Shown here: one piece after another, positions 1-44,413 of the stretch | Layout: the number at the start of each line of letters is the position of its first letter | Position numbering within the stretch: the stretch's first letter is position 1 | From: Candidatus Zhuqueibacterota bacterium | Lineage (GTDB): Bacteria; Zhuqueibacterota; Zhuqueibacteria; Residuimicrobiales; Krinioviventaceae | DNA length: 44,413 nucleotides | Reading direction: 5' to 3' | Assembly: GCA_016929295.1 (NCBI GenBank) | Contig: JAFGJB010000129.1 | Span: 1 to 44,413 of the forward strand | The notes under the pieces: model-generated | What the model was told of the DNA's origin: nothing | Database searches by the model: none | What the model saw: the letters and a program-made list of their open reading frames with translations, nothing else | Position numbers and translations under genes: made by a program

Positions 1-360
1 GACCTGTTTGTGGCAAATTTGGGAGATAAGAATTTCCTATATGCCAACAACGGTGATGGTACATTTACAAAAATCAGCGATGGCGCTCTTGTTAATGATG
101 AAAGCGATTCTCCTTGCGGTAGCTGGGGCGATTATGATAATGATGGCGATTTAGACCTGTTTGTGGTAAATTTGGGGATTAATAATTTCCTATATGCCAA
201 CAACGGTGATGGTACATTCACAAAAATTACTGAAGCAATCATTGTATATGACGAGGAATGCTCCAATGGTTGTAGCTGGGCTGATTATGACAATGATGGC
301 GATTTAGACTTGTTTGTCTCCAATTCCGGAAATAATTTTTTGTACAAAAATAATGGAAAT
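1..360 (+). repeat. In-frame tandem 153-nt VCBS repeat units
   Basis: The phrase gacctgtttgtgg recurs at 1 and 154, and a diverged form occurs at 307, giving an exact 153-nt (51-residue) period. The first two units are nearly identical at the nucleotide level for about 75 nt, which suggests recent duplication or gene conversion inside the propeller. Confidence 0.75.
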
Positions 361-1227
361 TCCAATAATTGGATCAACATTCAATGTGTCGGTACAACGT
401 CAAACACTTCGGCAATTGGTGCCAGAGTGAAAGTAAAAGCAAATATCAATGGAAATCCTGTCTGGCAATTGCAGGAAATATCGGGTCAAACGGGTTTTGG
501 CTCCCAGAACAGCCTGAATGTTGAATTTGGTCTGGGAGATGCAACGATGATTGATTCGATTCGAATCGAATGGCCTAGTGGCCTGGCCCAGGATTGGCTA
601 AATATAGCCGCCAATCAGTTCTTGACCGCCATTGAAGGCAATGATGTCATCCCTGTAGAATTGAGCAGCTTTACAGCGACGCTGGCTGGTAGAAATGTCA
701 TCCTTAAATGGACGACCGAGAGCGAGCGGAACAATTATGGTTTCGAAATCCAACGATATAAGGAATCAGACCAATCGTCGGTTAACATGTGGGAGAAAAT
801 TGGTTACATCCCCGGCAATGGTACCAGCAGTAAACCGCATAACTACACCTTTACCGATGATCATCTGGCAACATCAGGCATCTATCATTATCGGCTAAAG
901 CAGCTCGATACGGACGGCACATTTAAATATTCCCAGGAAATTAAGGTGGATTGCAGTGTGCCAACAAAGTACGACCTCAGTCAGAACTATCCCAATCCTT
1001 TTAATTCATCAACGACCATGAAGTACAGCATCATAAAAATAACAAGAGTCACTTTGAAAGTATATAATCTCAAGGGCCAAGAGATTGAGACAATCATTGA
1101 TGAACAACAAACCGCGGGAGAGAAGGAGGTGAAATGGACGCCAGAAGGATTATCAAGTGGAATGTATCTCTATAGACTGCAAGCAGGTCATTTTTCGAAA
1201 ACACGCAAGTTAATTTTGCTCAAATAA
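1..1227 (+). CDS. FG-GAP/VCBS repeat protein with ASPIC/UnbV domain and T9SS sorting tag (5' partial)
   Basis: The reading frame is open from base 1, so the true start and signal peptide lie outside the window. The visible 409 residues begin with calcium-binding-like VCBS repeats (DYDNDGDLDLFV and NNGDGTFTKI). An ASPIC/UnbV domain follows, seen as SGQTGFGSQNSLNVEFGLG and then WPSG and EG. Next comes a fibronectin-like segment around VELSSFTATL and NYGFEIQR. The end is a roughly 85-residue sorting domain with NYPNPFN, GMYLYRL and a basic terminus. Family knowledge: such proteins form beta-propellers on the surface or outside the cell, and the tag is removed during T9SS export. The substrate or ligand is unknown. 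A broken paralogue lies at 3108-4638. The stop codon abuts the left inverted repeat of the DUF1670 unit. Confidence 0.9.
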   Translation, partial: DLFVANLGDKNFLYANNGDGTFTKISDGALVNDESDSPCGSWGDYDNDGDLDLFVVNLGINNFLYANNGDGTFTKITEAIIVYDEECSNGCSWADYDNDGDLDLFVSNSGNNFLYKNNGNSNNWINIQCVGTTSNTSAIGARVKVKANINGNPVWQLQEISGQTGFGSQNSLNVEFGLGDATMIDSIRIEWPSGLAQDWLNIAANQFLTAIEGNDVIPVELSSFTATLAGRNVILKWTTESERNNYGFEIQRYKESDQSSVNMWEKIGYIPGNGTSSKPHNYTFTDDHLATSGIYHYRLKQLDTDGTFKYSQEIKVDCSVPTKYDLSQNYPNPFNSSTTMKYSIIKITRVTLKVYNLKGQEIETIIDEQQTAGEKEVKWTPEGLSSGMYLYRLQAGHFSKTRKLILLK

Positions 1228-1249
1228 GGAAAATCTTCCGGTAGGTTTT
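1228..1249 (+). repeat. Left terminal inverted repeat of DUF1670 unit
   Basis: It pairs with 3031-3052 (19 of 22 positions, with the 14-nt core at 1236-1249 perfect). The core is also reused as the 5' arm of the leader hairpin. Confidence 0.65.
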
Positions 1250-1322
1250 GATAAAAAGTTGGTTATTTCATGAAAATTATTTATGAAGTAACCGGAAGGA
1301 TTCACATCAAAACTTACCGGAG
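1236..1322 (+). promoter_or_regulatory. Leader hairpin covering the ribosome-binding site of the first DUF1670-like gene
   Basis: Bases 1236-1252 can pair with 1306-1322. All 17 positions pair if two G-U pairs are allowed, with a 53-nt loop. The 3' arm carries GGAGG at 1319-1323, the evident Shine-Dalgarno for the ATG at 1328. A further ACCGGAA at 1291-1297 lies in the loop. As DNA this is an inverted array of the TTCCGGT motif that an HTH protein could bind. As RNA it would hide the ribosome-binding site. Which applies is not decided by the sequence. Confidence 0.55.
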
Positions 1323-1327
1323 GATGA

Positions 1328-2152
1328 ATGTATCATACTCGGAGCAGTTCATACGATCGGATATTAGAAAAGACGCCGGAACAAATATTTGTCAATTCAT
1401 TACGACAAGAATTTGAGTTATCGCCGGCAGAGAGTCAAGGTATTCTAGAATTGGCCAAGCAATGTTTGTTTGGTCAGTCTCCACAAGCAGTAGGCAAGAT
1501 AAAGTTTATTTGTGCCTCGCAGCGTGCAAAACACGGCAAGCCGTTGAGTGAACAAGAGATGATCGAAGTGGAGTTGACTCTTGACAACGGTGTTGAAGAT
1601 TTGAATGTTCTGCGAGTTTCTGGTCCGAAAGCGCTTCGCCAGTTGAAAGTACTGCGTCTTAGTGAAGAGGCATGGGATCAGGATGGTTCTTTGACACAAG
1701 AAGATATAGCGCGTTTGTTGCAGGTAACCAGTCGCACAGTTCGCCAGGACATCCGCGAGTTGCAGGCTGATGGGAATTTTATTCACACCCGCGGCACCGA
1801 TCATGACATTGGCCGCAGCCTGTCGCACAAGAGCCGGATCATCGAACTCTACTTGACTGGCGATACGTACGATTCGATTATTCGCAAAAGTCGTCACAGT
1901 GCTTTTTCGATCAGACGTTATGTGATGAGCTTTGGTCGTCTGCTGCTGTTGTTGAATCACGGCATGGATGATGTGAAGGAGCTGAGCCGTCTGTTGGGTC
2001 AAAGCGAACGATTGACAGGGGAATATCTTGAGATATTTGAAAAATACAAGACGGGCGACAAGTGGCCGAAAGTTTATGTTGAGTTACTGGAGCAATTGAA
2101 GACGCTGTACCCCGCGAAAAAAAAATCAAAGGGGGACGGCGATGAAAACTAA
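1328..2152 (+). CDS. DUF1670-like triple helix-turn-helix protein, first copy
   Basis: 274 residues. I recognise it from memory as the family annotated DUF1670, whose function is unknown. After an N-terminal helical region (about 1-110), three HTH-like segments follow. They are LTQEDIARLLQVTSRTVRQ (about 121-139), a segment around HKSRIIELYLTGDTYDSI, and DVKELSRLLGQSERLTGEY near the end. There is no signal peptide and no catalytic nuclease motif. The start at 1328 is supported by GGAGG four bases upstream. The last 11 nt overlap the next gene, so the two are probably co-translated. The inverted repeats around the pair suggest a role in recognising element ends or in repression. That is inference. 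Confidence 0.8.
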   Translation: MYHTRSSSYDRILEKTPEQIFVNSLRQEFELSPAESQGILELAKQCLFGQSPQAVGKIKFICASQRAKHGKPLSEQEMIEVELTLDNGVEDLNVLRVSGPKALRQLKVLRLSEEAWDQDGSLTQEDIARLLQVTSRTVRQDIRELQADGNFIHTRGTDHDIGRSLSHKSRIIELYLTGDTYDSIIRKSRHSAFSIRRYVMSFGRLLLLLNHGMDDVKELSRLLGQSERLTGEYLEIFEKYKTGDKWPKVYVELLEQLKTLYPAKKKSKGDGDEN

Positions 2153-2954
2153 GGCTCTAAATCGATATGAATCAATACCTAAGCGAAGTTTTCGAAATTC
2201 TATAATTCGTTTATTGGAAGAAAACTACAAGTTGTTGGGCAGCCATAAAGTGATTGAGATGATCGCCGATGACATTGTGAATGTGCACAAAGAATTCTAT
2301 CCAAAGTTGGAAGAAGGGAGCTTTGGCCATATTGTCTGGCGGACGACCAAAGTGACAAATCGGAAGCCGAGCTACGGCACCAGAGCAGAAGACTATGAGG
2401 TTCAGACGGTGATACTGCCTTTGGTGACCGATGAAGATATTGACAATCGGATCAAAAGCCATTACTCGCATCCGAAGGAAGACGGCAGTGCCAATTATGA
2501 AAAACAGCAGGATCGGGACATAAAGGTGATGGCGCGGTTATGCAAAAGTGCAGCGGAGCAAGGTGGCTGGTTAACCGGGGCGGAGTTGAGTGTTATGTTG
2601 AATAGGTCGCTCGGTACAATTGGCCGGTATATGCGGATTTATCATGAGACACATAACGACATTTTACCGACCAAAGGGATGATGTTGGATCAAGGCAGCA
2701 AGCCGACGCACAAAGCGGCAATTATAGATCTTTATGAGCAAGGGTATCCGGAGCCGGACATTGCGCGGTTGACGAATCACACAATAGAATCGACGAGTCG
2801 CTATATCAAGGCTTATAAGAACATCAAGTTATTATTAGAAAAGAAATTTGGTATGATGGAGATTACTCGGATTACGGGCATGGGCCAAAGGACAATATAC
2901 CAATACCGAGATTTGATCATTCAGTATCATCCATCGCTAAAGGAGACAAAGTAG
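2142..2954 (+). CDS. DUF1670-like triple helix-turn-helix protein, second copy
   Basis: 270 residues and a diverged paralogue of the preceding protein with the same layout. An N-terminal region with GSHKVIEMIADDIV is followed by HTH-like segments WLTGAELSVMLNRSLGTIGR, a segment near HKAAIIDLYEQGYPEPDIAR, and MMEITRITGMGQRTIYQYR. The start at 2142 lies inside the end of the upstream gene and is preceded by GGGGG, consistent with translational coupling. The tandem paralogues may act as a heterodimer on the TTCCGGT motifs. No enzymatic residues are recognisable. Function unknown. Confidence 0.8.
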   Translation: MKTKALNRYESIPKRSFRNSIIRLLEENYKLLGSHKVIEMIADDIVNVHKEFYPKLEEGSFGHIVWRTTKVTNRKPSYGTRAEDYEVQTVILPLVTDEDIDNRIKSHYSHPKEDGSANYEKQQDRDIKVMARLCKSAAEQGGWLTGAELSVMLNRSLGTIGRYMRIYHETHNDILPTKGMMLDQGSKPTHKAAIIDLYEQGYPEPDIARLTNHTIESTSRYIKAYKNIKLLLEKKFGMMEITRITGMGQRTIYQYRDLIIQYHPSLKETK

Positions 2955-3030
2955 GACTTGATGAAGAGGTAGGGAATTCATAGATTGGGTTGTCGCGCGG
3001 CAGCCCAGACAGACCGATCTATTCCAAAGA

Positions 3031-3052
3031 AAAACCTACCGGAAATATTTCC
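3031..3052 (-). repeat. Right terminal inverted repeat of DUF1670 unit
   Basis: This is the inverted copy of 1228-1249. It lies 76 nt after the second DUF1670-like stop codon and 55 nt before the start of the broken FG-GAP gene. Confidence 0.65.
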
Positions 3053-3107
3053 TAAACGTAAATAGAATGCGAGTTAAAGAGTAGTTCTTTTTCCCATGAG
3101 GTATAAT

Positions 3108-4638
3108 ATGCGCCTAAAATTCATGTTTCCTTTTCTTTGTCTCCTCTTCTCCCTTTGTCCGTACTTGTCTTCGCAGGATCAATTTACAAAAATCATTGAT
3201 AGTGTTATTGCTCAAGATGAAGGCAATTCCTATGGATTGTAGCTGGATTGATTATGACAATGACGGCGATGTTGACCTGTTTGTCGCAAATATATTCAAT
3301 CAATCTGATTTTTTGTATACGAACAATGGCGACGGTTCTTTCACCAAAATATCCGCCGGCATTGTGGTGAATGATGCGGGCTATTCGCACGGCTGCAGCT
3401 GAAGTGACTATGATAACGATGGTGATTTGGACCTGTTTGTCACGAACATTGGAAATAACTTTCTGTATAACAACAACGGCGATGGCTCCTTTACAAAAGT
3501 ATCTGAAGGCATTGTTGTCAGCGATGGCGGCAATTCTTATGCAAGCTGCTGGGCGGATTTTGACCGAGATGGCTATCTGGACCTGTTCGTCGCCAATTCA
3601 GGCGGACAAGACAATGCTTTGTATTTGAATAGGGGCGATGGCTCTTTTGCCAAAATCACCACCGGCTATCTGGTGAACGATGCCCGCAATGCCTCCGGCT
3701 GCGGCTGGGCGGATTATGATAATGACGGGGATTCGGACATTTTTGTCGCGTATGAAGATGGCCCAAATATTTTGTATCAAAACAACGGCAATGAAAATCA
3801 CTGGCTCAACATCACGTGCATGGGCACGGCGTCCAATCGCTCGGCCATTGGCGCCAAGGTGCGAGCCAAAGCGCTCATCGGCGGAAAACCAGTGTGGCAA
3901 TTACGGGAAATCTCCGGTCAGACCGGTTTCGGCAGCCAGAACAGTCTGAATGTCGAGTTTGGCTTTGGCGATGCGGATATAATTGATTCGCTGGTGGTGG
4001 TGTGGCCCAGCGGCTTGATCCAGGTGTGGGAAGATATACAAGCGAATCAGTTCCTGACCCTCACCGAGGGGAGCGATGCCATTCCGGTCGAGTTGACATT
4101 GTTTACCGCTCACGTCAATGGGCACGATGTGATGCTGGAATGGATCACCGAATCGGAACGGAATAATTATGGATTTGACATTCAGCGCACCTCGGAACAA
4201 GCCTGGGAGAGAATCGGTTTTGTGCAGGGGCATGGGACGAGCGCGACGCGGCATGTCTATTCGTACAAAGACTCGGATGTGGCGCTCGGTTCCTATCGCT
4301 ATCGATTGCGCCAGATAGATACGGATGGCCGCTCTCGATATTCGCAAGAGCTGGAGGTTCAAATTGGGCCGGTGAGAGAATTCAGCTTGAGCCAAAACTA
4401 TCCCAATCCGTTCAATTCGGCCACGACGATTTTTTACGAGCTTGCCGAGGATAAGCACGTCACCTTGATCGTCTACAACGCTTGCGGACAGCAGGTGGCT
4501 AGGCTGGTAGATGAGCAGAAAAAGGGGGGACGTCATTTCGTGTCCTGGGATGCTGCAGAGCACCCGTCAGGACTCTATTTTGTCCGCTTCATAGCCGGGG
4601 AGTATTCGGAAACGATCAAAATGATGTTGTTGCGGTGA
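3108..4638 (+). pseudogene. Broken FG-GAP/VCBS-ASPIC surface protein with T9SS sorting tag
   Basis: The original start is ATG 3108, eight bases after GAGGT. It encodes a clear signal peptide (MRLKFMFPFLCLLFSL, cleavage near SSQ). Two lesions interrupt the frame. One extra base near 3236 turns the expected GNSYGCSW into an early stop at 3240. A TGA at 3400-3402 stands where the repeat expects Trp (GCSW-SDYDND). From 3403 to 4638 the frame is intact: VCBS repeats about every 52 residues, an ASPIC/UnbV domain (SGQTGFGSQNSLNVEFGFG), a fibronectin-like region and a sorting domain (NYPNPFNSATTI). TGA serves as a normal stop elsewhere in the window, so recoding is unlikely. Sequencing error remains possible for either lesion. 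It is a paralogue of the gene at 1-1227. Confidence 0.8.
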
Positions 4639-4661
4639 GGTGAATTTATAGGAGAGTCGGC

Positions 4662-5108
4662 CTAGCTCAACAAAGACAAAAGCGACAGCCTCTTCTCCGG
4701 CGAGAGTTTCAGCAATTCCTTGATGATGATCGGCAACACCCGGTCGTCTTTGTCGATGATATGCGCCAGCAATTCAAGGATCAGTTCTTTTTGCTCGGGA
4801 TTGTTATGCAGCAGCGAGGTGATTTTTGCCAGGCTGTTATCGCTATGATAATCCTCGCTGCCTTCTTTGATTCTGTTCTCATCACCTTCAATAAAAAAAT
4901 CAACAACACTTTTATCATACGCTTTCGCGAGTTTTTCCAGCGTCGGTATGGTTGGCGGCTTGAGGGATGTTTTGGTCTCCGCCCGGCTGATTGTCTCCTG
5001 CGCCAGCCCCGTCAGTTCATGGACGCGCATTTGTGAATAGTTTTTGTCTTTGCGAAACCTGACGAGGTTCCTGCCCACTATGTCATATAATGATTCTTCC
5101 ATAACCAT
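4662..5108 (-). CDS. XRE/Cro-type HTH transcriptional regulator
   Basis: 148 residues. The N-terminal HTH (about 8-62) has the typical Cro/CI order: GRNLVRFRKDKNYSQMRVHE, TGLAQETISRAE, then PTIPTLEKLAKAYDKSVVDFF. The remaining 80 residues are helical and acidic (ELILELLAHIIDKDD, LLKLSPEKRLSLLSLL) and may dimerise. The start could be ATG 5108 or ATG 5102, as neither has a good Shine-Dalgarno. It is convergent with the broken FG-GAP gene and divergent from the 115-residue gene at 5610, separated by 500 nt of repeats and AT-rich DNA. The target is unknown. Confidence 0.85.
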   Translation of the reverse strand: MVMEESLYDIVGRNLVRFRKDKNYSQMRVHELTGLAQETISRAETKTSLKPPTIPTLEKLAKAYDKSVVDFFIEGDENRIKEGSEDYHSDNSLAKITSLLHNNPEQKELILELLAHIIDKDDRVLPIIIKELLKLSPEKRLSLLSLLS

Positions 5109-5157
5109 TTTATAGTAAGAAAAAACAGAAAGAAAAACAATAAAAAAGGATGCATAC

Positions 5158-5320
5158 TTTTAACCACCAAGGGCGCAGAGAACGCCAAGATTCACGAAGA
5201 AATGATATTAATTTTTCATTGCCTCGCTTATTTCGAGAGGTTTACAATTACGCAGCACATCCATTTTTCTCTGCGAACCTCTGCGGTCCTTTGCGCCTTT
5301 GCGTTTAGCTTTTCATAATT
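5158..5320. repeat. Dispersed GCAGAG-type repeat, copy A (two inverted arms)
   Basis: The left arm (about 5158-5200) reads AACCACCAAGGGCGCAGAG and onward. The right arm (about 5263-5308) reads CTCTGCGAACCTCTGCGG and onward, an imperfect inverse of the left. A related pair of arms occurs at 26428-26515 and a weaker half copy near 14535. Such arrays of short AG-rich units recur between genes in many bacterial genomes and their function is not known to me. Short frames across it are not genes. Confidence 0.55.
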
Positions 5321-5329
5321 GTTGCATTG

Positions 5330-5356
5330 TTTGGTTGCGGCCAAAGGCCGCGCCAA
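5330..5356. repeat. 27-nt hairpin repeat, copy A
   Basis: The sequence folds as GCGGCC-AAA-GGCCGC with TTGG/CCAA outside it. It matches 26521-26547 at 26 of 27 positions. Both copies directly follow a GCAGAG-type repeat, so the two parts probably move or persist together. Confidence 0.7.
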
Positions 5357-5446
5357 TAATCTCGGCGGTTCCACGTATTCATTTTCCGGAAGGACCTCTT
5401 TTTTTTGCATATATGGACAAAAATAGCTTGCAATTACTTGCAAAAT

Positions 5447-5461
5447 ATCATAGATTATGAT
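5447..5461. promoter_or_regulatory. Palindrome ATCATA-GAT-TATGAT in AT-rich intergenic DNA
   Basis: It is a perfect 6-bp dyad in the 500-nt gap between the XRE gene and the 5610 gene, which also holds repeats. It could be an operator for the nearby XRE regulator. Apart from AT-rich runs, nothing else is seen between 5360 and 5590. Confidence 0.25.
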
Positions 5462-5609
5462 CTATAATTTGTCATATAATAATTTAAATATATCATAATG
5501 AACGGATATAATAGGATAATGCCATTAACTGCCCTGTAAGACAGCGGTGTAAATGGGAGGCAAAGCAGGCGCATTCCATTCTTTCATTTTAAAAAAAGGA
5601 GGTGGCGAT

Positions 5610-5957
5610 ATGCTGGAACAGGATAAGGAACAGTTTTTACGACAAATCGAACGGAAAGCCAAAGCGCTGATGGACGCCATGCGTGAGCTGTATGAGCGCA
5701 ACGGCATTCACAGCCGCATTCAAATTGATCTGAACATGGGGCGACCCAATCTGCTGGTTGATATTGTCGATCCGGCAACTGATGATAAAGCCGATCCGCT
5801 GGTCAAGAGTGCGTCGGACCGGGAAGAAGCCGCGTATCATCTGATGACCGGCGCCATTGTCTTTTACTCCGATCTGTCGCCAATGGAAGCGCGCACGATT
5901 GCGCGCATGTGTTTGAATGCCTTCAAGCGCGATAATCTATTCAACCGAGATGACTAG
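5610..5957 (+). CDS. Small cytosolic hypothetical protein, 115 residues
   Basis: The start is fixed by AGGAGGT at 5598-5604, six bases before ATG 5610, one of the strongest ribosome-binding sites in the window. The protein opens with a charged helix (LEQDKEQFLRQIERKAKAL, MDAMRELYERNGI). A short beta-rich stretch follows (RIQIDLNMGRPNLLVDIVDP), and the C-terminal half is helical (REEAAYHLMTGAIVFYSD, MEARTIARMCLNAFKR). There is no signal peptide or membrane segment. I do not recognise the family. It stands alone between the repeat-bearing gap and the promoter-like element of the S9 gene. Confidence 0.75.
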   Translation: MLEQDKEQFLRQIERKAKALMDAMRELYERNGIHSRIQIDLNMGRPNLLVDIVDPATDDKADPLVKSASDREEAAYHLMTGAIVFYSDLSPMEARTIARMCLNAFKRDNLFNRDD

Positions 5958-6103
5958 GTACATCATTTTGTTAATACCGTGACATACTAATTTTGACAGG
6001 ATGAACAAGATGCACAGGATAATATTGTAAATCGATTCAATTGGCTGTGAATAAAAGGTGTGCATCAGGCCGCATGAGCGCACAAATGCATCGAATCAAA
6101 TTT

Positions 6104-6135
6104 CATTTGAATATGCCGATTCAAATTCCTATCAT
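6104..6135 (+). promoter_or_regulatory. Promoter-like element with internal dyad upstream of S9 peptidase
   Basis: TTGAAT at 6107 and TATCAT at 6130 are 17 nt apart, a normal sigma-70-type spacing. TTGAAT-N6-ATTCAA forms a dyad across the -35 side. The 30-nt block from 6104 is 28/30 identical to 27134-27163, and its frame recurs at 12900-12930. It lies 62 nt before the S9 start. Confidence 0.5.
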
Positions 6136-6196
6136 ATAGGCATGTCAAGCAAAAAAGGTCGACTGCGGAGATTCTATCGCCATAGAGGAGGCTGTG

Positions 6197-8368
6197 ATGA
6201 AACCTTTGCCGCTGATTCTATCAGCACTTTTCTTGTTATCCTGTATTTTCTTTCGATGTAAAAAGGCGACGTCCACAAATCCGCCGGTTGCCCGCGTGCA
6301 AAATATTGTCGATGACTATTACGGCGTCAAGGTGGACGATCCTTATCGCTACCTGGAGAACCTGCAAGATCCGCAGGTGCGACAATGGATAAAAGAACAG
6401 GCAGATTATGCAGCAAACATTCTAAAAAATCTGCCGGCGCGTCAGGAGCTGTTGACCAGACTTGAGGAACTGGATGCCGGAAAGCCGTTCACGACATACG
6501 GCTTACGACTCCTCAAAGATGGCACTCTGTTTTATCTGAAACGCCGGGCGGGCGAAAACCTGTTCAAGCTCTATGTTCGCGATAAATCCGGCGAGGAAAA
6601 AGTGCTCGTCGATCCTGAAAGGGTGACTGCAGAAGAAGGCGAGCATTATTCGCTCGAGGACTATGCGCCGTCATCGCAGGGGGACTATCTTGTCTATGGA
6701 CTTGCCAAAAGCGGTTCGGAAGAGACGGTGCTGCACATTCTGCATGTCCGCACCGGCGAACATTTGCCTGAAACTATTGATCGGATCGAAACCGCCTATA
6801 ACAGGCCCAACTGGCTGCCGGATGGCAACGGCTTTTTCTACAGCCGTCGTCAGCTTTTACCCCCTGATGCGCCGGCGACGGACATCTATAAAAATACCAA
6901 GGTCTATTTCCATCGCTTGCACACGCCCAGCGAGCAGGATCAGCTCATCGCCGGAATCGATCTTTCAGAGCGAATGCCGCTTACGGAAGTTGATTTTCCT
7001 AGTGTGCAGATAACGCCCGCATCAGAGCATGCAATTGTGAAAATCAAGCACGGCGACGCCAATGAGTTGACCCTTTATACGGCGCCCATCAAGACACTGC
7101 TGCAGCAAAATATTCCATGGCGTAAAATATGTGATGTTGAAGATCAGGTCACCGATTACGCCATTTATGGGGATGATCTCTTCCTGCAAACCGCAAAAGA
7201 TGCGCCGCGTTTCAAGGTCATGTATACATCGTTGAAAAATCCCGATATGACAAAGGCACGGACGGTGATTCCGCAGAGCGATGGGGTCATTGACTATGTC
7301 ACGACCACCTCCAAAGCGCTCAATGCCGGTGTTGTCGATGGCGGTTTTCAACGTATCCTTCGAGTGGATTATACTGGCGAGGCCAAGAGTCAGGCAATGG
7401 CATTGCCGGACAATGCTGCCGGCTGGATCACCGCGGCATGTCCGGATATGGCTGAGGTTTATATAAGGACCAGCTCCTGGACAAAAGACGGTCTCATTTA
7501 TCTGTACAATCCGGTCGATCATTCCTATCGTACCACGGATCTGCTACCCAAAGGCGCATTCGATGATCTGGATGAATTCGAATCCGTTGAAGTGAAGGTG
7601 AAGAGCCATGATGAGGTCATGGTGCCTTTGTCAATCATTCATAAAAAAGGGATCACTCTCAATGGAAAAAATCCGACGCTGATCGAAGGATATGGCGCCT
7701 ATGGCATGATTAGCTATGTTCGTTTCAATCCCTTGAATATCGTCTGGCTTGAAAAGGGCGGCGTGTTGGCCATTGCCCATATCCGGGGCGGCGGCGAATA
7801 CGGCAAACCATGGCACCTGGCCGGCCAAAAGCTGACCAAGCCGAATACGTGGAAGGATTTCATCGCCTGTGCGGAGTATTTGATCGAGCAGGGCTATACA
7901 TCGCATGATTTCATCGCCGGTCAGGGCGGCAGCGCCGGCGGGATCACCATTGGCCGCGCCATCACGGAACGTCCGGATCTGTTCAAAGCGGCGATCATCA
8001 ATGTGGGCGATCTGGATGCCGTGCGCATGGAGACCACAACCAATGGGGTGCCGAACATTGCGGAATTCGGGACAGTCAAGACAGAGGATGGCTTTAAGGG
8101 ACTGTTGGCCATGAGCTCCTATCATCATGTGCAGGATGGAATAGAGTATCCGGCCGTCCTGTTGACGCATGGGATGAATGATCCCCGCGTCGATCCCTGG
8201 CAGTCCGCAAAAATGACCGCGCGACTGCAGGCCACCTCCAGTAGCAATCCGGTGCTGTTCAGAGTTGACTACAGTGCCGGACATGGCATTGGCTCGACGC
8301 GCCGACAGTATTTGGAGCAACTGGCGGATGAATGGGCCTTTCTTTGGTGGCAGTTTGGCAGTGAATGA
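6197..8368 (+). CDS. Prolyl oligopeptidase family S9A serine peptidase, predicted lipoprotein
   Basis: 723 residues, the usual length for the family, which cleaves short peptides after proline. Signal-peptidase-II-like start: MKPLPLILSALFLLSC with a lipobox at Cys16. An N-terminal beta-propeller gate spans roughly residues 70-440. The C-terminal alpha/beta hydrolase carries GGSAGG (nucleophile Ser579), NDPRVD (Asp662) and SAGHG (His696). VDDPYRYLE near the start is a family hallmark. ATG 6197 is preferred over GTG 6194 because GAGGAG ends six bases upstream of it. It probably acts in the periplasm or at the outer membrane, finishing peptide digestion. The GH53 gene follows 53 nt later. Confidence 0.93.
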   Translation: MKPLPLILSALFLLSCIFFRCKKATSTNPPVARVQNIVDDYYGVKVDDPYRYLENLQDPQVRQWIKEQADYAANILKNLPARQELLTRLEELDAGKPFTTYGLRLLKDGTLFYLKRRAGENLFKLYVRDKSGEEKVLVDPERVTAEEGEHYSLEDYAPSSQGDYLVYGLAKSGSEETVLHILHVRTGEHLPETIDRIETAYNRPNWLPDGNGFFYSRRQLLPPDAPATDIYKNTKVYFHRLHTPSEQDQLIAGIDLSERMPLTEVDFPSVQITPASEHAIVKIKHGDANELTLYTAPIKTLLQQNIPWRKICDVEDQVTDYAIYGDDLFLQTAKDAPRFKVMYTSLKNPDMTKARTVIPQSDGVIDYVTTTSKALNAGVVDGGFQRILRVDYTGEAKSQAMALPDNAAGWITAACPDMAEVYIRTSSWTKDGLIYLYNPVDHSYRTTDLLPKGAFDDLDEFESVEVKVKSHDEVMVPLSIIHKKGITLNGKNPTLIEGYGAYGMISYVRFNPLNIVWLEKGGVLAIAHIRGGGEYGKPWHLAGQKLTKPNTWKDFIACAEYLIEQGYTSHDFIAGQGGSAGGITIGRAITERPDLFKAAIINVGDLDAVRMETTTNGVPNIAEFGTVKTEDGFKGLLAMSSYHHVQDGIEYPAVLLTHGMNDPRVDPWQSAKMTARLQATSSSNPVLFRVDYSAGHGIGSTRRQYLEQLADEWAFLWWQFGSE

Positions 8369-8421
8369 TCGTTCCGATGAGACTCTTGTTGACTAGTGAA
8401 CAGCGAGTAGCGGATTTTGAA

Positions 8422-9855
8422 ATGAAAGCGCTCAGCATGAACAGATTTATCATCTTTATTTTTGCATGTGCCATCATACTTTATGCTCACGAAAGCAGCC
8501 GGCAACAGATGATGAAAGGAGAGTTCATCCAGGGCGTCGATCTTTCCGCGCTCGCCGAGATCGAAGATCATGGCGGAATATTCAAAGAAAATGGTATGGC
8601 CGGGGATGCGCTGCAGATATTCAAAGACCATGGCATCAACTTTATCCGTCTGCGAATCTGGCATACCCCGGTCGCTGGATACGACGATCTGGACAAAACG
8701 TTGCGTATGGCGCGCCGGATCAAAGCTCTCGGTTTAAAATTCCTGCTAGATTTTCACTACTCGGACACCTGGGCAGATCCCGGGCATCAGCAAAAGCCCG
8801 CTGCCTGGGAGAATGTGCCGTTTCAGGCGCTGAAAGACAGCGTCTATCAATACACGCGCCACGTCATCACAGCTTTGAACGACCAGAATACCCCTCCGGA
8901 TATCGTGCAGATCGGCAATGAGATCATCTGCGGCTTGTTGTGGGATGACGGTCGAGTTTGCGATCAGCACAATACGCCGCAAAAATGGGCTCAGCTGGCC
9001 GAGTTGATCAATCAAGGAGTCCGTGGCATTAAAGAGAGCATTGATCCTGGTGATAGTGTCAAAATAATGATCCACGTCGATCGCGGCGGCGACAACGCCG
9101 GCAGCCGATGGTTTTTTGACCATCTGTTGGCGCAAAATGTGGATTTCGATATCATTGGTTTATCGTACTATCCCTGGTGGCATGGGACGCTGAGTAGTTT
9201 GCGATTCAATCTCCATGATCTCGCGCAACGCTATGGCAAAGAAATCATCATCGTTGAAACCGCCTATCCATGGACATTGGACTGGCGTGACGATAGGCAC
9301 AACATCGTCGGCACTGCCAGTCAGCTTCATGCGGGATATCCGGCAACCGTCGATGGGCAGGCAAAATTTCTTCACGATCTTTTCGATCTTGTTCAGAATA
9401 TCCCTGACAATCTGGGATTGGGTCTATTTTATTGGGCGCCGGAGTGGATTTCCGCGCCGCAGCTCGAGTCGCCATGGGAAAATGTCACGCTTTTCGATTT
9501 CTCCGGCGAGCTGCTCCATTCAATAACCGCTTTTGAATCAGCCTCATCAGACCTGTCAGCGCCAGACCGTTCATCCTGTTCATTCCACTTGTATCAAAAC
9601 TATCCAAACCCATTTAATCCGGAAACGGCCGTTCGATTTGAATTGGCGCGACAGGCGCGGGTTACCCTCAAGATCCATGACGCGCTTGGCAGACATGTGA
9701 GGACATTGATGAACAATTTTGCTGCTGCCGGAGAACATGCCATTGTTTGGGATGGTAAAGATGATGCTGGCCGAGATTTGCGTTCAGGCCTCTATATTTG
9801 CTCTTTGCAATCGGATGATCAGCAGCAGTCGCGAAAAATATTATTGCTCAGATAG
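8422..9855 (+). CDS. GH53 arabinogalactan endo-beta-1,4-galactanase with T9SS sorting tag
   Basis: 477 residues from ATG 8422. The signal peptide core is FIIFIFACAIILYA. The GH53 TIM barrel spans about 36-395: GVDLSALAEIE, FIRLRIWHTP, LLDFHYSDTWADPG, the acid/base Glu167 in QIGNEI and the nucleophile Glu279 in IIVETAYPW. An 80-residue sorting domain with NYPNPFNPETAV follows. The enzyme cuts beta-1,4-galactan side chains of pectin, outside the cell if the tag works as expected. The frame is open back to ATG 8365, which overlaps the S9 stop as ATGA. That longer start would bury the signal peptide, so 8422 or 8437 is preferred. Co-transcription with the S9 gene is likely. Confidence 0.92.
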   Translation: MKALSMNRFIIFIFACAIILYAHESSRQQMMKGEFIQGVDLSALAEIEDHGGIFKENGMAGDALQIFKDHGINFIRLRIWHTPVAGYDDLDKTLRMARRIKALGLKFLLDFHYSDTWADPGHQQKPAAWENVPFQALKDSVYQYTRHVITALNDQNTPPDIVQIGNEIICGLLWDDGRVCDQHNTPQKWAQLAELINQGVRGIKESIDPGDSVKIMIHVDRGGDNAGSRWFFDHLLAQNVDFDIIGLSYYPWWHGTLSSLRFNLHDLAQRYGKEIIIVETAYPWTLDWRDDRHNIVGTASQLHAGYPATVDGQAKFLHDLFDLVQNIPDNLGLGLFYWAPEWISAPQLESPWENVTLFDFSGELLHSITAFESASSDLSAPDRSSCSFHLYQNYPNPFNPETAVRFELARQARVTLKIHDALGRHVRTLMNNFAAAGEHAIVWDGKDDAGRDLRSGLYICSLQSDDQQQSRKILLLR

Positions 9856-9880
9856 AGTTGCCCGTTTTTGAGAAAGACAG

Positions 9881-11002
9881 ATGAGAATTCAGCTTTACAG
9901 CAAGATTACCAAAAACATTAAAAAAACGTCCATCTTGCAGCAGACGGCATTTTGGGCGCGCGTCAAACGAAAACATGGGATTGAATCAAAAGCATTTGAC
10001 CTCAAAGTCAAGGCCTCGGATTTATATAGGGCATCAAACTCTTACAATTTCATCATTGATGATATATTAATACTTTTTCCCAGGATCGACGATGATATCA
10101 TTGGCTATGTGCCCTATGGACCAACGATGAAACCCAGCGATGAAAAGAAAGGATTATTTCTTGAAGAGTTATCTGAATCGCTGCGACCTCATTTGCCGCC
10201 CAACTGTGTGATGTTACGCTACGATTTGCTATGGGAGTCTTTATGGGCAAAAGATCGATCTCATTTTGATGATCATGGTGATTGGACCGGACCTCCTTCA
10301 AAATCAAGCCAAGAAATTCGACTGAATTTTGACACGCAAAAGTGGAATCTCAAAAAGGCAAATACGAATGTCTTGCCGTCGGATACCATCTTCATTGATT
10401 TGAAAAAGGATGAGAGTCAGTTACTGCAAGAAATGAAGGCCAAGACGCGGTATAATGTCAAGTTGGCACAGCGAAAAGGCGTGCGAGTCAGGAGAGCGAA
10501 TATCGATGAGCTGGACATCTGGTACAAGTTATATCAAGAGACCTGCGCGAGAAATCGAATTTGTCTTGACAAAATAGGATATTTCCAGGCTGTCTTGGGA
10601 ACAGATGTCAGTGACACCCAATCGCCTGCGAAAGTCGAGTTGCTGATCGCCGAAATTATAAAGATCCCGCTCGCCGCCATGTTTTTGGTTTTTTCGAATC
10701 AAAGGGCGACCTATCTTTATGGCGCTTCATCTTCGCTGAACAGAAACTATATGGCTACCTATGCTTTGCAGTGGGAAGCGATCAAAAGAGCTAAAAAGGC
10801 GGGGTGCACAGAGTATGACATGTTTGGTGTATCGCCTCTGCCTGATCCGTCGCATCCGCTGTACGGACTGTATCGATTTAAAATCGGTTTCGGCGGCAAG
10901 CTGTTTCACAGAATGGGGTGTTGGGATTATCCTTTGAATTCCAGCAGCTATGAAAGATATCTGATAACCGAAATGAAAAGCGAGGGTTATCATTTGCATT
11001 GA
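9881..11002 (+). CDS. FemAB/FemX-like peptidyltransferase of the GNAT fold
   Basis: 373 residues. Family marks include KTRYNVKLAQRKGV (about 188-201), ATYLYGASSSLNRN, ALQWEAIKRAKKAGCTEYDM and LYGLYRFKIGFGG near the C-terminus. Known members transfer amino acids from aminoacyl-tRNA to lipid II for peptidoglycan cross-bridges. Distant members modify other surface polymers. It is cytosolic, with no signal peptide. It starts 25 nt after the GH53 stop, and its own stop is one base from the next start, so it leads or continues an operon with the radical SAM and HEAT genes. The actual amino acid and acceptor cannot be told. Confidence 0.85.
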   Translation: MRIQLYSKITKNIKKTSILQQTAFWARVKRKHGIESKAFDLKVKASDLYRASNSYNFIIDDILILFPRIDDDIIGYVPYGPTMKPSDEKKGLFLEELSESLRPHLPPNCVMLRYDLLWESLWAKDRSHFDDHGDWTGPPSKSSQEIRLNFDTQKWNLKKANTNVLPSDTIFIDLKKDESQLLQEMKAKTRYNVKLAQRKGVRVRRANIDELDIWYKLYQETCARNRICLDKIGYFQAVLGTDVSDTQSPAKVELLIAEIIKIPLAAMFLVFSNQRATYLYGASSSLNRNYMATYALQWEAIKRAKKAGCTEYDMFGVSPLPDPSHPLYGLYRFKIGFGGKLFHRMGCWDYPLNSSSYERYLITEMKSEGYHLH

Positions 11003-11003
11003 C

Positions 11004-11981
11004 ATGAATCCACTGACAGATCAAATGACAAAATGCGAAAGCTGCCCGCGTAAATGCCGGGTGAACCGTCTGCAAGGAGAGACTGGATTCTGCCGCATCG
11101 GTGCGAATGCGCAGATCTCGCACGTTGGCCTGCACTTTGGCGAAGAGCCGCCGATCTCGGGGACAAACGGCTCGGGCACCATTTTCTTCGCCGGCTGCAA
11201 TCTTCGCTGTGCCTTTTGCCAGAATTATCAGATCAGCCAGGAATTTCAGCATGGCACGACGCAAACGATGACGACAGATGAGCTCGCAGCCGCCATGCTG
11301 CGCCTGCAGGAGAGAGGCGCCCACAACATCAACTTTGTGTCGCCGTCGCATGTGATTTTTCAGATAGCCGATGCGATCATCGCCGCGAAGGAGAAAGGAC
11401 TTGTCGTGCCCGTGGTCTATAACTCGAATGGTTATGATTCGGTCGATGCCTTGCGGCAGATCCGCGGACTGGTGGATATCTATATGCCGGATATCAAATA
11501 TATGAATAATGAGCTGGCACGGCGACTTTCTGCGGCGGACGATTACGCGGACATTATCCCCGGCGTCCTCGCGGAGATGCTGGACCAGGTGGATCACCTG
11601 GAAATGGATGCCAGAGGCATTGCGGTGCGGGGATTATTGCTGCGGCATCTGGTGTTGCCCGGCCATCTGGACAACAGCTGTAAATGTTTGCAGTTTCTGG
11701 CAGATCTCTCGCCGTATATTTTTGTCAGCATCATGTCACAATATTCTCCGCAATACAAGGCCTGTGACTATCCAGAAATAAATCGAACTCTGCGCCGAGA
11801 CGAATATGACCAGATCACCGACTATGCCCTTGACCTCGGTCTCGAAAACGCCTTCATCCAGCACCTAGCGAGCCACGACCACTACCTGCCCGATTTTGCG
11901 CGCAAACATCCTTTCAACTCGGCTTCATCCGGCCGGCGTGGTGGGAAAAGAGAACGATTCGATAGAGACGTCGTAAAGTGA
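11004..11981 (+). CDS. PflX-like radical SAM Fe-S protein (COG1313 type)
   Basis: 325 residues. The radical SAM cluster motif is CNLRCAFC (Cys65, Cys69, Cys72), preceded by an N-terminal cysteine group CESCPRKC and Cys30, as in PflX/AmmeMemo-type proteins. Other marks are GSGTIFFAGC, NINFVSPSHV and VYNSNGYDS. Radical chemistry on an unknown substrate is expected, and the family resembles activating enzymes. The start is ATG 11004, one base after the FemAB stop, and the end overlaps the following GTG by four bases. The last 20 residues are basic and low in conservation signals. The protein is cytosolic. Confidence 0.85.
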   Translation: MNPLTDQMTKCESCPRKCRVNRLQGETGFCRIGANAQISHVGLHFGEEPPISGTNGSGTIFFAGCNLRCAFCQNYQISQEFQHGTTQTMTTDELAAAMLRLQERGAHNINFVSPSHVIFQIADAIIAAKEKGLVVPVVYNSNGYDSVDALRQIRGLVDIYMPDIKYMNNELARRLSAADDYADIIPGVLAEMLDQVDHLEMDARGIAVRGLLLRHLVLPGHLDNSCKCLQFLADLSPYIFVSIMSQYSPQYKACDYPEINRTLRRDEYDQITDYALDLGLENAFIQHLASHDHYLPDFARKHPFNSASSGRRGGKRERFDRDVVK

Positions 11982-12808
11982 ACGATGACAAAAAAGCACA
12001 TCTGAGTAAAAAAGATATACATCTGCAGGAGTTGAGAGAATACTCGGCACTCGGAAAAGAGCTGCAAATGTACCTGCTCGATCATTCCAATCTACCCGGC
12101 AAAAGGGGCAATTTGGAACTCGCAGCCGCTTTCCGGGACTATATCGAAGAAATCTATGCGGGCAATGAATCTCCCTGTCTCCAGTACTGCCTCTGTTTAA
12201 TCGCTGAAAATCCGCCGGAAAAAAGTCTCATCGGCAATGAAGAGTTTTTGCCGTTTTGTGCCATCGTCGCTCTCGGGCGAATCGGCAGGATCGACGCGTC
12301 AAAAAGAAATGCCGTGATCGAGCTGATAAAAGAAAATGCGCAAGATGAACGATGGAGAATTCGAGAGGCCGTGGCCATGGCCATTCAAGATCTCCTGGCT
12401 GTTGATCCCGCCCAATTGATTCATCAGCTTGTCAAGTGGACAAATGAAAACAATCCCCTGCTCCATCGCGCCATCGTCGCCGGCCTGGCAGAGCCACCTT
12501 TGATGAAGAATCCCACTATTGCGCGAGCTGCATTGCAGATGCATAAGACAATCATCAATAAAATCGAGATGGAAAAGAATGTCAGGGATATCCATTTTCA
12601 AGTCCTGGTGAAAGGACTGTGCTATACGCTGAGCGTCATCATCACCGGAATCGAGGAGGAAGGATTCAGCTATCTTGAAGAACTGGTGAATAAACAGCAT
12701 CCCGTCATCAGAAAAATCGCGCGAGAAAATCTCAAGAAGAACAGATTAAAATTACTGAATGAAAGAAAAGTGGCAGCATTGCAGGTAAAACTTGTACAAG
12801 CCGCATGA
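11978..12808 (+). CDS. HEAT-repeat-like helical protein
   Basis: 276 residues starting with GTG inside a GTGA overlap with the radical SAM gene. The body is repeated helix pairs of HEAT style, for example CAIVALGRIGRIDASKRNAV, RWRIREAVAMAIQDLLAVDP and LLHRAIVAGLAEPPLMKNP. A basic C-terminal helix (KIARENLKKNRLKLLNERK) follows. There are no catalytic residues, signal peptide or membrane helix. It is probably a scaffold or partner for the radical SAM or FemAB protein, judged only from the tight operon. Confidence 0.75.
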   Translation: MNDDKKAHLSKKDIHLQELREYSALGKELQMYLLDHSNLPGKRGNLELAAAFRDYIEEIYAGNESPCLQYCLCLIAENPPEKSLIGNEEFLPFCAIVALGRIGRIDASKRNAVIELIKENAQDERWRIREAVAMAIQDLLAVDPAQLIHQLVKWTNENNPLLHRAIVAGLAEPPLMKNPTIARAALQMHKTIINKIEMEKNVRDIHFQVLVKGLCYTLSVIITGIEEEGFSYLEELVNKQHPVIRKIARENLKKNRLKLLNERKVAALQVKLVQAA

Positions 12809-12899
12809 AAAAAGTCCGCTGACATTAAGCATCATATGAATAGACGCGGCAATGTCCTTCCTTGTCCATTTGCTATTTTGTTAAATAATTGTCAATTTT

Positions 12900-12930
12900 C
12901 ATTTGAATCCGTAATTCATTTTCCTATTAT
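12900..12930 (+). promoter_or_regulatory. Promoter-like element upstream of serine hydrolase
   Basis: TTGAAT at 12903 and TATTAT at 12925 are 16 nt apart, with a partial dyad (TTGAAT-CCGTA-ATTCA). The same arrangement is found at 6104-6135. A start near 12937 would leave a leader of about 27 nt before ATG 12964. Confidence 0.5.
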
Positions 12931-12963
12931 GTCAGTATATAAATCTACCAGAGGAAAAACAGG

Positions 12964-14508
12964 ATGAAAAAAAGTCTATTTACGTTCCTTTTTTCATTGT
13001 CAATTATCAGCGTCTCCTGTACCAAAGAAAAAAGCGCGAATCAAAACGTCTCGACCATCAGAATGCCTATGCAGACAGATGATGGTTGGTATGCCGGCAA
13101 TCTCAGCAGCGCTGGTATTGATTCACAAAAACTGCAAATAATGGTTGACCGAATTAGCGATAGTACTTATCAAAACGTACACAGCGTTCTCATCGTAAAA
13201 CAAGGCAAACTTGTCTTCGAACACTATTTTCCGGGTTACAAGTTCAATTATGAGGCCAAAGATTTTCGCGGCGAGTTTACCAATTTCACTTTAAATACAA
13301 TACACAATCTGGCTTCGGTCACCAAGAGCATCACTTCCATTCTGTTTGGCATTGCTGTTGATCAAGGATATATCGATGACGTTGATGAAAAGCTTTTCAA
13401 GTTTTTTCCTCAATACGTTTCATCATTTGACAGCCTGAAAAGCACCATCACTTTGGAGCATTTGCTCACCATGACATCAGGACTGCAATGGAATGAGCAG
13501 GATGTATTTTATAGTGATGCAGAGAATGATATCATTCAACTTTTCATCGTTCCGGATCCGGTCAAATACATACTATCCAAGCCCGTCATTCATCTACCGG
13601 GCAGTGAATTCTATTATAACGGCGGCAACACCAATTTGCTTGGCGAGGTAATTCAAGAAGCTTCGGGGCTCAGGCTGGATGCGTTCGCAAAAAAGTATTT
13701 ATTCGATTCTCTGGGAATCAGTCAGGTCAGATGGATTTATATCAACTCTGACATGGTATACGCGTCCGGCGATTTGAAATTAAGGCCGCGAGATATGGCA
13801 AAAATTGGCTACTTTATGCTCAATGACGGCGTTTGGCAATCGAAACAGATCGTATCCTCCACCTGGATCGAAAAATCCACTGGCCCATATGTTCGATTTA
13901 ACGCCGACGAGGGATATGGCTATCAATGGTGGGTGAAGAAATATGTACTTGGTAATGCTTCGATCCATTCATTTGCCGCAATGGGCTGGGGAGGACAAAA
14001 TATCATTGTCTTGCCGGATTTAGAGGCGGTAGTTGTGCTGACCGCCGGCAATTATGCGACGAAAAGTCCAAATGATGAAATCATTTATCGATATATTTTG
14101 CCGGCTTTGCATGAAAATTTCAAGTACGATTATGAAAAAATTAGAAATGAAGCGCCGATCTTGACGACTTTTGCAATCATCAAACCCGCCAATACTGTCA
14201 GCAGTTCGATTGCCAGGCTTTCGGGACATTGGTACGGCAGAGGTGATTACAGTATCGCAGATCAACTTGTCGTTGAAAGAATTGATTCTACTACAGCGTC
14301 CGTTCTCTACTCATGGGGAGATCACCCAAGAGGATATTTCAAAAATGGCTGGGTGAGAAGGAACGCACAGGTTGACAGTGATGGAAGAATTAAATTTACT
14401 CTTGATTCTGCAACCTTGACTTTCGAAATTGATAAGCATGAGGATGTTTTAATCGGATATTATCAGAAAGGGGACGCATTGTCGAAATTAATTATGAATC
14501 GTCGATAA
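12964..14508 (+). CDS. Serine hydrolase of the beta-lactamase/penicillin-binding (class C) family, predicted lipoprotein
   Basis: 514 residues. The signal is MKKSLFTFLFSLSIISVSC with a lipobox at Cys19. Catalytic marks are SVTK (Ser118, Lys121) and YYN (Tyr217 to Asn219). Later features include GYGYQWWVKK and a GWGGQN segment. A C-terminal beta-barrel-like domain (about 410-514) begins with LSGHWYGRGDY. The family includes D-aminopeptidases, esterases and beta-lactamases. The substrate here is open, so antibiotic resistance should not be assumed. The start is set by AGAGGA upstream of ATG 12964. It is apparently transcribed alone from the element at 12900. Confidence 0.88.
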   Translation: MKKSLFTFLFSLSIISVSCTKEKSANQNVSTIRMPMQTDDGWYAGNLSSAGIDSQKLQIMVDRISDSTYQNVHSVLIVKQGKLVFEHYFPGYKFNYEAKDFRGEFTNFTLNTIHNLASVTKSITSILFGIAVDQGYIDDVDEKLFKFFPQYVSSFDSLKSTITLEHLLTMTSGLQWNEQDVFYSDAENDIIQLFIVPDPVKYILSKPVIHLPGSEFYYNGGNTNLLGEVIQEASGLRLDAFAKKYLFDSLGISQVRWIYINSDMVYASGDLKLRPRDMAKIGYFMLNDGVWQSKQIVSSTWIEKSTGPYVRFNADEGYGYQWWVKKYVLGNASIHSFAAMGWGGQNIIVLPDLEAVVVLTAGNYATKSPNDEIIYRYILPALHENFKYDYEKIRNEAPILTTFAIIKPANTVSSSIARLSGHWYGRGDYSIADQLVVERIDSTTASVLYSWGDHPRGYFKNGWVRRNAQVDSDGRIKFTLDSATLTFEIDKHEDVLIGYYQKGDALSKLIMNRR

Positions 14509-14736
14509 AATTGGCTCATCGGAATAATGCGTACTTTACCACCAAGGCGCTCAAAAATGCTCTGCGCTGGAGCAAAAGGAATTCAAAAATAGATGTGCAC
14601 AAAATTAGTGAATACATTCGGGATCCAAAAAAAGTGATTGGAAACACTCGAATAGATACAGCCTGACATCTCTTGGTCCTGCTTTGCCCAAGCCAGGCTC
14701 AATTGACCATGCACACAGTACGAAAAGGAAAAGAAC
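14509..14736. other. Intergenic stretch with weak half copy of the GCAGAG-type repeat
   Basis: TTACCACCAAGGCGCTCA near 14536 resembles the left arm at 5160, and TGCTCTGCGC follows. The rest shows no gene, no clear terminator and no recognised motif. Confidence 0.3.
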
Positions 14737-16404
14737 ATGCCTCTCCCCCTCCAGGCATTCTTAGCGATTACCCCCATTATCGTCGCGGCGCTCCTGTTAG
14801 TGGGATCGCGCTGGCCGGCGCGCCGGGCTATGCCTCTGGTCTGTGTCATCACCGCGACCATGGTCATGAGTCTGTGGGGCGTCAGTTACATCCGAGTGGC
14901 CGCATCGACCATCCAGGGACTTTTCATCACCTTTGAAATTCTCTGGATCATTTTCGGCGCCATCCTGCTGCTCAACACCTTGAAACATTCGGGCGGCATC
15001 GCCGCCATCCGCCGCGGTTTCACCAACATAAGCTCGGATCGCCGCGTGCAAATCATCATCATCGCCTGGTTGTTTGGCTCATTCATCGAAGGCGCCGCCG
15101 GGTTTGGCACGCCGGCGGCGGTTGTGGCGCCGCTCCTGGTCGCTCTCGGTTTCCCGGCATTGGCCGCGGTCATGATCGGCATGATGATTCAAAGCACGGC
15201 CGTGACCTTTGGCGCCGTCGGCACCCCCATTCTCATCGGCGTACGAGGCGGCCTGGAAAATCCGGCGCTAATGGCAAAACTCGCCGCTGCCGGGACGACT
15301 TTTGACAGCTATCTGCAAAGCATTGCCGCTGTGTCCGCCACCCTGCACGGCATCACTGGAACGGCGATCCCTCTGTTCATGATCATGATGACAACCCGCT
15401 TTTTCGGCAAGAATCGTTCCTGGTCCGAGGGATTGACGATCGCCCCGTTCGCCCTTTTCAGTGGCCTGGCCTTCACCGTGCCCTACACCCTGACCGGCCT
15501 CTTTCTCGGTCCGGAATTTCCCTCGCTGCTGGGCGCCTTGATCGGCCTCGCTCTGGTCACTTTTGCGGCGAAAAAGCGATTCCTGCTGCCGAAAGACAGC
15601 TGGGACTTTCAACCGGTTGTCGAATGGGAGACTGATTGGAGAGGCAGCATTGATATCAGCCAGGATGCTGAAAACGTCAAATCCATGCCGACCTGGCTCG
15701 CATGGACTCCCTACGCTCTGGTGGCGCTGATGCTGGTCATCAGCCGATTGCCGCAACTGCCGGTCGGAGGATGGCTGAAATACCTGGTCGTCAGGTGGCC
15801 CAACGTTTTGGGGACCGATATTTCGGCTGCATCGACGCCGCTCTATTTGCCTGGCACAATACTTCTGCTCGCGGCGGCAATGACCTGTTTGCTGCATCAG
15901 CTCAAGCCGGCTGAGCTGGCGGCCGCGACTATAGAGTCCGGAAAAATCTTGCTCGGTGCCGGATTTGTGCTGATTTTCACGGTGCCGATGGTGCGTATCT
16001 ATATGAATTCCGGCGTCAACAACCTGGGATTGCCGAGCATGCCGGTGGCGCTGGCGCAATGGGTTGCGGAGGGTGTCGGCCGTGTCTGGCCGCTGTTTGC
16101 ACCTCTGATTGGCGCACTTGGCGCGTTCATCGCCGGCAGCAACACGGTCTCGAACCTGATGTTCAGCCTGTTCCAGCACAGCGTCGCCGATCATCTGATG
16201 ATCTCCGGCAGCATCGTCGTCGCCCTGCAAGCCGTCGGCGCCGCGGCGGGCAACATGATCGCGATTCACAATGTCGTCGCCGCCTCGGCGACAGCGGGGG
16301 TGTTGGGACAGGAGGGAAGCACGTTGCGCAAAACGATCATTCCGACGTTGTATTATACGACGGTTGTCGGGATATTTGGCTTGATAATTATCTATTTGCT
16401 GTGA
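14737..16404 (+). CDS. lldP: L-lactate permease (LctP/LldP family)
   Basis: 555 residues, the normal family length, with about a dozen hydrophobic segments. The family signature is [19 protein letters not shown] near residue 120, followed by [29 protein letters not shown] and [15 protein letters not shown] occur near the C-terminus. It is a proton-coupled uptake system of the inner membrane for lactate and sometimes glycolate. The start at 14737 follows AAAAGGAAAAG. No lactate dehydrogenase or lut genes lie beside it, so it may feed general catabolism. The symbol is assigned by family only. Confidence 0.92.
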
Positions 16405-16433
16405 TGCAAGTTACCCTTGTCATCCGGAGTTAC

Positions 16434-16462
16434 TTGACAAAATCAGATTTTTTTATTACCAT
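16434..16462 (+). promoter_or_regulatory. Possible sigma-70-type promoter
   Basis: TTGACA at 16434 and TACCAT at 16457 are 17 nt apart, 86 nt before ATG 16548. The -35 is perfect and the -10 weak. Confidence 0.3.
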
Positions 16463-16547
16463 ACCTTATGCAGTGGGTGGCAGTATAATCGGCGAGCTGC
16501 GCACCTACTGCATGGCGCTGATTCACAGGTGAAAGTTGGGATGACAA

Positions 16548-16874
16548 ATGAAAACAATATTTAGCAGAGATTGGCAAGCGAAACAGTTGCCGCCTGCGGC
16601 TGTTCCCGATGATTGTCTGTCGGTCGGTGAATGCGGCGTTAAAATCTATCCGGCTGATGCGACGCGCGATTGGCAAGAAACACGGGTGATCTTTTATTTT
16701 AAGGAGAATGCGCACGACACGCCAATAGAGATATCAACAATCATGACAGGCGATGGCCAACTTGCTGATGCGAGTGAACAGAATGTAATCGCGCAAAGAG
16801 AAATCATTTTAGACCCCAGGCATTCGAAAAAGCTGGCAAAGTATTTCTTGAAAGCATTGAAAATTGAAGCGTAA
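16548..16874 (+). CDS. Small hypothetical protein, 108 residues
   Basis: A cytosolic protein with mixed strands and helices: [20 protein letters not shown], then [12 protein letters not shown] and a basic C-terminal helix [15 protein letters not shown]. It has no signal peptide, membrane helix or motif that I recognise. The Shine-Dalgarno is weak (GGGA upstream). It is 64 nt ahead of the mannosidase start and may be co-transcribed with it. Function unknown. Confidence 0.6.
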
Positions 16875-16938
16875 ATTGATCAGTGGTCATTCGCCGATCA
16901 ATTCGATCTATCTAAATTTCCAGAGTGCGAGGTTTCCC

Positions 16939-18348
16939 ATGGAATCGAGAAGGACCTTTATGAAAAGGAGCGGACTCACTGCAGCCGCGCTGCTGGCCGG
17001 CCCATCTGCCATGATGGCGACACAGTCTGCCGGGGCGCTCAAGAGCCGGCGACCCGCACCGCACGACCGCAAGTTCAGCAGCGACATCATTGAGACGACC
17101 ATAGAGCGCGTCAAGGCCAAAATCCCGCAGCCGGAGCTGGCCTGGATGTTCGAGAACTGTTTTCCCAACACCCTGGACACCACCGTCACCTATAGCGAAA
17201 AAGATGGCAAGCCGGACACCTTCATCATCACCGGCGATATCCATGCCATGTGGCTGCGCGATTCGACCGCGCAGGTCTGGCCTTATCTGCGCTTTGCCAA
17301 AGAAGAAGAAAAATTAATAAAGCTGTTTCAGGGCGTGATCAACCGTCAGGCCAAATGCATTGCTATTGATCCGTATGCCAACGCGTTCAACGATGGCCCG
17401 ACCGGCAGCGAATGGCAAAGTGATTTCACCGAGATGAAGCCCGAATTGCACGAGAGAAAATGGGAGATCGATTCACTCTGTTATCCCATCCGCCTGGCTT
17501 TTCATTTTTGGCGAACAACCGGCGACACCGCTTGCTTTGACAACGACTGGCTGGCGACGATGAAGCTGGTCGTCAAGACGTTCAGAGAACAGCAGCGCAA
17601 AACCGGTCTGGGGCCCTACAGTTTCATGCGAAATACCACGCGTCCGGGCGACACGCTGCACATGTCCGGTTACGGCTATGATGTCAATCCGGTCGGTCTG
17701 GTCGTCTCCTCTTTCCGGCCATCCGACGATGCGACCGTCCTGCCATTTCTGATACCGTCGAACTATTTCCTCGTCACCTCCGTGCGCCAACTGGCGGAGA
17801 TGGTCAATTCCCTCTTTGCTGATGCCGCATTTGTCCAAGAGTGCGGCGCTCTGGCTGATGAAGTCGAGACGGCGCTGCAAAAGTATGCCATTGCCGAGCA
17901 TCTCCATTTCGGCCCGGTCATCGCCTATGAGGTGGATGGATTCGGCAACAAGTTGTTCATGGACGATGCCAACATCCCCAGTCTGCTCTCCCTGCCGTAT
18001 CTCGGCTGCATCGCTCCCGATGATCCGCTCTATCTCAACACGCGCAATTTCGTCCTTTCGGATAACAATCCCTTCTTCTACAAAGGCACATACGCCGAGG
18101 GCATCGGCGGCCCGCACACTGGCTGGCACGATCAGATTTGGCCCTTGAGCATCATCATGCGCGCCATGACCAGTGCGGACGACAAGGAAATCAAGCAGTG
18201 CATCGACATGCTGCTCGCCACCCATGCCGGCACCGGTTTTATGCACGAATCTTTTCACAAGGACAATCCGGAAAAATTCACCCGCAAATGGTTTGCCTGG
18301 GCGAACACATTATTTGGCGAATTGTTGATCAATACGTATGACATCTAA
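16939..18348 (+). CDS. GH125-like exo-alpha-1,6-mannosidase with Tat signal
   Basis: 469 residues from ATG 16939. This start is chosen because GAGGT lies six bases upstream and it gives a clean Tat signal: [11 protein letters not shown] followed by a hydrophobic stretch and an AxA-like site. The longer frame from 16864 would place 25 residues before it. Family marks are [50 protein letters not shown] and [17 protein letters not shown]125 enzymes remove alpha-1,6-linked mannose without a metal. The GH92 gene begins 19 nt after its stop, making a mannan or N-glycan trimming pair. Confidence 0.9.
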
Positions 18349-18367
18349 CACTTTTAGAGAGAGAGCT

Positions 18368-20605
18368 ATGAAAATCTTTGTCTTTAGTTTCGTCCTCGCA
18401 GCTCTGGTTGTGCTGCTCTGCACCACTTTTCAGCCGGGCAAGGATGATGACCTCGCCGCTTACGTTGATCCTTTCATCGGCACCGATTATCATGGGCATG
18501 TTTTTATAGGCGCCAGCGTCCCCTTTGGCGCTGTGCAGCTGGGACCGACGAATTTCACCCATGGCTGGGACTGGTGTTCCGGTTACCACTATTCCGACAG
18601 TCTGCTCATCGGCTTTTCGCACCTGCATTTGAGCGGCACCGGCATCGGCGATCTCGGCGATGTGCTGGTCATGCCGTATACTGGGCCGCTGAAACGTACG
18701 CGCGGCACGATTGACAATCCTGAGATCGGCTTTGGCTCCAGGTATAGCCATGCGCTGGAGAAAGCCGCGCCCGGCTTTTATGCAGTTCATCTGCAGGACT
18801 ATGGCATCCATGCCGAGCTCACCGCCTCCGAACGCGTCGGCATGCACCGCTACACCTTTCCCCAATCGGATGAGGCGCACCTGGCAATCGATCTGGATCA
18901 TGGCATTGGCTGGGACAGTCCGGTTGAATCGTTCATCGAGCAGGTCGATGACACGACGATCGTCGGCTATCGCTTTTCAAAAGGCTGGTGCAGCGATCAG
19001 CGCGTCTGGTTCGCCATGCTGTTGTCCAAACCGCTTGCGCCGTTGCAAGTTTTTACCGACGACGCTGCTTCCGCGCCCGGAAGCGGGGGGCTCACGGCGG
19101 GGCTCAATTTCAGCACCGCAGCGAACGACGTGCTGATGATCAAAGTCGGCATCTCGCCGGTGAACTCGGCGAACGCGCTGGCGAATATTCGGGCGGAAAT
19201 TCCGGGCTGGGATTTTGATCAGGTCGTCGACGAGGCGCGCGAGGCCTGGAATGCCGAATTGGCTAAAATTGCCATCACTGCACCATCCGAGGCGCAGGCG
19301 CGCACATTTTACACCGCCCTCTATCACGCGATGATCGCGCCGGCTCTTTTCAACGATGCGAACGGCGATTATCGCGGCACGGATAAAAATGTCTATGAAA
19401 GCGCTCCTTTTGAGAATTATACGGTTTTTTCACTGTGGGACACCTATCGGGCGGCGCACCCGCTTTACACCATTATCCAGGCGGAGCGAGTGGCGGACAT
19501 GGTGCAGTCCATGTTGGCCATCGATGCGCAGCAGGGCAAGCTGCCGGTCTGGCACCTCATGGGCAGCGAAACCAACACCATGGTCGGCTACCACGCGGTG
19601 CCGGTCATCGTCGATGCTGTTTTTAAAGGCATCGCGGGCGTTGAAAAGGAACGGGCGCTGGAGGCGGCCAAAAGATCGGCCATGCTCGACGAAGAGGGAC
19701 TGCAATTTCTGCAAGAACTGGGATATATCCCGGCGGAAAAGGAGGTCGAATCGGTGGCCAAAGCCCTCGAATATGCCATCGATGACTGGTGCATTGCGCA
19801 ATTGGCGCTGTCGTTGGCAAAAACCGCGGATTATGATTATTTCCGGCAGCGCGCCAGAGCCTATGAAAAGTACTTTGATCCGACTACGCAGTTCATGCGC
19901 GGCGTTATGGGAGACGGCAGCTGGCGGCAACCTTTTGATCCGATATCGGCTAGCCACCGCAATGACGACTATTGCGAAGGCAATGCCTGGCAGTACACCT
20001 GGCTGGTGCCGCACGATGTCGCGGGTTTGATCCGGCTGTTTGAAGGCGACGACGCTTTTGTGCGCAAACTCGATAGTCTGTTCACTGTCGATTCCAGGCA
20101 GGTCGAGGGCGCATCGCCCGATATCTCGGGACTCATCGGCCAGTACGCGCACGGCAATGAGCCCGGGCACCATACGCCGTACCTCTATGCCTTTGCCGGC
20201 CAGCAGTGGAAGACAGCCGAGAAGGTGCGCCAGATCATGGATACTTTTTACAACGACCAGCCGGACGGCCTGTGCGGCAACGAGGATTGCGGACAAATGT
20301 CGGCGTGGTACATTTTCTCAGCGCTGGGCTTTTATCCGGTCAATCCGGCGAACGGCGTTTATGTCTTGGGCAGTCCGCTCGTCCATGCAGCGGAAATTAA
20401 AATGTCGGACAAGACTTTAAAAATCGTTGTGAAAAACAACAGTCCCGAAAATATCTACATTCAAGCTGTCAAGCTCAACGGACAAGCGTATTCAAAGAGT
20501 TATATCACGCATCAAGACATTGTGCAAGGCGGCGAGATCGAATTCGTCATGGGCGCCGAACCGAATGAGTCGTTTGGCCGGGAGATGGCGGATCGTCCGC
20601 TGTAG
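18368..20605 (+). CDS. GH92 alpha-mannosidase (alpha-1,2-type), exported
   Basis: 745 residues from ATG 18368, which follows GAGAGAG. Sec signal core: FVFSFVLAALVVLLC. The N-terminal beta-sandwich shows VDPFIGTDYHGHVFIGASVP, FGAVQLGP and LIGFSHLHLSGTGIGDLGD. The (alpha/alpha)6 domain shows YCEGNAWQYTW, GNEPGHHTPYLY and GLCGNEDCGQMSAWYIFS. GH92 enzymes are calcium-dependent exo-alpha-mannosidases. Paired with GH125 they would strip alpha-1,2 and alpha-1,6 mannose in turn. There is no sorting tag, so the periplasm is the likely site. The frame is open back to 18338, but that start lacks a signal. Confidence 0.93.
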   Translation: MKIFVFSFVLAALVVLLCTTFQPGKDDDLAAYVDPFIGTDYHGHVFIGASVPFGAVQLGPTNFTHGWDWCSGYHYSDSLLIGFSHLHLSGTGIGDLGDVLVMPYTGPLKRTRGTIDNPEIGFGSRYSHALEKAAPGFYAVHLQDYGIHAELTASERVGMHRYTFPQSDEAHLAIDLDHGIGWDSPVESFIEQVDDTTIVGYRFSKGWCSDQRVWFAMLLSKPLAPLQVFTDDAASAPGSGGLTAGLNFSTAANDVLMIKVGISPVNSANALANIRAEIPGWDFDQVVDEAREAWNAELAKIAITAPSEAQARTFYTALYHAMIAPALFNDANGDYRGTDKNVYESAPFENYTVFSLWDTYRAAHPLYTIIQAERVADMVQSMLAIDAQQGKLPVWHLMGSETNTMVGYHAVPVIVDAVFKGIAGVEKERALEAAKRSAMLDEEGLQFLQELGYIPAEKEVESVAKALEYAIDDWCIAQLALSLAKTADYDYFRQRARAYEKYFDPTTQFMRGVMGDGSWRQPFDPISASHRNDDYCEGNAWQYTWLVPHDVAGLIRLFEGDDAFVRKLDSLFTVDSRQVEGASPDISGLIGQYAHGNEPGHHTPYLYAFAGQQWKTAEKVRQIMDTFYNDQPDGLCGNEDCGQMSAWYIFSALGFYPVNPANGVYVLGSPLVHAAEIKMSDKTLKIVVKNNSPENIYIQAVKLNGQAYSKSYITHQDIVQGGEIEFVMGAEPNESFGREMADRPL

Positions 20606-20836
20606 GTAAATCGGGCCAGGCGTGCAGAAGACAGACGTGCACCTGTCTACTATTCAACGTCATGGGCAATATCCTCATCTTTTTTGAACAGCTCGATTGC
20701 TTCTTCAATAGTCATCGATCAAAAGATGAATATAACACGGTCATTCTATCCATAGAGTGGATACAGATCATGCGGCTTTTTTCATGTGAGAATACAAGAT
20801 TTCCTAAATAGAGATACTATCACAAAAGGAGGCGCT
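20606..20836. other. Intergenic region with two inverted repeats
   Basis: AGACAG-ACGTGCAC-CTGTCT near 20630-20650 could form a weak hairpin after the GH92 gene but lacks a T-run. TATCCA-TAGAG-TGGATA at 20747-20763 is a perfect dyad 74 nt before the Band 7 gene and may be an operator. A 21-codon minus-strand frame at 20650-20715 is not called. Confidence 0.35.
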
Positions 20837-21787
20837 ATGTTCGGTTATATCTTTGCATTTCTTCTGGGAATTTTGGCCCTGGCTTTTATAATGACGAGAA
20901 AAGGAAAAATGAATGCAGGCCAAATGAAAGGGTTGCTGCATGGCAGCGGCAGGCTGGTCGTCATCGTGATTGCGGCCGTCATTTTAATAGCTCTGTTGGC
21001 GCAGGCATTTGTGGTGATCGAGGCCGGGACTGTGGGTGTGGTCAAACGATTTGGCGCCGTACAGGGTGAGCTGGCCCCGGGCCTGCATCTCATCATTCCC
21101 TTCATAGACAGCGTGGTCATTTTCCCGACTGTGAAAAAGACCTATGAAGCCTCGGAATCGCCGGAAGCCAGCATGGCAGACTTTCCGGATGTCATCATCT
21201 CGGCGCTCACCTCTGATGGACAGCAAATCCAGGTTGGCATAACCGCACGGTTTATGATCCAGCCGGGAAAGGCCGCCTGGATATTGCAGAATCTGGGTTC
21301 GGAACGCGATTTTGTGGAAAAAGTCGTCAAGACGGAGATCCGCGGATCTGGCCGCCGTGTGCCGACCAAGTTCGCCGCCTTTGATCTATACACCAAGAAC
21401 AGCTATGCCGCGCAGCAGGCTCTGTTCGATGAAATCGCTCCCAAATTCGATGAAAATGGCCTGATCCTGGACGAGCTCGTGCTGCGCAACATCGTGTTCA
21501 CCGCGGAATACGCCCGAACCCTGGAAGAGAAACAGATCGCCTTGGAAAACATCACCACCGAGAAAAACAAGCTGGAACAGGAAAAAATCCGCAAGGAACA
21601 AAAGATCGTGGCCGCTGAGGGAGATGCCAAGAGCATCGAAATCCGCCAGGCTGCACTCACCAAAAACCCGACGATCATTCAATGGGAGTTTGTGCAGAAA
21701 CTGGCGCCGAACATTCAGTGGGGCGTGCTGCCACAGAATATGGTGCCATTGATGAACTTGCCGAGTTTCGGTGGTACAAATAAATGA
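20837..21787 (+). CDS. SPFH/Band 7 (prohibitin/stomatin-type) membrane protein
   Basis: 316 residues. ATG 20837 has a strong AAAGGAGG site six bases upstream, against the longer frame from 20786. It has two N-terminal hydrophobic segments (about 2-19 and 40-57). The Band 7 domain runs from about 59 to 240 with VEAGTVGVVKRFGAVQGELAPGLHLIIPFID-like spacing. A charged coiled coil follows (about 225-270, TEKNKLEQEKIRKEQKIVAA). Family members form large ring or cage assemblies on the inner membrane that control proteases or lipid domains. No NfeD or HflK partner is adjacent. It is probably expressed alone. Confidence 0.88.
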   Translation: MFGYIFAFLLGILALAFIMTRKGKMNAGQMKGLLHGSGRLVVIVIAAVILIALLAQAFVVIEAGTVGVVKRFGAVQGELAPGLHLIIPFIDSVVIFPTVKKTYEASESPEASMADFPDVIISALTSDGQQIQVGITARFMIQPGKAAWILQNLGSERDFVEKVVKTEIRGSGRRVPTKFAAFDLYTKNSYAAQQALFDEIAPKFDENGLILDELVLRNIVFTAEYARTLEEKQIALENITTEKNKLEQEKIRKEQKIVAAEGDAKSIEIRQAALTKNPTIIQWEFVQKLAPNIQWGVLPQNMVPLMNLPSFGGTNK

Positions 21788-21865
21788 TCTTTAGCCAATG
21801 GATGGCTTTAATCATTCAACTCGTTGAGAGTGGTGATGAATTTTTATCAATGAAGGTTATGAACT

Positions 21866-24148
21866 ATGACTGAACGAGGATTTATTCAGGCCGCTATTAT
21901 TGTCCTTCTTTTAACAGGATGCGCCCCCAAAATGGTTCACCGTTCGTCTTTACTCGATTACGACCAACAGGTTGACGGCATCATTGCACAAATGACGCTT
22001 GCGGAAAAGGTAGAAATGCTGCATGGGAAACATATGTTTGTTTCAGCGGGCGTAGAACGTTTGGGCGTCGCCGATATGAATTACGTCGACGGGCCATTTG
22101 GCATCCGGGAAGAAATGCAGCCGGATGGCTGGGCCTCGTTGGGCTGGGAGACCGACAAAGCCACCTTTTTCCCCACCGGTTCGGCATTGGCTGCCACATG
22201 GAGCCCTGAGCTGGCTTATGCCTATGGCGCCGCCATGGCTCGCGAAGCCCGTTTGCGGGGCAAGGATATGCTTCTGGGACCAGCCATCAATATTCAACGT
22301 ATTCCCACCGGCGGACGCACCTATGAATATCTCAGCGAAGATCCGTTTCTGAGTTCCAGGCTGGCGGTCGGATATAGCAAAGGTGTACAGGACAATGGCG
22401 TGGCTGTTTGTCTAAAACATTATGCCCTCAACAATCAGGAGAATAATCGCGGGACCGTCAATGTGATTGTCGAGGAACGGCCCCTGCGGGAGATTTACCT
22501 GACGCCGTTTCGAGCGGCCGTCGTCGAGGCGGATGCGTATGGTGTGATGGCCGCCTATAATAAGGTTGGAGGGTGGTGGTGTGCAGAAAATGACAGGCTG
22601 CTGAATAAAATACTGCGCGATGAATGGGGCTTTGCCGGCATGGTTGTCTCCGACTGGAATGGCACCCACAGCACAGTGGATGCGATAACGAACGGCCTGA
22701 ATGTTGAAATGCCCGGCAAACGATATTTCGGGCAGGCCTTGCTCGATTCAGCCAAGGCGGGATTGGTAGCCGAAGAACTCATCAACCGCCGGGTGCGTGA
22801 AATCCTGCGGGTCAGAATGGCTATAAAGCCGGTTCCGAAAGAGGAGGCGAATAAAGAAATGACTTCGCAGCCGCCGCAGCAAAAAATTGCTTATGATGTG
22901 GCGGTAAAATCGATTGTTTTGTTGAAGAACGAAGGCGTTCTTCCTTTGGATCTGAGTGCAAAACCGGTCATTGCGGTCATTGGGGCTAATGCTGTCGAGA
23001 CGATGGGACTCGGCGGCATGGGCGCCGGCGTCAAAACTTTGTACGAAGTGACTCCTTTGGAGGGGCTGAAAAACCGGGTGGGAGACAAAGCGGAGATCCT
23101 TTATGCCCAGGGTTATGAACCGGCCACCTTTAGTTTTGCCGATATGTTCAGAAGAAAGACAGCGGAAGAACTTGAAAAAAGAGCTCGCGAAAAGGAAGCG
23201 GTTGCGCAAAAATTAACAAAAGAAGCTGTCGCCGTCGCATCAGAGGCTGATATTGTTCTTTTCATCGGTGGCAACAACCGGGCTGTAGAAACCGAAGGCA
23301 GAGACAGAGATGACATCGCGCTCCCTTCCGGCCAGGATGATCTGATGCGCGCCATTGCGCAGGTCAATCAAAATATCGTCACAGTACTCGTGAGCGGCGG
23401 GCCGAACGATCTGAATATCGTAAAACCGCTGTCAAAGGCTCTGCTCATCTCATGGTTCAACGGCTCAGAAGGCGGAAATGCATTGGCCGATGTTCTGCTT
23501 GGGAATATGTCGCCGAGCGGACGTTTGCCTTTTACACTTCCGATACAGCTGGAAGACTCGCCGGCTTTTGCTTTGGGCAACTATATGACGGGAAGAGAGC
23601 ATTCCGATATCTTTGCCAACCTGGTTGCAGAAAGCGAATCAGCAGGAAAAGCAGGAGAAAATGCAATGCAGGCGATGCAGGGTGATCCCAATACTGCCAT
23701 TTATTCAGAGGGATCCCTGGTGGGTTATCGCTGGTTTGATACGAAAGATATGCCGGTGATGTACTCGTTCGGTCATGGCCTCACCTACACAACTTTCGAG
23801 TACGCCGGCCTCAAAACCGACAGAGAAAAGTACGGCAAGAACGATGTGATCGCCCTCTCCTTTGAGTTGAAAAATACAGGTGCAGTGGCGGCCGATGAAG
23901 TCGTTCAGGTTTACGTGCATCGAATCAATCCGTCGGTCGAGTGGCCCTCTAAAGAGCTCAAGGCATTTTCTCGTGTGTCACTTGATGCGGGCGAAAGCAA
24001 TTGGGTGACGCTGGACATTCCGATAAAAAATCTTCAGTACTGGAATGAGGCTGCTCATGCCTGGGCTGATGACCTTTGTGATATCGAGCTGCTGGTCGGC
24101 GCTTCTGCCGGCGATATCAGACTACAAAAGGAAATCATACTACATTGA
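21866..24148 (+). CDS. GH3 beta-glycosidase (beta-glucosidase/xylosidase type), predicted lipoprotein
   Basis: 760 residues. The lipobox is LLLTGC at Cys19. Domain order is the GH3 N-terminal barrel (about 35-330), the GH3 C-terminal domain (about 350-590) and a fibronectin-III-like domain (about 680-750). Visible marks are VDGPFGIRE, GPAINIQRIPTGGRTYEYLS, KHYALNNQE, the nucleophile Asp263 in VVSDWNGTHS and the acid/base candidate Glu535 in GSEGGNALADVL. It would cleave beta-linked sugars from oligosaccharides in the periplasm or at the surface. The start follows AAGGT by nine bases. Exact substrate specificity is not readable. Confidence 0.92.
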   Translation: MTERGFIQAAIIVLLLTGCAPKMVHRSSLLDYDQQVDGIIAQMTLAEKVEMLHGKHMFVSAGVERLGVADMNYVDGPFGIREEMQPDGWASLGWETDKATFFPTGSALAATWSPELAYAYGAAMAREARLRGKDMLLGPAINIQRIPTGGRTYEYLSEDPFLSSRLAVGYSKGVQDNGVAVCLKHYALNNQENNRGTVNVIVEERPLREIYLTPFRAAVVEADAYGVMAAYNKVGGWWCAENDRLLNKILRDEWGFAGMVVSDWNGTHSTVDAITNGLNVEMPGKRYFGQALLDSAKAGLVAEELINRRVREILRVRMAIKPVPKEEANKEMTSQPPQQKIAYDVAVKSIVLLKNEGVLPLDLSAKPVIAVIGANAVETMGLGGMGAGVKTLYEVTPLEGLKNRVGDKAEILYAQGYEPATFSFADMFRRKTAEELEKRAREKEAVAQKLTKEAVAVASEADIVLFIGGNNRAVETEGRDRDDIALPSGQDDLMRAIAQVNQNIVTVLVSGGPNDLNIVKPLSKALLISWFNGSEGGNALADVLLGNMSPSGRLPFTLPIQLEDSPAFALGNYMTGREHSDIFANLVAESESAGKAGENAMQAMQGDPNTAIYSEGSLVGYRWFDTKDMPVMYSFGHGLTYTTFEYAGLKTDREKYGKNDVIALSFELKNTGAVAADEVVQVYVHRINPSVEWPSKELKAFSRVSLDAGESNWVTLDIPIKNLQYWNEAAHAWADDLCDIELLVGASAGDIRLQKEIILH

Positions 24149-24165
24149 TTAACTTGAAGTTAATC
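24147..24165 (+). terminator. Hairpin after the GH3 gene
   Basis: GATTAACT-TGA-AGTTAATC is a perfect 8-bp stem starting inside the stop codon. The T-run after it is broken (ACTCTTTAATT), so termination efficiency is doubtful. Confidence 0.4.
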
Positions 24166-24249
24166 ACTCTTTAATTCATCTTGTTATTATTTGGCTATAA
24201 AGATCCTAATAACGGAAAATTTAACCGACCAAACAGATGGAGAACAATC

Positions 24250-26352
24250 ATGAAGCGTTTGCTCTCTTTCGCAATTATCCTTCTGCTGACGGCATACAAC
24301 ATCAAGGCGCAGTGGATTCAAATGGGCGATACCTATTTTGGACACGTCGCTTCTCTTGCTGCGTGCGACTCCTATCTCTTTGCGGGCACCTCTGGCGAAC
24401 GCTACGATGGCTTGTTCCGTTCTCAAGACAACGGCGCAAGCTGGATGAAGGTCACTCCCGGTTTGACCAAAAAGGCGGTCGAAGCTATTACCGTGATGGG
24501 CCGGACGCTCATTGTCGGGACCTCTGATGGTATGTTTCTCTCCAATGACTACGGAACCAATTGGTCGCAAATCGATACCCGGCCAAACACTTACTCCGTT
24601 AAAGATTTTGCTGTTATCGGCGAGACGCTGTTTGCCGCTACGAATAGGGGTGTGATCCGTTCCACAGACTTTGGCGTCAGTTGGACCCTGATCAATCAAG
24701 GTTTGACGGATACTCGTATTCAAATTCAAAGCCTTGCCGTAAGCGGCTCTACGCTCTTTGCCGGAAGTTGGTACGGTTTTGTATTCCGCTCCGAAGACAA
24801 CGGAGAGAACTGGAGCAAGGCGAAAACCGACGTGCCGGCTTCTATTCATACGCTTGACGTGAGCGGTTCGATGCTTTTTGCTGGAACTTCGCACGGCGGT
24901 GTATATCGTTCCGAAAATAAAGGTGATAGCTGGACTCAAGTCAATAATGGTTTGACAGACTTGGATATCAGGGCTCTCGTTGTCAGCGGTTCCACGCTCT
25001 TTGCGGGAATTTTCTGCGGCGGTGTCTGCCGCTCTCAAGACAATGGTAATACCTGGACCTTTCTCAGAACCGGCTTGGATTATAACAGTGTCATGGCTTT
25101 TGCCATAAACGGCTCTGATCTATTTGTCGGAACGATTGACGACGGCGTGTTCTGTTCCACCGACAACGGCAATAGCTGGAAACAGGTCTTTTCCGGCGCC
25201 AGAATTGTTGGCGCTGCTGCTTTTGCAGCAAGCGGCTCCGCGCTGCTTGCGTCGACCGAATTGGGCGTCTATCGTTCAACAGACGACGGCTCAAGTTGGA
25301 CCGAAATCACCATCGATTCGACGTCTTGGGGTTTCAATTCATCCGCCGTAAGCGGTTCTTATCTCTTTTGTGCAGGTAACGGCATCTTTCGTTCCGCAGA
25401 CCACGGCGAAACCTGGAAAGTAGTCTATGATGGCTTTACCGATTATACCCCCCAGACTTTAATAGCAAACGATTCTTATCTCTTTGTGGGAACCAGAGGC
25501 GGCGGCGTGTCTCGTTCTGCAGACAACGGAGAAAGCTGGACTGCGGTCAATTCCGGTTTGCCGGAATCCTGGGACGTGATTAGCTCAATAGTAGTGAAAG
25601 ACCAGTATCTCTTTGCCGGAATTGAAGAAAACGGCGTGTTCCGTTCCGCAAACAACGGCGACAGCTGGACCCCGGTCAATGCCGGATTGATTGATACGCA
25701 TATTAACGTCCTTGCCGTCCAAAATCCCTATCTCTTTGCTGCGACACAATTTGGAGGTATCTTTTATTCCTTAAACAATGGTGAAAACTGGACTGCGCTC
25801 AATTCCGGCTTGAAGAATGTTAAAATAACGGCGTTTGCTGTCTGCGGCACGGATCTTTTTGCAGCAACTTTCGGCAACGGCGTATTTTATTCAAAAAATT
25901 ACGGACAAAACTGGACAGAAGTCAACACCGGTTTGGTGGATGATTCGGATTTTGAGGTTTGGTATATGGCTGCACATGGCTTGTACCTCTTTATATCAAA
26001 TCAAGGCGGTGTATGGCGTCGCCCGTTATCAGAAATGATCACCACAGTTGACAAAGAACTCTTACTGCCGCCCAAGGATTTTGCGCTTGAGCAAAACTAT
26101 CCAAATCCCTTCAATCCGACAACCACTATCGCCTACCGTCTGGCTGAAAGCGCCAAGGTTTATCTCAATATCTACAATCTCCTCGGCCAGTCCGTTCGAA
26201 CCTTGGTCGATGAAAAGCAGGCGCCGGGTCATTATTCCGTAATGTGGGACGGCAACAACGATCATGGAAAGAGAGTTGAAAGCGGCGTGTACTTTTTCAA
26301 GATGCAGACGCCGCATTTTATCATGGCAAAGAAGATGGTGCTTGTCCGATAG
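24250..26352 (+). CDS. Asp-box (BNR/Ycf48-like) beta-propeller surface protein with T9SS sorting tag
   Basis: 700 residues from ATG 24250, preceded by GGAGA. Signal peptide: MKRLLSFAIILLLTAYNIKA. About fourteen repeats of 40-45 residues follow. Each has an Asp-box such as SQDNGASW, SEDNGENW or SADNGESW and a segment VSGSTLFAGT. The C-terminal 85 residues are a sorting domain (NYPNPFNPTTTIAYRL, GVYFFKMQT). Asp-box propellers occur in sialidases and in protein-binding receptors. No sialidase active-site pattern is recognisable, so binding is likelier than catalysis. It follows the GH3 gene by 101 nt. Confidence 0.88.
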   Translation: MKRLLSFAIILLLTAYNIKAQWIQMGDTYFGHVASLAACDSYLFAGTSGERYDGLFRSQDNGASWMKVTPGLTKKAVEAITVMGRTLIVGTSDGMFLSNDYGTNWSQIDTRPNTYSVKDFAVIGETLFAATNRGVIRSTDFGVSWTLINQGLTDTRIQIQSLAVSGSTLFAGSWYGFVFRSEDNGENWSKAKTDVPASIHTLDVSGSMLFAGTSHGGVYRSENKGDSWTQVNNGLTDLDIRALVVSGSTLFAGIFCGGVCRSQDNGNTWTFLRTGLDYNSVMAFAINGSDLFVGTIDDGVFCSTDNGNSWKQVFSGARIVGAAAFAASGSALLASTELGVYRSTDDGSSWTEITIDSTSWGFNSSAVSGSYLFCAGNGIFRSADHGETWKVVYDGFTDYTPQTLIANDSYLFVGTRGGGVSRSADNGESWTAVNSGLPESWDVISSIVVKDQYLFAGIEENGVFRSANNGDSWTPVNAGLIDTHINVLAVQNPYLFAATQFGGIFYSLNNGENWTALNSGLKNVKITAFAVCGTDLFAATFGNGVFYSKNYGQNWTEVNTGLVDDSDFEVWYMAAHGLYLFISNQGGVWRRPLSEMITTVDKELLLPPKDFALEQNYPNPFNPTTTIAYRLAESAKVYLNIYNLLGQSVRTLVDEKQAPGHYSVMWDGNNDHGKRVESGVYFFKMQTPHFIMAKKMVLVR

Positions 26353-26427
26353 TATCATATGACCATAGGAGAGTATAAATCTGCGATACAAATCAGCAAC
26401 ATCTTTTATTTTTACAAAGTTTTAAAG

Positions 26428-26515
26428 CCAACCGCAGAGGACGCCGAGATTTGCAGAGAGATTGCCCGATTTCACTTCTTTTCCTCTGTGATTCTCGGCG
26501 CTCTCTGCGGTTTGG
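26428..26515. repeat. Dispersed GCAGAG-type repeat, copy B
   Basis: The left arm AACCGCAGAGGACGCCGAG and the right arm CTCGGCGCTCTCTGCGGTT are near-perfect inverses, separated by about 45 nt. Related to 5158-5308. A 64-codon frame across it is an artefact. Confidence 0.65.
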
Positions 26516-26520
26516 ATGTT

Positions 26521-26547
26521 TTTGGTTGTGGCCAAAGGCCGCGCCAA
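26521..26547. repeat. 27-nt hairpin repeat, copy B
   Basis: It matches 5330-5356 at 26 of 27 positions, and the single C/T change weakens one stem pair to a G-U wobble. It directly follows copy B of the GCAGAG-type repeat, as in copy A. Confidence 0.7.
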
Positions 26548-26635
26548 GAATAAGAAGGTTGCTTTTCAGTCATAGAACGGTCATATTCCCTGGCCCAGCA
26601 AAGTTGGAAGAACATATATGCGAAAAGGAGGCAAT

Positions 26636-26911
26636 GTGGCGGATAAAATTGGCACTGCGGTACGAGTCGAGATCGTCGACATAATGGGTGGTGGCAAGTG
26701 CCCCTCTGGCTTCGAGGTCGGGCGCACCTGGCTGATATCGGACGGACTCTGTCCTGCGGGCATGTGCGCGTGGGCGTTCAATGCCATACTCCCGTTCATC
26801 ACCACGCTGCGCTTCGATGGACGATTCCCATGGCGTGAGGAGCCGTTAGCCCGCGTCTGTTGTCCGGATGCCGATAATCCGGTCGTCTACCAACTGACTG
26901 CTGAATCATAG
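26636..26911 (+). CDS. TIGR04076-like small protein
   Basis: 91 residues. GTG 26636 is chosen because AAAAGGAGG ends four to five bases upstream. The frame is open to ATG 26618, but that would place the ribosome-binding site inside the gene. The layout matches the TIGR04076 family as I remember it: KCPSGFEVGRTWLISDG, GLCPAGMCAWAFNAILPFIT, then FPWREEPLARVCCPDADNPV. The conserved cysteines (KCP, LCP, CCPD) suggest metal or redox chemistry, but the family has no known function. It is isolated between repeats and a transposase remnant. Confidence 0.7.
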   Translation: MADKIGTAVRVEIVDIMGGGKCPSGFEVGRTWLISDGLCPAGMCAWAFNAILPFITTLRFDGRFPWREEPLARVCCPDADNPVVYQLTAES

Positions 26912-27133
26912 CAGTGAGGCGACAACGCGTAACGTTGCTGTCCACACCCTGGGCTTGAGGCGATTCGCGCACAAAACGCGCCAGCGCCTCAGCCGTAACT
27001 ATGCCGGCAAAAAAGTGGGGGCAAAATCGTAAGGAGCTAATAAAATAGAACGTGATTCTTGTCAACGAATTGAATCAATTGACATACTGCGCGGAATTAC
27101 TATACTTGTAATTTGCAAACAAATCTCAATATT

Positions 27134-27163
27134 CATTTGAATGTGCCGATTCAATTTCCTATC
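27134..27163 (+). repeat. Third copy of the promoter-like 30-mer
   Basis: 28 of 30 bases match 6104-6133, including TTGAAT-N6-ATTCAA. The -10 side reads TATCTC, poorer than at the other two copies. Only a transposase fragment lies downstream, so this copy may be an orphan left by rearrangement. Confidence 0.5.
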
Positions 27164-27179
27164 TCCGGCTGCTATTTTC

Positions 27180-27347
27180 TGCGCAAGTCGCATGGATTTG
27201 GACGAACAGCAGATTTATTCAATTTATACCATGTTGACCAATCTGGATGATGCCTTTCGTTCACTAAAATCGGAGCTGGGATTGAGGCCTGTTCGGCATC
27301 ACAAAGAGCAGCGTGCATATGAGTTCGTAGCTGAAAAGCGTCAATAA
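27180..27347 (+). pseudogene. Transposase remnant (IS1634/IS4-like DDE family, C-terminal piece)
   Basis: About 55 codons resemble the C-terminal part of DDE transposases: IYSIYTMLTNLDDAFRSLKS followed by ELGLRPVRHH. Neither the catalytic upstream part nor the usual HLFIsvLAY continuation is present, so it is truncated at both ends. No inverted repeats are recognisable nearby. Bases 26912-27133 before it show no gene. Confidence 0.65.
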
Positions 27348-27439
27348 GAGACGAAGTTTTTAAAAAAATCAAGTAAATTTGGCGAATACCCTTTGCTCAT
27401 CTTAATTTTTCAGATGCTTCATTTATTTTTGGAGAAATA

Positions 27440-30400
27440 CTATTTTACAAAAACGACCTTTCCAGTTTTTGCAATTTTTCCAACTTTTAAGCGATACAAA
27501 TATAATCCCGAAGATAATTTTTTATCATTTTTATCAACGCCAGCCCATACTAATTTGTGCTTTCCGGCATCCAGAAATGAACTATATTTATAAACTTCGC
27601 GACCCAGTAAATCGGTAATTATCAATTCAACATTGGATTGAGCGGGGATAGAAAAACTAAATGTTGTCTTGGAATTAAAAGGATTGGGATAGTTGTTTTC
27701 CAATTCCACTTCTTTCGCTGGTTTCAGTTGGTCCGGAAGAATATCAACAAAATCCTTTATTCCGACTTTTAGGATAAATTCTCTTTGGAATAGTGCATCT
27801 GTGCAAACAAAAGAGTATGTGGAATCCGTAAAGTGATCATTGTGAGGTTCTACTTCAAGAGGATATATCTTATAATAAATATTCGCCGGAAGTGGCATCT
27901 CTTCACATACTGATAAAGTGACGGTCTCCTTTGGGGCTTTATGCCGTACAGTTATATACCATGATTCTTCAATTTCTGAACTTAAATTCTTGAAACTAGT
28001 TGTAAAGTTACCAGTCTCTTCCTTTAAATATAATGAAATGAAGTTGTCAGGGTATGGAGGTTCGTGCAGGTAATTAAACATTGAAAGAGGAGAAGTATTT
28101 TCAATATGTCCGAGATAATTAAACTCATCAGAATAATTTTCTGAAGATGCCTTTATTGTCAAGTACCACTCTTTTGCATCATCATTTATTTCAGATTCCA
28201 GCATTCTAGGCAATGATATTTCAGTCACGACAGTTTTACGCAAGTCACGTGTACTCGGGACCTTTAACTGCGCGGTTTTATTTTTACAATAAATGAAATA
28301 GCCGGTAAATGGATCAAATGACTCGGATGCAATATAGCCTCCCCTATCCAGCGACCATTGCCATAGGACTGGTTCGATATCTTCAGCATCTTGCACAGAA
28401 ATAAGGTCATTAATTGAAATCGGAAATGTGAATGGATTGCTTATAAAATTCCATTTATCGCTAAGAGTTAATGGAAACGGGGTGCTCGTATCTAAAGAAA
28501 TCCCTGCTCCAGACTTTATGCTCTTTTGATCTTTAGAGATTATCCAATATGCCATACCTGGTCTGAATTTGAAAGCATCACTGTATTTATCAAACTCCTT
28601 AAAATCATTTTCGGAATAAGTAAAAACTCGAACCTTATCCTTATTATCCGACTTTACAGAAACGCCCTTGTAGACATCATTAAAATTAGAGTCTGATGGT
28701 AAAAATGGGAATGAGATTGGACAGTATTTGTTGGGGGCAATACACAAAGTACTATCCATTGTTTCAAATAGGGCCAGGATACTTTTAGGCTTCAGACTAT
28801 CTATTCCCAAATCGGCGAGACAGATATATTCTCCATCCTGATCAAGTATCTCAATATAGGCTTCAAGACCACTTGAAGAAATCAAATCCGATGGAACATT
28901 TCTCTCGTGTAATCTAGAATTATTTTCATTTAAAAGTTCCATTGCATGATATTGGGAATTACCCGGGATGCGGGCATGAAAGATCGGCCTTAAGTGGCTA
29001 TCAGTTTCAATCGAAACTTTATAGTGCCCAAGTGACGTTTCGAGGGTATCCGGAATTGTAATATTATCTACATCGGGTTCAATAATAATTGGATCTGCAA
29101 AAAAAATATTGGATTTTGCTGAAGTGAATACTTTGCAGCAAGCGTAAACCTGGGGATGATATATCCCTGAGGCACTATATCTAATCTTGAGATTATTATC
29201 ATTCATTTTTTTCCATAGAGAATCAGAAGCAGTATCGGCTTTAATCCAATATATAAGTTCGTGCTCGAGCCCGCAACGGTAATTAGAATTGGGCTCAAAA
29301 ACATATACCAAGTCGTCACTTTCATCTTTTTTAAATGTACCTGATATATCTGGAATTTTGTGAATGCTAATCTCAAAAGCCTGTATTTGACGAGAGTCTA
29401 TTACATAAGTCTTAATATCGTCCCACCACCATATGAAGTTTGGAATATAATTTTCATAGAGACTGTCAAATGCACTAAAATCATTTGTGACTAAATTTGA
29501 AATATTATCAAAATCCAACGAATCGGGTATACTTTCGCGAAACATTAATTGTTTAAAAGCAAGATTAGTATCAGTAAAATCAATCACGTCAGAAAAAAAC
29601 CAAATATACTTTTTGGCAGCTTTAGATGTGAAATCCTGATTGATCTCGTAATTGTCTATGTATAACTTAGTATTGCTATTTGATTGTTTTAAATTTTTAT
29701 GAATATCGCTCCCATCAGTTGACGCCAGTATTGCTTGGTGAGTTTCCGGAAGTTGGCTAAACTTGTTATTCCATTCGAGTTCAAACGTCAATGAAAATTT
29801 CGAATTTGATACTATATCAAGCGAGGGTCGATCGTGGATATCAATAATCGAATCTTGGTTAAACTTTACTGAATTTAAATTTAACTCTATACTGCCGACA
29901 TAAACTCTCACTGAATCATTTGATCCAACCTCGTGCCAATCGTTATCGGCTTGACTTTTATAACGGCCCTTTACCTTCACATAATTAATTATACTTTCAC
30001 CCGCATATGGATGACATGATACACTATCATTAATCCAACCACTATTCTCACCATCACCAAAATCGAAATAAAATTGCATAAAGTCGGCGCTGAGATCCCA
30101 TTGTGTTGAGAAACTGGAGCAATAGTCTGTAAAGATTAATGTATCTCCCATTGCTCGCTCCGGACCAGGCAAATTATGAATGAGCTTTATTAATTGAATT
30201 GCACGAATTGGAATAGTCTTTGTGCTATCAATTGCGTAATTCAAATATCCCTGCTCATTGATCTGTTGAAATTCAGAATCGAAGAGATTTGAAAACTCTA
30301 CATTTTCAATATCGTTTTGATATTCTTTTTCGCAAATAAGATATGCAATGTAGCTTGAATCACATGCCTCGGGTAACGTTATAGCCCCTTGAGAACAATA

Positions 30401-32839
30401 ATTATCATCATAACTGAGAGTAGCATCATTTTGAAAACTTTTTAGCGGAGAGCTTCTATCTGAATCCTTCCAATCAAATATTCGCATTAAAACAGTCTCT
30501 TGATCTGATTTGTAGTGGTTAATTTCGTATTGCGACGTGACAGTGCCTGTGATGGGGGCCTTGTTTTCAACGTATATTGTTGGAAATTGCTGGCTGTTTA
30601 GTGAACCACTCAAAGATAAGCCCAAGTTGCCAATTTCAAAAGAGAGTGTATCGGAATTTGCAGTTTGTTGTGATGGTTCTGCTCGAACCGTTGCATATGC
30701 GGAAGCTGTCCCCTGTTTATCAAGAGTAATCTCCGTTAAAAAATTCGGATTTTGAGCGCTAAAGAGCGAATTAATCGATATTAAATTTTCGACGCTTAAA
30801 CTCTCATGTTTCCTGAGACGGTTTGGCATTACAGTTAATTGTAATTTATCCCTCACAAATCCTCCTGTTGGCGTGTTCTCCAGAAAAGTAAGCGTAGGCT
30901 GGGCAATTTCTTGCTTGAGAGCTTTGTCATTTGGAAAACTCCAAAGACAATTGTTAGTGCAGCCAAGAACGTTTCCATGCCTATTTGAAGAATATATGTA
31001 GGAACTGTTGGGAATTGGTAACGATCCTATTAATTGGGGATTTCCTTTATGCAAGAGATCATATGTATAGACAGCAAGAGTATCTGCAATGTAAGCAAAT
31101 AAACCTCGCATAGAGAGGTCTTTGATAGAGATAAATTGAAAATCAATTACATCAACAATAGCATTATCAATTAAGGAAAATAAATAAACTGAATTGTTGC
31201 TTTTGGAAAATAATATATAATCACCATCGACTGCAATGTGCTGAATACTGTCATAGCTGCAAATTACTGTGCTATCATCAAGAGAAAGAGAATTGTCAAA
31301 CCGAAAAATCCCTTCATTATTTGAAATGTAGACGGAATCTTCAGCAAAGCTCTTGATTGAAAGATCATTTATTTTAAATGAGAGACTGCCTACATCTTTG
31401 TTATTTTCAATATCATAGGAGTAAAGATGATCTTTTTCTTTGATAAAGAGGAACTTTTCATTCGCAATAATTCGATCAATTGATGTAAAAATATGCTCAT
31501 CAAATTTGTTTTTCCTAAAAACCGACAGATTTATCTGGCCTTCTCGATACCCACCATACACGGTATTGTTTGAGGCAAAATAGAGCATATTTTGACTTGT
31601 TGTAGAAAAGTTAATCGATTCATCAGTATCTTTTGGAACGTCAATTTGTCTTTTTAGATTTAGTTCATTATCGTAAATTTTTATACCCCCTCTGCCATTT
31701 GCTAGATATACACTGTCCTTTTTGATAGATACCACAGAATGAGGAACAGTTCTATAATCTATGCTGTCTGCTTTAGCAACTGTGATTTCATCTTTTACCA
31801 CTATTTTATAGTATCTAAAAATCTTATCAGCAATTTTCACAGCTGCGACCTGGAACGTGTCAGATTTGCTATTCTTTTGAGAAAGAGCAACTAGGTCAAA
31901 ATATCCGTCCTTTTTATATACTGAACTAATCGTAGCATTAGACTTAGGGGCCGGTTTAATTGTGATTCCGTCAGAACCAGCCAAGAAGAGGTATTTAGCT
32001 TGTTCATGAAAACAAATGTCGTAAAATTTTCCTTTGAGAGAGTTGTCAATTTGAAAATTTGCGTTGCAGGGATTCGGATTACGATCAGGGGTTGTACCTA
32101 CCCAATTTGAGTTGAGAATGCCACTAACAGAATAAATGCTAAAATTGTATATATCAAAATTAATTTGGGCTGTACTAATTGAATATGTCTGGCATTTGAG
32201 TGCTTCATCTTCTGAAAACGTTCTAAAAATTTCAAAAATTCCGGTTTTTGGTGTTGAGTCATTGTCCGTTATTTGTTTGCTGGATAATATTACAAAGTTT
32301 GTGGTTTCTCTCTCGTATTCACCCTCATAAATATCTATGTCAGTAGGATAAAATCCATAATCCAATATGCCAAGATCAAAGGGGGATGTGCTGTCAACAT
32401 TTTGTAGTTTATACAGATTATGCCCGCTTACAAAGTATATAGAGCCTTCGTGTTCTGCAAGTACCGATACAGCGCCAGAAATACAGCCTGGAATGGGATT
32501 CAAAGTGTTGTTTGCAGGTTGATATTGATAAATTCCATTTTTCTCCGTCGCAATAAAAATTACATTTTTTGTTGCTTCAATGTCGTTGATTTGGGAACCC
32601 AAAACAGTGGAAGTTAGGATTTTGTCATCAAAGCTATAACTACGCAAGATTTCACCATCACCCCAGAATGCACAACTTTCGTTTGAATCGAGTGCGATGC
32701 TGGCTTTTACATGCCACATTTTCTCATTTTCAATTTTTGTAATAGATGGGGAGGCCAATTTTGGCGTACTCGATTGAATTAAGCTATAGCAGGCAGCTGA
32801 GAAAACGATAAAAAGTGATTTAGATATCTTTTTATTCAT
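27440..32839 (-). CDS. Giant secreted surface protein with propeller-like and PKD-like regions and T9SS sorting tag
   Basis: 1,799 residues from ATG 32839, four codons inside a frame opened by TTG. Signal peptide: MNKKISKSLFIVFSAACYSL. Residues up to about 640 are repeated beta-strands of propeller style (KNVIFIATEKNGIYQYQ, SIYFVSGHNLYKL). A PKD-like FYFDFGDGENSG lies near 920. A segment near 1460 (WNFISNPFTFPI, GYFIYCKNK) is common in T9SS cargo. The sorting domain occupies about 1712-1799 (NYPNPFNSKTTF, GLYLYRLKVG). There is no enzyme motif. It is the last gene of the long minus-strand string, 41 nt after the membrane protein gene. It is likely a ligand-binding or adhesive surface protein. 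Function unknown. Confidence 0.88.
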   Translation of the reverse strand: MNKKISKSLFIVFSAACYSLIQSSTPKLASPSITKIENEKMWHVKASIALDSNESCAFWGDGEILRSYSFDDKILTSTVLGSQINDIEATKNVIFIATEKNGIYQYQPANNTLNPIPGCISGAVSVLAEHEGSIYFVSGHNLYKLQNVDSTSPFDLGILDYGFYPTDIDIYEGEYERETTNFVILSSKQITDNDSTPKTGIFEIFRTFSEDEALKCQTYSISTAQINFDIYNFSIYSVSGILNSNWVGTTPDRNPNPCNANFQIDNSLKGKFYDICFHEQAKYLFLAGSDGITIKPAPKSNATISSVYKKDGYFDLVALSQKNSKSDTFQVAAVKIADKIFRYYKIVVKDEITVAKADSIDYRTVPHSVVSIKKDSVYLANGRGGIKIYDNELNLKRQIDVPKDTDESINFSTTSQNMLYFASNNTVYGGYREGQINLSVFRKNKFDEHIFTSIDRIIANEKFLFIKEKDHLYSYDIENNKDVGSLSFKINDLSIKSFAEDSVYISNNEGIFRFDNSLSLDDSTVICSYDSIQHIAVDGDYILFSKSNNSVYLFSLIDNAIVDVIDFQFISIKDLSMRGLFAYIADTLAVYTYDLLHKGNPQLIGSLPIPNSSYIYSSNRHGNVLGCTNNCLWSFPNDKALKQEIAQPTLTFLENTPTGGFVRDKLQLTVMPNRLRKHESLSVENLISINSLFSAQNPNFLTEITLDKQGTASAYATVRAEPSQQTANSDTLSFEIGNLGLSLSGSLNSQQFPTIYVENKAPITGTVTSQYEINHYKSDQETVLMRIFDWKDSDRSSPLKSFQNDATLSYDDNYCSQGAITLPEACDSSYIAYLICEKEYQNDIENVEFSNLFDSEFQQINEQGYLNYAIDSTKTIPIRAIQLIKLIHNLPGPERAMGDTLIFTDYCSSFSTQWDLSADFMQFYFDFGDGENSGWINDSVSCHPYAGESIINYVKVKGRYKSQADNDWHEVGSNDSVRVYVGSIELNLNSVKFNQDSIIDIHDRPSLDIVSNSKFSLTFELEWNNKFSQLPETHQAILASTDGSDIHKNLKQSNSNTKLYIDNYEINQDFTSKAAKKYIWFFSDVIDFTDTNLAFKQLMFRESIPDSLDFDNISNLVTNDFSAFDSLYENYIPNFIWWWDDIKTYVIDSRQIQAFEISIHKIPDISGTFKKDESDDLVYVFEPNSNYRCGLEHELIYWIKADTASDSLWKKMNDNNLKIRYSASGIYHPQVYACCKVFTSAKSNIFFADPIIIEPDVDNITIPDTLETSLGHYKVSIETDSHLRPIFHARIPGNSQYHAMELLNENNSRLHERNVPSDLISSSGLEAYIEILDQDGEYICLADLGIDSLKPKSILALFETMDSTLCIAPNKYCPISFPFLPSDSNFNDVYKGVSVKSDNKDKVRVFTYSENDFKEFDKYSDAFKFRPGMAYWIISKDQKSIKSGAGISLDTSTPFPLTLSDKWNFISNPFTFPISINDLISVQDAEDIEPVLWQWSLDRGGYIASESFDPFTGYFIYCKNKTAQLKVPSTRDLRKTVVTEISLPRMLESEINDDAKEWYLTIKASSENYSDEFNYLGHIENTSPLSMFNYLHEPPYPDNFISLYLKEETGNFTTSFKNLSSEIEESWYITVRHKAPKETVTLSVCEEMPLPANIYYKIYPLEVEPHNDHFTDSTYSFVCTDALFQREFILKVGIKDFVDILPDQLKPAKEVELENNYPNPFNSKTTFSFSIPAQSNVELIITDLLGREVYKYSSFLDAGKHKLVWAGVDKNDKKLSSGLYLYRLKVGKIAKTGKVVFVK

Positions 32840-32880
32840 AGTTGAATCCAATTTTTAACTCAGACCTTGGCTTTACTTGT

Positions 32881-34032
32881 TCACTTGACAGGCGGCTCTC
32901 CACTGGGAGGCGGCAGGTTTTTTTTATCCTTGCAACAATTGTTTTTTATTATAAAACCTGTTCCAACCAATATGGCAGCTCCGGTAAAAAATGAGCCATT
33001 CACATATTTAAAACTAACTCGATGCGATTTTTTTACACCACCCGCATCACTTGGATTGTCGAAGGAATCAATTGCCGTGACGTAATAAAGAAAAGAGTCT
33101 TTTGGAGACATGCTCTTTTCTACCTTGAATTTATATTTTCCATTTTTTACTTTTTGACATTTCATGGAATCATAATTCGATAAAGAGGAGTGGAGATATA
33201 CATTCTTGACACCGCTTTCATCATTGACTTTGATTATACATAACCTGGGCCTTAGTTTTCTAAAGCCGAATTTAGTTATCTTAGGGCCGGCAAGATCCAA
33301 AACAAACTGTAAAGGCGAGTCCTTTGCAAAATGAACTGTGTCCCCAAATATCGTTGTGATTTCAAAATAATACAGAAGCGTATCCTGAGCAGGTGCATAT
33401 GACAATTCAAAAAGATCATCCGTAGTAGGGACTTTTTCCATTTGATGTTCGTCACAATCTGAAGCTCCCTTCTCTTTGATGTAGACGCTGCAAGTTGAAT
33501 AAAGACTATCCTTGATTCGACATTGGAATTTGGCACTTTTCGAGACCTGTTTTACTTTTGGATTGTCGAGAAAGTTTGGCTTTAGTTGTTTATTGCGTCG
33601 TATTTCTATTTTGTGGGGTTTAAAAATACCAAATTGGTCAAGTTCTTTTTGAAAATCAAATTTTATTGAAGTGAATCGTCGCTGACCAAATCGAAATTCA
33701 ATTATTTTTTGAATATTACGACTAGAATTATAATGATCCCATTCAATGAAATCCAACTCTATCATGTAATGCCCTTGAAAACACATTTCTGCAGAATCAG
33801 GAAGCGAGTTTTGTAAGCTATCGATATGCATTTCTAGTTCTGGCATAATGAATGGGATTGAATCATTTGTAAAAAATGCAAGGTGAAGAACTTTTAAACT
33901 ATCACTAATATTAAACTTACCTCTGCCATTGGCATAGTTCATTCGATACTCATAATAACTATTTATCTCCGTCCAGTCAGAAGACATGCATACCGTGAAT
34001 AACGAAAGCCAAAAAAGAATTATATACTTCAT
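32881..34032 (-). CDS. Exported protein with C-terminal membrane anchor
   Basis: 383 residues. Signal peptide: MKYIILFWLSLFTVCMSS. The long outward part is beta-rich. Its last section (about 240-330: GPKITKFGF, NDESGVKNVYLHSSLSNYDS, FLYYVTAIDSFDNPSDAGG) looks like an Ig-type fold. A hydrophobic segment (about 346-363, FTGAAILVGTGFII) precedes a short tail with CCKDKK and a Pro-rich end, giving type-I membrane topology. The start follows AAGAGGAA by about 11 bases, 24 nt after the TIR gene. I do not recognise a family. Its position suggests a membrane partner between the TIR protein and the giant surface protein. Confidence 0.8.
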   Translation of the reverse strand: MKYIILFWLSLFTVCMSSDWTEINSYYEYRMNYANGRGKFNISDSLKVLHLAFFTNDSIPFIMPELEMHIDSLQNSLPDSAEMCFQGHYMIELDFIEWDHYNSSRNIQKIIEFRFGQRRFTSIKFDFQKELDQFGIFKPHKIEIRRNKQLKPNFLDNPKVKQVSKSAKFQCRIKDSLYSTCSVYIKEKGASDCDEHQMEKVPTTDDLFELSYAPAQDTLLYYFEITTIFGDTVHFAKDSPLQFVLDLAGPKITKFGFRKLRPRLCIIKVNDESGVKNVYLHSSLSNYDSMKCQKVKNGKYKFKVEKSMSPKDSFLYYVTAIDSFDNPSDAGGVKKSHRVSFKYVNGSFFTGAAILVGTGFIIKNNCCKDKKNLPPPSGEPPVK

Positions 34033-34056
34033 TTTTGGTAGATTCCTCTTCTTAGA

Positions 34057-35997
34057 TTATTGAAATAAAAAATCTGAAATCAATAGTCTTCCATCTATAT
34101 CATCAAAATGGATTGTGATATAACCGCTACTTACCGTAATGGCTTCAATTTTAACCACAAAGAACCTGTTCAGCTCGTTGAAATATCCGCCAATTTTTAC
34201 TTTAATTGCAGCACTCTTGTCTCTAATTATCCTGTTATTTGGGTAAGCGTTTTTGATATTCTTCATAATCGAAGAAATTTTATCAGTTCTAATGAATTTG
34301 TTTAGGTCATCTGTTACATCTTCATTTTTGTCTAATGTCTGGAAAAATTCATATAAAACTTCCATTACTCTTTCAGAATTTTCTTTTGACAGATCGATTA
34401 TCTCGCCTATCTGAATATCCCTTCTTGGAACTTTAGGCAGTGGCTGCGAGCTGGGCCTTAATTTGATCTCAAAAAAGTTAGGCAAATTCATGTAGCTGGC
34501 TGAGAAATTTTGGTATCCGGGAGCCTGCACATTGCATTGAAACGGGGCGTTGATTTGTGTGTGAACTTCTAATATAAATGTACCATCCACGGCAGTCGTT
34601 GTGCTCGTCCTTCCACCAGGAAGATTGGAAATCGATATTGTAGCGTTTTTGATCGGCCTACCATTTGTCTGGTCTGTGACAATACCATTCAATGTTTGCT
34701 CTGAGATTTTGACTAATTCAATCGTTACTGGGCCTGGTAGTGTTGTTTTTTTTGTTAAACGGTTATACCCATGGGCGCATAAATCCAAAGAGACTGTATC
34801 ATTTTCTTTCCCTGGAACATGTAAAAATGAAAAGCTGCCGTCGTTTGCAGATGTAGTTGAGTCATTGGGAAGTTTATCAAGCTTTACAATTGCTCTCTGG
34901 ATTGATTCACGAGTCTTCATATCCACAACAAATCCACTTAAGGTACTTGTTTTTATTGAATTGTGTTTGTCTTGTATGCTTTCCACTATTTTTTTAGTTA
35001 GGGAAAGAATTCCTATTGTGAGAATAAGAAATACGATAATACCTATAATTATTATCGAACATTTTTTCCACCACATTTTTTTAGGACGCTTAATTACTTT
35101 TATAATTTCAGCATACAACAATTTAGCGGCAATAGAGTCTGGAGATTTCGACAGTATTTCTTTGACTTGTATTTTAATATTGTTTAGCTCATTTTTAGAT
35201 TTTGCGGATTGCAAATGCTCTCTAAACTCTTCAACCTCTTTTTGTTCTTGAGATGCAAGATCAGGACGAAATTGGATAGCATTATTATAATCCATAATTG
35301 CATAATTGATTTTACCTTTTTTATAATAGCTAATACATCTGTTAAGGTATGCTTCTGCAAATTTAGGATCATTCCGAATAGCTTCGTCAAAACACTTTAT
35401 TTTTTCCTTAAAATGAGTAGCCTCGCAACCTTTTTCAAACCACTCTTGTGCTGTTAATTGTTGTTTTGACACTCGAGATTCTTCACTTACCCTGATTTGG
35501 GCTAATTTTGTAATTTGTTGAACATCTAAGGATAATGGATGAATTACAGAATCTATTGACTTATTTAAATATTTATCCACCAATTTTTGCATACCTGCTT
35601 CAAAATATCCCCAATGAATCTCTACTCCGTTGTAATTATGTAATGCGGATAATTCACCCTTTAAATGCCTTTTTATCAGACGTTTATTAAACTTGAAACC
35701 ATCAAGCATTATAGGAACAATATTTCGTTTCTTTTTGAGGGCGAATTCGATTTCTCGATGAAGCCAGTCTTGCGAATTCGAACAACCTTTGAGTGCAGAT
35801 GGTGTTAATAAAACAATGAAATGGGCCCGTGATTCAATGTTTGCAAGGATGATTCTCTCAAAATCTCCACTATCAATTTTCTGAAAATCAGAAAATACGT
35901 TAAAACCGTGCTGAGTAAGATATTGATAGATTGACAATGCCCAAGAATAATTAGCATGGCGATAGCTGATAAAAACAGTTTTTTCTATTTTACTCAT
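34057..35997 (-). CDS. TIR-TPR-transmembrane protein with two carboxypeptidase-regulatory-like domains
   Basis: 646 residues from ATG 35997, which forms an ATGA overlap with the Res stop. ATG 36006 is the alternative. Domains: TIR about 6-140 (VFISYRHANYSWALSIYQYL, WLHREIEFAL with the WxxxE glutamate Glu82); TPR-like helices about 184-245; one membrane helix about 312-334, preceded by a basic run KRPKKMWWKK; two CarboxypepD_reg-like beta-sandwiches about 353-430 and 436-512 (SGFVVDMKTRESIQRAIVKL, NGIVTDQTNGRPIKNATISI); and a C-terminal domain about 540-646 unknown to me. The basic flank predicts TIR and TPR inside and the sandwiches outside. Bacterial TIR domains often degrade NAD in defence, but others only scaffold. 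Activity is inferred. Confidence 0.88.
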   Translation of the reverse strand: MSKIEKTVFISYRHANYSWALSIYQYLTQHGFNVFSDFQKIDSGDFERIILANIESRAHFIVLLTPSALKGCSNSQDWLHREIEFALKKKRNIVPIMLDGFKFNKRLIKRHLKGELSALHNYNGVEIHWGYFEAGMQKLVDKYLNKSIDSVIHPLSLDVQQITKLAQIRVSEESRVSKQQLTAQEWFEKGCEATHFKEKIKCFDEAIRNDPKFAEAYLNRCISYYKKGKINYAIMDYNNAIQFRPDLASQEQKEVEEFREHLQSAKSKNELNNIKIQVKEILSKSPDSIAAKLLYAEIIKVIKRPKKMWWKKCSIIIIGIIVFLILTIGILSLTKKIVESIQDKHNSIKTSTLSGFVVDMKTRESIQRAIVKLDKLPNDSTTSANDGSFSFLHVPGKENDTVSLDLCAHGYNRLTKKTTLPGPVTIELVKISEQTLNGIVTDQTNGRPIKNATISISNLPGGRTSTTTAVDGTFILEVHTQINAPFQCNVQAPGYQNFSASYMNLPNFFEIKLRPSSQPLPKVPRRDIQIGEIIDLSKENSERVMEVLYEFFQTLDKNEDVTDDLNKFIRTDKISSIMKNIKNAYPNNRIIRDKSAAIKVKIGGYFNELNRFFVVKIEAITVSSGYITIHFDDIDGRLLISDFLFQ

Positions 35998-38687
35998 TGT
36001 TCCCATTGGCTTTTATACTCTCCAAATCCCTCAAAAATTTGCTTAAACGTCATTGGATTATACTTTTCAAAGCTCTCCTGATCGACAAAAACATAGTCGT
36101 AGGTGACGTCGGATTGGACGCGGTTGATGTCGTCGCACCATTGGGCGAGGCGGGCCATTTTTAGGGGGACATCGAGGTCCTCCTGGCCTTTGGTTTCGAC
36201 GATGACAATGTGTTTGGGGGACAGCTTGACAAAGAAATCCGGGTAGTAGTTGGAGATGTCGCCGTCGGCGTTGACATAGTCGAGTTTGAAGTGGACGGCG
36301 AGATAGTTTTTGGCGAATGAGATGACGTCGTCGCAATTTTCGAGAAAGGCGGCGAATTCAAGCTCAAAACGGCTATCGCCGATGATGCGGTTGAAGAGAC
36401 TCTTTTTGGGAACGATGTAGCCCTGGTCTTTGGCGACAAACGGGCGCGTCTGGCGGAGTTTGATGGTGTCGCGGATCTCGGCGTCACCTTTGTCCTGGAC
36501 GGTCAGATCGTTGATGGCTTTTTTAAATGATTCGATGATGGTCTTGGTTGCTTTGAGTTCCGAGCGATTGCGAATGGTGTTGGGTGATTCAAGATCGATG
36601 GGGCGGTCAAAAAGCTCATCACGGACAAAGGCTTTAACTTTGCCATAAAGCACATCGTAGCCGCTGACGAGTCGCAGGTCTTTCATCATGGTTTGGGTAA
36701 AGTAGGCGATGACGCTGCGATAGTCGGCAATGCCGGCGGTGTCGAGAATGCTTGTGTGAGCGATCTCGCCGGTGGTGATGTCTTTGAAAATAATTTCCCG
36801 CTGCTCTTCTTCGGTGAATCGCAGATAAGCGATCTTTTGATGCCCGAAAGAAGACACGTTTAAATCCGACAGGTTTTTATACTCACGGTAAACGCGCGGC
36901 GTCAAAACGGGAATTTCAATTTCGAGGGCATCCATATCTTTTTTGTCGTTTTCAAAATCGACCTCAACAACCAGCGGCGTTTTGGGTTTGGTGCCTTCGC
37001 CCATGGCCTTACGTTCGAGAATGACGCCCTCGGCTTGAATGGATTCGACAAAATCCATAAACGCATCGGTGCCGACGACGCTGACATATTCTTCAATACC
37101 GCCGGGATACATTTTTCGCAGTCCACGGCCAAGCGTTTGCTCGGGAAGAATGTTGCTGGCAGCGGCGTAGGCGCGCAATCCGACGATGGTGGTCACATTT
37201 TTAACATCCCACCCTTCCTTGAGCATCATCACAGAGACGATGGCTTTGTACGGGCTGTCGAGTCCGTCAATGTCATTGGCCTGTTGGCGCAGTTTTTCCA
37301 GCTCTTCTTTGGCTTTGCCGGACTGCGATTCTGAAATTTCGCCGTTGTTTTTTGTGTGAATGACGAGCACGGCATCTTTTAAATCCGGATAATTGCCTTC
37401 AAGATATTCGGCCACATCATCGCAGTTGCGGGTGTCATCGGTCATGACAAAGAGAATGGCTTTTTTGTTCATCTTTTCATGTTCGGCGTAGGCTTTACGC
37501 CACTCGATGACACCAAGGTGGATATAATCGGCGTATTTTTCAGTATATTTGGCGCTCTGGCGTTCTTCAAGTTTGGCGCGGCTGGCGGCGTCGGGTAACA
37601 CGGGATGCTTGACGACGTTTTGCGAGATTGCTTCGACAAGCGGATAATCGGCGACGGTTTGGATAAAAATAGCGCCGTTGTTGTGTTTTGGCGTGGCCGT
37701 GACATCCACCTGCATGGAAAGCGCAGCGCCTTTTTGTTTGAGGCGGTTGTGAATATCCTGAATGGATTTGAACCAGGCCATGCGGGGATCGTGAATGTGA
37801 TGCGCTTCGTCGTTGAGGACCAGCAATTCATCAATATCTCGGACGATCATTCCCAAATCAACCTTGGAATCGGTGGTCGCGCCGGTTGGACGTTTGCCGA
37901 GGAAATAGTCACGCAGATCGTCATCATCAGATGAAGGAATGGTGTCGTCGCCGGCGTAGACGCGGTGGATGTTGGTCAAAAAGATGTTGCCGGTTGAGCG
38001 GGTGATGCGCACATTATCCTGCAGGTGCAGGGTGAGCTGGAAATCGTCGCGCCAGTTGTGGCCGTCGTGGCCATTGTCCGGGATGACCAGATCGTGAAAG
38101 AAAATGCGCAAGCCCTGAAAGTCTTTATAGATGCGATCGAGGACAATGATGTTTGGCGTGATGACGAGAATGTTTCGCGAGAGTTCCGAGTCGGGCTCGT
38201 ACAGTTTGTGGTAAAAGCTCCAGGCGAGGATCAGGCTGAGCACTTTGGTTTTGCCGGAGCCGGTGGCCATCTTGATGACAAAGCGTCGCCAGGTTTCGTC
38301 AAACATACCGGTGGAGACGAGGTCGGAACTGTCAAAACGCATGAGATCAAATTTGTCCTTGACGCCAACAACGTCATACAGGTAGATGATGGTCTCAACA
38401 GCTTCGCGCTGGGCAAAGTAGTATTGAAACTCAAACATGGTTCCATCCGCTTGCGGCAAAAGATGTGGTCTGTTGAACCACCAGTTGAGCAGGCTGACAC
38501 TGGTGTCGGCGGCGCCAACGTAACCGCCCTCGCGCCACTCTTTGATCTTGCGACGGATTTGCGAGACGAGCGGTGGCATGAGTTTGTCCATGCTGGTATC
38601 GCGCAGGGCTTCATCCGCGGGGAACCAGCGAATGGTCGGATCGAGAATCGCGTGCGGGGATTCGGGAAAGTCGGGATGAAGCGCCAT
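35994..38687 (-). CDS. res: Type III restriction enzyme subunit Res (helicase-nuclease)
   Basis: 897 residues. Helicase motifs: ATGSGKT at 141-147 (Walker A), DEAH at 293-296, TATPKH at 330-335 and QTLGRGLR at 517-524 (motif VI). The C-terminal nuclease has the PD-ExK arrangement: YYPDFF with Asp817 and VETKGQED with Glu831 and Lys833. Res moves or signals along DNA with ATP and cuts when two Mod-recognised sites lie head to head. The start shares one base with the KilA-N stop and the end overlaps the TIR start by four bases. GC content is visibly higher than in the TIR, HEPN and DUF262 genes around it. Confidence 0.93.
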   Translation of the reverse strand: MALHPDFPESPHAILDPTIRWFPADEALRDTSMDKLMPPLVSQIRRKIKEWREGGYVGAADTSVSLLNWWFNRPHLLPQADGTMFEFQYYFAQREAVETIIYLYDVVGVKDKFDLMRFDSSDLVSTGMFDETWRRFVIKMATGSGKTKVLSLILAWSFYHKLYEPDSELSRNILVITPNIIVLDRIYKDFQGLRIFFHDLVIPDNGHDGHNWRDDFQLTLHLQDNVRITRSTGNIFLTNIHRVYAGDDTIPSSDDDDLRDYFLGKRPTGATTDSKVDLGMIVRDIDELLVLNDEAHHIHDPRMAWFKSIQDIHNRLKQKGAALSMQVDVTATPKHNNGAIFIQTVADYPLVEAISQNVVKHPVLPDAASRAKLEERQSAKYTEKYADYIHLGVIEWRKAYAEHEKMNKKAILFVMTDDTRNCDDVAEYLEGNYPDLKDAVLVIHTKNNGEISESQSGKAKEELEKLRQQANDIDGLDSPYKAIVSVMMLKEGWDVKNVTTIVGLRAYAAASNILPEQTLGRGLRKMYPGGIEEYVSVVGTDAFMDFVESIQAEGVILERKAMGEGTKPKTPLVVEVDFENDKKDMDALEIEIPVLTPRVYREYKNLSDLNVSSFGHQKIAYLRFTEEEQREIIFKDITTGEIAHTSILDTAGIADYRSVIAYFTQTMMKDLRLVSGYDVLYGKVKAFVRDELFDRPIDLESPNTIRNRSELKATKTIIESFKKAINDLTVQDKGDAEIRDTIKLRQTRPFVAKDQGYIVPKKSLFNRIIGDSRFELEFAAFLENCDDVISFAKNYLAVHFKLDYVNADGDISNYYPDFFVKLSPKHIVIVETKGQEDLDVPLKMARLAQWCDDINRVQSDVTYDYVFVDQESFEKYNPMTFKQIFEGFGEYKSQWEQ

Positions 38688-39514
38688 TATTGTCCTTTCT
38701 TCAGTCGTTTGATAACACTCTCGTTCGTCAGCAGCTTCATTTGCTCAATGGCAATTCGGTTCAATTTTTCCAAACGCTCCGATTGCGGCAGTCCTTCGTT
38801 TATAAACAACGCGTTGAGGTTTTCCAGATTTGAGAGGCAGACCAATTGCGAGGCATTGGCAAAATCGCGAATATTGCCTTTTTCGTCGGGATTGGCCTCG
38901 CGCCACTGTTTCGCTGTTTTGCCGAAAAGCGCCATATTCAGGACATCCGCCTCGCCGGCATACACCTGGTTGACCTGTTGTCCGCTCAGCTCCGGCGGGA
39001 TCAGATTGGTTTTGATGGCGTCGGTGTGAATCCGGTAGTTGATTTTTGCCAGGTTGCGCTTGATGTCCCAGCCAAGCTGCGCTTGCTCCGACTCTTTCAG
39101 CCGCTGGAATTCTTTGATCAGATAGAGTTTGAATTCCACCGACACCCATGAGGCAAACTCGAAGGCGATGTCCTTGTGGGCAAAGGTACCGCCGTAACGG
39201 CCGGTTTTGGCGATAATGCCGATGGCGCCGGTTTGGGTAATCCAGCGCTTTGGCGTGAGAGAAAAGCTGTTGAGTCCGGCCTGATTTCTAATTCCATCGA
39301 ATTCGATGGAATTAAAATCCGGATTGTTGAGCTGTTCCCAAATGCCGAGAAATTCGATGGTGTTGCGGTTGCGCATCCAGTTTTGAATGATATAATCGCC
39401 GCGTTCGGCATCCCGGTGGCGGGCTATATCAGTGAGGGAAATAAAATCTTCCTGTCGATGCTGATAAAGGGTGACCGTGCGGCTCAGCACCTCTATTTTT
39501 CTGGTTGTGCTCAT
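38687..39514 (-). CDS. KilA-N domain DNA-binding protein within the type III R-M operon
   Basis: 275 residues. The KilA-N-like core is about 15-140: FISLTDIARHRDAERGDYII, QNWMRNRNTIEFLGIWEQLN, TGRYGGTFAHKDIAFEFASW. The C-terminal part is helical (QVNQVYAGEADVLNMALFGK, LENLNALFINEG). KilA-N proteins come from phages and occur beside restriction genes. Here it may regulate the operon, assist the complex or be a remnant of an added gene. It overlaps Mod by four bases upstream and Res by one base downstream, so all three are co-translated. It keeps the GC-rich style of Mod and Res. Confidence 0.87.
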   Translation of the reverse strand: MSTTRKIEVLSRTVTLYQHRQEDFISLTDIARHRDAERGDYIIQNWMRNRNTIEFLGIWEQLNNPDFNSIEFDGIRNQAGLNSFSLTPKRWITQTGAIGIIAKTGRYGGTFAHKDIAFEFASWVSVEFKLYLIKEFQRLKESEQAQLGWDIKRNLAKINYRIHTDAIKTNLIPPELSGQQVNQVYAGEADVLNMALFGKTAKQWREANPDEKGNIRDFANASQLVCLSNLENLNALFINEGLPQSERLEKLNRIAIEQMKLLTNESVIKRLKKGQ

Positions 39515-41760
39515 ACATCCACCTCAACAATGGTCATGGTGTCGTTGCCGAAAATGTCCACCACCTTGGCGGCGAGTTTACGGCGGCCGGCCGGGCACTC
39601 GTGGTAGACGCTTGTCAGCTCCAGGGTTCGGTCTTTTTTGGTGCGGAAGGATTGCCACTCGTTTTCGAAGACAAAATCTCCTGTCCAGCGTTCTTCGTAT
39701 TCACCGGTGTCTTCGTTTTTGACACGCACAATCTCGCGTTTGCTCTCGAAATTAAAATCGACGGCCCAATAATCAATCCAGTCGGTCCAGTGTTTGGTGA
39801 GGATGTCGCGAGTGACAATGCTGTGTTTGTCTTTACTGACCTTAACGATCTGACCTCTTTCGACGACAATTTTGCTGGCTTTGTCTTTCAGGTTGGCTTC
39901 GGCAGCGGCAACGGAGTCCTGCGAGTAAAAGACGGAAAAGTCGGTGAGTTCTACGGCAACGCTGTTCTTTTTAACGTGCGGCGTAACTTCAATAAAGGCG
40001 ACGTCGTGGAAGACAACCTGGTTCTTGTCGACGGCGCGTTTGTCAAACACCTCGGCGGGGATGTATTTGGGGGCGATGTCAATGCCCTTGGCGCGGGCTT
40101 CATCGAGGACGTTGGGGAACAGGCCCATTTCAAATTCAAAACCGAGGATGTCAACGCGAGTTATATGTTTCTGGCGGCATTCAAGAATGATCTCTTCAAC
40201 AAAGAGGCGGGTGACGGGCAGATTGACCGGGCCGATGGCGACGAGACGACCGGATTTTTTACCGTGAAAGGCTTTAAAGCCGGTGACCGCTTCGGCGTGG
40301 TAGGCTTTTAAGATAAGTTCAAGAAAAGCGTTTTCCTTGTCCTCAAGCTGTTTTTGCTGTTCGGCCTGACGCAGATTGGGATTGACGCCGATATAGTGCT
40401 GGCGCTCGTATTTGCCAAGGTTGAGGATTTCAAAGGCGCGAAAGTCTTTTCCTTGCGCTTTGAGCTCACGCTGGACGCCGATCATTCGTTTGCGGGTGGT
40501 GTGAATGGCAAATTTTCCAAGGTCGCTGACGATCCATTTGCGGCCGAGTTTTTCGGCGACGACAGCAGAGGTGCCGGAACCACAGAAAAAATCAGCGATG
40601 AGGTCGCCTTTGTTTGAGGATGCTTTAAGTACACGTTCGAGCAAAGCTATTGGTTTTTGAGTAGGATAGCCAACGGCTTCTATTGCCTGAGAATTGACAT
40701 TTGGCAAATCCTCCCACAAAGCATCTACAATTCTGCCTTTGAGTGTATCAAGGTATCGTTTAAACCTTGGTCTATCATTTGAGGTCATTACGATCAAACC
40801 TTGATTGCTCAGCTTATCAATATTTTCCTGTGAATATCTCCAGTGAGTGCCAGCTGGTGGATCAAGAATCTTACCAAAGAAAGTACGTGCAGGTCCCGTA
40901 CCAGCAGCAGTTAGGTTGTCAAGCGTATATCTTCGACCGTCTTCATCAATATTCGAATAATATTTTTCAACGTACTCTTTAGAATGTTCTTCAAATTGCG
41001 GATTCCAAAGGAAAGAATCTGGATTTTTTCTATAGTTCAATAGGTAGTCATGAATAACTGCAAAGGATTGTTTTTGTGCATGAGATGTAGTCCTTTTCCA
41101 AATAATTTCCGTTGAAAACGATTGTTTTCCAAATACTTCATCTAAAACATTCCTGAGATAACTATTTACTCGCCAATCACAATGAACATAAATACTTCCA
41201 TCTTCCGATAATAAGTCCCGCATTAAAACGAGCCGCTCGTAAATCATGGCAATAAATGAATCCGCGCCTTTTCCCCATGTATCGCGGTAGGCAATTTCTT
41301 CGAGAATGTTGGGTTTTTTGGTAAAGGAATCTTCACCGATTTTAATATCCATGGAAAAGTCGGCGCCGACATCAAAGGGCGGATCGATGTAGATGAGTTT
41401 GAGGCCGCCCTGCTTTTCGATTTCGTCTCGCATAGGTCCGTTTTTAAGGCTGGAGAGAATGAGCTTGTTGTCCCCCCAAATAAGTTTGTTGGTCCAGCCT
41501 TTGAGCTGGCGGCCGCGCTCGTCAAAAAGTTCAAACTGAGCGGCGGTGTCCTCGGGTTTTTCGGCGCGGGGTTCGTCGACCTGTTCGATGATCTGAAACG
41601 GCAGGACGATGTTGGTGACTTCGTTGGTTTTGCCGTTCCAGACGAGTTCGACTTCACGTTTGTCTTCAAAGAGGAGGAAACGGTATTTTTCGGGGAGAGG
41701 TTTGTCCGCTTCGAGGTAGCGGAGGATGTCCTGTTGTTCTTGTTCGGTTAGGCGTGGCAT
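39511..41760 (-). CDS. mod: Type III DNA methyltransferase Mod
   Basis: 749 residues. The catalytic DPPF lies in LKLIYIDPPFDVG (about residue 140). The later SAM-binding FCGSGTS (about 381-387) gives the beta-class order typical of Mod. GDNKLILSSL and QKPIALLERVLKAS are further family marks. The region between, about residues 173-380, contains the target-recognition part and is visibly more AT-rich than both flanks. Mod methylates adenine in an asymmetric site and guides Res. The start ATG 41760 is 80 nt after the HEPN gene. The end overlaps the KilA-N start as ATGA. Confidence 0.93.
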   Translation of the reverse strand: MPRLTEQEQQDILRYLEADKPLPEKYRFLLFEDKREVELVWNGKTNEVTNIVLPFQIIEQVDEPRAEKPEDTAAQFELFDERGRQLKGWTNKLIWGDNKLILSSLKNGPMRDEIEKQGGLKLIYIDPPFDVGADFSMDIKIGEDSFTKKPNILEEIAYRDTWGKGADSFIAMIYERLVLMRDLLSEDGSIYVHCDWRVNSYLRNVLDEVFGKQSFSTEIIWKRTTSHAQKQSFAVIHDYLLNYRKNPDSFLWNPQFEEHSKEYVEKYYSNIDEDGRRYTLDNLTAAGTGPARTFFGKILDPPAGTHWRYSQENIDKLSNQGLIVMTSNDRPRFKRYLDTLKGRIVDALWEDLPNVNSQAIEAVGYPTQKPIALLERVLKASSNKGDLIADFFCGSGTSAVVAEKLGRKWIVSDLGKFAIHTTRKRMIGVQRELKAQGKDFRAFEILNLGKYERQHYIGVNPNLRQAEQQKQLEDKENAFLELILKAYHAEAVTGFKAFHGKKSGRLVAIGPVNLPVTRLFVEEIILECRQKHITRVDILGFEFEMGLFPNVLDEARAKGIDIAPKYIPAEVFDKRAVDKNQVVFHDVAFIEVTPHVKKNSVAVELTDFSVFYSQDSVAAAEANLKDKASKIVVERGQIVKVSKDKHSIVTRDILTKHWTDWIDYWAVDFNFESKREIVRVKNEDTGEYEERWTGDFVFENEWQSFRTKKDRTLELTSVYHECPAGRRKLAAKVVDIFGNDTMTIVEVDV

Positions 41761-41840
41761 GGTGGACCTATACGGCTTTGCTTCAATTTACTATTTCAAA
41801 TTAACTGATCAAAATAATCAGTGTGACAATTGGTAAAAAA

Positions 41841-42383
41841 CTACTCTTGAAGTTTCATTTTTATAAAATCGACAAAGACAAGCCCCTCTTTATATAATTG
41901 GTAAACTTCTTCAGTGGTCTTGTTTTCCAAGTCGTATGCTGCAAAGTTACTATGAACTAAAATATTTCGGAGGTGACCAATTTCGATAAATGACTCGACT
42001 GCTTTTTTAAGATCATCGTTTTCTTTTATTAATTTTTCCATTTCTTTTTTAAATTCATCACCAAATAAGGAGAAAAATTGGTTCGCATTTTTTCCAGGAC
42101 TATGCGGGTTATTTTTTTCTCCCCAATAAAAATAAGTATGGAATTGCAGGCTGATTGCTTTCTTCTTGAAGAAATTGACAGCTTTCACATTATTATTTGT
42201 CTCTTTGGTGATAAAATCAACAAGAATCGACTGAATTTGATGCTCAAAATAGCTTGCAGATGAAAGAACCAAAACCTTTTTAAAATGTTTGTTGACATCA
42301 CTGGAAAGCGAGGGTTGTTGGCTCTCATCTAAAAAAGCGACAATCGACTGATATTCTTTATTTACGAAATCAACGACATTCAC
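41841..42383 (-). CDS. HEPN-domain protein (MAE_28990/MAE_18760-like), candidate RNase
   Basis: 180 residues, all helical. The HEPN signature RNxxxH appears as HLRNILVH (Arg139, His144). In known members this forms a metal-independent RNase site used by toxins and Cas-like effectors. An upstream helix with SASYFEHQIQSILVDFI fits the RiboL-PSP-type HEPN group. It overlaps the DUF262 stop by four bases (ATGA), so both are made together. Such DUF262-HEPN pairs recur near defence genes. AT-rich, unlike Mod after it. RNase activity is inference from the motif. Confidence 0.75.
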   Translation of the reverse strand: MNVVDFVNKEYQSIVAFLDESQQPSLSSDVNKHFKKVLVLSSASYFEHQIQSILVDFITKETNNNVKAVNFFKKKAISLQFHTYFYWGEKNNPHSPGKNANQFFSLFGDEFKKEMEKLIKENDDLKKAVESFIEIGHLRNILVHSNFAAYDLENKTTEEVYQLYKEGLVFVDFIKMKLQE

Positions 42384-43567
42384 TGGTTCAGGATCCTAAT
42401 TGCACTTTGCAGACGCGTACTTACGTTTGCAGCGCTTGCTGTGTCATATTGGGTTGCATTAAAGAAATCTGAATCCTCTTTTAATAAATCAACTTTTTTG
42501 ATATCGATATTCTTGACCGAAAGATTTTTTTCGGCGAATGCCTCAGCGCAAATAGCAACAAATATTGATTCATAAACGGATATATTGAATCTACCTGTCT
42601 TACTATAAAATAATTTTCCATCAGATTCGGTTTGTATAACTTTTTCTAAAAACTTGATAAATAATTTTTCGAGATATTCAATATTTGAATTTTCAAATTG
42701 TTTTGCCTTTAAGGAAAACTTATTTAAAAACTTGGTCATAGATGGCTTGTATTCGTCGTGATCGATCAACATAGCAAAACCCCTCAGCAATATCTCGATG
42801 TCCTTCATGTTTAGGTTCGGGATTTTAAAGGGAGTTAAATTGCGCCAGTTTTCGTTTAGATTAATTCTGTAAAGCATATCGTAAAAGTCAGAATGAAACA
42901 GACTTGTTCGAATTTCTTGTGGTTTAAGATTTACTCCACCAGAATTCAATCTATTAAAGATTTCAAAGACGACCGAATGCTCGTCATCAGGATAGTTTTG
43001 CTTGATTATAATATTTCTAATAGTTCTAAGATTAAAAGAAACTTGATCTTCGTTATCAAGAGTTGAATAACTAAGATTGCTAAATTTATTGACTTGCTGA
43101 GGTTGCAAAGTAGGTAGCTTTAATTTAAAATCTGTAAAGTAATCGTCATTCTCTAAAGTCTCATCAGGAATACTGCCATGTTCATCGAAAATAACTCTCA
43201 GTTCTAATCGCTTTTCTTTCTTTGGAAATCTTTCCTTCATGAAATAATAAATAGTCATATACCGTTGCTGTCCATCGATGACAATAAATTTATTCTTGGC
43301 TTCTTCATACAAGAATATTTGAGGGATAGGGATACCAATGATTATTGACTCTATTAATTTTGAAGCCCTTTTAATATCCCAAACATAGTTTCTTTGAAAA
43401 CCCGGAATTTTTACCACGCCTGAGCCAATGAAATCAAAAAGGGTTTTAATATTAAAATCATTTGGGGACGCAGAAATATCATACTCGGTAAAGCTAATAT
43501 CCTCAGCCGATGTGTCACCTTCTTCTGGATCTGTCCATTCGAATTCTTCATTATTGTTCAAATTCAT
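42380..43567 (-). CDS. DUF262 (GmrS/ParB-like) domain protein
   Basis: 395 residues from ATG 43567, preferred over the TTG three codons upstream. An acidic N-terminus is followed by the DUF262 core: IPGFQRNYVWDIKRASKLIE (about 54-73), GIPIPQIFLYEE and FIVIDGQQRYMTI with DGQQR at 98-102. Later VFEIFNRLNSGGVNLKPQEI is also typical. In GmrSD and related type IV restriction systems this domain binds and hydrolyses NTP or senses modified DNA. The DUF1524 nuclease partner is absent, and the HEPN protein downstream may take the effector role. It is the first intact gene of the minus-strand island. Confidence 0.87.
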   Translation of the reverse strand: MNLNNNEEFEWTDPEEGDTSAEDISFTEYDISASPNDFNIKTLFDFIGSGVVKIPGFQRNYVWDIKRASKLIESIIIGIPIPQIFLYEEAKNKFIVIDGQQRYMTIYYFMKERFPKKEKRLELRVIFDEHGSIPDETLENDDYFTDFKLKLPTLQPQQVNKFSNLSYSTLDNEDQVSFNLRTIRNIIIKQNYPDDEHSVVFEIFNRLNSGGVNLKPQEIRTSLFHSDFYDMLYRINLNENWRNLTPFKIPNLNMKDIEILLRGFAMLIDHDEYKPSMTKFLNKFSLKAKQFENSNIEYLEKLFIKFLEKVIQTESDGKLFYSKTGRFNISVYESIFVAICAEAFAEKNLSVKNIDIKKVDLLKEDSDFFNATQYDTASAANVSTRLQSAIRILNQ

Positions 43568-43587
43568 TCTCCACAAATTTATTTATT

Positions 43588-43728
43588 TCAAATTGTTATG
43601 ATCCTGATTTTGATAGTTCTCTTTTTATAATTAGAATAGTAATGAGATATGCATGATGTTTTGTGGACGCCGGGGAACAGGTAGTTAAAGAGATTGTAGG
43701 ATGACAGTTTATCGAGAAAGTCTTTCAT
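43588..43728 (-). pseudogene. Truncated 46-codon ORF at the head of the island
   Basis: ATG 43728 has AGAGG seven bases upstream. The first residues, MKDFLDKLSSYNLFNYLFPG, resemble from memory the start of multi-pass membrane proteins seen in defence regions. After VHK the similarity ends without the expected membrane helix, and the frame closes at 43588, 21 nt before DUF262. I read it as the stump of a deleted gene or possibly a short leader peptide. Too short for the gene track. Confidence 0.4.
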
Positions 43729-43791
43729 GGTTGTGCCTCTCGTCTGTTCCTTTAATATTAGGATAAATCAAAGATAATGCTGAATGGAAAA

Positions 43792-43830
43792 AAAGCACGG
43801 TTCGGTTGTCGATGAATTATAGCGTGCTTT
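43792..43830. other. Inverted repeat between the island and the DruA-like gene
   Basis: AAAGCACG at 43792 and CGTGCTTT at 43823 form an 8-bp stem around a 23-nt loop. It lies in the divergent gap (43729-43996), which otherwise shows only AT-rich sequence. It may be an operator or element end. Confidence 0.35.
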
Positions 43831-43996
43831 CAGAAATTCGTCATCATCAACCCCGCGTCATGTTGTTAGTTTTGGATGGCATATTATAGGGAAGAAAATA
43901 GAAATTTACAAGCAGAAATGATGAGGAAAACGTAAAACGTCAGTTACGGGTAAAAAAAGGACTGATATCTCGCAAAAAGAGTTATTATCTTTCCTT

Positions 43997-44413
43997 ATGG
44001 AAAGAGGAGTCACGATATTAAAGAGGGAAATTGGCTCAGCTGATCTGGAGTTCATACAAGGTCTCATAAAGCGGTTTGGTCATCGTGGCCGGACCTATAT
44101 ATCCAAAGAGTTGTGCCGTTTGTGGGACTGGCGGCTTCCGAACGGTCAATTACGCGATATCGCCGGTCGCGATTTATTGCGGAGGCTTGAAAGGCGCGGA
44201 TTAATTCAACTGCCGCCGCCTATTCGTGCCGCGAGAAAACCGGGCTATAAGAACAAAACTATTCTGCCACAGGATTTTACATCCACACCTGTCATACAAT
44301 CTCTACAGCATTTTTCATCAATAGATATAGAGATGGTTCGGGGCAGCAGCAACGAGAGTTTATACAACGCCTTAATCGGTTCTTATCATTATCTGGGTTA
44401 CCATCAGGGCGCA
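43997..44413 (+). CDS. DruA/DUF4338-like protein (3' partial)
   Basis: 139 codons are visible before the window ends. ATG 43997 is the first ATG in a frame open from 43925. There is no clear Shine-Dalgarno. The opening matches DUF4338/DruA proteins as I know them: a winged-helix-like N-terminus (IGSADLEFIQGLIKRFGHRG, TYISKELCRLWDW, LRDIAGRDLLRRLERRGLI), a proline-basic linker (PPPIRAARKPGYKN), then VRGSSNESLYNALIGSYHYL. DruA belongs to the Druantia anti-phage system, but many DUF4338 genes lie in transposon-like elements, so the role depends on what follows. Divergent from the R-M/TIR island. Confidence 0.75.
   Translation, partial: MERGVTILKREIGSADLEFIQGLIKRFGHRGRTYISKELCRLWDWRLPNGQLRDIAGRDLLRRLERRGLIQLPPPIRAARKPGYKNKTILPQDFTSTPVIQSLQHFSSIDIEMVRGSSNESLYNALIGSYHYLGYHQGA

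Follow-up and report, generated by a model that had tools for sequence, protein, structure and literature searches.

Introduction

Several described systems each resemble, in part, the locus reported here. Tn7 is a large element that encodes TnsABCDE and inserts downstream of glmS, outside the gene itself, and members of IS200/IS605 use an HUH TnpA, make no target duplication and have imperfect palindromes and hairpins at both ends. In IS10, IS50 and IS200 a ribosome-binding site is sequestered at the outer end, and in known insertion sequences such an arrangement prevents activation by read-through. ISAjo2, which belongs to the recognised IS1202 family, is reported to target the dif/pdif sites of the XerCD system (PMC10132070).

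Here we describe a putative mobile element in a 44,413-nucleotide stretch of DNA of a Candidatus Zhuqueibacterota bacterium, the whole of which we call the window. The element resembles the classical DDE insertion sequences (IS3, IS4, IS630) in its size, its terminal inverted repeats, its short target duplication and the way in which its genes fill it, and it resembles insertion sequences also in the predicted sequestration of a ribosome-binding site at its outer end. Unlike the DDE insertion sequences, it encodes two paralogues made of helix-turn-helix (HTH) domains only, in which no DDE/RNase-H-like or other catalytic domain was detected. As with Tn7, insertion would be harmless, since it falls where a conserved coding sequence ends, but the element here enters the stop codon and rebuilds the stop. 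It shares with IS200/IS605 the imperfect palindromes and hairpins at both ends, but it is without an HUH/Y1 domain and has a target duplication, and it does not belong with that group. Compared with ISAjo2 (PMC10132070), it has a similarly precise short DNA target and keeps a fixed distance to it, yet its targets are the stop codons of type IX secretion (T9SS) sorting-domain genes, which encode secreted surface proteins, and not the dif sites of XerCD. Both of its genes are clear members of the DUF1670 proteins (PF07900). As far as the sources show, insertion-sequence-like elements are a known kind, and it is the missing recombinase and the stop-codon target that are apparently undescribed; in the literature on DUF1670, PF07900 and T9SS-targeted elements we found nothing relevant, with neither function nor mobility assigned.

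Boundaries of the element in the window

A sequence-only reading of this DNA had proposed that an inverted repeat encloses two overlapping multi-HTH DUF1670-like paralogues, which together might form an undescribed mobile element. Our repeat search recovered the inverted repeat, 20/23 complementary between 1227-1249 and 3031-3053, and both enclosed open reading frames match PF07900 and overlap by 11 bp (Table 1). The terminal motif is also present as extra inverted copies near 1290 and at 1306-1325. In a shuffle test, the score of the inverted repeat was reached in 0 of 500 Markov shuffles, while one of 400 same-geometry controls within the window reached it; the repeat taken alone is suggestive and only moderately unusual. 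Certainty about the repeat comes from the comparison, in which 26 gene pairs are flanked by the same terminal structure. The specific ends that had been proposed are indeed conserved in this comparison, but 1228 and 3052 lie a few bases too far in, the ends being at 1226 and 3059. The placement amid FG-GAP genes was likewise right for the upstream and downstream neighbours, except that the left end actually lies within the stop codon of the upstream gene. The stop-codon target in T9SS genes, the target duplication and the end hairpin were absent from that reading. The downstream FG-GAP/T9SS gene (3109-4638) is an apparent pseudogene, with a frameshift near 3230 and an in-frame TGA near 3400.

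Table 1. Features of the putative element and its insertion site, in window coordinates.
Feature	Position	Strand	Basis or remark
Complete mobile element (putative), 1834 bp	1226-3059	no strand	comparison with related elements
Upstream T9SS sorting-domain (CTD) gene, 3′ end = insertion target	925-1227	+	TIGR04183 on 925-1224
Left target duplication copy, AAAT (last Lys codon + T of stop)	1222-1225		geometry common to 16/26 elements
Left terminal 12-bp near-palindrome GGAAAATCTTCC	1228-1239		2 bp from duplication; repeat search and comparison
Left-end hairpin (predicted)	1233-1325	+	-44.8 kcal/mol, z = -10; equivalents in related elements
Gene 1, DUF1670 protein, 274 aa	1328-2152	+	PF07900 1.1e-46; AlphaFold2 model
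Gene 2, paralogous DUF1670 protein, 270 aa	2142-2954	+	PF07900 7.5e-48; AlphaFold2 model
Right noncoding end with own inverted repeats (about 2968-3040)	2955-3040	+	RNA fold
Right terminal 12-bp palindrome GGAAATATTTCC	3041-3052		repeat search and comparison
Distal spacer TAAACGT, 7 bp, palindrome to duplication	3053-3059		7-bp spacing kept in clade A
Right target duplication copy, AAAT	3060-3063		with AG (3064-3065) = original Lys + TAG stop

Related elements and their ends

DUF1670 was found in 14 of 82 genomes of the window's phylum, whose named relatives carry the candidate division label KSB1 in public records, almost without exception as two genes in tandem, and frequently at the end of a contig. 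Beyond the phylum, pairs occur in Bacteroidota (11/395 genomes) and Chloroflexota (4/251), and also in Ignavibacteria, Zixibacteria and Aerophobetes. Our comparison set consists of the 26 related gene pairs with both ends readable. The tabulated pairs have 12-bp near-palindromes at their ends (among them GGAAAATCTTCC, GGACATTTGTCC, CGACATTTGTCG, TATCAAATGACC, TGACAGGTGTCA and TGCCATATGGCA), with an inner extension that is clade-specific; these 12-mers were picked by eye from the inverted repeats, their boundaries being a matter of judgement, and were kept fixed in the spacing analysis. As in insertion sequences, terminal inverted repeats are kept among copies at different loci, here in 26 elements. 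The sequence-only reading had named homologous pairs without repeats as the case that would speak against it, and the tabulated pairs with two usable flanks all have the repeats, several homologous pairs that are decayed or lie at contig ends having been left out of this check. We rejected an intrinsic terminator as the nature of the repeats, given right-end hairpins without a T-run and palindromes at both ends in 26 elements.

The target duplication and the rebuilt stop codon

When we compared four bases at every combination of distances outside both palindromes in the 26 elements, we found an exact 4-bp duplication at fixed spacing in 16, with spacers of 2/7 in 11 elements, 8/2 in four and 7/2 in one, so that a target-site duplication, as expected of an insertion sequence, is present. 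The 8/2 elements follow the 2/7 rule in reverse, with a distal spacer of 8 bp; matches at the offsets 1/8 and 9/1 are for the most part these duplications shifted by one base, and 1/1 reflects bases common to the element ends. The duplication tracks the target: it is CGAT/CGAT in L069 and L158 and AGAT/AGAT in L034, with an Arg codon in each case, and ACAT/ACAT in L113 of the Chloroflexota. The duplicated bases are not just a fixed stretch of element sequence. Several other elements are off by one base or by a spacer base (L063, CGAT/CGTT; L160, AAAT/AAGT).

The junctions in the window read CTC AAA T/AA-GGAAAATCTTCC ... GGAAATATTTCC-TAAACGT/AAAT AG, the slashes marking the element ends. The present stop codon of the upstream gene, TAA at 1225-1227, takes its T from the host and its AA from the element, and the original stop (AAA TAG) is displaced to the far end. 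The same holds elsewhere: the first bases of the element, AA or AG, form the new stop for the host gene, and at sorting-domain insertions with a readable distal flank, AG, AA or GA after the distal copy completes a stop codon.

Altogether 21 elements adjoin the stop of a T9SS type A sorting-domain gene, the target being its last codon plus the stop, and this gene lies upstream of gene 1 in 12 cases and convergent beyond gene 2 in nine. The TIGR04183 cut-off was passed by all ten target genes tested, among them the upstream gene of the window (47.5 bits on 925-1224, cut-off 23); the remaining target genes were called from their translations by reading, those of L159 and L160 being frame-damaged. 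The host genome has at least 150 T9SS sorting domains, and therefore an exact match to a sorting-domain stop would be expected by chance about once per tens of thousands of random insertions. The other targets were AAATGA without a sorting domain (L045), ATTA (L035) and ACAT (L113).

Empty site, copy number and spread

An empty site, one of the marks of an insertion sequence, was found in a relative: joining the two flanks of the G076:C75 element gives a sequence that matches G075:C190:23079-23866 over its whole length at 86%. On the right, homology (92% over 231 bp) sets in precisely at the one AAAT copy, and on the left it weakens over the last ~50 bp, which have diverged; this target is of the non-CTD kind. 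We found no empty site for the window locus in nine relatives, nor for the CTD-type element of G076, the flanking genes being too divergent in both cases. The search for further copies and empty sites that the sequence-only reading had suggested thus yielded 26 related elements and one orthologous empty site, but the host genome itself proved to be single-copy, with no convincing second copies or solo ends and no shorter copies that keep the ends without the genes. Other genomes carry one or two copies each. Given at least 150 targets against one copy, copy number is limited by something.

In the gene 2 tree, which mixes phyla, the window protein groups with proteins of Bacteroidota (64-69% identity), apart from KSB1 proteins such as L038 and L045 (45-46%). 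Within families and genera the element is unevenly scattered, and some copies are decayed (G019:C253, L047, L060). The proposal of an undescribed mobile element is borne out by the conserved termini, the target duplication, the empty site, the patchy distribution and the discord between tree and phylum, and comparison across genomes shows that the element has spread horizontally. A viral or plasmid origin was rejected, since tblastn of gene 2 against 50,697 phage records and 72,556 plasmid records gave no match.

The DUF1670 proteins

Against the PF07900 profile (cut-off 25), the two window proteins score 159 and 163 bits. Genes 1 and 2 are distinct paralogues, and complete pairs in the closer clades score as one of each. 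Divergence at codon positions 1, 2 and 3 is about 0.3, 0.2 and 0.6 (13-24% at position 2 and ~60% at position 3), the pattern of two genes under purifying selection. With two such genes the element is no MITE, a class defined by having no coding capacity.

The AlphaFold2 models (pLDDT 76-78) consist of an N-terminal helix-helix-strand-strand region, a winged HTH and two further HTHs. The absence of a recognisable recombinase, as noted in the sequence-only reading, was confirmed: Pfam, NCBIfam and PHROGs returned no nuclease, transposase or recombinase domain, PDB sequences no catalytic family, and Foldseek against the PDB nothing below E = 0.01, its best matches being HTH, wHTH and cyclin-like transcription factors at low TM-score. 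The hidden catalytic fold that structure prediction had been hoped to uncover did not appear, AlphaFold2 and Foldseek giving HTH-type matches and no catalytic domain. A recognisable transposase with a catalytic domain, a further mark of an insertion sequence, was not found, the proteins matching HTH only. No catalytic match to Phage_integrase or Resolvase was obtained at E up to 1, there was a weak match to the resolvase HTH, and the weak HTH-type Foldseek matches include resolvase complexes; the pair does not qualify as tyrosine or serine recombinases. This negative result on a catalytic fold is only as firm as the models, whose pLDDT indicates moderate confidence.

Several polar residues are invariant in both paralogues (gene 2 numbering: R132, D183, H190, K191, H213, Y221 and Y255). 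In the models the D..HK segment forms a loop predicted with low confidence, which may serve as a DNA arm or as an active site. We considered a tyrosine recombinase on the strength of the pattern '[ST]HK...HS...RY', which has box II-like spacing, yet a Hin-type HTH fits equally; it was rejected, there being no H-x-x-R triad, a different predicted fold and no support from Pfam or Foldseek. The PDB match 8vd6 ('CAP repeat') was set aside as uninformative, reflecting generic HTH-like repeats.

In Chloroflexota, proteins of 1200-1400 residues end in a DUF1670 half (L105, 107-4135, minus strand; L106, 3036-6848, plus strand; L114, 354-4022, plus strand). This half is the N-terminal and winged-HTH part, placed at the C-terminus of regulators that we label SARP/BTAD-like from a reading of their N-terminal sequence. 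Such proteins suggest that the DUF1670 domain has also been recruited as an ordinary DNA-binding output domain, and they support DNA binding as its basic role.

End structures

The predicted left hairpin of the window element has an outer stem (1233-1252/1306-1325) and an inner stem (1259-1274/1280-1295), and the Shine-Dalgarno GGAGG of gene 1 (1319-1323) lies within the outer one. In the predicted folds of clade A, the Shine-Dalgarno or the start codon of gene 1 is paired with inner bases of the terminal repeat, and 9 of 10 elements have an energy below that of all 200 shuffles (z -4.3 to -10, from per-element folds). In clade B the pairing, of CCATAGGA with TCCTATGG, likewise takes in the start codon, and z is weaker (-1.5 to -4.2). 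Between the clades the paired letters change together and the pairing is kept. On these folds, the left end would hide the ribosome-binding site of gene 1 in a hairpin, while a transcript initiated within the element, beyond the outer arm, would be without the outer stem. The same hairpin bases form the third copy of the terminal repeat, for which a role as operator is equally possible. Several elements have a second structured region after gene 2 and before the right palindrome, with stem-loops but no T-run (2968-3040 in the window, 4085-4240 in L059 and 4790-4955 in L060).

How the element may move

The locus is almost certainly a mobile element with the ends and the target duplication given above, its mobility being read from the comparison of sequences. 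It is probably self-contained and insertion-sequence-like, with two paralogous multi-HTH DUF1670 proteins as its genes. Since the ends are accompanied by nothing but the DUF1670 pair, our best inference is that this pair makes up the recombination machinery of the element, either alone or together with a host partner. DNA cutting by the pair itself is a tentative proposal, to which we give a little less than an even chance, and we hold with the same reserve that DUF1670 could be a new recombinase class, with an undescribed active site, acting as a two-paralogue complex that inserts into a stop codon and rebuilds it.

If the pair is the machinery, the two proteins may bind the terminal palindromes as dimers and pair the ends, and the target may be recognised through their several HTHs. 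The comparison of sequences shows that insertion strongly prefers the stop codons of T9SS sorting-domain genes, cutting them between the T and the last two bases with a 4-bp duplication, and that the inserted end, starting with AA or AG, restores the stop. Cutting and joining could be carried out by the pair through an unrecognised active site, for example the invariant D-x-G-x(3-4)-[ST]-H-K loop together with the later His and Tyr residues; alternatively, the pair may recruit a host enzyme. The repeat copy at the start of gene 1 could allow autoregulation, and in a read-through transcript from the host gene the left hairpin would mask the ribosome-binding site, so that gene 1 would not be made. 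Several points count against this explanation: the presence of only one or two copies per genome despite at least 150 candidate target genes in the host, the window's own empty site not found in nine relatives, the non-CTD target and diverged left flank of the one empty site, the moderate confidence of the models, and the DUF1670 halves of large regulators, which would suit DNA binding better than catalysis.

That low copy number would also fit an element mobilised in trans by a recombinase or transposase encoded elsewhere, for which the DUF1670 pair would bind the ends, pick the target and repress itself. No catalytic fold was found, all the confidently modelled parts are HTH, and DUF1670 halves serve as the DNA-binding end of large regulators, all of which agrees with such a division of labour. 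We nonetheless think it unlikely, since the pair alone accompanies the ends across phyla with no obvious common companion gene, both genes are under purifying selection and gene-less shorter copies were not seen in the window's genome. Less probable still is site-specific integration with a circular intermediate, Tn916-like or exploiting XerCD, in which the 4 bp would act as the coupling sequence or core: the proteins have no domain of a tyrosine or serine recombinase, and the target's own codon stands on both flanks in L069, L158, L034 and L113, which is what a staggered cut and not a carried-over core would leave, even though the terminal palindromes resemble recombinase core sites and the unequal 2/7-8 spacers, the low copy number and the narrow target would suit such a route. 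Finally, multi-HTH proteins, palindromic sites and a third copy of the repeat where gene 1 begins might be those of two regulators kept by vertical descent and flanked by operator palindromes, controlling adjacent T9SS genes and not mobile at all, but this is scarcely credible given the original stop on the far side with its target duplication, a duplication that changes with the target, elements lying in either direction relative to the T9SS gene, the empty site, the unrelated contexts with Chloroflexota copies at other sites and a gene tree that mixes phyla.

With the DUF1670 pair as the probable core of a mobile element, PF07900, a family of unassigned function, becomes linked to DNA mobility in several phyla, and since ends, target and duplication are defined to the base, the activity of DUF1670 is directly testable. 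Should the pair do the chemistry, it would constitute a new recombinase class; should it not be catalytic, the element would be a rare example of DNA that looks autonomous but borrows its enzyme. The self-restored stop codon is an unusually precise way of avoiding harm at insertion. The end of the T9SS sorting-domain gene is among the most repeated coding motifs in these genomes, and a degenerate one for an element to recognise.

Variant copies

In one element, L040 (G061:C75), ~286 bp across the gene 1/gene 2 junction, at about 1895-2180 as counted on the reverse-complemented sequence, are inverted in place relative to sister elements; we found no inverted repeat at the breakpoints, and the inversion may be either real or an assembly artefact. 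A contig of an 'archaeon' MAG (L064) carries a clade-A element after a T9SS sorting-domain gene, which suggests mis-binned bacterial sequence. Among control genomes, Methanosarcina acetivorans has DUF1670 above the cut-off. A third clade (L039, L161 and L164) has TGCCATATGGCA-like ends with inverted flanks on either side, apparently within hairpins. The restored target of L039 is itself a hairpin, TTGAACTC-CTTCGG-AGTTCAA, with a UUCG tetraloop, and CTTCGG stands at both sides of the element.
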